Below, one piece after another: positions 1 through 61,434 of a stretch of DNA of 61,434 bases; position 1 is the stretch's first letter; each line of letters starts with the position of its first letter. Under the pieces are notes generated by a model. The model saw only the letters and a list, made by a program, of their open reading frames with translations, searched no databases and was not told where the DNA came from. Both the position numbers and the translations under genes were made by a program. The stretch lies in contig JADFWU010000019.1 in assembly GCA_015234045.1 (NCBI GenBank), positions 1 to 61,434 on the forward strand. The letters are read 5' to 3'. This DNA comes from Magnetococcales bacterium. Its GTDB lineage: Bacteria > Pseudomonadota > Magnetococcia > Magnetococcales > JADFWU01.

Positions 1-1680
1 TTCGCGCCGGCTACTGACGAATAACGCCTTACCCATGAGTGTTACGTTCTCTTCAATTCGTTTTTCGTAGTGTTGGATAAAATCCTTGGCAAGTGCCTTG
101 ATGCGGTCAGGATCGCCTAGAATGGCTTTCATCTGCGTTGTGGCGTTTTTACTCTCTTCTATCTGGTAGTCGCTGGCGCCTTCTCGTTCGCATTGATCAT
201 AATAGGTTTCGATCTCGTCCAGCTTACTGTTATCCAGCACCACTTTTGCGGCGCGGCCTTCGTAGACGATGCGTACGGTGATCTCATCCTTTACCGATTC
301 GGCCATGGTGTAGGCGTCTACCACATCACCGAACACATCCAAGGTGGCATCAATGGGCGTTCCGGTGAAGCCGACATAAGTCGCGTTTGGCAGGGAATCA
401 TGCAGGTGCTTTGCAAAACCGTAGCTGCGCTTTATGCCTGTGTCTGTTCTGTGGATTTTCTGGTCCAGATTGATCTGGCTGCGGTGTGCTTCATCTGAGA
501 TACAGATAACATTATTGCGCTCGGTGAGCAGGTCGGTATCTTCGCTGAATTTGTTAATGGTGGTTAGAAAGACACCACCGCTTTTGCGATCTTTCAGCTG
601 TTCACGCAGTTTTGCGCGGCTCTCCACACTGATCACGGTATCATCGCCCAGAAAGCGTTTGGCATTGGTGAACTGAATGGAGAGTTGATCATCCAGATCG
701 TTTCGATCGGTGATCAGGATCAGCGTTGGGCTTCCGAAATCAATGCTTTTCATCAACAAACGGCAAAGGAACAGCATGGTGTAGCTTTTGCCGCATCCAG
801 TGGCACCAAAATAGGTACCGCCTTTACCATCACCGGTTGGTTTTCGGTGTTGTTTGATATTTTCGTATAGCTTGGTCGCTGCATAGTATTGTGGATAGCG
901 ACAGACGATTTTTTGTTCTTGATTGGCGCTATCCGGCAGATAGATAAAATGGTGCAGTACTTCGCGCAGTCGGTTTCGGTCGAACAGACCGTGAATCATG
1001 GTGTTCAAGGAATCAACACCATCGCGTTCCATGGACTCATCACCGGTGATCTTGCGCCAGGCATAGAAATATTCATACGGCGCAAACAACGAACCCACCT
1101 TAGTATTGACACCATCGCTGATGACACACAGGGCGTTATATTTCAACAACTCTGGAATATCGCGCCGATATTGGGTGGTCAGCTGAGTATAGGCAGTATG
1201 GATGGTAGCCTCTTTGCGAATCGCGCTCTTGAACTCAAACACCACCAACGGCAAACCATTGATAAAAAGAGTGCCATCCGGAATGCCTTTTTTATTACCC
1301 TCAATGGCCAGTTGATTGATGATTTTATAGAGATTGTTATCGGCTTCCGCGTAGTCGATCAGCTGGATATGGAGATCTTTTTGGCTACGGTCTTCCCGCT
1401 TGAGCAAAAAGCCATCTGAAACCCATTTCATAACGGTTTTATTGGAGTTGTACAGATCCAAAGCGGAAAGCCGCTCCAACTGACTGATCACCGACTCAAT
1501 TTCACCACTGGTAATCTGTGCTCCGGCATACTGCTTTTTCAGAAATGCCCGAAGATCTTTTTTAATCAAGACTTCATGGTACTGCCGCTCAATCTGCGCC
1601 CCTTTGACCTGGGCGTAGCCCTGCTGAACCAAGAGCTCAGTAATGGCCTGCTCCAGTATGCTTTCGGTAAATTGACTCAT
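1..1680 (-). CDS. hsdR: Type I restriction enzyme R subunit, 3' end beyond window
   Basis: This is the motor and nuclease subunit of a type I restriction-modification enzyme, which translocates DNA using ATP and cuts when the S/M complex meets an unmodified site. The first 560 residues are present without a stop; the C-terminus lies outside the window. A PD-(D/E)xK-type nuclease region is visible, with PDGTLF followed by FEFK at residues 148-151. A Walker A motif GATGCGKS lies at 292-299 and the DEAH box at 396-399, as in superfamily 2 helicases. The start codon overlaps the stop of the upstream S gene by 4 bp (ATGA), so translation is probably coupled. No frameshift was seen in the visible part. 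The family assignment is firm. Confidence 0.95.
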   Translation of the reverse strand, partial: MSQFTESILEQAITELLVQQGYAQVKGAQIERQYHEVLIKKDLRAFLKKQYAGAQITSGEIESVISQLERLSALDLYNSNKTVMKWVSDGFLLKREDRSQKDLHIQLIDYAEADNNLYKIINQLAIEGNKKGIPDGTLFINGLPLVVFEFKSAIRKEATIHTAYTQLTTQYRRDIPELLKYNALCVISDGVNTKVGSLFAPYEYFYAWRKITGDESMERDGVDSLNTMIHGLFDRNRLREVLHHFIYLPDSANQEQKIVCRYPQYYAATKLYENIKQHRKPTGDGKGGTYFGATGCGKSYTMLFLCRLLMKSIDFGSPTLILITDRNDLDDQLSIQFTNAKRFLGDDTVISVESRAKLREQLKDRKSGGVFLTTINKFSEDTDLLTERNNVICISDEAHRSQINLDQKIHRTDTGIKRSYGFAKHLHDSLPNATYVGFTGTPIDATLDVFGDVVDAYTMAESVKDEITVRIVYEGRAAKVVLDNSKLDEIETYYDQCEREGASDYQIEESKNATTQMKAILGDPDRIKALAKDFIQHYEKRIEENVTLMGKALFVSSRRE

Positions 1681-3377
1681 AGGGCGTTCTCTATCAGTTT
1701 TTCAGCATCTGGGATGCGGAGTTGGCCGGATAGGAGTTTGGGTAGGAGGGTGTCTCGGAGTTTTTTAAGGCTTATTTTCTCAATATTTTTTTCAAGAATA
1801 CTATCAAAAAATGGTCTAACTAGATCTTCAAACTCAACCGTTAGTTTCTCCCCACCAAATGGGGTTTGAATTGTGCCAAAAGTATTTCTTGTAATAGTAC
1901 TAAAAACAGAACCGTGGCTTCTTAGTTGCAAGTCGGACACTCTTAGCAATATCGTATAATATGTAAAAATATCTGAAATATTATCTATTCCGTTAATGCC
2001 ATAACATGATTGATTCATCGCCATTGGATACCCAACTATTGCACACTTCCCAACTGTCCCTCGCGCACTAATTATCGTCGTCCCAGTTCTAAGTATTTTT
2101 GTCGAAGAGTTTTCAACACCTAGTTTTGTTACATGCTTTTCTGTTTCCACGACAAAAACATCTGAAGGTTCTGGTGCATCCACAACAGAAAACCAAGGAA
2201 TATCACCTCCCCAACAATCAGAGTTGGATGTCTTTGGTGTTCCACCACCAATAAGATCAATCAAGGTATTTAACGGTCTAACCTCCCACCCTTCCGGCAC
2301 CCAGCCCATTTCCTCTCTGAATTCAAACGCACTGGGAAACTGTGTGCGGATCTGATCAGGAAGGGTTTTACGGGCAGCGCCCAGGGCTTGGCGGGTGGCG
2401 GCTTTGGCCTTGAGCGCATCCGGGATCTCATTGCCAGCGGCCAGGGCATTGTCGATCACTGGATCAAAGTCCACAAACCAGCTCTTGAACAACGCCTGAG
2501 CCATGGACTCCAGGGTTTCATTCATCTGGCGGTTTAGTTCGATTTTATCGTCCAGTGAACCGAGAATGTGGGCGATGGCTTTTTGTAAAGTATGCTCTGG
2601 GATACGGAGAGGTGCCTTTGACAATATTCCCGTATTAAGGTTTGGCATTGTTGCACCAATCGCATGCCTAACTATCCATTCTTGATTTTGTGGTGTACTG
2701 AGATGATAAAAAAGAAATTGTGCGTCAATACCATTTCCAGGTCGAACCAATAGACACCCTGTTCCACAAAACATCCCTGCTTCGTCTTTCCGAATTAAGG
2801 CCTTGCGAGTTACATCACCTCTCCGGCTATATATAATATCATCAGCTTTAACAATGTGTCTCGATAATCGATCCGCATCATCCTGGGTAATACGAACAAC
2901 ACATGTTAAATCTATAGCATTATTAACAATATTGATCGGCATAATGCATGGTATACCGTCATCAACATAATCAGATGCATGCAATTGACTGCCAAAAGGA
3001 CCTGTCTGTACAAAACCACCCCCCTGACTAACGACCTTTCCTAAAGTCGTTACAACCCACTCACTCCCCACATCCCAGCCCCCCTTCTGCAAAATCTCAA
3101 ACCCCTTCTCAATCACCGCCCGAAAAGAGTCCGATACTCCCCACCAATCCAACAGATCCACCCGGATAGGCAGGTCGGATTCAGCAAACGCCTCTTCCAG
3201 CCGGTTCATACGGCGTTTTTCTATCTTCTGCTTACCAACCAAGGCCAAGTCCAAATCGGACTGTTCTTTGGCTGTCCACAGCACACGAGAGCCGAAAGCC
3301 CGTACCTCACATTCTGGTACATGCTCGGCAAGAATGCGCTTTACGGTCGCCAAATAATCGGGAGCAAGATCAATCAT
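1677..3377 (-). CDS. hsdS: Type I restriction S subunit with N-terminal MNT nucleotidyltransferase domain
   Basis: This is the 566-residue DNA-specificity subunit of the type I system, with an unusual N-terminal extension. Residues 1 to about 97 form a minimal nucleotidyltransferase (MNT) domain: GS at 29-30, then exactly ten residues, then D41-L-D43, with a further Asp at 74 in IRVDLLDW. This matches the GS-x10-DxD signature of MntA-like antitoxins. From about residue 101 it reads as HsdS, with two AT-rich variable target-recognition regions (about 2600-3050 and 1740-2280) separated by a better conserved central segment around LGSLDDKIELNRQMNETLES. The start was placed at 3377. The open frame runs further upstream, but that part lies inside the HEPN gene in another frame and has no MNT similarity. 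The 8-bp overlap with the HEPN gene supports coupling. Inference: the fused domain modifies the neighbouring HEPN protein. Confidence 0.88.
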   Translation of the reverse strand: MIDLAPDYLATVKRILAEHVPECEVRAFGSRVLWTAKEQSDLDLALVGKQKIEKRRMNRLEEAFAESDLPIRVDLLDWWGVSDSFRAVIEKGFEILQKGGWDVGSEWVVTTLGKVVSQGGGFVQTGPFGSQLHASDYVDDGIPCIMPINIVNNAIDLTCVVRITQDDADRLSRHIVKADDIIYSRRGDVTRKALIRKDEAGMFCGTGCLLVRPGNGIDAQFLFYHLSTPQNQEWIVRHAIGATMPNLNTGILSKAPLRIPEHTLQKAIAHILGSLDDKIELNRQMNETLESMAQALFKSWFVDFDPVIDNALAAGNEIPDALKAKAATRQALGAARKTLPDQIRTQFPSAFEFREEMGWVPEGWEVRPLNTLIDLIGGGTPKTSNSDCWGGDIPWFSVVDAPEPSDVFVVETEKHVTKLGVENSSTKILRTGTTIISARGTVGKCAIVGYPMAMNQSCYGINGIDNISDIFTYYTILLRVSDLQLRSHGSVFSTITRNTFGTIQTPFGGEKLTVEFEDLVRPFFDSILEKNIEKISLKKLRDTLLPKLLSGQLRIPDAEKLIENAL

Positions 3378-3795
3378 TGCGCTTAGTGATCTCCGCCTGG
3401 AATTTTTTAGCTTCGTGGTAAAACTCAGTGGCGGAGTTGAACACCTCGGCTGCGGTTTCTTCATCGTAGGTGTGAGAGGTGCGGTTGCGATCCTTATGGT
3501 AGTCCATCCACAGATCCACATCTCGGATCAGATGATATTCAGCGCTGAGGCGGAATAACTCTCGTCGTGTCACGCCATCCACGTAGGTCTCACCCACATT
3601 ATGGGCCAACCAGCGCTTCATCAGCTTCCAGCAAAGCTCATAGGTGAATTCGAAATTTTGGATCACACCGGCCTTGATAGCCTCCTGAGTGTCCGAATCA
3701 AACGCGTCCATTTTTTCAGAGGAGAGCGCCACCGCCACTGAGCGCCCCAAAGAGGCAACTGCTTTTTGTAGGCTATTGAGTTCCAACGCCATCAT
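3370..3795 (-). CDS. HEPN-domain protein, HI0074/HepT-like, candidate RNase toxin
   Basis: This 141-residue, mostly helical protein belongs to the HI0074 (nucleotidyltransferase substrate-binding) branch of the HEPN superfamily. The diagnostic motif is KDRNRTSHTYDEETA: R103, four residues, H108, then Y110, i.e. R-x4-HxY. In characterised HepT/MntA systems, HEPN proteins with this motif are RNase toxins. MntA neutralises them by adding AMP units to the motif tyrosine. Here the MNT partner is fused to the next gene product, HsdS. The gene is squeezed between hsdM (4-bp ATGA overlap) and mnt-hsdS (8-bp overlap), so all are probably translated from one mRNA. The toxin role is inferred from the family. 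A scaffold role for the nucleotidyltransferase is the alternative, because the HI0074 branch is less well characterised. Confidence 0.85.
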   Translation of the reverse strand: MMALELNSLQKAVASLGRSVAVALSSEKMDAFDSDTQEAIKAGVIQNFEFTYELCWKLMKRWLAHNVGETYVDGVTRRELFRLSAEYHLIRDVDLWMDYHKDRNRTSHTYDEETAAEVFNSATEFYHEAKKFQAEITKRND

Positions 3796-5351
3796 TCATC
3801 TCCAAACCCCAGAGCGGCCAGATTTTTTTTAATCACCTGATCCAGTTTTTCAGACTCGGCCATCTGCTTAAAGAGTGTTTTGGTCAGATCCGCCATCTTC
3901 TCTTCAAAGGGAATCCCATCATCCTCAATCTCAGCCGCGCCCACATAGCGCCCTGGTGTCAGGACATAGTCGTTTTTCTTAATCTCTGCCAAAGTGGCGG
4001 ATTTGCAGTAACCCGCTTTGTCCTCATACGTCCCGTCCTTCTTTTCACCGCGCCAGGCGTGATAGGTCCGGGCGATGTCGGCAATCTCTTCGGTTGAAAA
4101 CGCTTTGTGGGTGCGGTCGATCATTGAACCGATGTTGCGGGCATCAATAAATAAGGTCTCGCCTTGGCGGTCCCGATAGTCGCGCCTGGTATCGGCTTTT
4201 TTGGATTTGGACAGAAACCACAAACAGACCGGAATCTGTGTGGTGTAGAAAAGCTGACCCGGCAGGGCAATCATGCAGTCCACCAGATCATTTTCGATTA
4301 TCTTCTGACGGATCGCGCCTTCACCAGTGGTGTTGGTAGACATGGAACCGTTGGCCAGAACAAACCCGGCAACACCATTTTCCGATAGCTTGGAAATCAT
4401 GTGCATGATCCAAGCATAGTTCGCATTGCCGGTGGGCGGCACGTCATAACCGCTCCAGCGCGGATCTTTGGTCAACTCATCCGCTGCGCGCCATTTCTTT
4501 TGATTAAACGGCGGATTGGCCATCACATAGTCGGCTTTCAGATCCGGGTGCTGATCCTTGAAAAACGTATCCGCTGGCACCTCTCCGAGATTGCTGGAGA
4601 TACCACGAATGGCCAAATTCATTTTTGCCAACTTATAGGTAGTGGCCGTGCCCTCTTGACCATAAATTGAGATATCTTTATTGCTGCCTTTATGACTCTC
4701 AATAAATTTGACCGACTGGACAAACATACCACCCGATCCGCAACAAGGATCATAGATCTTACCTTTGAACGGCTCGATCATCTCCGCAATCAGATTGACA
4801 ACACTTTTAGGCGTGTAAAACTCACCACCGCCTTTACCCTCTTTAGCGGCAAATTTGCCGAGGAAATATTCATAGACACGTCCGACAATATCCTCTGTTT
4901 TATCCTTAACCGTATCAATGTTGCTGATCGCATCAATCAGCGCCGCCAGCTTGCTTGATTCCAAGCCCAAACGAGAGAAATAGTTGTCCGGCAATGCGCC
5001 TTTGAGGGATCTGTTTTTCTTCTCCACCGTGGTCATTGCCGTATCAATTTTAACGGCAAGATCATCCTGTTTGGCGTGTTTTTGAATATAGGACCAGCGC
5101 GATTCTTCCGGCAGATAGAACACATTCTCCATGGCATAAAATTCCACCATGTCGATGTACTGCGCCATATCCTCATCTATCAATTGTTGCTTACGCTGTT
5201 CAAACTTATCACTGACAAATTTCAAAAAAATCAAACTCAATACAACATGCTTATACTCCGAGGACTCCACTGTGCCTCTGAGTTTGTTTGCCGTATCCCA
5301 CAGCGACTCCTCAAAATTTTTTTCTTTTTTTGCAGCGGCTTTTCTGGCCAT
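3792..5351 (-). CDS. hsdM: Type I restriction-modification system N6-adenine methyltransferase M subunit
   Basis: This is the methylase subunit, which with HsdS methylates adenine in the recognition sequence using S-adenosylmethionine. It has 519 residues, the usual length. It shows an N-terminal helical HsdM domain (NFEESLWDTANKLRG...), the SAM-binding motif DPCCGSGGMF preceded by GEFYTPKSVV, and the catalytic NPPF motif in YVMANPPFNQKKW. An AAAGGA ribosome-binding site lies 6 nt before the ATG. The gene begins 13 bp after the ligA stop with no terminator between, so read-through from ligA is likely. It overlaps the HEPN gene by 4 bp. Confidence 0.96.
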   Translation of the reverse strand: MARKAAAKKEKNFEESLWDTANKLRGTVESSEYKHVVLSLIFLKFVSDKFEQRKQQLIDEDMAQYIDMVEFYAMENVFYLPEESRWSYIQKHAKQDDLAVKIDTAMTTVEKKNRSLKGALPDNYFSRLGLESSKLAALIDAISNIDTVKDKTEDIVGRVYEYFLGKFAAKEGKGGGEFYTPKSVVNLIAEMIEPFKGKIYDPCCGSGGMFVQSVKFIESHKGSNKDISIYGQEGTATTYKLAKMNLAIRGISSNLGEVPADTFFKDQHPDLKADYVMANPPFNQKKWRAADELTKDPRWSGYDVPPTGNANYAWIMHMISKLSENGVAGFVLANGSMSTNTTGEGAIRQKIIENDLVDCMIALPGQLFYTTQIPVCLWFLSKSKKADTRRDYRDRQGETLFIDARNIGSMIDRTHKAFSTEEIADIARTYHAWRGEKKDGTYEDKAGYCKSATLAEIKKNDYVLTPGRYVGAAEIEDDGIPFEEKMADLTKTLFKQMAESEKLDQVIKKNLAALGFGDE

Positions 5352-5364
5352 TGGTTTTCCTTTG

Positions 5365-7425
<2,061 letters not shown>

Positions 7426-7556
7426 TCACTTTTCTATTTTAGAGAAAATCCCGGAGTCTCATTTTGCTGCACTCGTTCCTTCAGAACAACAGACTGCCTC
7501 TTTAGCAAGTAGAAGCGAAGCAACAATGCGCCTTTTCGACTAATAGATGTGGAACA

Positions 7557-7587
7557 TTTTGCCCTGGCTTGTCCAACCAGGGCAAAA
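7557..7587. repeat. 11-bp inverted repeat in the ligA/SPOR-protein divergent region
   Basis: TTTTGCCCTGG (7557-7567) is exactly complementary to CCAGGGCAAAA (7577-7587), with a 9-nt loop. It lies between the divergent genes ligA and the SPOR/beta-barrel gene. Because A rather than T follows the stem on both strands, it is not a standard intrinsic terminator. An operator or an RNA leader hairpin is possible. The rest of the 298-bp intergenic stretch (7423-7720) shows nothing I can identify beyond expected promoters. Confidence 0.5.
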
Positions 7588-7720
7588 ATCACCCGTATAT
7601 AAATCAACTAAATTTAGCCTAGCCCAATGTTTTTATTGCCTATTTGCCGTTGGCCTTCAAGTTGCATTTCATACATCGGGTTCAACCCTATCCAAGCTAT
7701 GCAAGTAGAGGAATGCGTTG

Positions 7721-9055
7721 ATGGTCATCGGAATGAAATGGCATTTTCAAACGAAAAGCCTGAACAGGAAAAAAGCGCTGTGCTTATCGGCACTATTGGC
7801 GCTTACGCCTGCATTGGCGGTTATTCCGACACGCTCCAGCGCAGCGGAAAGCCACCAAGCCATGGCCCGCACTCCCTCTGAAAATTATTACACATTGCAG
7901 GTGTTTGGCTCATACGATCCAAATGCGGTATTGAATTATATTACAGCGCGGCAATTAAAAGGCCGATCCGATTTCTACCAATTTGAATTAGATCAAAACG
8001 GCAAGAGGTTTTATGCCGTCTCCTTTGGCATTTTCCCGTCCAAACAGGACGCAGAAAAAGCCCGGCAACGGTTGAAGAGTCTATGGCATCCGAATTATCA
8101 GCCATGGGCACGCACGCTGGGTTCGGTCTACGGAAAGACCGCAACCGCGCAACCTGCGCCAACAGTGCAGGCTCCGCCCCCTCAAATCGGTAACGGCCAA
8201 CCCAATCACCAGGGTAGATATGTTCAACAAGCGGTTCCCGTCCCTCGAAGGGCTGCCGCACCACAGCCCCGCGTGATTATGGCCCGGCCTGCACAGGCAA
8301 TACAGGTGCCGATGCCTCAACCGGCACCTGTGATCGTCCAGAGAGCACAACCACATCATGTCGCCCAAAGAGCCGCGCCCGTACAAAGATCTCCACGTGT
8401 ACAGCCTGCTCAGAAGATGCACAAAGGCTTGCCTGTCATAAGCCGTCCACAAAACGGACGGCGCGTGCTTCAGATGCGCCTACAACATCCCAATGAACGC
8501 GGCTGGTATATAGGAACAGCCGTTGGTGCCAGCCTGTTCAACGCCAAAGGCGAAGATATGGATAACGCCATGGCAAAACTGGGCTATAACTCCGATATCG
8601 ACTATGACAACACATCCTACGCCTTCAAACTATACGGCGGACTTCGTCTAAACCGATACGCAGCCCTGGAAACAGGCTATTCCAACTATGGACAGATTAA
8701 AAGCAGCGGAAATGAGTACACAGAGGCCGATGGATTCCTGAAAGCCGCCCTGAAAGAACACCCCATGAGCGCCCAAGGACTCTATGCCGGTGTCCAAGGA
8801 TCCGTGCCCTATGGCGATTTCAGCCTACATGGCCGACTCGGCGCTCTCGCCTACTATGGCGATGCCTATATCACCAACAATGACACCGGTGAAGATCACA
8901 GCCGCTCAGAATTCGGCATGACACCCTATTATGGACTCGGTGCCATGCTCAATATCGGCGAAGATTACGCCGCCCGCATGGACTGGGAACGCGTCGATAT
9001 CGAAAATACCGAGATCGACACCGTGACTATGGGCGTTCAGGCGAGTTTTCAGTAA
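7721..9055 (+). CDS. Exported SPOR-domain protein with C-terminal outer-membrane beta-barrel
   Basis: This 444-residue protein has three parts. An N-terminal signal peptide (KKALCLSALLALTPALAV) is followed by a SPOR domain (about residues 50-130, YTLQVFGSYDPNAVLNYI to QPWARTLGSVYG), a fold known to bind denuded peptidoglycan glycans. Residues 140-250 form a Pro/Ala/Gln/Arg-rich linker. The last about 190 residues look like an OmpA-type eight-stranded barrel: GWYIGTAVGASLF start, alternating strands, and a terminal VTMGVQASFQ ending in an aromatic-containing beta-signal. The ATG at 7721 was chosen because AGAGGA lies 8 nt upstream; ATG 7733 is an alternative. Inference: it ties the outer membrane to septal or other denuded peptidoglycan. 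The gene stands alone. Confidence 0.75.
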   Translation: MVIGMKWHFQTKSLNRKKALCLSALLALTPALAVIPTRSSAAESHQAMARTPSENYYTLQVFGSYDPNAVLNYITARQLKGRSDFYQFELDQNGKRFYAVSFGIFPSKQDAEKARQRLKSLWHPNYQPWARTLGSVYGKTATAQPAPTVQAPPPQIGNGQPNHQGRYVQQAVPVPRRAAAPQPRVIMARPAQAIQVPMPQPAPVIVQRAQPHHVAQRAAPVQRSPRVQPAQKMHKGLPVISRPQNGRRVLQMRLQHPNERGWYIGTAVGASLFNAKGEDMDNAMAKLGYNSDIDYDNTSYAFKLYGGLRLNRYAALETGYSNYGQIKSSGNEYTEADGFLKAALKEHPMSAQGLYAGVQGSVPYGDFSLHGRLGALAYYGDAYITNNDTGEDHSRSEFGMTPYYGLGAMLNIGEDYAARMDWERVDIENTEIDTVTMGVQASFQ

Positions 9056-9125
9056 ATGCCTACGACTATTTTTTTTCAAAAAAGTTGCAAACAAAAAGTA
9101 ATTAGCAAAAAAAAAATTGCTGCAC

Positions 9126-9140
9126 TCACTTGAAAAGTGA
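9126..9140. repeat. Short dyad TCACTT-GAA-AAGTGA
   Basis: A perfect 6-bp inverted repeat lies 70 bp after the SPOR/barrel gene in the 632-bp non-coding stretch 9056-9687. It resembles a second dyad at 9527-9542 (TGACTT-GAAA-AAGTCA); both share ACTTGAAAA and are followed by an A-rich run. The remainder of 9056-9520 is AT-rich and holds no gene that I can support. Confidence 0.35.
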
Positions 9141-9526
9141 CAAAAAAATCAAGGCAACCACCTAAGCTGAAGATTGCTATCTTACCGAAAAATTGGGCTT
9201 TTTTATGATTTTTCTATTGTATCTGGGACGACTTCCCGCTAGTATTCACTCAGAGACACTTAACGGAACAGGGGGATTTCCCGGATTTGGATGACCGTCT
9301 TTTGTAACTGACGAATTTATCGCAATATTGCCGATGAACCCCTTTGACCGGTCCGGGAGAAACAGATAATATCCCCCCTCGTTACCTCTTGAGTTTAGGT
9401 TTTTTTCCGATTCCAATCGCTATTTTGCCTTTTCTTGAGACGATGTCAGTTGGATCTCAATTAATGTGGCATGTGTGATTTTTTTGGCAACGACCTGACT
9501 CAACAGAGCCTTGCCGTACAGGTGAA

Positions 9527-9569
9527 TGACTTGAAAAAGTCAAAATTGCTATAATCTAATATATAGCAA
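9527..9569 (+). promoter_or_regulatory. Extended -10 promoter with overlapping inverted repeats
   Basis: TATAAT at 9550-9555 is preceded by TGC, giving an extended -10 element (TGnTATAAT). The -10 sits in a perfect 8-bp inverted repeat, TTGCTATA (9546-9553) and TATAGCAA (9562-9569). A second 6-bp dyad, TGACTT/AAGTCA, lies just upstream at 9527-9542, where a -35 element would be. Inference: a repressible promoter for the three-gene cassette downstream, with a leader of roughly 120 nt before the GTG start at 9688. Confidence 0.55.
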
Positions 9570-9687
9570 GCTAAAAGCTTCTTGGTTCATACCATCCGCA
9601 CACGTCAGCGGCATTGGATTAGGATCAAAAGCAGGTTATGAATTGCTCATTGAGCCATTCATTACATATTATAAGAGAGGACTTGAC

Positions 9688-10131
9688 GTGAATGACTTGA
9701 ACCAAATTTATACATTGGGACTCAGAGTCCACAATCAATTAAGCCACCTTGCAGCTGGATACTATAAAGAAGAAGAAGTCACCGCTTTACCAGCCTTCCA
9801 AAATGCGGTCAAATCTGCCTTTCAAGGGCCCATGCAAAGATCTCACGCTCTGTTTTTTGGGAATTTGGTTTATAATTTTCAAAAAGAAGAACAAGAAGGT
9901 GAGACAATTGAGCTTCAACGCCCCTGGTATGAAGTAAAGAAAGACCTTGCAACCAACCCCAAGTATAGCAAGACTGTTCAGAACGTGCAGGACAAGCTCG
10001 AAAGCGCAATAGAGATCGCTAAAAAGTCTCCATCAAACTCAAAAAAGGACAAGTCGTTTCGTAAGATAGAGAAAGCCATTGCCCGTTATCTTAACGCCAT
10101 TAGAAGCGCATCTTTAAAAACCGACTTCTAA
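9688..10131 (+). CDS. Hypothetical protein, first gene of an orphan cassette
   Basis: This 147-residue protein matches no family I recognise. It is charged and helical in appearance, beginning MNDLNQIYTLGLRVHNQLSH, with a lysine-rich C-terminal part (KKSPSNSKKDKSFRKIEKA). There is no signal peptide or membrane segment, so it is probably cytoplasmic. I chose the GTG at 9688 because AGAGAGGA lies 7 nt upstream; the open frame reaches back to a TTG at 9643 that has no such site. The next gene starts 14 bp after the stop, so the two form an operon. Base composition is more AT-rich than in the flanking housekeeping genes, consistent with acquisition. Function unknown. Confidence 0.7.
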   Translation: MNDLNQIYTLGLRVHNQLSHLAAGYYKEEEVTALPAFQNAVKSAFQGPMQRSHALFFGNLVYNFQKEEQEGETIELQRPWYEVKKDLATNPKYSKTVQNVQDKLESAIEIAKKSPSNSKKDKSFRKIEKAIARYLNAIRSASLKTDF

Positions 10132-10145
10132 ACCCAAGGTGATTG

Positions 10146-11591
10146 ATGGGCACTACAGACGAATATACAGACGCTGCCGTGGACAACGCTGCTCCCACTC
10201 AAAACCAAAGATCATGGTCACCAAACCTAGATTTTAAAGACGCACTAAATGACAGGCTCGCCTGGGAATTTCGAATTAGAAGTGTAAAACGGCTATTCAA
10301 AGACAGTGTCGCAACACCATTAAAAAACTTGGAGCAATTGGATACGACCTCTGGTCGCCCCATTGATGTTGTCACACAGATCGCAAAAACAGCCGAACTT
10401 TATGATATAGAAGAACTCAAATCGCTTAATGCTATTGAGAAAAGGTTGTCCGACAAGGAAAAGCTTGATGGCGGTCACAGCCTGGCAATAACGGCCCTCT
10501 TTGAGCTGCATCTTGCGCTGGATAAAATCCAACTATCCGTTGGAAAATTAGACGATATTTCTTTCACATTAACGGATAACAAATACTCTCTTATCGTACC
10601 GCTGGAAACCATACTTAATAAATTATACGCCCTTCTCCTCCCTCCCTCTGGGCCTCAAACCTATTTAGTCACCACACACTCAAAAGCACTGCCATCCATC
10701 ACTGATTTTGAAGCCGAAGGAGATGGATTCTATATTCTAAGCCTTGCACCGCGACAGGCAAACAAACCTAGAAATGGTGTATTTCTAGCACTACATGAAT
10801 TTTCGCATAAAATTTGTGAATATGTTCGCCTGCCGTTACCCCATTCTGACTCAGAGCCTAACCCAATGACACCAACCATTGCTTTCGAATCTTGGGCCGG
10901 AGAAAAGCTGGAACTATACAGAACAAACGCGGAAGAGCTTGGAGAGATCCCAGGCATGGAAGCATATGACCTTGGCGAACACCAAGATCTTAACGACATC
11001 AAATCATCATACAAAACGTATACATACGCTGATGGTTCGGAAGAACCATACACTTACTCGCCAGACGATATAATTTCGGGAATAGTCACCAACCATCTTG
11101 TAGAATATTTTTGCGATGCTCTGCCCGTCAGACTCCTTGGAAAAGAGAATTGCGAAGCCACTTTAACTGCATTGGTTGATGAGTTTCTGTCAAGAGCACA
11201 CAACCCCCCAACATTTTCCCATCCGGAAAACTGGCGCCGAATGGCGTTCGCGACATCAACAGCTGAAAAAATGGGCTGGAGAGCTGATAACGCCCCGTCT
11301 AACCATAGGAAGTTTGTTAGATCTATAATCCGTGCTTCCGCGCCCCCTATTACAGCAAAAGAACAGAAAGACCTGGAAAAACAATATCGAGAACAAGGGC
11401 GAGGATTTGAGAGGTTTATCGCAAAACCAATTTCAGAAAAGAGCATCGGATACCATGCATGGGCTCAAAAGATCGTCACCGCCCTGCTTCCTGAAGTAAA
11501 TTTGATGATCAAAAACTGTGCTGAACATATTGAACGCTCTGACTCCGAAGCCTGCAAAGAATTGAGAGACCTCGCTCATAATACTCTCTAA
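10146..11591 (+). CDS. Putative zinc-dependent metallopeptidase, unknown family
   Basis: This 481-residue protein has a zincin motif, LALHEFSHKI, with HEFSH at residues 217-221. A downstream acidic segment, LVEYFCDAL, has Glu at about 320 and could supply the third zinc ligand in gluzincin fashion. The motif sits in a predicted helix next to a hydrophobic strand (NGVFLALHE), as expected for a real active site. No signal peptide or transmembrane segment is visible, so it probably acts in the cytoplasm. Translation starts at ATG 10146, with AAGGTG 5 nt upstream. It is paired with the 147-residue protein before it. The peptidase call rests on the motif only. The substrate is unknown; cleavage of its neighbour or of a phage or host protein are possibilities. 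Confidence 0.55.
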   Translation: MGTTDEYTDAAVDNAAPTQNQRSWSPNLDFKDALNDRLAWEFRIRSVKRLFKDSVATPLKNLEQLDTTSGRPIDVVTQIAKTAELYDIEELKSLNAIEKRLSDKEKLDGGHSLAITALFELHLALDKIQLSVGKLDDISFTLTDNKYSLIVPLETILNKLYALLLPPSGPQTYLVTTHSKALPSITDFEAEGDGFYILSLAPRQANKPRNGVFLALHEFSHKICEYVRLPLPHSDSEPNPMTPTIAFESWAGEKLELYRTNAEELGEIPGMEAYDLGEHQDLNDIKSSYKTYTYADGSEEPYTYSPDDIISGIVTNHLVEYFCDALPVRLLGKENCEATLTALVDEFLSRAHNPPTFSHPENWRRMAFATSTAEKMGWRADNAPSNHRKFVRSIIRASAPPITAKEQKDLEKQYREQGRGFERFIAKPISEKSIGYHAWAQKIVTALLPEVNLMIKNCAEHIERSDSEACKELRDLAHNTL

Positions 11592-11689
11592 ATCCCTCCG
11601 TTTTTTCACACATTCTCACATTTTTTTGATATCGTGGTCTCTGAACTTATATTGCCCATCATTAGTCTGACATATAAAAAGCCTGAACT

Positions 11690-11715
11690 TTATAAACCCT
11701 TAAAATTGTTTATAA
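11690..11715 (+). promoter_or_regulatory. 8-bp dyad upstream of the third cassette gene
   Basis: TTATAAAC (11690-11697) and GTTTATAA (11708-11715) form a perfect inverted repeat with a 10-nt spacer, 148 bp before the TTG start at 11863. Both arms contain -10-like TATAA sequences. It may be a promoter/operator giving the third gene separate control, or simply AT-rich symmetry. Confidence 0.3.
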
Positions 11716-11862
11716 GACACGGTTACATGTTAGGAGATTCTCTAATTTTTCATTGAAGAATCAACGTTTCGTAATTGGCAAGTTGATACTCTACCAGGAT
11801 GTGTTTCCATGCATCTTTAAAGCAAGAGAATTTCCGCAACTGATTAACTGAGGCGTTGAACA

Positions 11863-13197
11863 TTGGCTACTGCTCCCCACCACAAATTATCTGACACAGC
11901 ATCCTTGCGGAAGTTTGCCGAGGATATGGCCGCTATTATTGTCAGTGGCAAGGAGCCAAGCACTTTCCAGGAGATGGGCAGCGTTAAACTGCGTGCACCC
12001 CTTCCCACTGATAGCAATCCCACCCACTGGTACTCTAATCTCAATGAACATATCGTCTCATTACACGATATGGCCAAAATCATACTCTCCTCATCCAACA
12101 AATTTGCTTCTCAGGTGCAGCTTGAGGCCATTATTGAGCCTTTCTTAAAGAAAATATCCTGGGCATGGGGTGAAGCACGTGTTTGCGTTATGGCACAAGC
12201 ATCACAGGAGCTGTCACGCACCATTGAACCGCTTTATCCCAATCTTTTTATGGAAGGTAATACGCACTGGGTGGGTGGGTTTTTGCCGGCTGTCATATCG
12301 TTTTTTGTTCCAGATCCCGAAACCGCCAAACCAGAGTCACGGCTCCAGTTGCTGGTTTCAACCAAAGGCGGCATTGCTGACGTATTGAACACTATGGAAC
12401 AACACTTGCCGACACTTCTGGACGGATTGCCCTCTCAAGCCTATATGTTGGCCGCTCTGCCTAATGTGCATCCTTTTGATAAAAAATGCTCGTTAAAATC
12501 ATTTCGAAGACTAAGAAGACTCCTGGTCCAGGCAAACAAACTTGAGGTTGACGTGTGCTGCATGACTGTTGATGTACCATTCTTCTGGCCTGCAATGCAC
12601 CGTAATAGCACAGCACACTCCAAAGAAGCTCTATCCATTCAGAAAAAATTTCTATCAGGCGACAAGATCATTCTTCTACCGGAATTAGGGAAAAAAACAA
12701 ATCCAAGCCCCAAGAGACCTCTGTTAATGTCAGTCAGAAGCTCAGGGGTTGAGTGGATAGCCAGTGTAAGCAGTTCCTACCTGACCAGCTTACAGGATGG
12801 TGCTGACGGAAGCCATCATAAGAACTTTTCATCTTTCGTCTCTGGCTTGGAAAGCTGGGGCCCCAACCTTGAAATGCCACAGCCGGATAAAACCTGGGCT
12901 GGACGTATCGGTCTAACCAACCACAAAGCTCTTCAGAAGGCGCTTACCACCCTCTATCCAGAACGAACTCTGGACAGCGATGAACAGATACTTGCAACCT
13001 TTAACCCTCTGCTACATGACCTTAAAACCATTCTCCAGTGGGCGGAACAGTATCAGGACTCAGCTTTCCCTTTTGATACGCCAGACTATAATGGCCTTTC
13101 TCAGGAACGATTTGAAGAGCTTGCCAGTTTTGCAAGGAGTATTGCCAAAATTTCCCACTCACATCAGAAACCGACTCATTTTGATGATACTCTATGA
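11863..13197 (+). CDS. Hypothetical protein, third gene of the orphan cassette
   Basis: This 444-residue soluble protein has no family I recognise. It starts at a TTG with GAGG 9 nt upstream. Notable are a predominantly helical N-terminus, a central segment of alternating hydrophobics (GFLPAVISFFVPDP, QLLVSTKGGIADVL), a cluster of cysteines (LEVDVCCMTVDVPFF), and a C-terminal part with AGRIGLTNHKALQKALTTLY. No catalytic motif is evident. It is separated from the putative peptidase gene by 271 bp, so it may be independently transcribed. It ends convergently 24 bp from the desuccinylase-like gene, with a 16-bp palindrome right after the stop. Confidence 0.65.
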   Translation: MATAPHHKLSDTASLRKFAEDMAAIIVSGKEPSTFQEMGSVKLRAPLPTDSNPTHWYSNLNEHIVSLHDMAKIILSSSNKFASQVQLEAIIEPFLKKISWAWGEARVCVMAQASQELSRTIEPLYPNLFMEGNTHWVGGFLPAVISFFVPDPETAKPESRLQLLVSTKGGIADVLNTMEQHLPTLLDGLPSQAYMLAALPNVHPFDKKCSLKSFRRLRRLLVQANKLEVDVCCMTVDVPFFWPAMHRNSTAHSKEALSIQKKFLSGDKIILLPELGKKTNPSPKRPLLMSVRSSGVEWIASVSSSYLTSLQDGADGSHHKNFSSFVSGLESWGPNLEMPQPDKTWAGRIGLTNHKALQKALTTLYPERTLDSDEQILATFNPLLHDLKTILQWAEQYQDSAFPFDTPDYNGLSQERFEELASFARSIAKISHSHQKPTHFDDTL

Positions 13198-13213
13198 CAA
13201 TGAAATTTCATTG
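13198..13213. repeat. 16-bp perfect palindrome between convergent genes
   Basis: CAATGAAATTTCATTG is a perfect palindrome beginning at the base after the TGA of the 444-residue protein, followed by AAAAATA. It lies between convergent genes. It could help end transcription or bind a dimeric protein. It has no loop and no downstream T-run, so it is not a canonical terminator. Confidence 0.45.
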
Positions 13214-13220
13214 AAAAATA

Positions 13221-14303
13221 CTATGACACCATCCAGACAGGCACAGCTTTGGTAGAGTCGGAATCATAGTCCAATTCTTCATGGAAAATATCCACTTTCT
13301 CTTCCACAGACTCTGAATTCTTCGCAAAGGCGACATGGAACAGCGCGTCTCCCTGGTTCACTACAGGAAGATTGTTGCTACCAATGACAATGCCTTCCCG
13401 TTGAGCGACAACTTCAACTTCAGACGCGCCAATCGGATCACTTACCGTGGCCAAAAGCTGGCCAGGTTCGACATGCGCACCAAGCGCACAATCATGCCTG
13501 AACATGCCGCTGATCGGTGCTCTGAGCCAAGAACTATTGGACGAAATCAGAGGTGCAATTGGCGGTTTAGTCAGTTTGGAGCCTCTGATCATGCCAAGGT
13601 GTTTCATGACATTCAGTACACCCCGAACGCCGGCTCTGATGGCCATTTCATCGAAACGCAACGCTTCACCACATTCATAAAGAATCGTCTGAACACCACG
13701 CTCGGTCGCCGCATGACGCAACGAACCAGAACGTAATGTGGTGTTGAGAATGACAGGCACACCAAAAGCTTGCGCCATTTCGGTAATCTTGAGATCACAG
13801 CAGTGTGCACGGATTTGAGGAAGGTTCGAACGGTGTAGAGAACCCGTATGAAGATCAATACCATAGTCACAACGGTCAACCACTTCTGCCATAAACAGAT
13901 GGGCCAGCCGTGAGGCCAAAGAACCGTTTGGCGAACCAGGAAAAGTCCGGTTAAGATCACGGCGATCTGGCAAATAACGACTTCTATTTAAAAAACCAAA
14001 AACATTGACGATAGGAGCCGCAATCAATGTCCCGCGCAGATGACGCACAGCAGGAGCATTCAAAACACGTCGAATGATCTCAACACCATTGAGTTCATCA
14101 CCATGAATCGCCGCACTGAGGAAAAGAGTCGGACCAGCGAAATGACCCCGTTTTACCTGTAATGAGAGCGTTACAGGCGTATGCGTGTAAAGCATGGCAA
14201 CTGGAATATCAATGGGCACACGCTTCCCAGGCGCAACCTCATGTGACGCAATTGTTATCGGCCCCTGCCTGGTTCTTGTCCTACTACCCTCTGTTTGGCT
14301 CAT
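13221..14303 (-). CDS. Succinylglutamate desuccinylase/aspartoacylase family zinc hydrolase
   Basis: This 360-residue member of the AstE/AspA branch of M14-like zinc carboxypeptidases has zinc ligands visible in [10 protein letters not shown] (H and E) and YGIDLHTGS (H), with [20 protein letters not shown] in between. A C-terminal about 80-residue beta-rich domain ([11 protein letters not shown]...) resembles a lipoyl-like fold. It is the last gene of a rimB-rimK-desuccinylase operon, overlapping rimK by 4 bp (ATGA). In context it probably hydrolyses an amide on an amino-acid or peptide product linked to the RimK ligase. A role in arginine catabolism (AstE) is unlikely because no other ast genes are present. 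Confidence 0.85.
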
Positions 14304-15211
14304 GACTTTGGTGTTCTCTTACGCCTGGTCTGCTTGGCCTTGAGCTGTTTTTCCATATGGATAATGATCTTGCTGGCGATATCAAGATTTGTGGCTTTTT
14401 CGATACCTTCAAGACCAGGAGATGAATTCACCTCCATAATGACTGGTCCGTGATTGGAACGTAACATATCCACACCACCTACCCGCAAACCAAGCGTTTT
14501 GCAAGCACGTACCGCCGTGGAGCGCTCCTCCGGTGTTATTTTAATGGAAACAGCACTACCACCTCGATGCAGATTTGAACGAAACTCTCCCTTGGCTCCC
14601 TGACGCTTCATGGAAGCAACGACACGGTCTCCAATGACCAGACAGCGAATATCCGCACCGCCCGCTTCTTTAATGTACTCCTGAACCATGATATTGGCAT
14701 TCAACCCCCGAAGCGCTTCAATAACGCTTTTGGCAGATTGAACCGTTTCCGCAAGAATGACCCCAATACCCTGCGTTCCTTCCAACATTTTAATGACCAA
14801 AGGAACACCACCGACCATCTCAATCAGATCATCAGTGAATTGTGTGGAATTGGAGAAACCGGTAACCGGAAGCCCAAGACCTGCACGAGATAACAATTGC
14901 AGTGAACGCAACTTGTCTCTGGACCGAGATATTGATTGTGCATCGTTCAATGGATAAACACCCAACATCTCAAATTGGGTCAAAACTGCCAGCCCATAGA
15001 AGGTGATGGATGAACCAATGCGTGGGATAACCGCGTCAAACCCTTCCAATACCTCACCCTTATACCGAATATCCGGCCGGTGTGAGGTGATGTTCATATA
15101 GACTTTCAGTGTATCAATGACCTTTATCTCATGCCCACGAGCCACTGCGGCTTCAACCAAACGCTTGTGTGAGTAAAGACCCGCATTTCGAGCCAACATG
15201 GCGATTTTCAT
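14300..15211 (-). CDS. rimK: RimK-type ATP-grasp glutamate ligase
   Basis: This 303-residue ATP-grasp enzyme of the RimK family adds glutamate residues to the C-terminus of ribosomal protein S6, or forms related peptides. It begins [20 protein letters not shown] and shows the [20 protein letters not shown] hinge, the nucleotide-binding lysine region [33 protein letters not shown], and the metal-binding end [17 protein letters not shown]. Its 4-bp overlaps with rimB upstream and the desuccinylase gene downstream indicate one operon. The operon resembles pseudomonad rimABK, in which RimK modifies S6 and RimB opposes it. Confidence 0.93.
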
Positions 15212-15744
15212 ATACTATCCTCATCATCTGATGTTTCGTCTTCAGAGATTATGTTGTCACGCTCTTGATGGAAAGCGTATCGCGTTTTGTGTGAAAGATT
15301 GGGATCTACAAGACATCTGTTACGCATGGCATTGCGTCCAATGAGCATACGAAAACCCATTTGTTCCCGAGACGATAGAGTGAGCTCAATAGGCCAAATC
15401 TGTTCGCCTATTTTAATAATTGTCTCTACCACGTACCGTTTTTCATTGGTGCCATTTGAACTTCTGATATTTCGTTCGTCCAAAAGAGGCGCGATACAGG
15501 TAATCTTTCTATGGTCAGATTTATGGTCCGGTTCAACAATAAAGCGCACCATGGCCACTTTATTTTCTTCAAAAGGCTCAAGTTCGAATGCATGTAGAGA
15601 TGAGGTACGCGCCCCTGTATCAATCTTGGCTTTTATGCTTTCAATACCTAACGCAGGCAGGCCGACCCACTCTTGCCAGCCTATAATCATTTTTTTCTGC
15701 TGTTGCCAGAGCACATTCTGGCCCGGGTGTGTCACTTTTGGCAT
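15208..15744 (-). CDS. rimB: RimB-like retropepsin-fold protease
   Basis: This protein of about 178 residues belongs to the family labelled 'ATP-dependent zinc protease', which in fact has a retropepsin-like DTGA motif: [19 protein letters not shown]. Conserved family parts are [15 protein letters not shown] near the N-terminus and [19 protein letters not shown] near the C-terminus. In pseudomonads RimB acts with RimK in controlling glutamate tails on S6. The second ATG (15744) was preferred because GAGG lies 8 nt before it; an ATG two codons upstream leaves too little room. It is first gene of the operon, overlapping rimK by 4 bp. Confidence 0.85.
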
Positions 15745-15778
15745 TGCCATATCCTCAATTGAGACATCATATACTCTA

Positions 15779-16369
15779 TCATATCAGGCCGTTTCTCTCC
15801 AGTTTCAGCCACTGCATGGCCATGATGGCTGTTGCAGAATTAATGTCACCGGCACGAACCATTTGCCAAGCGTCATCAAAAGGCAGATGAAAAAACTGGA
15901 TATCTTCGCCTTCATGCGCCAAACCACCACCGCCGTTTATCACTTGTTGGCTGTCATAGTGCGCCATGTATAGATGAATGCGTTCAGTGGTGCCAGAGGG
16001 ACTGATAAAATAATCAAACAGCGGTTGAATTTTCTGGATTTTCAGACCGGTCTCCTCTTCGATCTCTCGTTGCGCCACGGCTTGATGATCGGATTCACCG
16101 TCACAAGCACCGGCGACAATCTCCACACACCACCCCTGACCATCCGCCATATGAGCACCAATTCGAAACTGACGGATCAAACCAACATAATCATTTTCTG
16201 GATCATAAAGGATAATCGCCACCGCCTCGCCTCGCTCCAGACATTCGAAGCTCATGGGCGGATTCATGGTGCCATCGAAGCGTTCATACTCCAGTTCAAT
16301 CTGTTGAAGTTGAAAGAATCCTTTATGACAATCCTCAATTTTGTGAACTTTTACTTTCATTGCATCCAT
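15779..16369 (-). CDS. nudF: NUDIX hydrolase, ADP-ribose pyrophosphatase type
   Basis: This 196-residue NUDIX protein probably hydrolyses ADP-ribose or a related sugar nucleotide. The Nudix helix is AVAQREIEEETGL, preceded by EIVAGACDGES as in NudF (the spacing before REIEEETG is shifted by one residue relative to the E. coli enzyme). The N-terminal half has the expected beta-rich domain (CHKGFFQLQQIELEYERFDG, ERGEAVAIILYDP) and FDYFISPSGTTERIHLYMA follows the helix. It lies 34 bp upstream of rimB on the same strand and may be in the same transcript. It is divergent from pyrR. Confidence 0.88.
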   Translation of the reverse strand: MDAMKVKVHKIEDCHKGFFQLQQIELEYERFDGTMNPPMSFECLERGEAVAIILYDPENDYVGLIRQFRIGAHMADGQGWCVEIVAGACDGESDHQAVAQREIEEETGLKIQKIQPLFDYFISPSGTTERIHLYMAHYDSQQVINGGGGLAHEGEDIQFFHLPFDDAWQMVRAGDINSATAIMAMQWLKLERNGLI

Positions 16370-16460
16370 CCCATGACTTGAAACCTGCCCTCACTTGCCC
16401 CACAATGGCCAGCCAAGCGGCACTTTACTTACTGTTTTATTCATTATCGGACATTTTTCA

Positions 16461-17006
16461 ATGCCCAACCAGCGTGAAGAAACTCTTCTAACTCCGCAAC
16501 AAACCATCGAAACCATTGATGATATGGCAAAGCGCATTCATGCCGACATTACCCGGCCTGAGAAACGTGTTGTTGTCGGTATTCGACGTGGCGGTGCCAT
16601 GGTGGCGGAGATGGTCCAGCAACGCCTTAATACCCTGTTGGGCATTGAACTGCCTATCGGCTATCTGGATATTACCTTTTATCGGGATGATCTGGATACT
16701 GTTGGCCCTAATCCGGTTGTGGGCGCAACCGATCTTACAATGAATATTGATGATCAGCGTATTATCCTGGTGGATGATGTGCTTTTCTCTGGCCGAACCA
16801 TTCGGGCAGCACTCAATGCGCTGTTTGATTATGGACGACCCGAAATCGTAGACCTTATGGTTCTGGTGGATCGCGGAGGCCGTCAACTGCCTATCCAACC
16901 CGATTATGTCGGCAAGGTGGTCAAAACAGAGGAAAATAGCCGAGAATCCATTAAATTGGTTAAAAGCGGAGACGAAAAGCTCACGGTGGTACGTCGTTTT
17001 TTGTGA
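16461..17006 (+). CDS. pyrR: PyrR, pyrimidine regulator / uracil phosphoribosyltransferase
   Basis: This 181-residue member of the type I phosphoribosyltransferase fold has the PRPP loop VDDVLFSGRTIRAAL and the family regions VVVGIRRGGAMVAEMVQ and GYLDITFYRDDL. PyrR senses UMP/UTP; in Gram-positives it binds pyr mRNA, and it also has uracil phosphoribosyltransferase activity. The start at ATG 16461 removes 22 non-conserved residues. It is first in the pyrR-pyrB-pyrC-pyrK run. I saw no clear PyrR attenuation structure in the short region before it, so any regulation here may differ from the Bacillus model. Confidence 0.93.
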   Translation: MPNQREETLLTPQQTIETIDDMAKRIHADITRPEKRVVVGIRRGGAMVAEMVQQRLNTLLGIELPIGYLDITFYRDDLDTVGPNPVVGATDLTMNIDDQRIILVDDVLFSGRTIRAALNALFDYGRPEIVDLMVLVDRGGRQLPIQPDYVGKVVKTEENSRESIKLVKSGDEKLTVVRRFL

Positions 17007-17047
17007 CGTGGATTATGATGGTTTGACAGCGAGTACGGTTAGGCTAA

Positions 17048-18016
17048 ATGACTTCAGGCACACAGGTTTGGGATCGCAAACACCTTATTAGCATGTCGGA
17101 TGTGACCCGTGATGAAATCGGTCACATTCTCGAAACCGCAGCCTCCATGCGTGAGGTGAATCGTCGGGAGATTAAGAAGGTTCCTACCCTTCGTGGTAAA
17201 ACCGTTATCAATCTGTTTTACGAAAATTCAACACGTACACGCACATCCTTTGAACTGGCGGGCAAACGCATGTCAGCGGATGTGATCAATGTTTCCGTCA
17301 GTACCAGTTCTGTCGCCAAAGGCGAGACCCTTTTGGACACCCTGGAAACACTCCAGGCCATGACCCCGGATTTGCTGGTGCTTCGCCATCCTGAATCCGG
17401 TGCTCATGCGTTTCTCAGTCGCAATCTGGACACATCGATCATCAACGCCGGTGATGGCCGCCACGAACACCCAACTCAATCCCTGTTGGACATTCTGACC
17501 ATTAAAGATCAACTGCCACTGATCGGCAAAAGAGGCTTTGAAGGCTTAAAAGTCGCCATCTGCGGTGATCTGCTCAACTCCCGCGTTGCTCGCTCCAATG
17601 CCATCGGATTGAAAACCCTCGGCGCTCATGTTCGTTGGATAGGGCCACCAACCCTGATTCCAGCACAAGCGGAAGAGGCGTTTGGTGTTGAGGTGTTCCA
17701 CGATATGGATGTAGGGCTGGAAGATGTCGATGTAGTGATGATCCTCCGCCTTCAACGCGAACGCATGCAGGGTGCCTTCATACCCAGCGTTCGGGAATAT
17801 TTCGAGTTCTGGGGCTTGAATCGTCAACGGCTGGCAAAGGCGCAACCAAACGCTATTGTCATGCATCCTGGCCCGATGAATCGTGGTGTTGAAATCGCCT
17901 CTGATGTGGCTGATGATCCTGAACGCTCGGTGATTCGCCATCAGGTGGGTAATGGTTTGGCCGTCAGAATGGCGGTTTTGTATCATTTTGCCGGATCAAG
18001 CGTCCGTAAAGGATAG
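17048..18016 (+). CDS. pyrB: Aspartate carbamoyltransferase, catalytic chain
   Basis: This 322-residue enzyme makes carbamoyl-aspartate, the second step of pyrimidine synthesis. It has the carbamoyl-phosphate site [17 protein letters not shown], the HPTQ motif in [26 protein letters not shown] and the C-terminal [11 protein letters not shown]. It lies 41 bp after pyrR and 13 bp before pyrC. There is no pyrI regulatory chain next to it, which fits the class that pairs with dihydroorotase. Confidence 0.97.
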
Positions 18017-18029
18017 GAGAGAAATATCC

Positions 18030-19346
18030 ATGCAGGATCGCAACGCACTCTTGATCAAGGCTGGCCGGGTTATTGATCCCGCCAATGACCGTGACGAAAC
18101 CGCTGATATTCTCGTTGTTGACGGCACTATCCAGGATATTGGCCGTCTGACAGATATTCCAGCCGATACCGAAATTATTGATGCCGATGGCCTGACCGTT
18201 ATTCCGGGTCTGGTGGATATGCATGTCCATCTCCGCGATCCCGGTTACGAATACAAGGAGACCATCGCCGGTGGCAGTGAAGCCGCCGCAGCCGGTGGCG
18301 TAACCGCCATGGCCACCATGGCCAACACCAAACCGGTTGCCGATGATATTACCGTCATCCGTTTTATCCTGGAAAAAGCACGCCTTGAAAGCTTGGTTAA
18401 CATCTTTCCCATCGGTGCCATTTCCAAAGGACTGAAAGGGGATGAGATCACCGAAATGGGCCTGTTGAAAAAAGCCGGTTGTGTGGCTTTTTCTGATGAT
18501 GGTTTTCCGGTGATGAAAAGCGGTGTCATGCGGCGTGCGTTGGAGTATTCCCGCGCCTTTGATGTTCCGGTCATTCAACATGCCGAAGATCTCTCTCTGG
18601 TTGGCTGCGGCTGCATGAATGAGGGCTTGATCTGCTCACGCCTTGGTTTGCAAGGCATTCCCAACGCCTCGGAAGCGATTATTGTTGATCGGGATCTTCG
18701 CTTGGCAGAGCTGACCGGCGGACGCTATCATGTGGCCCATATTTCCACTCTGGAAGCTATGGAAGCAGTCGGAAAAGCTCAGAAAAAAGGCTTGCGCGTC
18801 ACATGTGAAGCCGCACCACACCATTTTACCCTCACCGATACCGATATCGGCGATTACAACACCAATGCCAAAATGGCACCGCCGTTACGCAGTCAACAAG
18901 ACCGCAATGCCATTCGTGAAGGATTGGCCAGAGGCATCATCACCGCCATTGCCACCGATCACGCGCCACATGACGAGGATAGCAAGCGGGTTGAGTTCTG
19001 CAACGCATCCAACGGCGTGGTGGGATTGGAAACCATGCTGCCCTTGACCTTGGCTCTGGTACGAGACGGTGTTTTAACCTGGAAACAAGCCATTGCCGCC
19101 GTGAGTTGGAATCCTGCCGGCATTCTGGGTATCAATCGCGGTACGCTCTCCATTGGACGGCCGGCTGATATCACTATTCTGGCACCCGAAGAGAGATGGA
19201 CTGTGACCAAAGCTGCCCTGCACGGCACGGCGAAAAACTCCTGTTTCATCGGTCATACCATGCGCGGACAGGTGCAAAAGACGCTGGTTTCCGGTCGTCT
19301 TGTCTACAGTAGTGAACGCGGCATCATTCGTGAGTCGGCCTTGTGA
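18030..19346 (+). CDS. pyrC: Dihydroorotase, class I
   Basis: This 438-residue metal-dependent amidohydrolase closes carbamoyl-aspartate to dihydroorotate. It shows the metal site DMHVHLRDPG, the conserved GGSEAAAAGGVTAMATMANT, His residues in VIQHAEDL and YHVAHISTLEA, and ATDHAPHDEDSK with the catalytic Asp. An active rather than degenerate (PyrC') chain is expected because the HxH and D residues are intact. The start at ATG 18030 has GGAGAG just upstream. It overlaps pyrK by 4 bp. Confidence 0.97.
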   Translation: MQDRNALLIKAGRVIDPANDRDETADILVVDGTIQDIGRLTDIPADTEIIDADGLTVIPGLVDMHVHLRDPGYEYKETIAGGSEAAAAGGVTAMATMANTKPVADDITVIRFILEKARLESLVNIFPIGAISKGLKGDEITEMGLLKKAGCVAFSDDGFPVMKSGVMRRALEYSRAFDVPVIQHAEDLSLVGCGCMNEGLICSRLGLQGIPNASEAIIVDRDLRLAELTGGRYHVAHISTLEAMEAVGKAQKKGLRVTCEAAPHHFTLTDTDIGDYNTNAKMAPPLRSQQDRNAIREGLARGIITAIATDHAPHDEDSKRVEFCNASNGVVGLETMLPLTLALVRDGVLTWKQAIAAVSWNPAGILGINRGTLSIGRPADITILAPEERWTVTKAALHGTAKNSCFIGHTMRGQVQKTLVSGRLVYSSERGIIRESAL

Positions 19347-20221
19347 ATCAGTCGGCAATGATCCACCGTATTTTGGCTGAAGTGATTGAAAATCGCCCGC
19401 TGCCCGGTGATCAATACCTGTTGCGCCTTCACGCACCAAAGCTGGCACCACGCATCAAACCCGGTCATTTTGCACATCTGGATTGCGGCCCTGAATTTAC
19501 TGTACCGCGTCCCTTTTCGTTTCTGGATGCTGATCCACAAGCAGGACATGTGGATATGCTCTATAAAGTGGTCGGTCGTGGCACTGAAGTGATGCGTCAC
19601 TGGCAAAAAGGTCGGGAAGTGGCGCTCATTGCGCCGGTGGGCAATCAATTTGATCTTCCTGAAAAACATCAAAAACCGCTTCTGCTGGCCGGTGGTATTG
19701 GTTTGGCACCGATGCTCTATTTAGGGCGTTATTTAAAAGCATCCGGCTTTGAACCAACACTGATGTACGGCACAGAAACCGAAAGCCCTTTTGAAACAGG
19801 TCTGGCGACACTCCCCCTTTCCAGTGGCACAACAGGACATTCCTCTGATGCTTTAGAAGCAACGCTGATGGATGCCGAAAAATCGGGCATTACCAATCGG
19901 CTATCCTCACTGAATGCGCGACCCGGATGGTTCCACGGCTTCGTGACTCAACTGGCCACCCAATGGCTGCAAAGTCTGCCTGAACAAGAGCGCAACACTC
20001 TCTATATCTATACCTGCGGACCGACACCCATGATGGCGGCTGCTGCCAAAGTGGCCGAACAGTTTTCTCTGAAGGGTCAAGCCTCTTTGGAAGAGCATAT
20101 GGCTTGTGGCTTTGGCGGCTGCGCTGGTTGCGTTGCTCCTATTGGCACTGCGGACAACTGGAAACACCGCCGTGTATGTGTTGATGGGCCGGTATTTCCG
20201 TTAGATCAGGTCCGTTGGTAA
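19343..20221 (+). CDS. pyrK: Dihydroorotate dehydrogenase electron-transfer subunit
   Basis: This 292-residue FAD- and [2Fe-2S]-binding subunit passes electrons from class 1B dihydroorotate dehydrogenase to NAD+. The FAD domain is visible at VPRPFSFLDADP, the NAD domain at PLLLAGGIGLAPMLYLGRYL, and the cluster cysteines at 255, 260, 263 and 279 (CGFGGCAGC...C). The start is a GTG overlapping the pyrC stop; an ATG five codons later is possible. The partner pyrD is not in the window, so a class 1B PyrD should be encoded elsewhere. A segment between residues 150 and 200 (TGLATLPLSSGTTGHSSD) is not typical of the family core. Confidence 0.9.
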   Translation: MNQSAMIHRILAEVIENRPLPGDQYLLRLHAPKLAPRIKPGHFAHLDCGPEFTVPRPFSFLDADPQAGHVDMLYKVVGRGTEVMRHWQKGREVALIAPVGNQFDLPEKHQKPLLLAGGIGLAPMLYLGRYLKASGFEPTLMYGTETESPFETGLATLPLSSGTTGHSSDALEATLMDAEKSGITNRLSSLNARPGWFHGFVTQLATQWLQSLPEQERNTLYIYTCGPTPMMAAAAKVAEQFSLKGQASLEEHMACGFGGCAGCVAPIGTADNWKHRRVCVDGPVFPLDQVRW

Positions 20222-20276
20222 CATCTGGCACACCTTCTTACGATCATTTATCCTACTGAATCATTGACTTAATGCC

Positions 20277-20846
20277 ATGACCGTAATAATTAATACCAGA
20301 ATCACCATTCTTTCGATAGTGGCTCTCTTTCTGATTTACCAACTCTCTTTTGGGTTGATTCATAACGTATTTTACTATGAACTCATAGCTGAATCCATCC
20401 ACATGGAAGGGCTGGGCAAAATCGACACAACACTAACCGGCACGTTCGAAAAGATGGAAGAGCTTGACGGAACCGTCACCCACTACAAAGCCCCTTACAG
20501 CGTGGTTATTCAGATTCAGCCGGATATGGAACACGCTGAATTAACGATCAATAATGCCAAATTAGTCAGAAAGGCCAGCCTTTCTCAGAGCGATCAAACG
20601 CGCCAACCGATCCCACTCTCTCTTGTCATAGAAAACAATCTCGCCACGGATAAACGCCCTGCACAGTTCACGGCAACACAGGAAGCGCTTGAACTGGCAC
20701 ATGAAGCGTATCTGCTCACCTTTGACGCACAGATCACATATGGCGCGAAAAAACAAAGCGCTAACGTGGTAATTCCAATCAATAAAGAAGGCCGTGAAGA
20801 ACGGTATCACCCTTTTATTGGCCTTATGTCCACATACCCATTATAG
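20277..20846 (+). CDS. Hypothetical membrane-anchored protein
   Basis: This 189-residue protein has one N-terminal transmembrane segment (ITILSIVALFLIYQLSFGLI) followed by a periplasmic-type domain with alternating strands (YSVVIQIQPDMEHAELTI, YLLTFDAQITYG). It contains no motif I recognise. It follows pyrK by 55 bp on the same strand without a clear terminator, so it may be co-transcribed. No strong ribosome-binding site is visible before the ATG. Confidence 0.6.
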   Translation: MTVIINTRITILSIVALFLIYQLSFGLIHNVFYYELIAESIHMEGLGKIDTTLTGTFEKMEELDGTVTHYKAPYSVVIQIQPDMEHAELTINNAKLVRKASLSQSDQTRQPIPLSLVIENNLATDKRPAQFTATQEALELAHEAYLLTFDAQITYGAKKQSANVVIPINKEGREERYHPFIGLMSTYPL

Positions 20847-20860
20847 TCAGAACACTATAA
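20841..20860. repeat. Small inverted repeat between convergent genes
   Basis: TTATAGT (20841-20847) pairs with ACTATAA (20854-20860) around a 6-nt loop, overlapping the stop of the membrane-anchored protein gene and 36 bp from the end of the convergent PKD gene. It is a weak AT-rich hairpin and may assist transcript ending. Confidence 0.3.
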
Positions 20861-20895
20861 TTGTAGAGATAAAACTTTCTCCAGTAAGTATGGCG

Positions 20896-23553
20896 CTATA
20901 CGCCATCCTCCACGATCATCACAAGGGCTGTTTCTCCTTGGATGGTTACTTCGGTTTCTCCTTCGTGGGTTGAAAAATCATCATCATTGTTCACTGTCAG
21001 TGAATAAAGAGCGCCCTCCTCCAGGCCATCTACAGTGAATTGACCGAACGCATCCGGCACACTGCTGGAAACATAGGCACCGTTTTGATCAAAAACCGTC
21101 AACAGTGCTTGAGAACCAAGTGAGCCTTGAACTGTGACCGTGAGTAGACCGTCGGATTTTTCCAAATCCAGAGCAATGGCATCAACAGAGTCAGCCAGAA
21201 TCAATGGATTGAGCACCGCGTATGCACCATCGGTTTGCCGTGCTTCCAACCGATAACTACCGCTTGCCAAACCGGACAACTCAAAAGAACCATCGGACAA
21301 ACTCCACCCTTGAGTGCCTGTGCCATTCTCGCTATCCCAAGCCATCACCGCAACGTGAGATTGTGTCGCACCGTTATAGGTAACCGCGCCTTTGATGGAC
21401 CATCCCGAAACCAGAGTGATATCAAGCTCCGTGTAATCAGCGGTGAGCGTGAGTTCAGTAGCGGCCTGATGCGCTGTTTGCCAGCCGCTATCACTCCAAA
21501 ACTGATCCTGAAATCCTTCCGCCTGGACCCATAGAGTGTACGATCCTTCAGGAATCGCGCTTAGAGAAAAATCACCCGCGCCCTGACGCTGAGAAACCTG
21601 ATAGTGTCCTTGGTCATTCCACAGTGTAAAAGAGACCATTTTATGACTGTCACTCTCTTCCAGCCCACTGATCGTGCCGCTGATCGAATAGTGGTTTGAT
21701 CCATCATCAGAAAGGTTGAGAATGAGCGAGGGACTACTGTCCTTTTGAATAGTGATGGTGCTTGCCTGAGAGAGGGTGTGTACCAATCCGTCAGGATGAT
21801 AGTAATAGAAACCCGATTGCCCTTTTTGAATGGAAAGGATGTAGCCCTCATCCGCTGCCAGACCTGCGATGGAAAAAGGCATGGTGGTGTCGGTACTCCA
21901 CAGTGAAACCTCTTGGATGTCACCGGTAGTCACATTCCGCGCCTGAAGAAGCAAAGAATCTCCTGATGTCAGACCATAAAGCGTACCGGTGAGTGTTTGT
22001 CCTGAACTGAGGTTGAGTTCAATCCAAGCGCTTTCCTCTTGAGTAAGATCCACTGTTTGTACTTCTGGTGCTGATTTCTGATCCGCATGGACCGATAACT
22101 GATAATCGGCATGACGCGCCAATGCGTTGAAATGAAAATAGCCTTGTGCATCGGTTTTGACTTGATCACCGATTTCGGCGGACGGTGAATAGAGATCCAC
22201 CCAAGCCCGTTGATTATCATCCAGGCCAAGCACTTGCCCTTCAATAGAGGCACCGCTTTCCAGATTGATACTGATCTGATCCACGTCACCAGCCGATAAT
22301 GGCGGTGCCAGATGAAAGGGCTGCAAAGCGTCACTGCCTGAACCCGCATAACACCCATCCAACCGGTTTTGGCTCTCAATACACAGCCGATAATCCGTTG
22401 CAACCGGAACCGATTTAAATTTAAAATCAACGCTATCACCATCAGGCCAAAGTGTCATACTATCGCCTTCTCCAGTGCTGGGTGACCAGAGTGTCAGGTA
22501 GAGCGCATCATCAATAGACGGATTGTAAATGGTGCCGGAAACGATGTGTCCGTTGGAAAGTTGAAGCGCAATTTGGCTATCTTTCTGGCTGAGATCCAAC
22601 AGCGTTGCACCATGTGCATTGCTCAATGGTTGTGTGTCACTGACATAAAATCCACCGAACAAACCGGTTTGTTCGCCCGGTGTGCAGAGAACCAATATAT
22701 CTGACGTTTCCGGCACACCTTCAAGCGTTAGTGTCAATATGCCCGAGCTATCCGCCGTACCGCTGGATTGAACAAATCCGCCTTCCGATTTTGACCACAC
22801 GTCAACCGTGGCTTGATCACCTTCAATAAACCCTGAAAGCGTTGCCGTGAGTGTGCGCCCTTGTTGTACATGGATATTGAGCCCTGAAACATCGCCCTCA
22901 CTCAGATCAAGCTTCGTTGCTTGAGTGAACAGCCCCAGAGCACCATCTAACGAGCCCTCTTCATCCGCATGCCAATAGCCATCCGGTTGCGTATCAGAAA
23001 GGAGTTGCACAGTATAGTTTTCAGCAGGAACCAGCGTATCAATACTGAACGCTTGTGCGTCATCACTACTACCAACCACAACACTGTATTGCCCTGCCTC
23101 GACATCCGGCGCAGTGGCAATCAACGTCACCGCACTGCCCGCGTTCAAGCCATACAACGTGCCGTGAATGGCGAAACGGCTTTCCAAAACAGTGTGCGTA
23201 GTGGCAAAAATCGCTTGTTCCTCGCCAGAAGTCACTTGCACGGTTATGCGATATGATCCCGTATTGGCATAACTGTGGGTGGGTTCAGCCTGTTCACTGG
23301 TGGTGCCATCACCAAAATCCCAAGCATAGGTTGCCTCTTGATGACCGCTGGAAAGCGCTACACTCCAAGAGGCTGTGTTACCAACACGAATCTCTTCCGG
23401 TGCGTTAACTGTCTCAATGACCAGAGGTTCAACCTCGACTGTTGCGGTATCGCTCCAGAGATCCGTTCCCCAAATCATGCTCCCCCAATTGCTGTTGGCC
23501 GCACCTACCGTTATTGGAAATATCAACACCAGGAAAAAAACAAATAATCGCAT
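20896..23553 (-). CDS. Secreted PKD-domain protein with carboxypeptidase-regulatory-like repeats
   Basis: This 885-residue protein begins with a signal peptide (MRLFVFFLVLIFPITVGAA). A PKD domain follows, at about residues 45-125, with the hallmark YAWDFGDGTTSEQAEPTHSY. The rest is a series of about 85-95-residue beta-sandwich repeats of the form SGT-x-YGL or GSVEGQ with glycine-rich turns (FAIHGTLYGLNAGSAVTLI, YSISGTISGLEESDS, GWSIKGAVTYNG), like carboxypeptidase-regulatory or SpaA/Cna-B folds. No catalytic domain or cell-wall anchor is seen. Such proteins usually act in surface or matrix binding; the substrate is unknown. The start at ATG 23553 gives a clean signal peptide. A similar exported protein gene lies just upstream. 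Confidence 0.75.
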   Translation of the reverse strand: MRLFVFFLVLIFPITVGAANSNWGSMIWGTDLWSDTATVEVEPLVIETVNAPEEIRVGNTASWSVALSSGHQEATYAWDFGDGTTSEQAEPTHSYANTGSYRITVQVTSGEEQAIFATTHTVLESRFAIHGTLYGLNAGSAVTLIATAPDVEAGQYSVVVGSSDDAQAFSIDTLVPAENYTVQLLSDTQPDGYWHADEEGSLDGALGLFTQATKLDLSEGDVSGLNIHVQQGRTLTATLSGFIEGDQATVDVWSKSEGGFVQSSGTADSSGILTLTLEGVPETSDILVLCTPGEQTGLFGGFYVSDTQPLSNAHGATLLDLSQKDSQIALQLSNGHIVSGTIYNPSIDDALYLTLWSPSTGEGDSMTLWPDGDSVDFKFKSVPVATDYRLCIESQNRLDGCYAGSGSDALQPFHLAPPLSAGDVDQISINLESGASIEGQVLGLDDNQRAWVDLYSPSAEIGDQVKTDAQGYFHFNALARHADYQLSVHADQKSAPEVQTVDLTQEESAWIELNLSSGQTLTGTLYGLTSGDSLLLQARNVTTGDIQEVSLWSTDTTMPFSIAGLAADEGYILSIQKGQSGFYYYHPDGLVHTLSQASTITIQKDSSPSLILNLSDDGSNHYSISGTISGLEESDSHKMVSFTLWNDQGHYQVSQRQGAGDFSLSAIPEGSYTLWVQAEGFQDQFWSDSGWQTAHQAATELTLTADYTELDITLVSGWSIKGAVTYNGATQSHVAVMAWDSENGTGTQGWSLSDGSFELSGLASGSYRLEARQTDGAYAVLNPLILADSVDAIALDLEKSDGLLTVTVQGSLGSQALLTVFDQNGAYVSSSVPDAFGQFTVDGLEEGALYSLTVNNDDDFSTHEGETEVTIQGETALVMIVEDGV

Positions 23554-23573
23554 GGCAACACCCGCTTTCCACA

Positions 23574-24239
23574 TTATTGATAGGAGAAAGAGATGTTGGC
23601 CAAAGGCATGTCATCAGCAGGCAAACCACTGACATTATCCACATCCTCTTCACCAGCAAACAGATACACAGCGGTTCCCGTTGTAACGGATGTGCAAACC
23701 CCTTCCGCCAGATAGGATGCCGGTGTAATTGATGTCAGAATGTCATCATGATCCACTTTGAACACTTTCCAGGCGGAATCATCCGTTGACCATGAAGAAA
23801 AAGCAAAACCGGGATAACCGCTCCAAACATAGGGCGTTCCACTGCAATCCTGGCTGGTGTAATAGCTCTCTTCATGTTCTGACAGATAATAAACACCCTC
23901 TGAAAAGCCGATCATCGCCCGGTAGCCACTCGGTGAAGTAAGGTAAGTGAATGTGTTGAACGTGGTGAAATCAACCGATCCCAACAGCTGATCATTCAAT
24001 GACATACTCAGCTGTTTTTCACTGTCTGCTTTGTCTGCCAGTTGTTCTTTCAATGTATTGATTGCAGCATAAAGATCATCAAAATTGGCGTTCACCTGGT
24101 CGGCATCTGCCGCGTTACCATTGGTGAACGTATAGGGTTTTGTCAGTGTCTCAGCCCAAAGGGTGCCGGTGGAACCCATCACAATAGCCAGACTATTTAC
24201 AAAGCCTACAGCCGCCAGCAGGATGGTTTTATTGAACAT
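23574..24239 (-). CDS. Small secreted protein of unknown function
   Basis: This 221-residue protein has a signal peptide (FNKTILLAAVGFVNSLAIVMG) and then a segment typical of tail-fibre-like or filament-forming secreted proteins, NGNAADADQVNANFDDLYAAI, predicted as coiled coil. A C-terminal beta-rich domain with two cysteines (SQDCSGTPYVW, AEGVCTSVTTG) may form a disulfide. The ATG at 24239 has GAGGTG just upstream. It ends 20 bp before the PKD protein's start, so the two are probably one transcription unit. A terminator hairpin lies between it and the next upstream gene. Confidence 0.7.
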   Translation of the reverse strand: MFNKTILLAAVGFVNSLAIVMGSTGTLWAETLTKPYTFTNGNAADADQVNANFDDLYAAINTLKEQLADKADSEKQLSMSLNDQLLGSVDFTTFNTFTYLTSPSGYRAMIGFSEGVYYLSEHEESYYTSQDCSGTPYVWSGYPGFAFSSWSTDDSAWKVFKVDHDDILTSITPASYLAEGVCTSVTTGTAVYLFAGEEDVDNVSGLPADDMPLANISFSYQ

Positions 24240-24264
24240 GGCACACCTCAATGAAAATACATGT

Positions 24265-24316
24265 AAAAGACCGCCAAGACTTCACCAAAAAACACGAAAC
24301 CGGGAAGCCTTGGCGG
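24265..24316 (-). terminator. Intrinsic terminator after the Spy-like gene
   Basis: Read on the minus strand, CCGCCAAGGCTTC (24316-24304) pairs with GAAGTCTTGGCGG (24283-24271) as a 13-bp stem with one G-U pair and a 20-nt loop. TCTTTT follows at 24270-24265. It separates the Spy-like gene from the small secreted protein gene downstream. Confidence 0.75.
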
Positions 24317-24340
24317 CAGGAAACCAACCAAATAAACGCG

Positions 24341-25024
24341 CTACCGACCTGAAGGACGTCTGGGACGGTGCGAACCTCTGACCTCACCGGTTATCTGTTC
24401 TGCGCGTTCCATCCGAGCAGGACGGTGTATTTCTGGGCGCTCCTGGCTTTGAAGAATCTCGGCAATATCGGGGTTATCAGCAATAAATGTTTCCCGCAGG
24501 GTATCCATTTGAGAACGGAAATCTTCATGGGTGATTTCACCACTGCGTACCGATTCGCGCAGGGTAATATGTTCATTATGCATGGTGGTCATGGTTGCGG
24601 CTTGATCTTCCGTCAGTCCAAGCTCTTCAATATGTGCGGCAAAGCGCTCTTCATGCACCGCTGCCCGCTCTTCTTGAGTCAGACCATCATCCGGTGGTGG
24701 CATACGATCTTCATGCGCTGCCATGCGTTCTTCCTGAGTCAGACCTTCATCCTGTGGCGGCATGCGATCTTCATGCGCTGCCATGTGCTCTTCTTGAGTC
24801 AAACCCTCATCCTGTGGCGGCATATGGTCACCATGTTCACCTGGAGGCGGTGGCTGGTGTCCCTCTTCACCATTCTCACCAGCTGGCGGCATTTCGCCTT
24901 CTTGAGCTGTCATTTCACCGCCCCACCCGGCAAAACGGTCATCCGCTTGGGCCGCAACAGGAGAAAGCATGGAGAGGCCCACAATCAGGGCCAGTGATGA
25001 CATAATCTGTTTTGAATGTTTCAT
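24341..25024 (-). CDS. Exported acidic repeat protein, Spy/CpxP-like C-terminus
   Basis: This 227-residue protein has a signal peptide (SLALIVGLSMLSPVAAQA). A Gly/Glu/Pro/His-rich stretch (PPAGENGEEGHQPPPPGEHG) is followed by three tandem 20-residue repeats of the type MPPQDEGLTQEERMAAHED. The helical C-terminal region, LGLTEDQAATMTTMHNEHI, with its LTxDQ motif, resembles periplasmic Spy/CpxP-type chaperones. The C-terminus is Arg-rich. A GGAG site lies 7 nt before the ATG. The gene is divergent from the DUF6502 operon, sharing a 288-bp promoter region with repeated GTGGG/CCC sites. Function: a periplasmic metal or stress-binding protein is plausible but unproven. Confidence 0.65.
   Translation of the reverse strand: MKHSKQIMSSLALIVGLSMLSPVAAQADDRFAGWGGEMTAQEGEMPPAGENGEEGHQPPPPGEHGDHMPPQDEGLTQEEHMAAHEDRMPPQDEGLTQEERMAAHEDRMPPPDDGLTQEERAAVHEERFAAHIEELGLTEDQAATMTTMHNEHITLRESVRSGEITHEDFRSQMDTLRETFIADNPDIAEILQSQERPEIHRPARMERAEQITGEVRGSHRPRRPSGR
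24661..24832 (-). repeat. Three tandem 60-bp coding repeats
   Basis: Three in-frame copies of a 60-bp unit start at 24661, 24721 and 24781, encoding the 20-residue repeats of the Spy-like protein. Copies share blocks such as CTTGAGTCA, CATCC(T/G)GTGG and GATCTTCATGCGCTG. The number of copies is likely to vary between strains by slippage. Confidence 0.8.
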
Positions 25025-25091
25025 GGTTTTGCTCCAACAAGAGTATTGATTATCCTCAGGCCTGATTTTTCAACCTCAAGGCGACAAACAA

Positions 25092-25200
25092 ATATGTGGG
25101 ATTTTTTCCCTCAACTTGATTGCAGAATAGGTGGGATTTTTTCCCATGTCAATAAAATTCTTCCCAAATCGACATAAATATGGGAAAATAACCCACATAT
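25092..25200. promoter_or_regulatory. Three GTGGG-N-CCC repeats in a divergent promoter region
   Basis: Two direct copies of GTGGGATTTTTTCCC lie at 25096-25110 and 25131-25145. A third, inverted, copy lies at 25178-25200 (on the minus strand ATATGTGGGTTATTTTCCCATAT). The first copy and the inverted one share ATATGTGGG. They occupy the 288 bp between the divergent Spy-like gene and the DUF6502 gene. The spacing and repetition suggest binding sites for a regulator, perhaps the DUF6502 protein itself. Confidence 0.5.
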
Positions 25201-25312
25201 TGCAGATTAGAGATTCAATCCGATCTGTCGCCGTTGTTCATATCAGATTCATATCAGATTCATATTCAGTGACAGAAGGCCGTATCATCGCCTTGATATA
25301 TAGAGACAAGTC

Positions 25313-26137
25313 ATGATCAACCCGCAAACACGAGATGTCCTTGTCAAAGCCGTGATCCAACTGATGCGCCCTTTGGTTCATCTGCTATTGGAGCATGGGA
25401 TCACCTTTCCTCATTTGGCCAATTTGCTTAAATCCGTCTTTGTGGATGTGGTGAATCGGGACATGGTGCTGGACGGTAAGCGACAGACATTGAGCCGAAT
25501 CAGTGTAGTCAGTGGCGTGCACCGTAAAGATGTTCGCCGTCTGCTGGATGAAGCGCCTATGGATATGGTGCCGAATCGCAGTATTGCCTTGGGCACCCGA
25601 TTGATCGGTATCTGGCTGGGTGATCCACTCTATCTGGATGAACAAGGCACACCATTGCCATTAGCACGTCAGGGAGACGCGCCCAGCTTTGATGCCTTGG
25701 TCACTTCGGTCAATGTAGATGTTCGACCGCGCTCAATTCTGGATGAATGGCTACGCTCCGGCATCGTGCATCTGGATGAGGAAAACCGGGTTGTTCTGGA
25801 TGAAGCCGCCTTTATTCCTCGGGAAGATTTTGATGAGCAGGCCTACTTTTTTGGCCGCAATCTGCGAGACCATATTGCCGCAGGAAGTCACAACCTCATC
25901 CATCGGGATGAGCGTTTATTCCTGGATCGAGCGGTTTTTTATGATGGCCTCACACCGGAATCAGCGGAAGAGTTGCGCACATTGTCACGCCAATTAGCGA
26001 CAGAAACACTCCGAAAGATCAACAAACAGGCATTGAAACTGGCCGATCAGGATGAAGGCAAAACAGATGCGGACCAACGCATTACCTTTGGTACCTATTA
26101 CTATCAAGACACTCAACCCCGTGAATCAGAGGGCTGA
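25313..26137 (+). CDS. DUF6502 family protein, possible regulator
   Basis: This 274-residue protein matches the DUF6502 family as I recall it: an N-terminal helical segment LVKAVIQLMRPLVHLLLEHG followed by FPHLANLLKSVFVDVV, then a helix-turn-helix-like stretch LSRISVVSGVHRKDVRRLL. That layout suggests DNA binding, but the family has no established role that I know of. The C-terminal half is acidic and helical. It starts at ATG 25313 and is followed after 3 bp by a DUF5666 lipoprotein gene, a pairing I expect to recur in other genomes. Confidence 0.7.
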   Translation: MINPQTRDVLVKAVIQLMRPLVHLLLEHGITFPHLANLLKSVFVDVVNRDMVLDGKRQTLSRISVVSGVHRKDVRRLLDEAPMDMVPNRSIALGTRLIGIWLGDPLYLDEQGTPLPLARQGDAPSFDALVTSVNVDVRPRSILDEWLRSGIVHLDEENRVVLDEAAFIPREDFDEQAYFFGRNLRDHIAAGSHNLIHRDERLFLDRAVFYDGLTPESAEELRTLSRQLATETLRKINKQALKLADQDEGKTDADQRITFGTYYYQDTQPRESEG

Positions 26138-26140
26138 TCC

Positions 26141-27673
26141 ATGGATATGATAATTCCCAAAACAGCCAGATTTTTTAAAGCCTTTTGCCTGATGGCATTT
26201 CTATCACTGCTTTTACAAGGATGCACCAGCACTCCGTCTGAAATAAGGCAACGTGACACAGAGCAAAATCAGGCCAAACACCATTCAGCGACCAAAGAGC
26301 ACGGCATGGGCGGCACCGGAATGGTCGTCGCAGAACGCGGCATGGGCGGCACCGGAATGGTCGTTGCTGAACGCGGCATGGGTGGTACAGGTCGCTATCC
26401 TGGCGAACGCGGCATGGGCGGCACAGGCATAACGGCTTCCGCAGAACAAGGCATGGGTGGCACCGGCATCATCGGCACACTCACCCAATTTGGCAGTGTC
26501 TGGGTTAATGGCTTACATATTCATTATCAACCCGATACCGATATTGTGGAAGATGGCGCACCCGTTGATGTTAATCGTCTGCAATTAGGGCAATTGCTGG
26601 TGATCACAGCGGTTGAGCAACAGGGCAAACTGATGGCCGTCAACATGGCGATTCATCATGAAGTAATGGGCCCCGTCCAACAGGTTGATACAGCTCAGAA
26701 GAGAGTAACCATTCTGGGACAGCATGTAGATATTTCCAGCCTGTCAGACCAAACAGGAACACAAAAAATCAACCCAGGTCAGTGGCTGGCGGTTTCCGGT
26801 TTGCGGCACCCTTCCGGCACAATCATGGCTTCTCAGTTAGAAGAGATTGAAGCAGGCTCGCCCTTGCTGGTTCGGGGTGTGGTGGACACGATTTCAGAAG
26901 ATAAAATCGCTCTGGGTGACCTGTCAGTTCAACTGAGAAAAGAAGATCAGATCAGCGCTGAACCCGGAGACAGCATCATACTGAGAGGCGAGATGACTGG
27001 TGAGGATTTTTCTGTACACCATGTGCAAAAAGCACCAGCCCGTCCCTTTGGTGCTGATGTAACTCATTTTGTGGTACAGGGTTTTCGTTCATCCAAGTTA
27101 ACTGGAGCCATTCTGCATGCAGGTCCGATGACTCTGCCGTTGGATCAACAGTCATCAAAACCGGTATTCGATGATCAGCAAGGAGATGGTCAGCTGATGT
27201 GGCTCACAACCGATGGACAGGGCAAAGGCATTGTGCATGACGCACGGCCTTTGGACGCGACACACGCCCCACAAGCCGGGCAACCACCCACTTATATGCC
27301 CTTTTCGCCGCAGTTTCTACCACCTTCGCCCCCTCTTGAAGGCGGTACGATTCGGGAAGGTCTGCCACTGCCACCACCGCCTGAGCATGACCAATTACAG
27401 CGTGATTTTCCGCTACCGCTGTCACCACCAGAAGACATGGAGCGCCCAGAAAGAGGCCTGGAATTGAGAGATCGGGATATCCTGGTGCGACCACCTCGGA
27501 TTGAACGCCCCTCATTTAACGTAGACGAACGGTTAAGACCACCACCGCGCCCACCGTCTGACAGGCCGCCCAGACATAGACCACGATTGGATGATATGGA
27601 GCATCTTAGAGATCAATTGCCAACCCCTGGTAATCGTACCTCTCATCCTAACAGTATTGAGGTTTCAAGATGA
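26141..27673 (+). CDS. DUF5666-type lipoprotein with GMGGTG repeats
   Basis: This 510-residue lipoprotein has a signal ending in a lipobox, FLSLLLQGC (lipidated Cys). Five GMGGTG motifs separated by 5-9 residues follow. Next come tandem DUF5666-like OB-fold modules (FGSVWVNGLHIHYQPDTDI, QLGQLLVITAV, PGQWLAVSGLRHPSGTIMAS). The C-terminal about 150 residues are Pro/Arg-rich and disordered (PPSPPLEGG, RPPPRPPSDRPPRHRPR). It should be anchored at the outer or inner membrane, facing the periplasm. It overlaps the next gene by 4 bp. The role is unknown. Confidence 0.72.
   Translation: MDMIIPKTARFFKAFCLMAFLSLLLQGCTSTPSEIRQRDTEQNQAKHHSATKEHGMGGTGMVVAERGMGGTGMVVAERGMGGTGRYPGERGMGGTGITASAEQGMGGTGIIGTLTQFGSVWVNGLHIHYQPDTDIVEDGAPVDVNRLQLGQLLVITAVEQQGKLMAVNMAIHHEVMGPVQQVDTAQKRVTILGQHVDISSLSDQTGTQKINPGQWLAVSGLRHPSGTIMASQLEEIEAGSPLLVRGVVDTISEDKIALGDLSVQLRKEDQISAEPGDSIILRGEMTGEDFSVHHVQKAPARPFGADVTHFVVQGFRSSKLTGAILHAGPMTLPLDQQSSKPVFDDQQGDGQLMWLTTDGQGKGIVHDARPLDATHAPQAGQPPTYMPFSPQFLPPSPPLEGGTIREGLPLPPPPEHDQLQRDFPLPLSPPEDMERPERGLELRDRDILVRPPRIERPSFNVDERLRPPPRPPSDRPPRHRPRLDDMEHLRDQLPTPGNRTSHPNSIEVSR
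26300..26469 (+). repeat. Tandem GC-rich coding repeats for GMGGTG
   Basis: Five copies of a motif like GGCATGGGCGGCACCGG occur within 170 bp. The first two units (GGAATGGTCGT(C/T)GC(A/T)GAACGC) are nearly identical over 36 bp. They encode the GMGGTG repeats just after the lipobox and are likely to change in number by slippage. Confidence 0.75.
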
Positions 27674-28482
27674 CAATCAACACTGTGAAATACTGGCACC
27701 GTCTTTCCGGTGCCCTGATGATCACCATTCTGTTTTCATGGTCGATGGTGAATCCTGTTCAGGCCAAAGATGGCTTTAAAATAACGTCAGGCTGGGATTT
27801 CAGTTCAGGAGAGTATGACCAGGATATTGTCACTCACGATACCACCACCTACTCTTGGCCTTTGTCTATCAGCTATCGCACGGGATCATGGCGGATCAAA
27901 GGCTCTATACCGTATACGGTAATCAAAGGTCCAGAGTATGAACTTCAGGACGATGGTGCCGGTGGTACGGTGGAACAAGAGGTGGTGAAAACGCAACGCG
28001 GATTTGGTGATCTCTGGCTAACCGTTACCCATGAGTTGGATATTAATTTAACCGCTGGTGTTGCTGTTGATCTTTCCGCCAAACTCAAACTCCCGCTGGC
28101 GGATCGTGATAAAGGCCTGGGCACCGGTCGCGCTGATGGTGTGCTGCAAATGGATTTTTTTCATCGACTGGATAGGGATTGGTATCTATTGGGCGGAGTG
28201 GGTTACAAATGGAAAGGCAGTTCACCCACTTATGATCCACGTAATGTGTGGCTTGGCTCCTTGGGCACCCAGTATTTACTCGATAGAAAGAACAGCCTGG
28301 GCCTCATTTTGGACTATCAACAAGCCACATCAGACACCAGCGCTGATATCAAAGAGATCATGGGTTTGGTGTCGCACCGATGGAATAAAACATGGTCCGG
28401 CTCGTTCTATATGGTCCATGGTCTGACCGAATCTACGCCTGATCTGGGTGGCGGGTTTCAGCTTTCATACCGTTTTCAGTAA
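27670..28482 (+). CDS. Outer-membrane beta-barrel protein
   Basis: This 270-residue protein has a signal peptide (LSGALMITILFSWSMVNPVQA) and then continuous alternating amphipathic strands, e.g. TYSWPLSISYRTGSWRIKGS, YLLGGVGYKWKG and WNKTWSGSFYMVHGL. It ends GGGFQLSYRFQ, close to the terminal-aromatic beta-signal. It resembles the 'transporter/phenol meta-pathway' outer-membrane family, which contains uncharacterised porins. Its 4-bp overlap with the DUF5666 gene shows that the DUF6502-DUF5666-barrel trio is one operon. Substrate unknown. Confidence 0.72.
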   Translation: MTINTVKYWHRLSGALMITILFSWSMVNPVQAKDGFKITSGWDFSSGEYDQDIVTHDTTTYSWPLSISYRTGSWRIKGSIPYTVIKGPEYELQDDGAGGTVEQEVVKTQRGFGDLWLTVTHELDINLTAGVAVDLSAKLKLPLADRDKGLGTGRADGVLQMDFFHRLDRDWYLLGGVGYKWKGSSPTYDPRNVWLGSLGTQYLLDRKNSLGLILDYQQATSDTSADIKEIMGLVSHRWNKTWSGSFYMVHGLTESTPDLGGGFQLSYRFQ

Positions 28483-28571
28483 ATATGGCCATTCGGCACG
28501 CAACGCACCGGGCGACAATTGCCGCTTTGTACCGGTGGTTTGAACCTTCGCATGGATACTCAACACATCCG

Positions 28572-29090
28572 ATGAACACGCACCTGATTTTTCACACATC
28601 CCAGCCCGTTGATCTTGCCATTCACATAACAGTGACCAAACGACTCCCCTTTGCCATCACTGACCTTTCCTGGCAACTATCCACTGAATCCAAACCAACA
28701 AAAATCACCGATCACCCGGCAATCCAATGGTTAAGTGCCTATTTCAAGCATCAGTTCCAACCCATTGACTTCCCGATCCAACCAGAAGGCACCCCCTTTC
28801 AAAAGCGCGTCTGGCAAGCGCTTATGGACATTCCATCTGGCACAACCCAAACCTATGGCACCGTGGCAAAGGCCCTGAACACCGCACCCCGCGCCATTGG
28901 TCATGCTGTTGGTGCCAATCCCATTCCGTTGATCATTCCCTGTCACCGTGTGGTCTCGGCTCAAGGCATTGGTGGATATAGTGCTACCGGTGGTGTTGAG
29001 ATTAAAAAACAGCTACTGGATTGGGAAACGTATAGTCATCTCGATCCGAAATTTGACAATGAATCACAACCTGAGTGGAAGCCCTGGTGA
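28572..29090 (+). CDS. ogt: Methylated-DNA--protein-cysteine methyltransferase, altered C-terminal tail
   Basis: This 172-residue suicide DNA repair protein removes O6-alkyl groups from guanine. It has the active-site motif PLIIPCHRVV with the acceptor Cys, the recognition helix TYGTVAKALNTAPRAIGHAVG and the end of the conserved domain GGVEIKKQLLDWETY. The last about 18 residues (SHLDPKFDNESQPEWKPW) and the stop are encoded by sequence that is about 92% identical to the left half of a MITE-like element at 52463-52619. The tail therefore comes from an insertion at the very end of the domain. The start is uncertain; the frame opens at an ATG at 28485, giving 29 more non-conserved residues. Confidence 0.88.
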   Translation: MNTHLIFHTSQPVDLAIHITVTKRLPFAITDLSWQLSTESKPTKITDHPAIQWLSAYFKHQFQPIDFPIQPEGTPFQKRVWQALMDIPSGTTQTYGTVAKALNTAPRAIGHAVGANPIPLIIPCHRVVSAQGIGGYSATGGVEIKKQLLDWETYSHLDPKFDNESQPEWKPW

Positions 29091-29110
29091 TGTTTTTGCG
29101 CCGCTTTTGA
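29033..29110. mobile_element. Left-half copy of a small MITE-like element, fused to ogt
   Basis: Compared base by base with 52463-52540, this 78-bp segment differs at 6 positions. It starts at the same terminal TAGT as the full element and stops at CGCTTTTGA, beyond which the two diverge. The right half with the second terminal repeat is missing and an intrinsic terminator follows 10 bp later. It supplies the last codons and the stop of ogt. Confidence 0.75.
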
Positions 29111-29120
29111 AAAACAATAA

Positions 29121-29159
29121 AAAAAAGCCCACCCGATCATAAACCGGGTGGGCTTTTTT
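29121..29159. terminator. Strong bidirectional terminator between ogt and rpmE
   Basis: AAAAAAGCCCACCCG (29121-29135) pairs perfectly with CGGGTGGGCTTTTTT (29145-29159) around a 9-nt loop, giving GC-rich stems with T-runs on both strands. It lies between the convergent ogt and rho-rpmE units and should terminate both. Confidence 0.93.
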
Positions 29160-29199
29160 GCTTCAGAGCAGATATCCATAAAGACATCTGCTAATTGTG

Positions 29200-29418
29200 T
29201 TAGCTGGCTGCTTTGGAAGCCATGCCATACTTCTGACGAAAACGCTCAACGCGTCCTGCGGTATCCACAAGCTTGTGTTTACCGGTAAAGAAAGGATGGC
29301 AGCCGGAGCAAACACCCAAGCTCTCATGAGCACCTGTTGTACGGGTTTTAAATTCCGTTTTGCAGCCCATGCAGACAAAAGTCACGTCTTCGTATTTGGG
29401 ATGGAGATCTTTTTTCAT
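29200..29418 (-). CDS. rpmE: 50S ribosomal protein L31, zinc-binding type
   Basis: This 72-residue L31 is of the C+ (zinc-containing) form. It has Cys at CMGCKTEF and [13 protein letters not shown], the latter being the classic L31 signature. It is located 12 bp downstream of rho on the same strand, a frequent bacterial arrangement. Zinc-loaded L31 is usually replaced under zinc starvation; no alternative copy is in the window. Confidence 0.96.
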
Positions 29419-29430
29419 CGTTTTATATCC

Positions 29431-30693
29431 TTATCCGTTCATGCTGGAGAAGAATTCGTCGTTATTCTTTGTTGCCCGGAGTTTATCCAACAAAAATTCC
29501 ATAGAGTCAACAGGACCCATTGGAAGAAGGATACGCCGGAGAATCCAAAGCTTGCTGAGTTCTTCACGAGTGGTGAGCAATTCTTCTTTCCGAGTACCGG
29601 ATTTAGCAATATCAATAGCCGGAAATTTACGTTTTTCTACCAGACGGCGATCAAGAGCCAGTTCCATATTACCGGTGCCCTTGAACTCTTCAAAAATCAC
29701 CTCATCCATACGAGATCCCGTCTCTACCAGTGCGGTTGCAATGATAGTGAGAGATCCGCCTTCCTCGACATTACGCGCGGCACCAAAGAAGCGTTTGGGC
29801 CGTTGTAAGGCGTTGGCATCGATACCACCGGAAAGCACTTTACCGGATGAGGGTGCAACAGTGTTATAAGCACGCGCCAAACGGGTGATGGAGTCGAGCA
29901 GAATAACCACATCCCGCTTATGCTCTACCAAACGCTTGGCCTTTTCGATCACCATTTCAGCGACCTGGACATGGCGTGTAGCCGGTTCATCAAAGGTGGA
30001 GCTGATCACCTCACCTTTCACCGACCGCTTCATATCTGTCACCTCTTCCGGGCGTTCGTCGATCAGCAGCACGATCAGGAACACATCAGGATGGTTGATA
30101 GAGATGGAGTGGGCGATGTTCTGCATGAGCATCGTCTTACCCGTACGAGGCTGTGCGACAATCAAGCCACGCTGACCCATACCGATAGGTGATACCAGAT
30201 CAATAACCCGTGGGCCAAGCCCTTTACCCGGCTCACCGTGATTTTCAATCTCCATACGGAGCCGTTCATCAGGATAGAGCGGTGTGAGATTATCGAAGAG
30301 GATCTTATCCTTGGTCTTGGAGGGATCTTCGTAGTTGATCCGTTCTACACGAAGCAGGGCGAAATAGCGCTCGCTCTCCTTGGGTGCGCGGATCTGACCT
30401 TCGACAATATCACCGGTCCGCATGCCGAATCGGCGGATTTGAGAGGGTGAAACATAGATGTCATCAGGTCCAGGCAGATAGTTGGTATCTGGAGCACGCA
30501 GGAAACCAAAACCGTCCTGAAGAACTTCCAGAACGCCTTCGCCAAAGATCTGTCCGTTCCGTTCGCTTTCGGACTTGAGAAGCGCGTAGATCAGCTCCTG
30601 GCGACGCAATGCGCCAGCTCCACCGACCTTTCTTTCATTGGCCATTTCAGCCAATTCGGAAACGCTGAGTGATTTGAGGTCATTCAGGTTCAT
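29431..30693 (-). CDS. rho: Transcription termination factor Rho
   Basis: This 420-residue hexameric RNA helicase ends transcription and follows standard Rho architecture. It has an N-terminal helix bundle ([20 protein letters not shown]), a cold-shock-like RNA-binding domain ([20 protein letters not shown]), Walker A ([19 protein letters not shown]), [13 protein letters not shown], and the secondary RNA site and R-loop regions. The start at ATG 30693 is preferred over an upstream in-frame TTG. It forms a unit with rpmE. Confidence 0.97.
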
Positions 30694-31024
30694 TTGTACG
30701 TCCAAGCCCTCGAAGATAAGAGAATCTGTAAAACATTAAGAGAGACCTATGCCGATTTTTCGACTCTGAGTGAGAAAAAAAGGTGCACAGGTTATGAAAA
30801 CGTTATATCAACTGGAACCCTGTCTTTGAGAAAACACCAAAAGCAGTGCCCAAAATGGCACACCGGGAACTCCCGAGCAGTATGATTCTAACCTTTTTGA
30901 ATATGAACAACGGTTTAGGGACCTTTTAACGGGTCTAAGGGCGTGTTTATTTTTAAGGGAATTGAATCAGACCGATAAATTGTGTTCAGACAGGATGTGC
31001 AAAACCTAATCACACGGATGGCCG
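30694..31024. other. Divergent intergenic region rho/truD
   Basis: This 331-bp region separates the divergent rho and truD genes and must hold the promoters of both. It is AT-rich, with several short ambiguous -10-like sequences. I saw no RNA gene, convincing operator or mobile sequence. A long rho leader, used for autoregulation in other bacteria, would fit here but cannot be shown from the sequence alone. Confidence 0.4.
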
Positions 31025-32113
31025 ATGTCAAACATAAAAACGCTTCAAAGTGCAAAAAAGTCGATTATTACGCCTAAACTTCCCTTAGCGCATGCTAATG
31101 CGGGGTTAGGTGGTGTTCTCAAAAGCACACCAGAAGCATTTCGCGTCTGGGAGTTAAGACCAGAGCCGTTGAGCGGCTCCGGTGATCACCTCATTCTAAC
31201 CCTGGAGAAGATCGGACTCAACACCAATCAACTTGCCGACCAACTGGCCAGGCTGTTTGGCGTTCATCCACGAGAAGTGGGCTATGCCGGGAAAAAAGAC
31301 CGCCATGCGGTAACCATACAGGATTTTTCCGTACTTTGCCCCAATGAAGAACCAGAGGGCTGGCGTGATACCCTTCCAGAAGGCGTGCGCCTTCTCACCG
31401 TGGGACGGGACAGACGCAAAATCAAAGTCGGCCATCTCTCCGGCAACCGCTTTGAAATTCTACTAAAAAGAGAACCCGACCCATTGGCTGAACACGAATC
31501 AAAAGCAGCCATGACGGACAAAATCGAGCACACAGTCAAACTCATCACCCAACACGGCGTTGCCAACTACTTTGGTGCCCAGCGCTTCGGGAATCAAGGC
31601 GACAACGCCCAACGCGGTTTTGCCATGCTCAAGCAAGGATATAAAAAAGCACGCCGCATGAACCGTAATCGCCGGGGCATGATGATTTCAGCAGTGCGCT
31701 CGGAGCTTTTCAACCAAATTCTGGCAAAACGAATCAAGGCCGGATACTTCAACACCCTGCTGGATGGCGATATTGCCCAAAAAGATGGCCGCAGCGGCGC
31801 ATTCCTGGTTGAAGATGCCGAAGTGGAGAAGGCGCGTTTCCAATCCCATGAGATCCATCCCTCCGGCCCGCTGTACGGCACATCACTGCTGATGGCAAAC
31901 CAGTGGCCCGGCGAGCAGGAAAAATCTCTGGCTGAAGAGAATGCAGAAGCCATCAACGGCTTGGCCGCCTTCCGCGTCAAAGGCGGACGCAGAGCACTGC
32001 GCGTATTTCCCGAGGATTTTTCCTGGGCTTGGCAGGAGGATGACCTTCTGTTCTCATTCACACTGCCGCGTGGCTCGTATGCCACCGTTGTGCTGGAGCA
32101 GTTTATCGGGTAA
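31025..32113 (+). CDS. truD: tRNA pseudouridine(13) synthase
   Basis: This 362-residue enzyme converts U13 of tRNA-Glu to pseudouridine. It shows the TruD-specific motif GYAGKKDRHAVTIQDFS with the catalytic Asp in KDR. It also has VANYFGAQRFGNQGDNAQRG, the insertion domain, and the C-terminal motif RALRVFPEDFSWAW. Length is normal. It appears to be monocistronic, divergent from rho and 174 bp before the next gene. Confidence 0.95.
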   Translation: MSNIKTLQSAKKSIITPKLPLAHANAGLGGVLKSTPEAFRVWELRPEPLSGSGDHLILTLEKIGLNTNQLADQLARLFGVHPREVGYAGKKDRHAVTIQDFSVLCPNEEPEGWRDTLPEGVRLLTVGRDRRKIKVGHLSGNRFEILLKREPDPLAEHESKAAMTDKIEHTVKLITQHGVANYFGAQRFGNQGDNAQRGFAMLKQGYKKARRMNRNRRGMMISAVRSELFNQILAKRIKAGYFNTLLDGDIAQKDGRSGAFLVEDAEVEKARFQSHEIHPSGPLYGTSLLMANQWPGEQEKSLAEENAEAINGLAAFRVKGGRRALRVFPEDFSWAWQEDDLLFSFTLPRGSYATVVLEQFIG

Positions 32114-32287
32114 ACAACAATAATCAGCCCGATTTTGGGGATATTTCAGTCAGAATTTCAATTATTCCAAAAAACTGTTGGAGAAACCATTGTCTGGCAG
32201 GGGTGAAGGACGTTACCATATTGCGGTTGTAAAATGTGCCTGGCATTGTGCAGAATCCCGAAGCCAGTCGTCAGAATTGGGACAGGG

Positions 32288-32809
32288 ATGAAAAAAGGGA
32301 TGATTCAGATACTATTCAAATTTATTTCAGCAGTGCTACTGCTCACAATCGCCTCAACCGCCCTGGCCGAAGCGCCGGAAAAGGTGGAAAAAGAGGTGAT
32401 CATGCGCCGTGGAGAACTGGCTGAACTGTTCGGCGAAAGCTCCGGTCCTGATAGTCGGTATCCCGTTATGGGTGGTACTGGCGCGGCCGCTGTCAGCTGT
32501 AGTCCGTTGGTGATCCGTCGTGTGCCTGTGGCCGCGTTTGGTCATGTCAACGTACAACGCAACCGACAAGGCACCATCACGCTGGTCGGCATGACACCGC
32601 CGCCCAACGCCTATGGACGCTTTGAAATCGTTGATGCCGGACTGCCGGAAGGGTTCTTTGGGCTGATGTCCAGCAGCAGTGGCGACTACTTCCATGTGGT
32701 TGAGGTTCTTGGCTGGGATCCAAAAATGCCCACTAACTCCTATCGGAAAAGTGCGGTGGCCTTTCGTGATGGCAACGAAGTTATGGATGCCTGTTTCGGC
32801 AACCATTGA
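32288..32809 (+). CDS. Small exported protein of unknown function
   Basis: This 173-residue protein starts at ATG 32288 (ACAGGG just upstream) with a signal peptide KKGMIQILFKFISAVLLLTI. The mature part has a beta-rich pattern (ITLVGMTPPPNAYGRFEIVD, FHVVEVLGWDP) and two cysteines (SCSPLV, DACFGNH) that could form a disulfide. It carries one PVMGGTG segment, like the repeat in the DUF5666 lipoprotein at 26.1 kb, which may be coincidence. It lies 36 bp before bioF on the same strand, so it may be transcribed with the biotin operon. No known family recognised. Confidence 0.6.
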   Translation: MKKGMIQILFKFISAVLLLTIASTALAEAPEKVEKEVIMRRGELAELFGESSGPDSRYPVMGGTGAAAVSCSPLVIRRVPVAAFGHVNVQRNRQGTITLVGMTPPPNAYGRFEIVDAGLPEGFFGLMSSSSGDYFHVVEVLGWDPKMPTNSYRKSAVAFRDGNEVMDACFGNH

Positions 32810-32845
32810 TCTAACGCTTTCAAACCACGCACTCTCAGCTTCTTC

Positions 32846-34021
32846 ATGAACTTTCTCGGTTATGAACAAGAACTGACCCGCCGTCGTGACTCGGGGTGCC
32901 TTCGCACGCTTCGCGCTGTAGAGCCGCTTGATAACTGTCGGCTGCGTATGGCTGACCAAACCCTGATCAACTTCTCCTCTAACGACTATCTCGGCCTGTC
33001 GCGTCATCCGTTACTCAAACAACGCGCCCAAGAGTGGACCGAAACCTATGGTGCCGGCAGTACTGCATCTCGATTGGTATGTGGTAACCTCGCCCTGTTC
33101 GAACAAGTAGAATCCCGTATCGCCGCTGGCAAGGGCAGTGCCGCTGCCCTGGTATTCAATGCCGGATTCCAAGCCAATGGCGCAATCCTACCCGCTCTGC
33201 TGGATCACTCCATATTAGGACAAGAGCCTCTGGTGTTCTCAGATCGACTGAACCATGCCAGCATCCATCACGGCTGTGCCGCTGCGGGAGTCCGACAACG
33301 CCGCTTTCGTCATAATGATCTAAACCACCTGGAAACCTTACTTAAAAAAGAGGCCCACAAGCCCGGCGCACGTTTTATCCTCACTGAAACGGTATTCAGC
33401 ATGGATGGCGATGTGGCAGATCTGGCTGGATTGGCTTTTCTACGCGAAAAATACGGCGCGTTCCTCTACCTGGACGAAGCCCACGCCACCGGCGTAATGG
33501 GTCATAACGGCTTTGGCCTCGCCACCGACCATCCCAACTGTGCCGATCTGATCATGGGCACCTTCAGCAAAGCGTTGGGCGGGTTTGGTGCCTATGTGGC
33601 CTGCACACAAACAATGCGCGACTATCTGATCAATCGGTGTGGCGGCTTTATCTACTCTACGGCCCTGCCGCCTGCGGTACTCGGCAGCATGGATGCCGCC
33701 CTTGAGCTACTACCAAGCCTCACCCAACAACGCCAACAACTGCAACATCAAGCCGCCCGCGTGCGCGCCCGCCTTACACAGAGCGGTCTGAATACCGGTG
33801 CCTCAGCCAGTCAAATTATTCCCGTCATGATTGGCGACACCCATCGCACCCTCGAAGCCGCTGCACAGTTGGAGCAGAAAGGATTCCTGGTGGTTGCGGT
33901 CAGACCACCGACTGTACCATCCGGCAGTAGTCGTCTACGTCTTTCGTTAAGCGCTGCCCATCAACACACCGATATTGATGATGTTGTGTCTGCTCTGTGT
34001 GAATTTGGGGATGTGTCATGA
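32846..34021 (+). CDS. bioF: 8-amino-7-oxononanoate synthase
   Basis: This 391-residue PLP enzyme condenses pimeloyl-ACP with alanine, the first committed ring-forming step in biotin synthesis. It has INFSSNDYLGLSRHP, the PLP region YLDEAHATGVMG and the Schiff-base lysine in GTFSKALGGFGAYVA. It is the first gene of the bio operon as I define it, overlapping bioH by 4 bp. Confidence 0.96.
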   Translation: MNFLGYEQELTRRRDSGCLRTLRAVEPLDNCRLRMADQTLINFSSNDYLGLSRHPLLKQRAQEWTETYGAGSTASRLVCGNLALFEQVESRIAAGKGSAAALVFNAGFQANGAILPALLDHSILGQEPLVFSDRLNHASIHHGCAAAGVRQRRFRHNDLNHLETLLKKEAHKPGARFILTETVFSMDGDVADLAGLAFLREKYGAFLYLDEAHATGVMGHNGFGLATDHPNCADLIMGTFSKALGGFGAYVACTQTMRDYLINRCGGFIYSTALPPAVLGSMDAALELLPSLTQQRQQLQHQAARVRARLTQSGLNTGASASQIIPVMIGDTHRTLEAAAQLEQKGFLVVAVRPPTVPSGSSRLRLSLSAAHQHTDIDDVVSALCEFGDVS

Positions 34022-34713
34022 ATAGTCTGCACGTTCTTTTTGTCCATGGCTGGGGCTTTGGTCCAGGATGCTGGCACGCCCTATTGGATGAACTCACCCC
34101 ATCCACCCAAAACAACAGCACTCGCTTCAACCTCGGATTCTCCGGCCCAATTAGAACTTCGTTTCCTGATGATGCGCCGTTTATTGCGGTAGGACATTCG
34201 CTGGGCTTTGCCTGGCTATTGAATGAACTGGCTCAACAACCGGATAGATTTCACGCCCAGTGTCGCGGCTTGGTCTCCATCAACGGTTTTTCACGTTTCA
34301 GTCAACACAAAACGTTTCCTGCCGGCGTTCCCGTGCGGATCATGCGGCGCATGGCCAGTCAGTTGGGCAGTGATCCAGCCGCTGTTTTAAAACAATTTCA
34401 AGAAAACAGTGGTCTATTGCAATTGGGCGGAGTACCCAAACACAGCAACGCAGAAAAAAAACGCCTCACCAAAGGACTTTCATGGCTCGAAAAATGGGAC
34501 CATCGCCAGACGCTGGACAACTGGTCAGGTCCATTGCTGATCCTGGCATCTGAAGATGACCGTATCGTCTCACCAACGCTTACGCAGGCCTGTTTCTCCT
34601 CTCTGGACAATACAAAGCCTCACTGGTCCCGCACTGGCAGTCATGTACTACCGTTGAGTCGTCCAGATTGGTGTGCGAATCATATTGAAGATTTTATCCA
34701 GGCGCTAAATTGA
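34018..34713 (+). CDS. bioH: Pimeloyl-ACP methyl ester carboxylesterase
   Basis: This 231-residue alpha/beta hydrolase removes the methyl group from pimeloyl-ACP methyl ester and so ends the BioC-BioH pathway. It has the oxyanion region LFVHGWGFGPGCWHALLDEL and the nucleophile elbow VGHSLG. The acid is in ASEDDRIV and the histidine in TGSHVLPLSRPDW. It overlaps bioF by 4 bp and bioC by 1 bp (TGATG), so the expression of all three is tightly coupled. Confidence 0.9.
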   Translation: MNSLHVLFVHGWGFGPGCWHALLDELTPSTQNNSTRFNLGFSGPIRTSFPDDAPFIAVGHSLGFAWLLNELAQQPDRFHAQCRGLVSINGFSRFSQHKTFPAGVPVRIMRRMASQLGSDPAAVLKQFQENSGLLQLGGVPKHSNAEKKRLTKGLSWLEKWDHRQTLDNWSGPLLILASEDDRIVSPTLTQACFSSLDNTKPHWSRTGSHVLPLSRPDWCANHIEDFIQALN

Positions 34714-35486
34714 TGGGAGAGCCTTCCCGCGTGGCCTCGGCGTTCTCTGGTGCAAATGCGTATGCACAATACGCTTGGCTTCAACGTCGCGTGGCCGATC
34801 ACTTAGCCCAACATATTCGCCAACAGCGCACAGCCTCGGCACAACAGGTGTTGGAAATAGGCTGTGGCACCGGCTTTCTGACCGAACACCTGATCGCCGA
34901 CAATCCACACGCGGATTTTCTGATCACTGACATCTCCACTCAAATGGTCCAGCGCTGCCGCACTGCAATGGATCAAATTAACAGTCCTAACAGTCAAACA
35001 ATCCACTATGCCACCATGGATGGCCAACACCCTTCCATCGACACCACATACGAACTCATCGCCTCCAGTCTGGCTTTTCAGTGGTTCGATGATTTGGACG
35101 CAAGCATTGCCCTGTTATCCACACAGTTGGAACCCGGCAGTATGATTGCTTTCTCAACATTGGGTGCAGAAACCTTTCATCAATGGCGTAGCGCGTGTAA
35201 AAAAGCGAACGTGCCCTGCGCGACTCCGAACTATCCTGAGCCTGATGCGTTGAATAATCGGCTCTCAAAACAGGCCACGTTCTGGATGCATGTTGAACGA
35301 ATCCATGCTGAGTATCCCTCTGCATGGCCATTTTTGCAGGAATTACGACATATCGGCGCACACCGCCCGAGATCCGAACGCCAACCCGCCAGCACGGGAC
35401 GATTTCGCGCCCTGCTTCGCCGCTTGGAACATCTGGGCAATTTTCAGGCAACCTACCAGATTATTTATGGTATTTTAACTGTGTAA
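34713..35486 (+). CDS. bioC: Malonyl-ACP O-methyltransferase
   Basis: This 257-residue SAM-dependent methyltransferase primes pimelate synthesis by methylating malonyl-ACP. It has the SAM motif VLEIGCGTGFLTEHL, the acidic DFLITDIS strand, and BioC-type motifs LIASSLAFQWFDDL and GSMIAFSTLG. The start is the ATG that shares one base with the bioH stop. Length is normal. Confidence 0.93.
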   Translation: MGEPSRVASAFSGANAYAQYAWLQRRVADHLAQHIRQQRTASAQQVLEIGCGTGFLTEHLIADNPHADFLITDISTQMVQRCRTAMDQINSPNSQTIHYATMDGQHPSIDTTYELIASSLAFQWFDDLDASIALLSTQLEPGSMIAFSTLGAETFHQWRSACKKANVPCATPNYPEPDALNNRLSKQATFWMHVERIHAEYPSAWPFLQELRHIGAHRPRSERQPASTGRFRALLRRLEHLGNFQATYQIIYGILTV

Positions 35487-35546
35487 GCTTGAGCACCTGT
35501 CAAAATTCAGGATCTGGGCTTTTGGATTGGTCAATACGAGGTATTC

Positions 35547-36602
35547 ATGGATAGCGGTTACTACGATGGTCTGACTGAAGCAGCACTGTCCAACACATCC
35601 TTTTCCGTTGAACAAGGCGAACAGATTCTCACTGATCCATCGGTAGAGATACTGCCATTGATGCAAGCGGCCTATCGGGTGCGTCACCGCTACTTTGGCC
35701 GCAACGTACGTATCCACATCCTCAATAACGTTCAAAATGGCTACTGCCCTGAAGATTGTAACTACTGCGCCCAAGCCGCAAACAGTAAAGCACCGATCCA
35801 AAAACATCGCTTTAAAAGTGATGAAGAGATCCTCAATGAAGCCAAGTCCGCCTATGAAAGCGGTGCCTATCGCTATTGTGTTGTGCTATCAGGTCGTGGC
35901 CCAGGCACGGAGCGTATTGCCCACATGGCCGGATTGGTGGAACAGATCAAAGCCCAATGGCCGGTTGAGGTGTGTCTGTCCGCCGGTTTTATTGATCAAC
36001 AGATGGCAAAAACCTTAAAAGAGGCAGGGCTGGATCGTTATAATCATAATTTGAACTCAGCCCAAAGCCACTATGGTTCCATCTGTTCAACCCACGATTA
36101 TGCGGACCGCCTCCGAACCCTTGAATCAGCAAAATCCCAGGGATTGGAAGTGTGCAGTGGTATTATCATCGGCATGGGCGAATCAAGCCGAGATATCTGG
36201 GAAGTTGCCACCACACTGCGTGGATTGAATACCCGCTCGATTCCGGTAAACTTTTATGTGCATGTCGCTGGTTCAAAACTTGGTGAAGTAAATGCACTGA
36301 CACCGGAATACTGTCTCCGCGCTCTGGCACTGTTTCGTTTTATCAATCCCGATGCGGAAATAAGGGCCGCAGGCGGTCGTGAAACAAACCTTCGAAGCCT
36401 GGAAGCATTGGCACTTTATCCAGCGAACTCCCTATTCAGCGAAGGGTATCTCAACACTGGCGGACATGATGCCTCTCGAACGATCCAATTGATCGAAGAC
36501 GCTGGTTTTGTCGTTGAGCACTCAGAGAACCATCCGCCAACTGAGGAGGACAAAGATGAAATCATCACTTCAAACCCTGTCCAAGCTATTTCTGGTCATT
36601 AG
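35547..36602 (+). CDS. bioB: Biotin synthase
   Basis: This 351-residue radical-SAM enzyme inserts sulfur into dethiobiotin. The SAM cluster cysteines are C67, C71 and C74 in GYCPEDCNYCAQ. Other conserved parts are HNLNSAQSHYGSICSTHDY (here HNLNSA rather than the more usual HNLDTS), SGIIIGMGES and AAGGRETNLRSL. The Arg of the RETNL motif, a ligand of the second cluster in known BioB, is present. GAGG lies 6 nt before the ATG. The 3' end overlaps the lipoprotein gene by 47 bp in another frame. Confidence 0.95.
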   Translation: MDSGYYDGLTEAALSNTSFSVEQGEQILTDPSVEILPLMQAAYRVRHRYFGRNVRIHILNNVQNGYCPEDCNYCAQAANSKAPIQKHRFKSDEEILNEAKSAYESGAYRYCVVLSGRGPGTERIAHMAGLVEQIKAQWPVEVCLSAGFIDQQMAKTLKEAGLDRYNHNLNSAQSHYGSICSTHDYADRLRTLESAKSQGLEVCSGIIIGMGESSRDIWEVATTLRGLNTRSIPVNFYVHVAGSKLGEVNALTPEYCLRALALFRFINPDAEIRAAGGRETNLRSLEALALYPANSLFSEGYLNTGGHDASRTIQLIEDAGFVVEHSENHPPTEEDKDEIITSNPVQAISGH

Positions 36603-37068
36603 CCTGACCTTTATGATCAGCGGTTGCGGTGAATCCGACAACTCCTGGGCAACAGAAAATGACGGCTGGGACGACGACTACGCCAGAGATGATGCCTTTG
36701 TCGAAGTGGGGTTATGGGAAGAACTGCAAGGTCGTCTTGGACGTTATTCAGAAATTCTTTCTATCATGGTCGGCGTGTTTCAGGATCAACCCGAAGCATT
36801 GCATATCCTACGTGGTCAAGCGACAGCAGAAGACTGGAAAACAATCGACAAATCCGCCTTGAGAGAAGCATTAATGGGTGTCAAAGATAATGCGGAAGAA
36901 CTCGGCTTCAGCATGCAAAGCAACGATGTGTCCGACTGGCAGAAAGACTGGGCACGTGGAATAGGCAATAAAATGGGCGTGTCCTCAGATAGAATGGATG
37001 AACTTGAAGGTAAATATGAGGCCAATAAGGATCGCTTACCTGAACTGATGGATCGCTACAATAAATAA
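36556..37068 (+). CDS. Lipoprotein of unknown function inside the biotin operon
   Basis: This 170-residue protein has a lipoprotein signal (TLSKLFLVISLTFMISGC, lipobox ISGC). A very acidic Asp/Trp-rich stretch (DGWDDDYARDD) follows, then a helical domain (LWEELQGRLGRYSEILSIMV). The start at ATG 36556 is supported by GAGGAGGA 7 nt upstream and leaves a perfect lipoprotein signal; it lies within the last 47 bp of bioB. It ends 11 bp before bioD. No known biotin gene is a lipoprotein of this kind. Its place between bioB and bioD, with tight spacing, makes co-translation certain enough to ask whether it aids biotin metabolism or is a passenger. Confidence 0.75.
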   Translation: MKSSLQTLSKLFLVISLTFMISGCGESDNSWATENDGWDDDYARDDAFVEVGLWEELQGRLGRYSEILSIMVGVFQDQPEALHILRGQATAEDWKTIDKSALREALMGVKDNAEELGFSMQSNDVSDWQKDWARGIGNKMGVSSDRMDELEGKYEANKDRLPELMDRYNK

Positions 37069-37079
37069 AGGACTCTGCT

Positions 37080-37718
37080 TTGAACGCACCTAACGGCCTG
37101 TTTTTGACAGGCACGGACACCGATGTTGGCAAAACAGTGGCAGCCGCATGGCTTTTGCCACGAATGAAGGGAAACTACTTCAAGCCCGTACAAGCCGGCT
37201 TATCCGGTGAGACCGATAGCCAAGTGGTTCAACGACTCTCTGGTCTCTCCAGTGACCGGTTCTTTCCTGGCATTTATGATCTTCAACGCCCCATGTCTCC
37301 CCATGAATCCGCCCGGCTGGAAGGGGTTGAAATCGACATGACACGCTTTGTCCTGCCAGAATCAGACAGACCATTGTTGGTGGAAGGCGCTGGCGGCTTG
37401 ATGGTGCCTCTGAATCGGGATGCGTTGATTATTGATCTCATGGTTCAATTGGCCTTGCCAGTGGTGTTGGTGAGTCGTACAGCCCTGGGCACCATCAATC
37501 ACACGTTGCTCAGCCTGGAAGCCCTACGTGCTCGGGGTCTGGAAGTGCTCGGTGTGATCCTCAACGGCCCAATCCACGAAGCCAATCGCCGCGCTATCGC
37601 CACCTATGGACATGTGCGTATTCTGGCAGAGATTCCACATCTGGAGCCCTTGACCCACGAGTCGCTTCGGTCTATTGATCACCTTGATTTTCCGCTATTG
37701 GAATCCATGGGGAAATAG
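37080..37718 (+). CDS. bioD: Dethiobiotin synthetase
   Basis: This 212-residue ATP-dependent enzyme closes the ureido ring using CO2. It begins with the P-loop GLFLTGTDTDVGKTVAAAWL, then has YFKPVQAG, the VEGAGGLMVPLN motif and TALGTINHTLLSLEAL. The start is a TTG with AAAGGA 8 nt upstream; no better ATG exists before the P-loop. Confidence 0.95.
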   Translation: MNAPNGLFLTGTDTDVGKTVAAAWLLPRMKGNYFKPVQAGLSGETDSQVVQRLSGLSSDRFFPGIYDLQRPMSPHESARLEGVEIDMTRFVLPESDRPLLVEGAGGLMVPLNRDALIIDLMVQLALPVVLVSRTALGTINHTLLSLEALRARGLEVLGVILNGPIHEANRRAIATYGHVRILAEIPHLEPLTHESLRSIDHLDFPLLESMGK

Positions 37719-37778
37719 TCGAATGGCGTTGTACAGTCACAAATCATATCACCCATTAGCAGTCAAAGAGTCACTACT

Positions 37779-39095
37779 ATGAATGCCCAGGGAAACGAAC
37801 TGGTTGGTCTTGACCGTGCCCATATCTGGCACCCTTTCACCCAAGAAAAGACCGCGCCAGATCCCATTCCCATTGCTTCCGCGTCCGGCTCCGTACTGAA
37901 GGGTTTTGATGATCAGGAATATCTGGATGTCGTCTCCTCATGGTGGGTTACCACTCATGGACACGCACACCCAGCCATTGCCAACGCCATTGCCGAACAA
38001 GCAAAAACCCTGGAACAGGTAATCTTTGCTGGTTTTACGCATGAGCCAGCCGCCCGCCTGACTGCCGCACTGTCTAAAAAACTACCCGGCGACATAAGTC
38101 GCTGTTTTTTTTCTGATGACGGTTCTACTGCTGTAGAAGTCTCTTTGAAAATGGCGTGTCAATATTGGCTCAACCAGGGCCAGAAACGGACCCGGTTTGT
38201 CATGCTGCAAGGCGGATATCACGGCGATACCGTGGGTGCAATGTCGGTTGGACGCAGTTCAGGCTTTTTTGATGCCTTTGCCAACATGCTATTCCATGTG
38301 GATGTCATACCGTTTCCCGATACATGGGAAGACGATCCCGATGTTGAGCAAAAAGAACACAATGCTCTTGCTGATCTGGACCGCTATTTGGACCAACATG
38401 CCGGTGAGTGTGCTGCGGTTATTCTGGAGCCACTGCTTCAAGGCGCTTCGGGCATGCGGATGTGTCGTCCTGTCTTTATCCAGAAACTGAATGCACGCCT
38501 GAAAGAGGCGAATATCCTGTTGATTTTTGATGAAGTAATGACCGGATTTGGTCGAACAGGAACGCTGTTTGCCTCTGAGAAAGCAGGCGTTACGCCCGAT
38601 ATCATCTGCCTATCCAAAGGATTGACCTCTGGTTTCCTGCCCATGTCGATTACCGCCTGCACACAGGAGATCTATCAGGCGTTTCTAAATGATGACTTCG
38701 ACCACGCCTTTGCCCATGGGCACTCATTCACCGCCAATCCCTTGGGCTGTGCCGCAGGTTTAGCGTCTCTAAAGCTATTCGAGACCGAACAGACCCTTAC
38801 AAAAATCGCTGCCATTGAAGCCAAACACCGAGAACGCCTGGACCGCATCAAAGACCATGAAAAAGTCGAACACACCCGTTTGATCGGCTCTATCGCAGCC
38901 TTTGATGTCAAAGCCAAAAATAGCGGCTACAACTCAGAAGTCGGTCCTATTCTAAAAAAGTACTTTTTAGAGAGAGGTCTACTCATCCGGCCCTTGGGCA
39001 ATGTGCTCTATCTTCTTCCGCCCTACTGTACCAGTATGGAACAGCTGGACCGGGCTTGGGATGGCATTGAGGATGCCCTGAATGACGTGGTGTGA
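37779..39095 (+). CDS. bioA: Adenosylmethionine--8-amino-7-oxononanoate aminotransferase
   Basis: This 438-residue class III PLP aminotransferase uses SAM as amino donor to make 7,8-diaminononanoate. It has HIWHPFTQEKTAPDP at the N-terminus (typical of BioA), SSWWVTTHGHAHPAI, IFDEVMTGFGRTG and the PLP lysine in ICLSKGLTSGFLP. It is the last gene of the operon and ends only 2 bp from the convergent hslR gene, so no separate terminator exists between them. Confidence 0.95.
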   Translation: MNAQGNELVGLDRAHIWHPFTQEKTAPDPIPIASASGSVLKGFDDQEYLDVVSSWWVTTHGHAHPAIANAIAEQAKTLEQVIFAGFTHEPAARLTAALSKKLPGDISRCFFSDDGSTAVEVSLKMACQYWLNQGQKRTRFVMLQGGYHGDTVGAMSVGRSSGFFDAFANMLFHVDVIPFPDTWEDDPDVEQKEHNALADLDRYLDQHAGECAAVILEPLLQGASGMRMCRPVFIQKLNARLKEANILLIFDEVMTGFGRTGTLFASEKAGVTPDIICLSKGLTSGFLPMSITACTQEIYQAFLNDDFDHAFAHGHSFTANPLGCAAGLASLKLFETEQTLTKIAAIEAKHRERLDRIKDHEKVEHTRLIGSIAAFDVKAKNSGYNSEVGPILKKYFLERGLLIRPLGNVLYLLPPYCTSMEQLDRAWDGIEDALNDVV

Positions 39096-39097
39096 CA

Positions 39098-39538
39098 TCA
39101 ATATTGCTCCCGTCCCATCCGTCTACGATCCCGCTTGGTAGGGCGGCCACCCGGGATTGTCTCTACTTTCGGCTGCAAGCGCCGTTGTTCAGCGCGTTTT
39201 TCACGTGCTTTCCGGCTCTGTTCGGACTCTTCATAGAAGGTCTGCGCTGCTGTGGCTGACACACGCCGTTCTGCCAATATTTGCACAGTAACATCAAAAA
39301 GATCAAAGCCTTTGCGAATCTCCAGACGATCCCCGACTTTAATGCCTTTGCCGGGTTTGGTTCGTGCGCCATTGAGATGAACCTTGCCGCCATTGACCTC
39401 ATCACTGGCTATTGCACGGGTTTTGAAAAACCGGGCCGCCCACAGCCATTTATCCAGCCGCGCCCGTTCAGTGATGGCATCATGGCCGGAAGTCGTTGAC
39501 TGATTTTTTTTGGCGGAACCTCTCTTAGCGCGAGCCAT
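39098..39538 (-). CDS. hslR: Heat-shock protein 15, S4-domain RNA-binding protein
   Basis: This 146-residue Hsp15-type protein binds stalled 50S subunits carrying nascent chain. It has an S4 domain at residues 28-90 (RLDKWLWAARFFKTRAIASD, GKGIKVGDRLEIRKG), then a basic tail with the family ending GGRPTKRDRRRMG. The next upstream gene, a small membrane protein, ends 2 bp before its ATG, so the two are co-transcribed. Confidence 0.93.
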   Translation of the reverse strand: MARAKRGSAKKNQSTTSGHDAITERARLDKWLWAARFFKTRAIASDEVNGGKVHLNGARTKPGKGIKVGDRLEIRKGFDLFDVTVQILAERRVSATAAQTFYEESEQSRKAREKRAEQRRLQPKVETIPGGRPTKRDRRRMGREQY

Positions 39539-39540
39539 GG

Positions 39541-39849
39541 CTACTGCGGCAACTTGATTAAACTGGAGCCATCGCCCTCTTCAGTGATTTTCTCACAGAT
39601 AGAGGCCAGCGCTTCCCGTGACATCTCCGCGCCAGGTTCGAGCAGTTCGAGAATGGAAGTCATCTCTGTTGGCAATTCACCATTACGCATGCTCAAGCCA
39701 TAATTGACACCAAAGGCACCCACCACCACCAGGACTACCCAAATCAACAAGGTCAGACCATTGCTGATAATTTTGATAAATCCGATCAGCACCAGTAATG
39801 CACCAATGCCCATGATGATCCAGGACATCATATCGGGATTTTCTGCCAT
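39541..39849 (-). CDS. Small inner-membrane protein of unknown function
   Basis: This 102-residue protein has two predicted transmembrane helices (WIIMGIGALLVLIGFIKII and LTLLIWVVLVVVGAFGVNYG) and an acidic cytoplasmic or periplasmic tail. It contains no recognised domain. It lies between hslR and the GTPase gene pair on the same strand. Confidence 0.6.
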   Translation of the reverse strand: MAENPDMMSWIIMGIGALLVLIGFIKIISNGLTLLIWVVLVVVGAFGVNYGLSMRNGELPTEMTSILELLEPGAEMSREALASICEKITEEGDGSSLIKLPQ

Positions 39850-39936
39850 GGTTTAACGCTCCGTATATATTTATAAAAGGAAACTATTCGTTTTTTTAGC
39901 TTCTAAAACAGTACACCCGTTGCGAAAACAAGGCAA

Positions 39937-41496
39937 TCAGCTTCTTTTAGGCCGAATCCGGCGCATGATCTCTTCACGTCCTCTGGCCATCAAGGTATCC
40001 CGCTCAACGGAATCAAGAATCTCTCGAACCGCCTGTTTCGGACCACCTTCACCCCAGGATTTACCCTGAGCAAAATAACGTTCAGCAGTACGACCTACCA
40101 CATAGGTGCCATAGTAGGCCACACCGCCCTGTGCAGTTGCTGTAATCAGTGTTGATGCGCCAAAGCTCAGTCCTTTCAATGCGGAGGCCAGCAGCTGAAT
40201 ACCAAACACCGTACCCATGAGCAACGCCATCTGAGTGATGATGGTACGAATCAAACCACCGGCCTCGGATGTATTGATGGAAAGTCCATACAAACGGCCC
40301 AAATTCGCCACCATAGCAGCATCCGCAGCCACGGCCAGCAGATCGGCCACCGGAACAGGGTTGAGTGCGACACCAACCCCTTTTCCGATGCAGTAGGCAT
40401 GGATCAATCGTTCAGCCGCATCCCGTTTGGCTCGAATAATATCCGCTGAGACCTGATCGGAAAGCCGACCCGCCACCAGACCCGCATTAACTGCCGCAAG
40501 GGTCTTGCCTTCATCGCGGACAATCCGTTCCAACAGCATTCTCAATGCATCCAGATTGGGTGCAGGTTGTTGGATTATCTCCTGTTCTTCGCCCTGATCA
40601 TTGACCTCGACATAGATGCGTTCCGCTGGATGTGCCGCACAGGCGACAATATGTTCCGGCGGCACCAAACCACGGGTACGCTGTGACAATGTCTCCAACA
40701 ACAGACGTTTATCCGCAGCGGTGTAGCGGTCTACTTTATTCAGCACCAGAATCAAAGGCCGGTGGCTCTCTTTTTGAATCTCTTTGAGTGCTTGATATTC
40801 GGTATCAGTCAGATCACCATCCACCACAAACAGCAATAGATCACACCGGTCTGCCACATCACGGGCCATCTGCTCCCGCTCTTCTCCTTCGACCTCATTG
40901 ATACCCGGCGTGTCGATCATGAACACACCATCCATACCCGCCTCTTGCCACGCGGCACTGTTTGTTGTGCGGGTTTCACCATGCAGAGGACTGACAGAAA
41001 ACAGTTTTTTGCCCAACAACGCATTTAACAGTGCAGATTTTCCGACACTGACACGACCAAATACCGCAATATGGATATGACCAAGGCGGATCTTTTCCAG
41101 AATCTCTTCAACTTTCCGATACTCTTCTGCCAGTGCGGCGCGGATCTCTTCGGGAATATCTTGATTATCCAACAGATCACGCAGGCTGCGTTCTGCCAGA
41201 TCAAGATGATCATGACCGGATTTCAAAACCTCTTTATCCGGCACACTATCCATTGTGGATATCTGCGTTTCCTCGCTGCCGGACCAGGGAACATGTTTGC
41301 GAATACCAGACCACCAGCCGGAGACCATCCGGCCCATGTGTTCATCCAACAGTGAGACCAAATCCGAGTCAAACGGCTCTTTATTGTTGGATTTATTTTT
41401 TTCCTGACTTGTTTCAGGTTGGTTGGTGGTTTCATCATCAGAACCACCTTGACCGGGTATGAAACGGGTCAATCCTTGGAGAAATCCTTTTTTCAC
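39937..41496 (-). CDS. GTPase with DUF697 membrane-associated domain
   Basis: This 519-residue protein has an Era/Obg-like GTP-binding domain: P-loop FGRVSVGKSALLNALLG, switch II MIDTPGINEVEGEE and NKVD specificity motif VLNKVDRYT. A hydrophobic C-terminal DUF697-like domain (ALLMGTVFGIQLLASALKGL) follows, with helices that can insert in the membrane. It overlaps the second GTPase gene by 4 bp, so the two are made together. The family includes E. coli YcjF-type proteins and dynamin-like membrane GTPases; the function is unknown, but membrane stress or envelope homeostasis is a usual guess. Confidence 0.82.
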   Translation of the reverse strand: MKKGFLQGLTRFIPGQGGSDDETTNQPETSQEKNKSNNKEPFDSDLVSLLDEHMGRMVSGWWSGIRKHVPWSGSEETQISTMDSVPDKEVLKSGHDHLDLAERSLRDLLDNQDIPEEIRAALAEEYRKVEEILEKIRLGHIHIAVFGRVSVGKSALLNALLGKKLFSVSPLHGETRTTNSAAWQEAGMDGVFMIDTPGINEVEGEEREQMARDVADRCDLLLFVVDGDLTDTEYQALKEIQKESHRPLILVLNKVDRYTAADKRLLLETLSQRTRGLVPPEHIVACAAHPAERIYVEVNDQGEEQEIIQQPAPNLDALRMLLERIVRDEGKTLAAVNAGLVAGRLSDQVSADIIRAKRDAAERLIHAYCIGKGVGVALNPVPVADLLAVAADAAMVANLGRLYGLSINTSEAGGLIRTIITQMALLMGTVFGIQLLASALKGLSFGASTLITATAQGGVAYYGTYVVGRTAERYFAQGKSWGEGGPKQAVREILDSVERDTLMARGREEIMRRIRPKRS

Positions 41497-43046
41497 GACT
41501 TCTCTCCCCGCTCTGATCCTTTGCGGCTGATCAGGTACTCCAAGCCGATTTTAATCAATCCTTTGGTCCGATCTTCAAGATCCATGGCGATCTGTTCCTG
41601 AAACAGGCGTGCGGCGGGCTCTATATCCAGGGTTCCGCGACTCTCCAAAGTTCGGGATAACGCTCGAGTCAAACTGTCAAACAGAATACCGTAAGCCACC
41701 GCGTGGAGCAGGCCACCAGCTACCGTGCCCACACCGGGAAACGCTTTTAAAACATTGCCGATCACTGTCATAAGCAACGGCACGGTGCGTGATATGCGGC
41801 TATCCAGGCTTTTGAGCAGTTTTTCCGCCTCAAGCTTGGTGAGTGGCACGTCATACAGCGCACACAACTCCCGCACCATGGCCACACCCAACACGCCTTG
41901 GACGACCAGATCCATACCCGGTGTCACTGCGGCCAATGCGCCGACCACGGCTTTACGGGAATAAGCGCCAGCCAATTCAGAAGAGCGTTGATAGCGGTGT
42001 TTACTCAGCGACTCATCCAACTTTCTGGCCGCCATGGCGAACACCGCACCATCGCGCAGAGAGTTCAACAGCGTGGCATCTTGATTTAATTCACTCTGAA
42101 GGGCTGTGATCAGTGCCTCAAGATTGGCTGGAATCGGCCGTTGTTCGCGGATCTCCTCGCCATTGGCACCCAGACGAAAGATATCCCGCACACCACCTGC
42201 TGAAAGCGCCACAACCGGTGGTGTCCGCTTGGGCGTTAACTGCTGAATATGCTGGTGAATACGGCCTAAAATGGCGTGTTGTTCATCTGCGTGATAGCGG
42301 TCTATTTTATTGAGACCAATCACCATGGGCTTTTCCAAGTGCAGAAGCGATTTCAATTCGTCCAACTGATCCCGAGTCAGATCACCATCACAGAGGTAGA
42401 GAACAATATGCGCCCGTATGGCCTCCTCTCGGGCACTACGCGCCAATGCGTCTGCATTGCCCTGTTCCATACGCACTTCATTAACACCGGGCAGATCGGA
42501 GATAATCAGCTGATCACCGGCTGGTGTCTGCCAGATAAGATGCTCAATGGTTTGCGTTGCGCCCGCGACCGGCGAGGTGTGTGCGTGGGCTTCAGGCAAC
42601 AGCGCTTTCATCAGGGTGCTTTTCCCGGCGTTGACCTCTCCGAACAGTGCCAAATGCACTTCACCAGCCACCTTACGCCGTGTCAATTCGGCCAGTTCCG
42701 CTTTGGCAACAGCCACATCAGCACCGGCGCTGCTATTGCGTTCGATTCGGGTCTCAACCTGTTTTTGGTCAGGCAGTGGAACAGGTTCGGCGCTTTCGGC
42801 GCATCTCACATGAGATACATCCGCATGTTTCGGCCTGAGAATACGCCAAATGATCACCAAACCCGCCAGAGCCACCACACCAACGCCGGCAAAGTAGCCA
42901 TATAGCAGCCACGGTGAACCCTGCGAAAGTTTTTCCCAAACAGAGAGCGCGGTGTCACTAAGATGGAGGATCAAAAACAAGCTTAGAGCGGTTAATAACA
43001 GCACCACCAAAGCGAGAAAAAATTTAACGTAGCGAAAACGCCCCAT
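41493..43046 (-). CDS. Second GTPase with N-terminal membrane helices and DUF697-like domain
   Basis: This 517-residue homologue of the downstream gene's product has two N-terminal transmembrane helices (VKFFLALVVLLLTALSLFLI and YGYFAGVGVVALAGLVII). It then has a GTPase domain: P-loop FGEVNAGKSTLMKALLP, switch II ISDLPGVNEVRM (Asp-Leu-Pro-Gly instead of DTPG) and NKID motif VIGLNKIDRYH. The C-terminal part is again DUF697-like. The different G3 motif and extra membrane anchor suggest the two proteins have distinct roles in a heteromeric membrane GTPase system. Confidence 0.82.
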   Translation of the reverse strand: MGRFRYVKFFLALVVLLLTALSLFLILHLSDTALSVWEKLSQGSPWLLYGYFAGVGVVALAGLVIIWRILRPKHADVSHVRCAESAEPVPLPDQKQVETRIERNSSAGADVAVAKAELAELTRRKVAGEVHLALFGEVNAGKSTLMKALLPEAHAHTSPVAGATQTIEHLIWQTPAGDQLIISDLPGVNEVRMEQGNADALARSAREEAIRAHIVLYLCDGDLTRDQLDELKSLLHLEKPMVIGLNKIDRYHADEQHAILGRIHQHIQQLTPKRTPPVVALSAGGVRDIFRLGANGEEIREQRPIPANLEALITALQSELNQDATLLNSLRDGAVFAMAARKLDESLSKHRYQRSSELAGAYSRKAVVGALAAVTPGMDLVVQGVLGVAMVRELCALYDVPLTKLEAEKLLKSLDSRISRTVPLLMTVIGNVLKAFPGVGTVAGGLLHAVAYGILFDSLTRALSRTLESRGTLDIEPAARLFQEQIAMDLEDRTKGLIKIGLEYLISRKGSERGEKS

Positions 43047-43061
43047 AATGGCGATAAATTC

Positions 43062-43304
43062 CTAGCGGTTTCCGTAGCTGTTTTCATGTCCGCAATCGGG
43101 ACATGTCCAGGTGATATTATTGCAGGTCATGCCCCAGAGATTATCATCCATACAGGTCTGGCACATGGAGAAGGTATCGCAACGGCGACAGGTCCAGGTA
43201 AAACTCTTGGACTGACGACACGCCACACACGGTGGATAGGTTCGACGTTTACGCCGTTTGAGAAACGGTTTAGGCCGTTTTGGGGAACCGTCACTGGCTT
43301 CCAT
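43062..43304 (-). CDS. Small zinc-ribbon protein
   Basis: This 80-residue protein has a basic N-terminal stretch (KRRKRR) and four CxxC pairs (CVACRQ, CRRCDTF, CQTCMDD, CPDCGHE), plus one more Cys in MTCNN. It probably holds two zinc ions and may bind RNA or protein. The ATG at 43304 (GGAG 11 nt upstream) is preferred to an in-frame TTG 17 codons earlier. It ends 15 bp before the second GTPase gene and is likely the first gene of that group. Confidence 0.65.
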   Translation of the reverse strand: MEASDGSPKRPKPFLKRRKRRTYPPCVACRQSKSFTWTCRRCDTFSMCQTCMDDNLWGMTCNNITWTCPDCGHENSYGNR

Positions 43305-43425
43305 GACTGTAAATGCTCCGTTGAGGGTGGCATGATGGATCTTTCCGTGTTCCAATTATGGGCATTGATGGGCTGGGTTTCAATTGTCCCTTTGCCCTCA
43401 ATGATGAATCAGCTATGTTCACCAC

Positions 43426-43460
43426 GCACTTTCGCCTTATACTGAATGCACTTTCGCCAT
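43426..43460. promoter_or_regulatory. Direct repeat GCACTTTCGCC upstream of yhbY
   Basis: GCACTTTCGCCTT (43426-43438) and GCACTTTCGCCAT (43448-43460) are direct repeats with a 22-bp period, two helical turns. They lie 23 bp before the yhbY start, between divergent yhbY and the zinc-ribbon gene. They could be tandem binding sites for a regulator. Confidence 0.4.
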
Positions 43461-43482
43461 ATTAATATACCTTGGAGCATCC

Positions 43483-43788
43483 ATGTTGACCCTGACCTCA
43501 GCGCAGAAAAAAAGCCTACGCAGCATGGCTCATCACCTGAAACCAGTTGTTCTTGTGGGTAGTTCTGGTATCAAAGAGCAGGTCATCGCAGCGCTGGACG
43601 AAGCATTGGAAGACCATGAACTGGTCAAAGTACGCTTCCAAGACCACAAAGAAGAAAAAAAAGCGCTGACCGCCCAACTTGTCGAAGAGACCAAAGCCGG
43701 ATTGGCTGGCATTGTCGGTCATGTGGCGATTTTGTATCGACCACGCAAGGAAGCCAAGGATCGAACTATTGTTTTGCCTGGAAATTAA
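43483..43788 (+). CDS. yhbY: CRM-domain RNA-binding protein, YhbY type
   Basis: This 101-residue single CRM-domain protein associates with pre-50S ribosomes. It has the family start LTSAQKKSLRSMAHHLKPVV followed by LVGSSGIKEQVIAALDEAL, the exposed GxxG-like loop, LVKVRFQDHKEEKK and the end IVGHVAILYRPRKE. It lies 3 bp before the next gene. In many genomes it neighbours rrmJ and ftsH, but not here. Confidence 0.93.
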   Translation: MLTLTSAQKKSLRSMAHHLKPVVLVGSSGIKEQVIAALDEALEDHELVKVRFQDHKEEKKALTAQLVEETKAGLAGIVGHVAILYRPRKEAKDRTIVLPGN

Positions 43789-43791
43789 TCA

Positions 43792-44130
43792 ATGAACAAA
43801 CCCAAAAAAGAGCGTAAAAAAAAGCGTAAACCCTTTGGCGTGGTGAAACAGCACCATGTTGAACTCAAAGAGGGCCAACCGGTTGCAATACGCTTGGAAC
43901 TTTCCAACGACTACATAGTTGAGTTGGATTACATTACCCGCGAAATCCGCCTGATCCAAGGTGAGGCACTCTCTGCCAAGCAAGAGGCATGGTGCGTCCA
44001 AATCGGCCAGTACCTGGGCCGGATGGCACTGATGGAAAAGCAGGAAGAAGCCCAAAAAAACGCATTAGGTGCAGCGAAACCCCTGGAATTTGGCGTTCGA
44101 CCCGATCCCAACCAGATTTGGTGGGGCTGA
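43792..44130 (+). CDS. Basic hypothetical protein
   Basis: This 112-residue protein has a strongly basic N-terminus (KPKKERKKKRKPFG). A small beta-rich domain (PVAIRLELSNDYIVELDY) and a C-terminal helix follow, with a final PDPNQIWWG. It is transcribed with yhbY (3-bp gap), so it could act with nucleic acid or ribosomes. No family recognised. Confidence 0.65.
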   Translation: MNKPKKERKKKRKPFGVVKQHHVELKEGQPVAIRLELSNDYIVELDYITREIRLIQGEALSAKQEAWCVQIGQYLGRMALMEKQEEAQKNALGAAKPLEFGVRPDPNQIWWG

Positions 44131-44189
44131 TCAGGTGTGTGAGTGAATGCAGCATATCAGAAGCTTATATTTTTTAGGAGTAAATCACC

Positions 44190-44435
44190 ATGAGTATCGC
44201 TTTTGACCGAATGGAGTTTGTAAAGGCTTTGAAGGGATCAAGCGTATCAGATGAACAGGCAGTTGATATTGCTGAGGCGCTAAAGAAGGCTCAAGATCCT
44301 AACGTAGAAGAGCTCGTTACCAAGGATCAGCTCGATGCCCGACTATCTGAAATGGAAAACCGACTCACTATGCGCATGCTTGCCGTAGCTGGCTTAATTA
44401 TCGCAGCGCTGAAACTACTCCAGATCGTTCCCTAA
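44190..44435 (+). CDS. Small CCDC90/DUF1640-like coiled-coil membrane protein
   Basis: This 81-residue protein begins FDRMEFVKALKGSSVSDEQA and has a coiled-coil part (TKDQLDARLSEMENRLTMRM). It ends in a hydrophobic anchor (LAVAGLIIAALKLLQ). This pattern is common to the CCDC90/DUF1640 family, tail-anchored helical proteins often found in several copies. A TAGGAG site lies 8 nt before the ATG. Function unknown. Confidence 0.75.
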   Translation: MSIAFDRMEFVKALKGSSVSDEQAVDIAEALKKAQDPNVEELVTKDQLDARLSEMENRLTMRMLAVAGLIIAALKLLQIVP

Positions 44436-45059
44436 CTCTCGGAGTCCTGAGATATTCCGAGTTTATTGTCAAAAAAATGAACATGACGTTTCCCGCCTGA
44501 AAATACCCGCTTACCCATAAAAAAATAGTACTTGCAATTTGTCGATAAGATTTTCTACTTGACATAATCTTTGAAAAAAGTAAAACAGATAGGCAGACAT
44601 TTATACGTATGAATGGGTGGCAGGTCTCATTCGGCACTCTCCCTCAGAGGGTCCGAAGCAGAACCATAATAATAAGAAAATACCATTCGACTGACTCTGT
44701 TTTCGACTTCAGCATGATGGATCATGCAGAAAAGAGAGCCTTCAGAACTCAATTCAGCGCCCAAAAAACGGTGGCCTGGACCGGTTCATACGATTTTCAA
44801 TGCAGCGATACCCGTTTGGCATCATTCCGAACGGCTACGTATCTCTGTACGTGCTGAATTGCGCTTATAGAAATCTAAAGCGTAAGGGAAAATACCCGAT
44901 TCCTGCGGGGCGTGTTCATACCATCTATTCTTTTAGGCGAATTTCGTCTGGGTTTTTGGTGTCTTCATGGCTTCAAGGGGCGATGATGGGCGTGTGTCCT
45001 GTTATCGACAGAATCGACAGAATTGACATGACTGACGGATTTATAAAAGGTGATGCAAT
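44436..45059. other. Non-coding stretch before the giant surface-type gene
   Basis: These 624 bp hold no gene I can support; short open frames here lack recognisable ribosome-binding sites or similarity. A possible promoter is TTGACA (44559-44564) with TAAAAC (44581-44586) at a 16-bp spacing. An AAGGTGAT ribosome-binding site lies just before the ATG at 45060. A long leader of about 470 nt would result, so a regulatory RNA is possible. I see no known riboswitch pattern. Confidence 0.35.
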
Positions 45060-48000
45060 ATGAGCGCCAAGAATACGCAAGATAAAAAGCGGACTCTGGA
45101 GCCAACCACTTTGATGATGAGCCTGGAATCCCGGCTTATGTTCGATGCCGCCGGATTAGTTGGCGGCATCGAAATGCATGATGCTTTTCAGGACGATCAA
45201 AGCCTGGATACCGGTTCAGATAACGGTGGTGATGATCTGGCCATCGCACTGGCCGGACTTGGCGCACCCGCCGCCGGGCGTGAAATCATATTTATCGACG
45301 CTTCGGTAGCCGATGCCGACACCTTGTTGGCTGATGTGTCTGAAGACACGGAAACCGTTATTCTTGACGGAAACGGTATCAGCCAAATCACCGATGCTCT
45401 GGCCGGACGCAGTGACATCACCGCCGTTCATATTGTCTCGCACGGTTCCGCCGGTGCCCTGGATTTGGGTGGCGATCTTCTGGACATGGAGAGCATTGGC
45501 ACACATGCCGATGATCTGGCCGCCTGGGGCGCAGCACTGGCCGATGGCGCTGATATTCTTTTCTATGGCTGTAACGTTGCCGAAGGTGCTGACGGTGCCG
45601 CGTTGATCGATGCGATCAGTGATCTGACCGGTGCAGATGTGGCCGCTTCCGATGACTTGACCGGTGATGCTGATCAAGGCGGTGACTGGGATCTGGAAGC
45701 CCAAACCGGACCGATAGACACCTACTCGGTTGTCAGCGTTCAAGCTGCCCGCTCTTATGAATCCCTGTTGGCTCTGCCCGTAGCGTCAAATGATGTCGCA
45801 TTCACTTCGGAAGACACAGCCGTAAACATCAACGTCACTGCCAATGACACCGATGCCGATGCCGACACCCTGTACATGGTCGAATGGGATGCCACCACCA
45901 CTGAGGGTGGTACGGTTTCCTACAACGGCAACGGCGTTTTTTCCTACACGCCACTGGCCAACTATAACCGTACCCTTGATCTGGCAGGCGCTCCTTATGA
46001 CGGAGATGGTACGGATGACTTTACCTATACCATTTTCGATGGTAACAGCGGTACAGCAAGCGCTACGGTGACAATCACCGTGGTGGCTGTCGCTGATCCG
46101 CCCATTGTTGCGGTCAAGTCCGTAGGCGGTTATGAAGATGGCGGCAACATTGATATTCTGGTATCCAGCCTGAGCATTACCGATACGGATGGTAACTCCA
46201 ATCCAACCGTATCCGGCGACATCCTCAGCCAACCCGCCACCGGGAATGGTACGGTTGCCTGGGACAACGGCAATTCAAAATTTGTCTGGTCTCCGCCTGT
46301 TGGCAACACTGAATACAGCGGCTCTCCGTCCTTTACCTACAAGGTCGCTTATGGTGCAGGGTCCAGCTATGTAACCGGTACAGTCAATCTGAGCATTGCT
46401 GCGGATAATGATGTGCCTGTGCTTGGCGCAATCGTCAACGGCACCATGGCCAGCGTTGCCGAAGATACCGCCAGCCCAGCAGGCACAACCGTGGAAACCC
46501 TGCTCTCAAACGGCGCTGGTGGCACCATTGTTACCGATCCTGATGCCGGTGCGGTTGAAGGTATCGCCGTAACAGGCATCACCGATACCAACGGCACTTG
46601 GCAATACACCCTCAACGGCGGCACAACCTGGACTGGCATTGATGCCACCGTGGAAGCCGCTTATCCCGGCCAAGATCCCAGTGACGGTAAAGCTGTTGTC
46701 CTTGCCAGCAATTCAGACACCAAAGTGCGTTTTGTTCCTGATGCCGGTTACAGTGGCACCAGCGGAAACATCACCATCCGTGCTTGGGATCAAAGCGATG
46801 GTGCCAGCCCAGGCGATGTGGTAGATACCACCGCCGCTCCCGCTCAAGGTGGGAAGGCATACAGCACCAACTCTGAAACCGCCAGCCTGACCGTTTCTGC
46901 GGATAACGATGCGCCCGTGATCACTTCCGGTGCCGCTCAAACTGTCGCTGAAGATGGCACACTCACCTTTGCTGCCAACTTCTTTGGCCTCGGTGATGAA
47001 GACGAAGCCACAGGCACGGCTGTCCTTGATCCAAACACCACCGGCTATGAAGCTGAAGTCACCATGACCGTGACTAATGGTCTGCTCACTCTTGGAGACA
47101 CCACAGGTCTCTCCTTTATCGGTGGCACTGCCAACGGTGAGGCAAGCCTTAATTTCACCGGCTCCATTGCAGCGATCAATACCGCGTTGATTCGCGCTGA
47201 CCATGACTACGATCCAACGGCGGACTACGATGGCTCCGACACGCTAACCATCACCGTTGAAGATACCGGCGTAACCGGCGATGCTACCGGCCTGACCGAT
47301 ACAGCAACCGTTGCCATCACAGTAACCGCAGCCAATGACGCACCAACCATCACATATACCGGTGGTGCTCAGACAGTCAACGAAGACACTGCATTCACCT
47401 TTACCGGTGGCGATGCCATCGTGTTTGCAGATCCTGATGCCAGCACCAGCAGCGTGCAGGTTGATCTGGTGGTTACTCAGGGTACGTTGACCTTGGGTGC
47501 AGGCAAAGGCGCGGGACTCACCATTCCTTCCGGCGGTAGTGGTACGGCGGCTTTGACCGTGCGCGGCACGATCAGCAACATCAACACCGCTCTGGACGGC
47601 CTCATCTATCAAGGTGATGCCGACTATACCGGTGCTGACACTCTGACTGTAACCATTGACGATTTGGGTAACAGTGGTGCAGGCGTATCCGAAACAGCCT
47701 CAACCACTGTCAGTATCACTGTCAGTGCGGTGAATGATGACCCTGTTCTAACTGATAAGACAGACACTTTTACCGAAGTTGGCATAGATACCACAGAGAC
47801 GATAACCGTTGTTGATGTGACCGATACCGATGGCGATGGTGATACGCTCTATCTGACCGGTGCCGTCACGGCATCCAGTGGTGCAACCATTACGATCAAC
47901 AATAATGGAACTGGTGGTAGTGCTATTGATGATACTGCCGTGGATTATGTCCAGGCGGCCGATTACTACGGCACCGACACCATCACCTACCATGTAACCG

Positions 48001-51000
48001 ATGGCACAAGCACAAGCACCGGTACGCTGACCATTACGGTCAACCCGGATCTGACCGCTGTTCCAGTGGTTGTTGCCGACACTGAGACCGTAAACGAAGA
48101 TGCTTCTGTCACCCGAATTGTGGTGGTAGATGATGACGGTCGCGTTGATCCGGCTGGCGCAACTGTTGTTATCACTGTAGCACCAGACAATGGCGGTACA
48201 GCCGTTGTTGATGCTACCGACAACAGCATCGACTACACACCAGCAGCCAACTTCTCCGGCACTGAAGTTCTGACCTATGAGTTGACCAACACAGCCAGTG
48301 GACTGACTGACACCGGCACGCTGACCATTACGGTCAATGCCGCCAATGATGCGCCCAGCGTTACAGTGCCAACGGCTCAATCTGTCCTTGAAGATACGCC
48401 TCTGAATATCACTGGCATATCACTGGCGGACGTTGACTCGGCATCCGGCAATATTCAGGTCACTCTGGAAGCCACCGCAGGCACGTTGATGGTGCCAAGC
48501 AACACCGGTGCGCTGACTCTGACATCCGGTGTCAATGATGGCACCAGCGCCGCGCTGACCTACTCCGGTACTCTGACCAATCTCAATACCGCCCTGGCGG
48601 CCATCACCTATCAGAGTGACAGCAACACCTACGGCACCGACACCATCACCATCACGGTGGATGATCTCGGCAATACCGGCGGTGGCGCTCTCACGGACAC
48701 GGCAACCATCTCTGTAACCGTTGCCGCCGTTGATGATGCACCAACCGGTGGTGAAGATTTGACCGGCTACACAGTTGCTGAGGATGCTTCACTTACCATT
48801 GATATCCTGGGTGATATCAACAGTGGCGCAGGCTATGTGGATAGTGTGGATGGTGATATCGGTGTCACGGTGGGCACACCTGTCATCACCGGCCCGGATA
48901 ACGGTTCTACCATCACAGTCAATGCCAATGGCTCAATCACCTACGAACCAGGGCTTGATTTCAGCGGTACCGAGGTCATTACCTACACCATCACCGATTC
49001 CGACTTCAGCACCAACACACCAGCAGCTTCGCCCAATACGGTAACCGTGACGGTAACGCCCTCCAATGATGCGCCAGTGGCCAGCAACGACACTGCCAGC
49101 ACCGATGAAGGCACGCTTGTCATCATTGATGCAAAGGCCAATGATTCGGATCCTGATGGCACCACACCGTTCATCCGCAGTTTTGACAGCTTATCGGTAT
49201 CCGGTGGCAGAGTCGCTCTGAATGGCCTTGGCAGGTTCTCCTATACACCGCCTTCGAACTTCAATGGCAATGACACGTTCACCTATGTGCTGTCCGATCT
49301 TTCAGGTGCTACGGATACCGCTACGGTAACCGTAACCATCAATGCCAATGTCGCGCCTACTGCGGACAATGAATCAGGAACCGTAGTCGAAGATGGCTCC
49401 ACCAGCGGCATTGATGTGCTCACCGGTGATTCTGACCCTGAAGGCGGTACGCTGACCATCACTGACTATGACGCTACATCCACATCCGGCGGTACAGTCA
49501 CATTTAACAGCAATGACAACACCTTCTCCTATGCGCCCGCAGCCAACTATAACGGCCTGGACACCTTTACATACACCATCTCAGATCCCGCCGGCGCAAC
49601 AGATACTGGTACGGTTACCTACACGGTAACAGCCGTCAACGATGCACCTATCGCTGAAAATGATACGGTTACCACCAACGAAGATGAAGCCAAATTGGTT
49701 GCTGTTTTGGCCAATGACTACGATACCGCTGATAGTGACACCAATCTCACTGTTTCTGGTTTCGATGACAGCGGACTGACCAAAGGCACCGTGCTCTACA
49801 ATGGTGATGGCACCTTCACCTATACACCATCCGCCAACGAATCCGGCACGGATGTTTTTAGCTATACCATGCGTGATACCGGTGGACTTACCGACACCGC
49901 ATCCGTCACGGTTACCATCCTCCAAGCCAATGATGCCCCGGTTGCCACTGCCGATGTGTTCGGTGACGGTATCGGAAACAGCGGTACGAATAACTACGTT
50001 GGCGATGGCACCGATGGCAACGATGATATCGATGAAGACACCGGCACAATCAATCTTAATGTGCTGCGTAATGACACCGATGTTGACGATGGTTCCAACC
50101 TGATGTTCATCCCGACCTTTACCTCGCCAGCCAACGGTACATTGGTCTACAAGATGGACAAAACCTTTGACTACACGCCCAATGATGACTTTGCCGGTAC
50201 CGATACCTTTACCTATACCCTGATGGATGGCTTGGGCGGCGTAAGCACGGGTACTGTTTCCATTGTCATTGATGACGTACCGGACAATCCGTCTGTAGGC
50301 AGCTTCTCAAAATCCAGCACTGAAGGAAGTGGTGCCCTTACTTTTGTGGCTACAAACTTCTCCAATAACTTCTCTGATGTGGATGGAAACGGCTCAATCA
50401 ATCTTGATTCCATCCGAATTGAGACACTGCCCTCGGTTTCTGATGGTGTTCTGAAACTCAGTGGTGTTGCGGTAACAGCCACAGATGTGTTGACCATTGC
50501 TGACATCGCCAACCTCACCTTTGTTCCAATCAATGCGGATTGGAGCGGCACATCCAGCTTCACATGGAACGGCTACGATGGCACCGACTGGTCAACCACA
50601 GCGGCAACAACAACCATCAGCTATTCGGCTGTCAACGACACACCAGTTGTCAATGTTCCCTCCGCACGGACCGTGATTGAAGAGAACACTCTGACAGTTC
50701 CCGCTATTTCCATCACTGATCCCGATGGCGGCACTGTTCAAGTGACGCTTAACGCCCTGCATGGTGATATCACCATCGGCACCACCACCAATCTGAACTT
50801 TGATCCGGTTAGCATCAACGGTGGTAGCACAGTTTCGTTTACCGGTGCTCTGACCGATGTCAATACCGCCCTTGGTACTGTCTCCTACGTAGGCGACAGT
50901 AACTTCTTCACCACGGTTAACACCGCAGAACGCATTCAGATAACTGTGAATGATCTGGCCAATGGTGGTGGCACAGCCCTTCAAGGCAGTGCATCCATCG

Positions 51001-52349
51001 CAATAACCGTCACCAATGCCATGGATGACCCTGTTGGCGGCAGCGATAGCTTCTCTGTTGAAGAGAACAGTGCCACCGGACTTTACATCACCCAAGCGGA
51101 ATTGATGTCCAATGATACGCTGGTAGAGACTGAAACCGGTTCGCTTTCCATCACTGGAAACACCTCTACCGGCAACGGTACACTCACCTATATGGCCGAC
51201 TATCAAGGCCTTGGTGCAGGTTATCTCTACGCACCCAATCAAGACTTCACCGGTACGGATACCTTCAACTACACCCTGGATGATACCAACGGCACCGATT
51301 CGGTAACCGTCACCATCTCGGTCAGTGCGGTGAACAGCGCACCGGTTCTCAACGGCGTTCCTGGTAATGCTCAAGAGGTCTATGCTGATCAGGATCTGAT
51401 CATCTCCGGTGTTTCTGTTCTGGATGTGGACATCGGCAACGGTGACATGCAGGTCAGCCTGAGTGCTGCCAACGGTAATATCTCACTGAATCAAACTTTG
51501 GGACTGACCAAAATCTCCGGTGACAATGGCTCCAGTACGATGGAATATCAGGGTTCTCAGACCGCCATCAACAATGCGCTGAGCTCCCTCACCTATAGTC
51601 CAACAGCTGCTTCCGGCGATGACACCATTACCATTCAGGTTAACGATCTGGGCGGCACCGGTGCTGGTGGCGAGAAGACTGATGTGGAATCCATTTCGGT
51701 CTCCATCCGTGAAGTGAACTCTGATCCAGTACCTGTCGTGGATGTCTTCTACGTGCCAACAGGGTCTACAGCTGGCTACATCCTGCTGACGACTGATGTC
51801 ACCGAAAACGATACCGATGCCAACTCGGCAACACTCTACGTCGCCTCCTTCACCCAACCGGATGCCGGTCGGGCCAGTGGCTCAACCGTAGACTATGCGG
51901 GTAGTGGTCAGTTCCGTTACACCCTCGGTGGCACATTCACCGACTACGACTTCTTCACCTACAGCGTGAATGATGGTGAAGGCTCCTTCATCCCATCCAC
52001 GATCTATATCCTGGATGAAGGCCAAACCCTCCAAGGCTTGGGCTTGAGTGCAGAGTTGGAAGAAGAAGAAGTTGAAGGCGGTGTCATGATGGCCGCAGCC
52101 GAAGTGGATAGCATTGATCAGGAGATGGCCGCACGCATCGTTGCTGATGCTGAAACCGAAATCCCAGTCAATGAGGGCATCCAGGTTGCCAACTTGGAAC
52201 CCACCTCACTGGAAGCACTTTTTGCCACCAACCTGCACCAGAAAATGGACCGCATTGGTGATGCTTTTGAATCAGGACGCCAGGAGATTTTGAGCGCCCT
52301 GGGCACGGGCTTTGCCCCTGTCGAGAAACAGCCGGTCTTGAAGGCCTAA
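45060..52349 (+). CDS. Giant modular protein: LEPR-type N-terminus, DUF4347, cadherin/Ig-like repeats
   Basis: This 2429-residue protein has the N-terminal motif LESRLMFDAAGL (LEPR-type export/targeting region of large surface proteins). A DUF4347 domain follows at about residues 76-225 (EIIFIDASVADADTLL, VHIVSHGSAGALDLGG, ILFYGCNVAEG). Then come roughly 18 tandem modules of 85-110 residues with boundaries like AVNDAPVA, ANDAPT and VNEDT, and calcium-binding Asp-rich loops (DTDADADTL) as in cadherin-like and CSPG repeats. No Sec signal, transmembrane anchor or RTX nonapeptide array is seen. The C-terminus is acidic and helical (LEPTSLEALFATNLHQ). Surface adhesion or matrix formation is the likely role; the export route is unresolved. 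An intrinsic terminator follows. Confidence 0.85.
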   Translation: MSAKNTQDKKRTLEPTTLMMSLESRLMFDAAGLVGGIEMHDAFQDDQSLDTGSDNGGDDLAIALAGLGAPAAGREIIFIDASVADADTLLADVSEDTETVILDGNGISQITDALAGRSDITAVHIVSHGSAGALDLGGDLLDMESIGTHADDLAAWGAALADGADILFYGCNVAEGADGAALIDAISDLTGADVAASDDLTGDADQGGDWDLEAQTGPIDTYSVVSVQAARSYESLLALPVASNDVAFTSEDTAVNINVTANDTDADADTLYMVEWDATTTEGGTVSYNGNGVFSYTPLANYNRTLDLAGAPYDGDGTDDFTYTIFDGNSGTASATVTITVVAVADPPIVAVKSVGGYEDGGNIDILVSSLSITDTDGNSNPTVSGDILSQPATGNGTVAWDNGNSKFVWSPPVGNTEYSGSPSFTYKVAYGAGSSYVTGTVNLSIAADNDVPVLGAIVNGTMASVAEDTASPAGTTVETLLSNGAGGTIVTDPDAGAVEGIAVTGITDTNGTWQYTLNGGTTWTGIDATVEAAYPGQDPSDGKAVVLASNSDTKVRFVPDAGYSGTSGNITIRAWDQSDGASPGDVVDTTAAPAQGGKAYSTNSETASLTVSADNDAPVITSGAAQTVAEDGTLTFAANFFGLGDEDEATGTAVLDPNTTGYEAEVTMTVTNGLLTLGDTTGLSFIGGTANGEASLNFTGSIAAINTALIRADHDYDPTADYDGSDTLTITVEDTGVTGDATGLTDTATVAITVTAANDAPTITYTGGAQTVNEDTAFTFTGGDAIVFADPDASTSSVQVDLVVTQGTLTLGAGKGAGLTIPSGGSGTAALTVRGTISNINTALDGLIYQGDADYTGADTLTVTIDDLGNSGAGVSETASTTVSITVSAVNDDPVLTDKTDTFTEVGIDTTETITVVDVTDTDGDGDTLYLTGAVTASSGATITINNNGTGGSAIDDTAVDYVQAADYYGTDTITYHVTDGTSTSTGTLTITVNPDLTAVPVVVADTETVNEDASVTRIVVVDDDGRVDPAGATVVITVAPDNGGTAVVDATDNSIDYTPAANFSGTEVLTYELTNTASGLTDTGTLTITVNAANDAPSVTVPTAQSVLEDTPLNITGISLADVDSASGNIQVTLEATAGTLMVPSNTGALTLTSGVNDGTSAALTYSGTLTNLNTALAAITYQSDSNTYGTDTITITVDDLGNTGGGALTDTATISVTVAAVDDAPTGGEDLTGYTVAEDASLTIDILGDINSGAGYVDSVDGDIGVTVGTPVITGPDNGSTITVNANGSITYEPGLDFSGTEVITYTITDSDFSTNTPAASPNTVTVTVTPSNDAPVASNDTASTDEGTLVIIDAKANDSDPDGTTPFIRSFDSLSVSGGRVALNGLGRFSYTPPSNFNGNDTFTYVLSDLSGATDTATVTVTINANVAPTADNESGTVVEDGSTSGIDVLTGDSDPEGGTLTITDYDATSTSGGTVTFNSNDNTFSYAPAANYNGLDTFTYTISDPAGATDTGTVTYTVTAVNDAPIAENDTVTTNEDEAKLVAVLANDYDTADSDTNLTVSGFDDSGLTKGTVLYNGDGTFTYTPSANESGTDVFSYTMRDTGGLTDTASVTVTILQANDAPVATADVFGDGIGNSGTNNYVGDGTDGNDDIDEDTGTINLNVLRNDTDVDDGSNLMFIPTFTSPANGTLVYKMDKTFDYTPNDDFAGTDTFTYTLMDGLGGVSTGTVSIVIDDVPDNPSVGSFSKSSTEGSGALTFVATNFSNNFSDVDGNGSINLDSIRIETLPSVSDGVLKLSGVAVTATDVLTIADIANLTFVPINADWSGTSSFTWNGYDGTDWSTTAATTTISYSAVNDTPVVNVPSARTVIEENTLTVPAISITDPDGGTVQVTLNALHGDITIGTTTNLNFDPVSINGGSTVSFTGALTDVNTALGTVSYVGDSNFFTTVNTAERIQITVNDLANGGGTALQGSASIAITVTNAMDDPVGGSDSFSVEENSATGLYITQAELMSNDTLVETETGSLSITGNTSTGNGTLTYMADYQGLGAGYLYAPNQDFTGTDTFNYTLDDTNGTDSVTVTISVSAVNSAPVLNGVPGNAQEVYADQDLIISGVSVLDVDIGNGDMQVSLSAANGNISLNQTLGLTKISGDNGSSTMEYQGSQTAINNALSSLTYSPTAASGDDTITIQVNDLGGTGAGGEKTDVESISVSIREVNSDPVPVVDVFYVPTGSTAGYILLTTDVTENDTDANSATLYVASFTQPDAGRASGSTVDYAGSGQFRYTLGGTFTDYDFFTYSVNDGEGSFIPSTIYILDEGQTLQGLGLSAELEEEEVEGGVMMAAAEVDSIDQEMAARIVADAETEIPVNEGIQVANLEPTSLEALFATNLHQKMDRIGDAFESGRQEILSALGTGFAPVEKQPVLKA

Positions 52350-52392
52350 GCCTTTTTTAGAACCGTCTGGTAGTTGCAGTACCGTCAGCTTT

Positions 52393-52426
52393 GGAAGGTC
52401 GATTTATTCGGCCTTCCTTTTTTTTT
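52393..52426 (+). terminator. Intrinsic terminator of the giant gene
   Basis: GGAAGGTC (52393-52400) pairs with GGCCTTCC (52410-52417) around a 9-nt loop, with one T-G pair. Nine Ts follow, then C. It lies 44 bp after the stop of the giant gene. Confidence 0.9.
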
Positions 52427-52462
52427 CTTAAAAACATAACCGCCATAACTATGGGCCATATC

Positions 52463-52619
52463 TAGTGATTTCGATCCGAAATCAGACAATAAATCACAAC
52501 CTGAGTGGAAGTCCTGGTGATGTTTTTGCGCCGCTTTTGATATGCGAAGCAGATCATCAGACCAAAAACATCACCAGGGCTGGAACGGCTGACTGTTCAA
52601 ATTTTAGACGAAATCACTA
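52463..52619. mobile_element. 157-bp MITE-like element with terminal inverted repeats
   Basis: The ends TAGTGATTTCG (52463-52473) and CGAAATCACTA (52609-52619) are perfect 11-bp inverted repeats. They begin and end with TA, as expected if a 9-bp repeat is flanked by a TA target duplication, as in IS630/Tc1-type elements. Inside is a perfect 16-bp hairpin arm pair, CCTGGTGATGTTTTTG (52513-52528) and CAAAAACATCACCAGG (52563-52578). No coding capacity. A half copy, 92% identical over 78 bp, makes the end of ogt at 29033-29110. It lies in the 373-bp non-coding stretch 52350-52722, which otherwise holds only the terminator and the promoter region of the next gene. Confidence 0.72.
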
Positions 52620-52722
52620 TTAAAAATATTTAATTTTTTAAGAAAACTCATGCCTTTCAATGGAATGATAAAAAGTTTAAAATGTATAATCACACGCTGA
52701 AAATCACTAAGGAGAAAATTTC

Positions 52723-53958
52723 ATGCTCATAATAAAACGCTTCAGAACCATAATGGTGCTGATAAGCACAGTAGCTGGCTTCCTGGCAATGCCAACATTG
52801 GGATTTACTGCACCGACAAAAGAGAGTCCATGCCAGAAATCCATCAACCAGTTATTAAAGAGCTATAAGAAAAACCCTGCCTTCCGCGCATTGACCGACC
52901 GTGCCTTTGATAACATCCAGCCACTTCCAGGCGAATATGGACCCAATCCGTGGATTGGCAAGGATATAGATGATTTAGCAGATTTTTTTGCCGATTGGTG
53001 TACATTCCTTCCCACGATTGAAGGCTCTCATGACGATGGGCTGAAATATATTCAGGAATTCGCGTGGTTCTACTACAAAAATGAGTACGGCATAGCGTTT
53101 GTGAAACAGTCACCCGGTCGGGAAATCACCCAAGCATTCACCCGGCAACGCGGCACATTCATGGATAGCAAACACTCCACAAAAGAAATCGCCCAATGGC
53201 TCTCTGATCCCCGAATCGAACGAGAGGATTATATCCTCCCAAATCCAGAACGCTCTGACGGCGGCTTCACCTCCTTTAACGCCTTCTTCAGTCGAGCATT
53301 AAAGGATCAAGCCACAAGCCGCCCACAGACCATGCCTGAGCGAGATTACGTGATCAGCGCCCCAACAGACTGCATTATCAATTCAGTACCTCAGCGTATC
53401 ACCGACATTCAGACAAAAATCCCCACCAAATTCAACTCGGCGTTGAATATTGTCGAAATGTTGGACGGTTCCAAATATGCAGAACGCTTTGTCGGCGGCA
53501 CAGCCCTAGCCTGTGTACTCATGCCCAACACCTATCACTACTATCACGCCCCTGTCAGCGGAAAAGTGATGGAAGCAAAAATCATCGAAGCCCCCTTCTA
53601 CGGCTATGATGATTTCCCAGTTTGGGTCCCTTCAACCGGCAATGTGGGCTATTATGGTACGGAGTTCAGCCAGTTTGAGAATTTTCAGCGCGGATATTTC
53701 GTGATTGATACTGGAAAATATGGCCATGTTGCCATGATTCCGGTGGGATTGGACACCATTAGCTCCATCGTTTTTGATGACAAATTCAAAAAGATAGAAC
53801 AGCCGGTGCCAGTCAAGCGTGGCGATAAGCTGGGCAATTTTCTCTATGGCGGCTCTCTGTTCATCATGATCTTCGAGCCAAACCGCTATAAATCCGATGC
53901 TATCCAAGTGCGTCTTGGCAATCAGATTGGGATTTTTGATACACCAACCAAGAAATAA
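52723..53958 (+). CDS. Exported phosphatidylserine decarboxylase-like protein
   Basis: This 411-residue protein belongs to the Psd family, pyruvoyl enzymes that make phosphatidylethanolamine. It has the family entry motif TSFNAFFSRALKD, an Asp-containing ISAPTDCII (equivalent to the catalytic Asp), YHYYHAPVSGKVMEA with the two conserved His, and the self-cleavage region LYGGSLFIMIFEP with GGS at 376-378. Unusually it carries a cleavable-looking signal peptide (MLIIKRFRTIMVLISTVAGF ... LGFTA), so it may act in the periplasm or on the outside. An about 150-residue helical domain precedes the Psd core. The AAGGAG site is ideal. A canonical cytoplasmic Psd is not in the window. Related exported Psd-like proteins exist; substrate unverified. 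Confidence 0.75.
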   Translation: MLIIKRFRTIMVLISTVAGFLAMPTLGFTAPTKESPCQKSINQLLKSYKKNPAFRALTDRAFDNIQPLPGEYGPNPWIGKDIDDLADFFADWCTFLPTIEGSHDDGLKYIQEFAWFYYKNEYGIAFVKQSPGREITQAFTRQRGTFMDSKHSTKEIAQWLSDPRIEREDYILPNPERSDGGFTSFNAFFSRALKDQATSRPQTMPERDYVISAPTDCIINSVPQRITDIQTKIPTKFNSALNIVEMLDGSKYAERFVGGTALACVLMPNTYHYYHAPVSGKVMEAKIIEAPFYGYDDFPVWVPSTGNVGYYGTEFSQFENFQRGYFVIDTGKYGHVAMIPVGLDTISSIVFDDKFKKIEQPVPVKRGDKLGNFLYGGSLFIMIFEPNRYKSDAIQVRLGNQIGIFDTPTKK

Positions 53959-53978
53959 ACCGAAAAACTGAACAACTC

Positions 53979-54012
53979 GGCAAGTCCATCAGAAAAAATC
54001 GATGGGCTTGCC
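53979..54012. terminator. Hairpin between convergent genes, probable transcript end
   Basis: GGCAAGTCCATC (53979-53990) pairs with GATGGGCTTGCC (54001-54012) with one mismatched or wobble position and a 10-nt loop. It lies between the convergent Psd-like and coiled-coil genes. No T-run follows on either strand, so it may act with Rho or serve for mRNA end stability. Confidence 0.45.
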
Positions 54013-54023
54013 AATCAAAAACA

Positions 54024-54773
54024 TCACAACAGGGAAAAACTTCTCAACACATTGGCCAGCTTTTCATCGGTTTTAGCCAGTTCCCTCAACACATTCATCA
54101 ACCGGCGTGGAATCGAGCCTTCGGCATTATTAACATCCAAGTCTTGATCCAACTTCCGCTCTACACTGTCCAGGCGATCTTGAATTGGTTTAACCATACT
54201 GCGTCTATCCCAGGCAATATAGCCAAATAGAGTCACAATCAGAGTAAAGATTCCGCCAAATATGGCAAGCATATCCTGACGGAAGCCATTGATCATGTTA
54301 CTTAGATCATCTAATCGGGTATTGGTGAAGCCGTACAATTCGGTTATGCGCTGATCCATTTGAACAAAACGTTGATCAACTTGGGCAAAACGCTGATCCA
54401 TTTGAGCAAAACGCTGATCGACTTGGGCAAAACGCTGATCGACTTGGGCAAAACGTCCATCAATATACTTATTCTGATCATCGAACCGCTGATTTATATA
54501 GCGATTTTGATCATCAAACCGCTTATCAATACTGGTTTTCAGATCATCAATGCGCTTATCAATACTGGTTTTCAGATCATCAATGCGCTTATTTGTTGAT
54601 TTTTGTGACGCTTTTATCTCCGCCAAGAACTCAATAATTTTTTCACGTTCGCTAGCCGCCTCTGCGGCTTCTGCTGGCATGACCACAGCAAAAAGAAAAC
54701 TTAACCCTGTCAATATCAAGGCAATATATCTATATGGCTGAACCATTTTCGTTTGTATATTAAGTCGTCGCAT
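54024..54773 (-). CDS. Coiled-coil membrane protein with 7-residue repeats
   Basis: This 249-residue protein has an N-terminal signal or anchor (YRYIALILTGLSFLFAVV). A long coiled coil of perfect 7- and 14-residue units follows: two units of KTSIDKRIDDL type, then RFDDQNRYINQ, then six of FAQVDQR type. Further on are a transmembrane segment (MLAIFGGIFTLIVTLFGYIA) and a charged tail. It resembles 'DUF1640/apolipoprotein-like' coiled-coil membrane proteins but no function is known. The coiled coil is encoded by near-identical 21-bp units, so its length probably varies among strains. Confidence 0.65.
   Translation of the reverse strand: MRRLNIQTKMVQPYRYIALILTGLSFLFAVVMPAEAAEAASEREKIIEFLAEIKASQKSTNKRIDDLKTSIDKRIDDLKTSIDKRFDDQNRYINQRFDDQNKYIDGRFAQVDQRFAQVDQRFAQMDQRFAQVDQRFVQMDQRITELYGFTNTRLDDLSNMINGFRQDMLAIFGGIFTLIVTLFGYIAWDRRSMVKPIQDRLDSVERKLDQDLDVNNAEGSIPRRLMNVLRELAKTDEKLANVLRSFSLL
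54380..54590 (-). repeat. Tandem 21-bp and 42-bp coding repeats
   Basis: Units such as GGGCAAAACGCTGATC(G/C)A recur every 21 bp from about 54380 to 54460. A 42-bp unit (ATCAATACTGGTTTTCAGATC) occurs twice around 54525-54590. They encode the heptad repeats of the coiled-coil protein. Confidence 0.75.
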
Positions 54774-54875
54774 GGCTTCATCACTGTCTAGCGTGATATT
54801 AGATAGAGTCTATTATGCATCAATATTGATATAAAAGCGAATGGTAATAAACGGAATTACCTGATATTGTAATTA

Positions 54876-55655
54876 TCAAACAACTGAATCAGAAGCGTTT
54901 GAATCTATCGCGAAATCATTAGGATCTGTCATCAATGTCCAAGTGCGATTCTGGTAGATTTCCAAAGGCTGAAAGCGCTTTTTGTAGCGCATCTTGTCAC
55001 AATTGGGAATCCAATAGCCCAGATAAACCCATTCAAGTTCACGGCGGCGTGCTTCTTCTATCTGCCACAAGATACCAAAACTGCCCAGACTATGACGGGT
55101 TAACGTGGGATCAAAGAAGGTGTAGACCGATGACAGACCGGTAGGCACCACATCGGTGACCGCTACCATTACCAGTCGTCCGTCCATCCAGAATTCATAG
55201 AAGATCGTATCGGACCAGTGGGCGGTCAGGAAAGTCCAATACTCATCAGGCGAGGGATCGGCCATCGGCCCATCAGGGTGTCGATGGGCCATATAGCGGG
55301 TATAAAGCCAGTAGTGATGCTCGTAGTAGTCCTGCGGCATGCCTTTGACTTGGATAGCGCTGTTGCGATTCCAAATTCGGCGCATGCTGCGAGCGCGTTT
55401 AAAATCTGCTACCGGAATACGGGCAGATAGACAGAGCGCACACTCAGTGCAGTGCGGTCGATAGACATGAGACCCGCTGCGACGAAATCCACGCGCAAGC
55501 AGTTGTCCATAAATTTCTGAATCAAGCGGTTGAGCCGGCTCTACAAACAGCGTTGCAGCAGTTTTGCCCTCAAGATAGCCACAACGGTGTGGCGCTGTGA
55601 GGTAAAGGCCCAGATGTAACGAATCCAGGCACTCACTGACAGGCTGTTTGATCAC
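54876..55655 (-). CDS. bpt: Aspartate/glutamate leucyltransferase
   Basis: This 259-residue protein of the Ate1-related family transfers leucine from Leu-tRNA to proteins with N-terminal Asp or Glu, marking them for ClpAP. It has CGYLEGKTAATLFVEP, the double Cys region HCTECALCLSARIPV, and the C-terminal YLGYWIPNCDKMRYKKRFQP. It overlaps the DegT-type gene by 4 bp at the end of the arg-lys run. Confidence 0.92.
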   Translation of the reverse strand: MIKQPVSECLDSLHLGLYLTAPHRCGYLEGKTAATLFVEPAQPLDSEIYGQLLARGFRRSGSHVYRPHCTECALCLSARIPVADFKRARSMRRIWNRNSAIQVKGMPQDYYEHHYWLYTRYMAHRHPDGPMADPSPDEYWTFLTAHWSDTIFYEFWMDGRLVMVAVTDVVPTGLSSVYTFFDPTLTRHSLGSFGILWQIEEARRRELEWVYLGYWIPNCDKMRYKKRFQPLEIYQNRTWTLMTDPNDFAIDSNASDSVV

Positions 55656-56740
55656 GTGGCGCTCTTGATTGCCTGAATTACCTGGTCCTGTTCGGATTGC
55701 TGCATAAACGGATGCATGGGCAGAGAAAGTACCTGTGAAGCGGCTTTATCAGCCACTGGCAGTGCATCCTCTGAATAACCAAGATCAGCAAACACCGGTT
55801 GCCTATGCAAAGGAATCGGATAGTGAACCGCTGTTGGTATACCCGCTTTTCCCAATGCCTCAGCAAGCTGCACACGCTCTGGCGAACGAATGGTAAATTG
55901 AGCAAAAACGCTCTTATTACCCGGACGAATCACCGGCAGGTCAACAACCCCTTTCAGGCCATCCATATAGCGTTGAGCGACCTTTTGCCGGGCCTCAATT
56001 TCATCTTCAAAATGAGCCGCCTTAACCAGCAATATAGCGGCTTGAATGGCATCCAACCGGCCATTGATGCCGATCCGTCCATGCTGATAGCGTGCTGACT
56101 GGCCATGCTCACGGATCTCCAACAACGTATCCGCCAAAGCGCTATCATCGGTAAAGACCATACCGCCATCACCGTAACAGCCCATAGGCTTGGCCGGAAA
56201 GAAAGAGACTGCGCCCGCTTGAGTCAAACTGCAAGAGCGTTTTCCGTTCTGTTCGGCACCCATGGATTGACAGGCATCTTCAAAACAGAGCAGACCATGC
56301 TTTTTAGCAATGGCGTTGATGGCATCAAAGTCCGCACATTGACCATAAAGGCTCACCGGCATGATCAATTTGGTCTTTTCGGTAATAGCCGCCTCAATAC
56401 ACGCAGGATCCATATTGAGGGTATCCGGCTCAATATCGACAAATACCGGCTTGGCACCCACCAGGCAGATCACTTCCGCCGTAGCGATAAAGGTAAACGG
56501 TGTGGTGATCACCTCATCACCCGGACCAATATTCCAAGCCATCAGCGTAGCCAAAAGCGCGTCCGTGCCGGAGGAGAAACCAACCCCACGCTCGACACCG
56601 ACAAAGTGTGCCAACCCTTTTTCCAGGTTTTCCACATTGGGTCCGTTAATGTAACGGGATGTTTGCAATACCTCGGCAATGGCAGTATCAATTTCTGATT
56701 TATACGCTTGATACTGCGCCTGAAGGTCGATGAATTGCAT
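55652..56740 (-). CDS. DegT/DnrJ/EryC1/StrS family PLP aminotransferase
   Basis: This 362-residue sugar aminotransferase-type enzyme, close in style to WbpE-like UDP-sugar aminotransferases, begins MQFIDLQAQYQAYKSEIDTA. It shows GVGFSSGTDALLATLMAW, the PLP Asp region CFEDACQSMGAEQNG and the Schiff-base lysine in SFFPAKPMGCYGDGGM. GAGGGC lies about 7 nt before the ATG at 56740; six extra codons upstream are not conserved. No other nucleotide-sugar or glycan gene is nearby. The enzyme sits between dapF (41 bp upstream) and bpt (4-bp overlap), so its substrate cannot be told from context. Confidence 0.88.
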   Translation of the reverse strand: MQFIDLQAQYQAYKSEIDTAIAEVLQTSRYINGPNVENLEKGLAHFVGVERGVGFSSGTDALLATLMAWNIGPGDEVITTPFTFIATAEVICLVGAKPVFVDIEPDTLNMDPACIEAAITEKTKLIMPVSLYGQCADFDAINAIAKKHGLLCFEDACQSMGAEQNGKRSCSLTQAGAVSFFPAKPMGCYGDGGMVFTDDSALADTLLEIREHGQSARYQHGRIGINGRLDAIQAAILLVKAAHFEDEIEARQKVAQRYMDGLKGVVDLPVIRPGNKSVFAQFTIRSPERVQLAEALGKAGIPTAVHYPIPLHRQPVFADLGYSEDALPVADKAASQVLSLPMHPFMQQSEQDQVIQAIKSAT

Positions 56741-56781
56741 AGTTTTGCCCTCAATCATAGAAATCTGTTCTCACACAGATT

Positions 56782-57597
56782 TTAAAGCGATAGACGAATC
56801 TCTCCGTCAAACACGTGGGTTGCCGTTCCGGTCATGATCACCTGATCATCGGATGCCCGCCACTGAATATCCAGAATACCACCATCCAGCTCAACAGACA
56901 CATGACGTCCGACATGACCATGAACCATGGCCGCCACGGCAGACGCACAGGCCCCTGTTCCACAAGCAGGCGTAATACCAGCACCGCGTTCCCAAACCCG
57001 CATGCGGATGTGCGCGTTATCCGTTATGGAAACAAACTCAACATTGGTCCGATTCGGAAATCGTTGATGATTTTCAATGAGCGGACCAACCTCAGCCAGC
57101 GGAACATCTTCTACAGATGGATCAAAAATCACACAATGCGGATTACCCATGGAGACCTCGGTAACGCGATAGTCCGCACCATTCACGCTCAACGATACCG
57201 CATCATCACCATTGACCAACACCGGCTGGCCCATTTCAACAGAGATCAAATCCGTACCCGCTTGAATGATCCGAATATCACCAGCCAGAGTTTCAACACT
57301 CAATGTCTGTTTATCAAACGCCCTGCGCTGCCAGAGATAGCGCCCCAAACAGCGTACCGCATTACCGCACATCTCCGCTTGTGATCCATCAGGATTGAAA
57401 ATCACCATCCGAACATCACAGCCTTGTTGCGCGGGCAGAAGCTGTACCACCTGATCACAACCGATACCAAGCCGACGATCCGCCAAAAATCGCGCCTGAC
57501 TTTCGCTCAATAGTGGCGCACCATTCAGGTTATCCAACAGGACAAAATCATTACCCAGACCGTGCATTTTGACAAAGGGTATGGTCTGCTCACTCAA
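56782..57597 (-). CDS. dapF: Diaminopimelate epimerase
   Basis: This 271-residue enzyme interconverts LL- and meso-diaminopimelate for lysine and peptidoglycan synthesis. It has HGLGNDFVLLDN at the start and both catalytic cysteines, in EMCGNAVRCLGRY and ITPACGTGACAS. GNPHCVIF is also present. It overlaps lysA by 4 bp. Confidence 0.97.
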   Translation of the reverse strand: MSEQTIPFVKMHGLGNDFVLLDNLNGAPLLSESQARFLADRRLGIGCDQVVQLLPAQQGCDVRMVIFNPDGSQAEMCGNAVRCLGRYLWQRRAFDKQTLSVETLAGDIRIIQAGTDLISVEMGQPVLVNGDDAVSLSVNGADYRVTEVSMGNPHCVIFDPSVEDVPLAEVGPLIENHQRFPNRTNVEFVSITDNAHIRMRVWERGAGITPACGTGACASAVAAMVHGHVGRHVSVELDGGILDIQWRASDDQVIMTGTATHVFDGEIRLSL

Positions 57598-58844
57598 AAG
57601 ATCTGCTCCCCAGCCATCAAACTCTCTATGGTTTCCCGTTCCCGAATGACAGAGAAATCATCCCCACGCACCATCACTTCAGCCGGTCTCGGACGACTGT
57701 TGTAATTACTGCTCATGACAAAACCGTAAGCCCCGGCTGAACGCACCGCCAATAGATCACCCTCAGCCATGTTGGGCAACATTCGATCACGGGCAAAGTA
57801 ATCACCAGATTCACAAATAGGTCCAACCACGTCAGCAATAGAGGTCTCGGCAGAATCATTCAACTGAACCGGAATCACCGTGTGATAGGCTTCATAGAGC
57901 GCAGGACGCATCAGATCATTCATACCGGCATCGGTGATGATGAACTGCTTTTCCTCGCCCTGTTTGACATATTCGACCCGCGCCACCAATACGCCTGCAT
58001 TGCCTGCAATGGCGCGCCCTGGCTCAAGAACCAACGTGATGTTCAAGCCCTCTAGCTCCGACAACAGCGCCTCAGCATACAGTGCTGGTGACGGCGTTTC
58101 CTCTTCTTCACGATAGGGAATACCCAATCCACCGCCCAGATCCAGATAGCGAATGTTGATACCGTTTTCGATCAACAATTCAACCAATCCACGCACCCGG
58201 CGCACGGCATCCACAAAGGGATCCAACTGGGTCAACTGGGAACCAATATGACAATCCAGCCCAACAATCTCAATATGGGGCATGGTATTGGCTACCTGAT
58301 AGACATCCAACGCCATTGCATGGGGAATCCCAAATTTATTTTTTCGCAAACCAGTGGAGATATACGGATGGGTCTTGGGATCCACATCCGGGTTGATTCG
58401 TAGAGAGACCGGAGCGATTTTGCCCATCTCACCAGCAATTCGGTTAATGCGCTCAAGCTCTGCCCGACTCTCCACATTGAACATCAATAAACCACGGTAT
58501 AAAGCCGCACGAATCTCCGCTGAACTCTTGCCCACACCGGAAAAAACAATCCGCTCCGGTGGACAGTTGACCCGAGCCGCACGAGCCAGTTCACCGCCAG
58601 AGACAATATCCACACCCGCACCGGCTTCAACCAACAGGTTGAGCACAGCCAGATTGCTGTTGGCCTTCACCGAATAACAGATAAGATGGTCAATGGATGC
58701 AAACGCCTGACGAAACACCGCCAAGTGGTGGCTTAATGTCGCACTGGAATAGCAATAAAAGGGGGTGCCCACCGACTCGGCAATACGCGCAAGCGGGACA
58801 GATTCGGCGCACAATACACCGTCTTGATAGTGGAAATGATCCAT
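57594..58844 (-). CDS. lysA: Diaminopimelate decarboxylase
   Basis: This 416-residue PLP enzyme makes lysine from meso-diaminopimelate. It has the PLP lysine in ICYSVKANSNLAVL, the conserved VDIVSGGEL, LDLGGGLGIPYR, EPGRAIAGNAG and CESGDYFARDR, and ends with the dimer-interface SAGAYGFVMSSNYN. It lies 18 bp after lptM. Confidence 0.97.
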   Translation of the reverse strand: MDHFHYQDGVLCAESVPLARIAESVGTPFYCYSSATLSHHLAVFRQAFASIDHLICYSVKANSNLAVLNLLVEAGAGVDIVSGGELARAARVNCPPERIVFSGVGKSSAEIRAALYRGLLMFNVESRAELERINRIAGEMGKIAPVSLRINPDVDPKTHPYISTGLRKNKFGIPHAMALDVYQVANTMPHIEIVGLDCHIGSQLTQLDPFVDAVRRVRGLVELLIENGINIRYLDLGGGLGIPYREEEETPSPALYAEALLSELEGLNITLVLEPGRAIAGNAGVLVARVEYVKQGEEKQFIITDAGMNDLMRPALYEAYHTVIPVQLNDSAETSIADVVGPICESGDYFARDRMLPNMAEGDLLAVRSAGAYGFVMSSNYNSRPRPAEVMVRGDDFSVIRERETIESLMAGEQIF

Positions 58845-58862
58845 AGTGGGATTCCGATGTTT

Positions 58863-59033
58863 CTAAGGGGCAGCCTCAGACTTTTTGTCCTCTTCTGCGT
58901 CTTGGTCAATCTGAATGGTAGCGGTATCGTTGTCCGCATCCTCGGGCAGGTAGAGATCACCTTTATAGCCGCAGCCAACCAGGAATAGGAACAAAACCGC
59001 CCAAAGCGGCCAAAATCTGCGTTTCTTCATCAT
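58863..59033 (-). CDS. lptM: LPS-transport maturation lipoprotein
   Basis: This 56-residue lipoprotein has a short signal with lipobox (LFLFLVGC) and then the strongly conserved [10 protein letters not shown]. That motif marks LptM (YifL), a helper in assembling the LptD/LptE outer-membrane translocon. The acidic tail DADNDTATI is variable. It overlaps the end of argH by 4 bp (ATGA), and a second ATG directly follows the first. The argH-lptM-lysA order is the usual context for this gene and supports the call, despite its small size. Confidence 0.88.
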
Positions 59034-60451
59034 CCGACCTTTGATGTGTCTGCGTCATTCAAACGCGCTCTCGCACGCTTTATGGCCGCACGAACGGTAT
59101 CAAACGCTGTGCCACCAATGCTTTGACGGGCATTGACCGAAGCATGCACGGTCAGCACCGCAGAAACATCCGCCTCAATACGCGCCTCTTCGGCTTGGAG
59201 AGTCTCCAAGGGCAGATCTTCCAAACCACATTCCGCATCCAACGCAGTGGCAACCAGACGACCAACCACAGCATGCGCTTCCCGAAACGGCAAACCGCGA
59301 CGCACCAGATAATCGGCTAGATCCGTAGCCAGCGTGAACCCCTCTCCCGCCGCCGCCGCCATCACCGCCCGGCGCGCCCGAATACCCGGCACCAGATCAC
59401 CAAACGCCCGCAAACAGGCCGACACGGTATCCACGGTATCAAAGATCGGTTCCTTATCTTCCTGCATATCCCGATTATAGGCCAGTGGCAGCCCTTTCAT
59501 CAGCGTTAGCAAAGCGATGAGGTGACCATAAACCCGACCAGTCTTGCCGCGAACCAACTCCGGCACATCCGGGTTTTTCTTCTGCGGCATGATGGATGAG
59601 CCTGTACAAAACGCATCGGGCAAATCAACAAAGTTGAAGGTGGGCGAGGCCCATAGAATCAACTCTTCTGAAAAACGGGAAAGATGTGTCATCACCAACG
59701 CACAAGCAGCAGCGGTTTCCACTACAAAATCCCGATCTGACACCGCGTCCAGTGAGTTTTCACACACCCCATCAAAGCCCAACTGTTCGGCCACCCAGTG
59801 ACGATCCACCGGAAAAGGCGTACCGGCCAGCGCAGCAGATCCCAAAGGCATCTGATTGATACGCCTGTTGATATCACCAAACCGAGCATGATCCCGATCC
59901 AGCATCTCAAAATAGGCCATCAGGTGATGACCAAAACTGATGGGTTGGGCGTTCTGCATATGGGTAAAGCCCGGCATCACCGTCTCTACCTCCTGTTCAG
60001 CCAGATCCACCAGAGCGTTTTGCAGTTTTCTCAACGCTGTGCGGATGGTCTCCACTTCGTCACGCAGGTAAAGACGTATATCCGTTGCCACCTGATCGTT
60101 ACGAGAACGGGCGGTATGCAACTTACCCGCTACCGGACCAATCAGCGTCTTCAGACGACTCTCCACATGCATGTGGATATCTTCCAAGGCGATATTGGTT
60201 TCAAATTCGCCCTTGTCGATCTCCGTACGTACCTGCTCAAGCCCCGCAACAATGGCCTCAGACTCTTGCTGACTGATAATGCCCTGACGACCCAACATGC
60301 GACAGTGGGCAATGGAACCACGAATATCCTGACGATAAAGCCGGATATCGTAATGAATGGATGCAGAAAAGGCTTCCACAAATGCATCGGTGGATTGGGA
60401 AAAACGTCCGCCCCACAGCTTTTGTGCCTCTTGGACTGGTCCTTGGTTCAC
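59030..60451 (-). CDS. argH: Argininosuccinate lyase
   Basis: This 473-residue enzyme splits argininosuccinate into arginine and fumarate. It has [17 protein letters not shown] at the N-terminus, [20 protein letters not shown], the Thr-His region [12 protein letters not shown] and the signature [12 protein letters not shown] with the catalytic Ser in a flexible loop. It follows argG after 65 bp. Confidence 0.97.
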
Positions 60452-60516
60452 TGCGCTGTCCTGTCTGTTGGATTATGAATCGTTTTGGTCATCGGTCCAG
60501 AATATCTCACTACCGA

Positions 60517-61434
60517 CTAACCGCGTAACATGGTCGCAATCCGCAAACGCAAGGCATTGAGCTTGATAAAGCCTTCCGCATCCGCCTGATTGTATGCACC
60601 ACCATCATCGTCAAAGGTGGCAACCTTCGGCTCAAACAGCGAGTTGTCCGACTGCCGTCCCACAACAATGACATTGCCCTTGTAGAGCTTCAAACGCACC
60701 TTGCCGGAAACAAAGGCCTGAGATGCATCAATCATATTCTGCAACATGATCCGGTCCGGGCTGAACCAATAGCCGTTGTACACCAGCTTGGCATAACGCG
60801 GCATCAGATCATCTTTGAGATGCGCCACTTCCCGATCCAGCGTCAACGACTCCATGGCCCGATGCGCCACACCCAGGATGGTTCCGCCCGGAGTTTCGTA
60901 AACACCACGGGATTTCATGCCGACATAGCGATTTTCCACCAAATCAACACGACCAATACCGTTTGTTCCACCCAATGTATTCAGACGGGCCAACAGGTTG
61001 GCAGGCGAAAGCGGTTCATCATTGATGGCTATTGGATCACCGTTTTCAAAGGTGATTTCAATATAGGTCGGCTTGTCCGGGGCGGCCTCTGGTGAGACGG
61101 ACAGGACAAACATATCCTCATTCGGCTCTGCCCAAGGATCTTCCAGCACCTTACCTTCAAAGGAGATATGGAGCAGATTGCGGTCCATGGAGTAAGAGAC
61201 CCCGCCACGCTTGTCCATAGGCACCGGAATACCATGCTTCTCGGCATAGGCGAACAGTTTTTCCCGCGAGTTAAGATCCCACTCTCGCCATGGGGCAATG
61301 ACCTTAATATCGGGACGCAGAGCATAATAACCCAGCTCAAAACGGACCTGATCGTTGCCCTTACCGGTAGCCCCATGGCAGACCGCCGTGGCGCCGGTCT
61401 CGTTGGCAATTTCAATTTGGCGTTTGGCAATCAG
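60517..61434 (-). CDS. argG: Argininosuccinate synthase, 5' end beyond window
   Basis: The last 305 residues of this enzyme, which joins citrulline and aspartate at the cost of ATP, are present. The first about 95 residues, including the N-terminal ATP-loop, lie outside the window. Visible are [20 protein letters not shown], the segment [35 protein letters not shown], and [18 protein letters not shown]. The frame is open to the window edge. It begins the arg-lys gene run. Confidence 0.96.

Follow-up and report, generated by a model that had tools for sequence, protein, structure and literature searches.

Organization of the locus

The window, i.e. the whole 61,434-nucleotide stretch analysed, carries on its minus strand an operon of overlapping genes that ORF and domain analysis resolves as hsdM, HEPN, MNT-hsdS and hsdR. 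hsdM (3792-5351) encodes a type I DNA adenine methylase of 519 aa (N6_Mtase PF02384, 370 bits; HsdM_N PF12161, 86 bits), and its stop codon overlaps the ATG of the HEPN gene (3370-3795) in an ATGA at 3792-3795. The HEPN stop and the start of the MNT-hsdS fusion gene overlap in turn by 8 bases (ATGATTGA, 3370-3377), a spacing shared by 41 of the 54 fusion loci on a plus strand. The fusion gene (1677-3377, ATG at 3377) encodes 566 aa, and its stop overlaps the ATG of hsdR (1-1680; HSDR_N PF04313, 123 bits; SWI2_SNF2 PF18766, 185 bits), which is known only to residue 559 because the contig ends there. One operon thus holds the type I restriction-modification (RM) gene set: hsdM, an hsdS with two target-recognition domains (TRDs), and the partial hsdR. 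A 614-aa ORF starting at 3521 was discarded as the S gene, since it starts inside the HEPN gene and the ATG at 3377 fits the family.

The predicted toxin, of 141 aa, is a HEPN domain alone, without an N-terminal ABC NTPase domain. It matches NTase_sub_bind (PF08780, 132.1 bits, cut-off 31.8) and TIGR01987, the HI0074 subfamily (95.3 bits, cut-off 55.8), and its AlphaFold model (pLDDT 94.9) finds HI0074 as top PDB match (1jog, TM 0.90), followed by a Legionella HEPN toxin (8xeh/8xdj). An earlier note, made from the sequence, had placed a HEPN gene with R103-x4-H108-x-Y110 just before the S gene, and both gene and motif are there: the RX4HXY motif (3466-3489, minus strand) is the predicted RNase site, with Tyr110 the predicted AMP acceptor. 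R103, H108 and Y110 are the sole invariant columns among 77 aligned HEPN sequences, and the motif residues R, H and Y are found in 60/60, 59/60 and 59/60 of the fusion operons, at a median pairwise HEPN identity across operons of only about 36%. No PADLOC model matches the HEPN protein.

The MNT domain occupies residues 1-98 of the fusion protein (3084-3377, minus strand), residues 11-88 of which match Polbeta (PF18765; 31.1 bits against a cut-off of 26.9) and NTP_transf_2 (PF01909; 26.6 bits against 21). In the model of the fusion protein, the fold of this part, whose prediction (residues 1-100) the earlier note proposed, matches HI0073 (1no5; AlphaFold and Foldseek, 99 aligned columns, rmsd 1.0, 47% identity, E 4e-10). 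The nucleotidyltransferase core that the note had read at the N-terminus of S is complete, with G29 and S30, ten residues, D41-x-D43 (GSX10DXD, 3249-3293) and D74 as third catalytic Asp (3156-3158). Among 63 fusions, GS and D41 are conserved in all and D43 in 62, the count for G and S being biased as both residues are part of the search pattern; the third position is D in 60 and E in 3.

The rest of the protein is an HsdS, matched twice by Methylase_S (Pfam) and, in the AlphaFold model (pLDDT 91.9), by 1yf2 HsdS (Foldseek, E 1e-25). It comprises a first TRD at about residues 105-260 (2598-3065, approximate boundaries from the model and the HsdS match), a central coiled coil at residues 262-302 (2472-2594), seen as a long helix in the model and as conserved columns 260-307 (A2), and a second TRD at about residues 355-507 (1857-2315; PF01420 best stretch 361-502), all on the minus strand.

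The fusion recurs across phyla

A database search retrieved 62 further MNT-HsdS fusions from 16 named phyla, six of them in chromosome-labelled assemblies (L052, L063, L077, L084, L088 and L107), and one more fusion lies on the complete Zymomonas mobilis plasmid pZMOB01 of a cultured strain. The earlier note proposed to tabulate whether a HEPN gene always precedes the fusion: one lies directly upstream in 60 of 63 cases (62 from the database plus the window), i.e. not in all. Note that the MNT/S junction of the window holds a run of six G, where an indel would shift the frame; the run is absent from most other fusions. A sequencing error or lost stop was rejected as the origin of the fusion given the 63 fusions, the six chromosome-labelled assemblies and the complete plasmid. 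Phage genomes searched with an MNT query gave no match, and a DNA-level search of E. coli genomes with the HEPN and MNT-hsdS genes of Zymomonas was likewise negative.

The PADLOC Specificity_I profile PDLC03138 aligns with its residues 1-121 to residues 1-121 of the protein, so MNT-bearing S proteins are already present, uncommented, in PADLOC profiles. A description of the fusion was not found in the openly searchable literature on HEPN/MNT and HsdS or type I restriction. The architecture is conserved and, as far as could be searched, undescribed.

A probable embedded HEPN-MNT toxin-antitoxin module

The HI0073/HI0074 pair is assigned to "Class I" of the HEPN-MNT (type VII) toxin-antitoxins, defined by PF08780 and PF01909 with RX4HXY and GSX10DXD (PMC7641770), and the Legionella structural relative is a proven RNase/AMPylase pair (PMC11586414). 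A PF08780 HEPN with RX4HXY adjoins a PF01909 MNT with GSX10DXD in the window too, with the same folds and overlapping genes, so that the earlier note's view of the two as a toxin-antitoxin-type pair is supported, with the HI0073/HI0074 families as their place and pairing in 60 of 63 fusions. They differ from other type VII pairs in that the predicted antitoxin forms the N-terminus of an HsdS of 566 aa, encoded inside an hsdMSR operon, and from the HepT/MntA equivalogs of NCBIfam, which score 14.8 and 26.4 bits (cut-off 60), in that the module falls in the HI0074 subfamily.

Selection, exchange and the origin of the fusion

Purifying selection acts on MNT and HEPN while the DNA-recognition domains are exchanged. 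Among the close pairs with more divergence, most have a dN/dS of about 0.04-0.2 for MNT, and the range for HEPN is 0.12-0.44; L088 and L100 share 89% identity in MNT, 88% in HEPN and 41% in S; and distances correlate at 0.52 for MNT versus HEPN, compared with only 0.19 for HEPN versus M.

Fused and solo states are mixed on the MNT+HEPN tree, where well-supported branches force at least 14 changes; a single origin of the fusion is contradicted by this tree (quick method, SH-aLRT support only). The arrangement does not depend on fusion: on Acetobacter plasmids, MNT and S of the same operon are encoded by two genes, and A. pasteurianus IFO 3283 keeps HEPN and MNT while its S is interrupted by an IS. 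HEPN and MNT can also outlast a decayed S, M or R (L017, L127-L129, L199), the count of such loci being biased as they were found via MNT/HEPN, and three loci (L039, L066, L070) retain MNT-HsdS with the toxin gene lost or replaced. From the fused/split interchange, the split Acetobacter operon, the persistence of HEPN and MNT and the toxin-less fusions, we conclude that what is conserved as a unit is a type VII-like toxin-antitoxin module within a type I restriction operon, its antitoxin usually fused to S.

In a HEPN-based search, all hsdM-adjacent HEPN genes found have an MNT behind them. That HEPN never occurs without MNT is not absolute, as the wider family includes HEPN genes without an intact MNT (L141, L144, L145, L164 and L165; MNT truncated in L159 = L190), which means that such a HEPN is not always lethal alone or is silenced in trans. 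One locus (L086) combines an intact HEPN motif with MNT D43G and a broken S.

The fusion could itself be a by-product: mnt and hsdS overlap, and the exchange of TRD1 cassettes with breakpoints near the mnt 3' terminus would make or break it, so that nothing but the embedding of the toxin-antitoxin module would matter, a reading that we consider on the unlikely side. The intermixed states on the tree speak for it, as do the breakpoints of TRD1 swaps, which lie at the MNT/linker border (in four pairs, identity is 88% for MNT 1-78, 14% for the linker, 21% for TRD1 and 81% for the centre). In Acetobacter, with mnt and S separate, the last 17 MNT residues change with the cassette (31% vs 91%). However, exchange at random would put the two parts out of frame about two times in three; an independent fusion of MNT to HsdM, directly downstream of its own intact HEPN gene, also occurs (L125); and fusion is the rule among copies in the genome samples that are intact and embedded in an RM operon, with no separate mnt and hsdS in the 53 loci, a sample drawn using fused MNTs and hence biased.

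Proposed function and alternatives

Addiction is not a property commonly ascribed to type I restriction systems, and there are few known cases of a back-up for restriction enzymes that phage inhibitors block.

We consider it probable that the locus is a type I RM operon with a HepT/MntA-type toxin-antitoxin module between hsdM and hsdS, serving addiction and abortive defence. From its fold and RX4HXY, the HEPN protein would be an RNase toxin. The MNT-HsdS protein very likely AMPylates it, by analogy with proven relatives and given GSX10DXD and D74, and modification of Tyr110 would keep the toxin off. The observed gene overlap would, by translational coupling, yield toxin and antitoxin-S together and, since a single chain contains both the antitoxin and the specificity subunit, the cell would have to keep producing S. 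Loss of the operon, failed S synthesis or host take-over would leave new toxin unmodified and growth would stop, the likeliest net effect being that the operon resists loss and adds a second, abortive layer of defence. Such a scheme would give a concrete role to a toxin-antitoxin family that is among the commonest, in an architecture that recurs in at least 16 phyla and joins the recognition subunit to a predicted RNase antitoxin. Its fused copy on Z. mobilis pZMOB01 and split copies on Acetobacter plasmids make the effect of the fusion testable in cultured strains.

In this toxin-antitoxin type the antitoxin is an enzyme, and the AMPylated toxin remains off without it (PMC7641770, PMC11586414), so that a block of S would act mainly via newly made or de-AMPylated toxin. 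A widespread self-guarding RM system is put forward tentatively, with perhaps one chance in three: its specificity subunit would be the AMPylating antitoxin of its own RNase, and any phage or genetic event that removes or blocks S or halts its synthesis would turn DNA restriction into an RNA-cleaving abortive defence. A PrrC-like guard, in which MNT-HsdS within M2S or R2M2S holds or modifies HEPN and a phage anti-restriction protein, by binding or dismantling the complex, directly frees active HEPN, is rather unlikely in our view. It draws on EcoprrI, a type IC operon whose HEPN anticodon nuclease PrrC is silenced by binding to the type I enzyme and freed by T4 Stp, and on Ronin and PARIS, which sense anti-restriction proteins; the fusion, moreover, places the antitoxin on the part that such inhibitors target, and these operons also carry cargo genes of TIR, Mrr, AAA/AbiEii-like and Schlafen AlbA_2 type. 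Against it, AMPylated HEPN is inactive without antitoxin in the studied systems, so inhibiting S need not release HEPN, and the Acetobacter MNT is not linked to S. Toxin release upon S inhibition, as the earlier note had it, is therefore unsupported by those systems (PMC7641770, PMC11586414), and phage anti-restriction proteins may or may not bring it about.

The principle of a HEPN RNase held by an RM system, on which the earlier note also built, is not new, while the fusion itself is undescribed in the searchable literature. As in EcoprrI, a (predicted) HEPN RNase is encoded within a type I operon and control by the restriction enzyme would be expected; unlike PrrC, which has its own ABC NTPase domain, HEPN stands alone here and the predicted AMPylase is fused to S. 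Anantharaman et al. (2013) described HEPN domains that are fused to restriction systems or linked with them as predicted RNases checked by RM subunits, without mention of HsdS (PMC3710099); in their cases restriction or helicase subunits carry the toxin domain, whereas here the specificity subunit carries the predicted antitoxin. A possible back-up role once restriction is blocked is shared with Ronin and PARIS, but Ronin is without R and carries a short toxin, RonA, whereas hsdR is present in the window operon, and PARIS stands apart as a system of two genes; for neither is the use of an MNT on S reported (PMC12409349).

It is improbable that S acts as an effector arm that brings the RNase to unmodified foreign DNA, with recognition or translocation stopping AMPylation and nearby foreign transcripts being cut. 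MNT is the immediate chain neighbour of TRD1 in the AlphaFold model, and Cmr1-MntA, a fusion protein from type III CRISPR (PDB 9z7q), shows MntA attached to nucleic-acid-sensing complexes elsewhere, there too as a domain on a subunit of a defence complex, although the complexes differ; HEPN, however, is a free protein, and the N-terminus of S is not known to move upon recognition. Slightly less probable still is the original reading of HI0073/HI0074, with HEPN as a mere substrate-binding subunit and MNT modifying HsdM, HsdR, DNA or a small molecule: the Pfam and NCBIfam family names and the three fusions without HEPN agree with it, but RX4HXY is the most conserved HEPN feature, and relatives that share it act as RNases and are AMPylated at its Tyr.

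An MNT domain fused to HsdS within a type I restriction operon

The operon lies on the minus strand in the first 5.4 kb of the window, which is one entire contig (C28) and so starts at a contig end. It comprises hsdM (5351-3792), a gene for a HEPN protein, the predicted RNase toxin (3795-3370), the MNT~hsdS fusion gene (3377-1677) and hsdR (from 1680, cut off by the contig end), adjacent genes overlapping by 4, 8 and 4 bases, respectively; Pfam, NCBIfam and PADLOC give concordant assignments for these parts. The fusion protein (566 residues) carries a MntA-type nucleotidyltransferase (MNT, the predicted AMPylating antitoxin) in residues 1-98, followed by a normal HsdS with two target-recognition domains (TRDs). 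The MNT core is an exact GSX10DXD with D74 as third carboxylate, and the HEPN sequence fits RX4HXY; the motif residues named in the earlier note were all correct when rechecked on the sequence.

AlphaFold models computed from family alignments were of high confidence (pLDDT 94.9 for HEPN and 91.9 for MNT~S). The structure closest to the HEPN model is HI0074 (1jog, TM 0.90), followed by the Legionella HEPN toxin in its free, AMPylated and MNT-bound forms (8yuf, 8xdj, 8xeh). For the N-terminal part of the fusion, proposed earlier to be a nucleotidyltransferase, the predicted fold is indeed HI0073-like, superposing on 1no5 with an rmsd of 1.0 Å over 99 columns at 47% identity, and the remainder superposes on HsdS structures (1yf2, EcoKI, EcoR124I). 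HI0073 and HI0074 together make up one known pair, so a partnership of MNT~S with HEPN is to be expected.

HEPN domains have been tied to restriction systems, with a PrrC-like control proposed (Anantharaman et al, 2013; PMC3710099). However, in that work it is HEPN that is joined to a restriction or helicase subunit, and HsdS is not mentioned, whereas here MNT is fused to HsdS. Nucleotidyltransferases go unmentioned in type I restriction reviews of 2013 and 2025, and our literature search, mainly of open-access papers, returned no description of MNT~HsdS; a CRISPR parallel is the PDB entry 9z7q, 'Cmr1-MntA'. The known kinds to which it is related are the HEPN-MNT module and the restriction-linked RNase.

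Three further HI0074-type HEPN genes are present in the window's genome (contig C22, 61940-62630 and 67968-68327; contig C53, 18012-18721), each beside an MNT gene unfused to S. Elsewhere in the window (9643-13197, plus strand), three successive ORFs (162, 482 and 444 aa) have no Pfam match; the second carries a HEFSH motif resembling that of a zinc peptidase.

Distribution and conservation of the fusion

GTDB genomes were scanned with an MNT profile and the best 80 of 482 relatives retained, of which 53 carry MNT fused to S, mostly in operons arranged as M, HEPN, MNT~S, R. With the window and loci from a separate Magnetococcales search, where 10 of 48 sampled genomes have the fusion, the total is 63. 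The loci come mostly from metagenome bins, and the phyla named are Poribacteria, Chloroflexota, Pseudomonadota, Acidobacteriota, Nitrospirota, Myxococcota, Bipolaricaulota, Spirochaetota, Verrucomicrobiota, Deinococcota, Planctomycetota, Bacillota, Fibrobacterota, Thermodesulfobacteriota, Rhodothermota and Gemmatimonadota. A cultured example is Zymomonas mobilis ATCC 10988, on the complete plasmid pZMOB01 (M, 30878-32470; HEPN, 3-392; MNT~S, 389-1972; R, 1969-5154). At an archaeal locus (L097, 7600-8535), HEPN-MNT is placed after hsdMSR and is followed by a second, 94% identical copy of the last 70 hsdR residues, resembling an insertion scar.

In fusion operons, the HEPN motif is conserved at R103 (60/60), H108 (59/60) and Y110 (59/60), the sole invariant columns in 77 HEPN sequences. 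The fused MNT retains D41 (63/63), D43 (62/63) and D74 (60/63, Glu in the other three); the GS count (63/63) is biased, as GS belonged to the search pattern. For MNT, dN/dS is low, mostly 0.04-0.2 among the more diverged of the close pairs; for HEPN it is 0.12-0.44. Distances correlate for MNT-HEPN (0.52) and MNT-M (0.45), a difference that is not significant, and hardly at all for HEPN-M (0.19).

Gain and loss of the fusion

Fused and free-standing pairs intermingle in the MNT+HEPN tree, whose well-supported branches force at least 14 changes between the two states. On Acetobacter plasmids, this operon recurs in unfused form: mnt and hsdS are distinct genes that often overlap. At the DNA level, hsdS/hsdR of these plasmids match those of Zymomonas at 84-90% identity over the aligned parts. 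In relatives with a swapped TRD1, the breakpoint is the MNT end: over four such pairs, identity is 88% in MNT, 14% in the linker, 21% in TRD1 and 81% in the centre, and in Acetobacter the last 17 MNT residues vary with the cassette. We infer that exchange of TRD1 cassettes both creates and breaks the fusion. The fusion is probably favoured, because no separate mnt+hsdS was seen among intact embedded copies in the genome samples, although these were drawn with fused MNTs.

A Magnetococcales locus (L125, 3193-6882) encodes HEPN, an MNT~HsdM fusion (706 aa), a second HEPN and an MNT~S remnant. MNT~HsdM is preceded by its own HEPN gene. In the adjoining MNT~S, both TRDs are gone and MNT and the two coiled-coil regions remain. 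This MNT~HsdM fusion shows that MNT was joined to restriction subunits more than once.

In the window (3377-3060), the MNT/S junction contains a run of six G, and that of L037 seven. Six of the 63 fusions have a homopolymer at this point (expected, 3.3% per stretch), where slippage could move between fused and split frames; given its own G6 run, a frame switch is possible at the window locus.

Pairing of HEPN and MNT

The expectation that a HEPN gene always precedes the fusion held in 60 of 63 cases and failed at L039, L066 and L070. At L039, HEPN is reduced to a frameshifted tail. At L066 (about 500-1740), an Abi_2 gene (PF07751, 1e-51), itself of a HEPN-type family (PMC3710099), takes the place of the HEPN body; at L070 (6725-8008), a Schlafen AlbA_2 gene does. 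As these three loci keep MNT~S without an intact HEPN, the fusion can outlast the toxin gene. At L066 and L070 the final HEPN residues (...LEARND stop) are still present before MNT~S, effector genes having been exchanged between hsdM and MNT~S with this C-terminal stump remaining.

The converse was checked by HEPN-based searches. Among the best 30 matches to the window HEPN, the adjoining MNT is intact, or reaches the contig end, in 27, is truncated in one and missing in two; every hsdM-adjacent HEPN gene among them has an MNT. HEPN dependence on MNT is strong, and not absolute, since the wider family has a few intact-motif genes without MNT. At L141, L144 and L145, a HEPN gene of the Legionella-like subfamily is itself intact, and of the MNT-like gene behind it just the initial residues are present; candidate readings are toxins without antitoxin, or silencing in trans.

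Tandem HEPN genes precede MNT~S at L043 (3034-3860), L048 (1337-2327) and L090 (7079-8004). RX4HXY is absent from the first copy at L043 and L048 and present in both at L090; the copies may form active/inactive HEPN pairs. Some fusion operons carry cargo genes in the S-R or M-HEPN interval, namely TIR, Mrr_cat, AAA_21 (AbiEii-like), TIR+AAA and Schlafen AlbA_2 (L037, 8878-9990; L057, 9656-10924; L058, 9654-10865; L063, 11172-12914; L077, 5847-7604 and 9592-11106).

Proposed mechanism and decayed operons

MntA AMPylates the Tyr of RX4HXY and thereby blocks the RNase (PMC7641770), as does the Legionella HEPN-MNT pair, whose toxin is proposed to become active upon degradation of the labile MNT or at low ATP (PMC11586414). 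By analogy, HEPN would most probably be an RNase toxin and the S-borne MNT domain its antitoxin, AMPylating Tyr110, so that the cell would come to need S synthesis; operon loss or halted S synthesis would then free newly made toxin. Direct release of HEPN by anti-restriction proteins, as T4 Stp releases PrrC, is possible, though less likely than not: it would require de-AMPylation, or unmodified HEPN held in complex.

Several free HEPN-MNT pairs in Magnetococcales are leftovers of M-HEPN-MNT~S-R operons: L017 retains the M end, HEPN, MNT, a stop, the S start and an R piece, and M pieces lie beside free pairs at L127, L128 and L129. In A. pasteurianus IFO 3283, an IS5 interrupts S and R is short, with M, HEPN and MNT intact; in A. 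ascendens LMG 1591, HEPN-MNT-S-R are left, with M unannotated and IS1380 upstream. Such persistence of HEPN and MNT, at loci found via these very genes, is the behaviour that would be expected of a toxin-antitoxin pair.

Follow-up and report, generated by a model that had tools for sequence, protein, structure and literature searches.

The ogt locus

The window analysed here, meaning the whole 61,434-nucleotide stretch from a Magnetococcales bacterium, carries an ogt gene that is convergent with rpmE, with an intrinsic terminator between the two, and, further along, an intergenic full-length copy of a 157-bp repeat (Table 1). An internal ATG of ogt, at 28572, corresponds approximately to the usual start in most ogt relatives. 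The PCHR motif and the MGMT domain of the protein are both intact, and the end of the domain is placed at residue 182 by Pfam PF01035 and at residue 181 by TIGR00589 (residues 103–181), so that the conserved part stops at 29030, in the codon before a TA-TAGT junction; this agrees with the original prediction, according to which the domain ends just where the repeat begins. Among the neighbours are a predicted lipoprotein-like protein (26141–27673), in which RGMGGTG / ERGMGGTGMVVA motifs recur close to the N-terminus, and a protein of 2429 residues (45060–52349) made up largely of repeated cadherin-like segments, past the stop of which, at a distance of about 110 bp, lies the full copy of the repeat.

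Table 1. Features of the window that bear on the 3′ end of ogt
Feature	Position	Strand	Basis or remark
ogt, methylated-DNA–protein-cysteine methyltransferase	28485–29090	+	open frame, 201 aa counted from the first ATG
MGMT DNA-binding/catalytic domain, conserved	28794–29030	+	PF01035, residues 104–182
TA adjoining the element end, putative target site	29031–29032		TA before 52 of 67 scored copies
MITE left half	29033–29110	+	source of the ogt tail (Y)SHLDPKFDNESQPEWKPW and of its TGA stop, 29088–29090
Intrinsic terminator between ogt and rpmE	29121–29159		18-pair hairpin, about 10 bp past the half-element
Full-length 157-bp MITE copy, intergenic	52463–52619	+	alignment, terminal repeats, folding

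The 3′ end of ogt and the repeat

It had been claimed that the last 18 or so codons of ogt, its stop, and 20 bp more match the left half of the full copy, starting exactly at its terminal TAGT, and both parts of this are confirmed by an ungapped alignment of 29033–29110 with 52463–52540, which begins at that TAGT and shows 6 differences in 78 bp, with the similarity breaking off beyond 29110–29112. Eighteen codons and the stop lie wholly within the element, while the 19th codon, TAT (29031–29033), spans the junction; the C-terminus from the junction on reads YSHLDPKFDNESQPEWKPW, followed by TGA and then by the 20 further element-matching bases. Against a genomic copy on another contig (C22:20521; contigs of the assembly are cited by C numbers), the half-element shows 99% identity over 76 bp, with 1 mismatch. 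The core TCACAACCTGAGTGGAAG, allowing up to 3 mismatches, occurs twice as compared with 0.04 occurrences expected per shuffled window, which excludes a chance match. As is expected of a MITE-derived C-terminus, the domain is complete, the extension is element-derived and in frame, and the stop lies within the element. Judged from the sequence, half of a small, abundant mobile element has supplied ogt with its stop codon and its 19 C-terminal amino acids.

The element family

The full copy in the window has the features of a MITE, being short (below the customary limit of about 400 bp), non-coding, present in many copies, and bounded by 11-bp perfect terminal inverted repeats, with TAGTGATTTCG at both ends and similar ends in other copies; as RNA, it adopts a long hairpin structure (−61 kcal/mol, z −7.55). 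A genome-wide search, undertaken to find out whether further copies exist, located them throughout the assembly at about 100 occurrences: 99 for a 30-nt core from the left half (up to 3 mismatches; none for the reversed control) and 98 for a 36-nt core from the right half (up to 3 mismatches; none for the control). A profile search of the stretches fetched around these pattern matches in the 3.65-Mb genome yielded 169 segments, 71 of them of full length, a census that rests on the two core patterns; these counts are minima because several contigs begin or end within copies. Contigs that start in the element include C29:1-75, C116:1-75, C27:1-75, C59:1-114, C77:1-76, and C93:1-137, with several contig ends behaving likewise, and it is probably the repeat itself that fragments the assembly, such that its copies are undercounted.

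Variant arrangements occur as well. Twelve loci keep both ends and have lost the center, most of them being about 80 bp long, and this form shares the same central deletion (approximately positions 40–110) at a dozen loci, such as C63:3756-3836, C103:6603-6683, C110:5583-5662, and C47:9808-9888; it looks like a separate subfamily that has spread. Tandem arrays of five head-to-tail copies with a 161-bp period (C29:108823-109623) and of two copies (C47:11542-11856), in both cases with near-identical junctions, suggest local duplication rather than repeated insertion, and tandem 60-bp partial units adjoin a full copy at C29:68310-68427.

The copies read TA-TAGTG...CACTA-TA, with the left TA present in 52 and the right ATA in 46 of the 67 scored copies and with little agreement further out, which, within this one genome, indicates a duplicated TA target. 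Targets of this kind are typical of the IS630/Tc1-mariner group. One recognizable remnant of an IS630-type transposase (DDE_3, PF13358) is located at C90:6706-7008, broken by one TGA, and the sequence just after it, read inward, starts with TATAGTCATTTCTAATC. Compared with the left end of the MITE, this end, the only one found for the remnant, is identical at 13 positions out of 14 and 22 out of 28; with the right end it shares 20 out of 28, and 2 million positions of shuffled DNA contained no match this good. Since a decayed IS630-family transposase shares nearly the same end (13 of the first 14 bases), the element is best read as an IS630/Tc1-mariner-type MITE with a decayed parent. No copy was detected in 60 other genomes of the same order or phylum, all from outside the family, or by an exact core search of named species genomes and viral contigs, collections that may omit the source genome itself, and Rfam recognized no known RNA in the window; the family appears to be undescribed in the searchable literature and collections.

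The element as the donor

The opposite direction of transfer, in which the 3′ end of ogt would be the source and the left half of the mobile element would derive from it, draws on the fact that ogt reads the shared stretch in frame, which would also hold for a native C-terminus. However, the match sets in with the terminal inverted repeat of the element itself and runs 20 bp past the stop, about 100 copies share the stretch together with matching right halves, and the tail is found in no ogt relative seen, which makes this origin extremely improbable. Several Magnetococcales bins are among the named relatives of ogt. In the same order, 28 ogt proteins end within about 25 residues of the LLxxE motif with sequences unrelated to the tail, and the 78 further relatives from named genomes have equally unrelated tails of 2–33 residues (median 9); the element-encoded tail was thus seen in none of these 28 and 78 proteins, all from outside the genus and family. 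Relatives with the same tail and no element, which would point to ogt as the source, were sought among them, and the unrelated tails found instead leave the reading of the original prediction unrefuted. With some 100 copies elsewhere, a match that starts at the element's end, and relatives devoid of the tail, the comparison of sequences identifies the element as the one that gave sequence to ogt, and not the reverse; the capture of a mobile element as a protein tail, as first proposed, is therefore supported by its many copies, by the domain boundary, and by the tail-free relatives.

Probable insertion, read-in, and loss of the right half

In the model that we consider very probable as a whole, a 157-bp IS630/Tc1-mariner-type MITE would have entered a TA at, or a few codons from, the original ogt stop, just past the conserved domain, following which ribosomes would read 19 codons of the element, its left end being open in the ogt frame, and halt at the internal TGA. 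The right half, together with the long hairpin, would have been deleted later, which would have brought the left half up against the native terminator. Consistent with that, when the TA within a TAA or TAG stop is the entry point, the frame continues as TAT AGT..., which is the frame of ogt; of the 99 left ends, 79 keep this frame open for 19 codons or more, and 69 have a stop right after codon 19. We infer that the element came in by transposition, that it did so no more than a few codons from the original stop, and that the loss of the right half followed the insertion; entry into the stop itself and entry a few codons ahead of it are equally possible.

Both the right half and the right flank of the insertion are absent at ogt. 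The original prediction, that the other half of the element is missing before a strong terminator, holds in that the terminator is found in place (Table 1), the loss as an event being our interpretation. Truncated copies with breakpoints in the middle of the element are frequent, with either side missing, so that the loss at ogt calls for no special process. An apparent bias toward loss of the right half was traced to sampling with the left-half core and was discarded, as copies that have lost the left half proved frequent as well once the right-half core was added. A copy without its right part also stands directly before a terminator-like hairpin at C95:69923-70026, in the same manner as at ogt.

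A distinctly unlikely alternative is that a half-element that already existed arrived by recombination or duplication, with no later loss of a right half. Partial copies do exist, one of which (C100:2430) ends at position 77, and partial units of 60 bp adjoin full copies, as this alternative would have it, but the left join at ogt falls exactly at the element end after a TA, as in full insertions, and one-ended transposition is unusual for such elements.

Activity of the extended protein and role of the tail

With the PCHR motif and the domain intact, the activity of Ogt was probably kept, and the extended protein is most likely still active. The tail itself is probably neutral. An AlphaFold model built with 39 sequences shows a confident domain core and a tail in which the pLDDT falls from about 55 to 46. 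A search across the copies for coding constraint on the open frame of the element found none, the substitutions being spread about evenly over the codon positions when four subfamily-defining sites are set aside. It has to be noted that the copy at ogt differs by 1 base in 76 from its nearest genomic copy, and hence there has been little time for it to change.

Selection of the tail for the stability or activity of Ogt, with the loss of the distal arm favored as the full hairpin would bury the stop codon in its stem, would account for an intact frame and for a missing right half, the absence of which takes the TGA out of the long stem. It is nevertheless very unlikely, given that a tail about one base away from an ordinary genomic copy shows no visible refinement, that without the four subfamily-defining sites no clear codon-position pattern is left, that the tail is modeled with such low confidence, and that truncation is common among the copies elsewhere.

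Comparison with known systems

Both the type of element and the type of event are already known, the mechanism is ordinary for MITEs, and the process has been published for RU-1 and QMITE2. At the end of the amidase gene ECA3499 of Erwinia carotovora, the ERIC-like repeat RU-1 removed the normal stop and extended the protein past its domain (Delihas 2007, PMC2759123). As at ogt, the 3′ end of the housekeeping gene is occupied by a MITE-like repeat, which adds residues beyond the domain; the element is a different one, however, and the downstream part of the repeat was kept there, whereas the distal half has been lost here. In Coxiella burnetii, QMITE insertions in annotated functional genes are at 3′ ends (Wachter et al. 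2018, PMC5896051), QMITE2 presumably supplying the C-terminal 33 residues of EnhC in the Dugway strain and overlapping the Coxiella ogt by 8 bp (PMC5896051). QMITE1 and QMITE2 resemble the present element in inserting at gene 3′ ends, a likeness by description only, while the organism is unrelated, the tail provided by QMITE2 belongs to another gene, and its overlap with ogt amounts to 8 bp as opposed to 18 codons and a stop.

The 107-bp RUP of Streptococcus pneumoniae, present in about 100 copies at TA targets, is presumed to be mobilized by an IS630-family transposase that recognizes ends common to both (PMC2229807). RUP/IS630-Spn1 is similar to the MITE described here in copy number (about 100) and in its TA targets and differs from it in that RUP has stops in all six frames, whereas one frame of the MITE's left end is open for 19 codons. 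The palindromic elements of Rickettsia (RPE) are comparable to the ogt tail as palindromic repeats that are translated in frame within host proteins; they are often in frame inside genes, whereas here the in-frame use is rare and confined to the extreme 3′ end. Against this background, ogt provides a well-resolved case of a C-terminus and stop codon made by a MITE in a DNA-repair enzyme, with little sequence change since the event, and it supports the view that protein ends tolerate the insertion of MITEs.

Other genes that end in copies

Depending on the reading frame, the left end of the element offers the TAG stop at its tip, short tails, or the 19-residue tail with its own stop, the last of these being the frame that results when the TA within a TAA or TAG stop is the target. 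In the sequence upstream of 229 element ends, those with enough of it, there are 15 open frames of 177 codons or more that either enter a copy or terminate at it. Most of these stop at the tip TAG or within one residue of it, a few gain short tails such as YSGFV or IVVSVQN, and the longest element-derived tail is that of ogt. The genes ending at copies that were tested against Pfam are real ones, encoding a GGDEF response regulator, a pseudouridine synthase, a sulfotransferase, an OmpR-type regulator, and an ATP-synthase-type ATPase, which we take for FliI; when the flanks were rejoined in silico, several of the insertions turned out to cost only 0–12 residues. That the family as such is suited to 3′ ends, spreading there with little harm and repeatedly making C-termini, and that at ogt the loss of the distal arm was favored because the hairpin would have buried the stop, appears unlikely. 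With about a dozen genes besides ogt that end at or in a copy, this genome-wide family allows the creation of C-termini to be studied; such gene ends are located at C84:37318, C22:12874, C49:19766, C91:1931, and C103:2142, among others.
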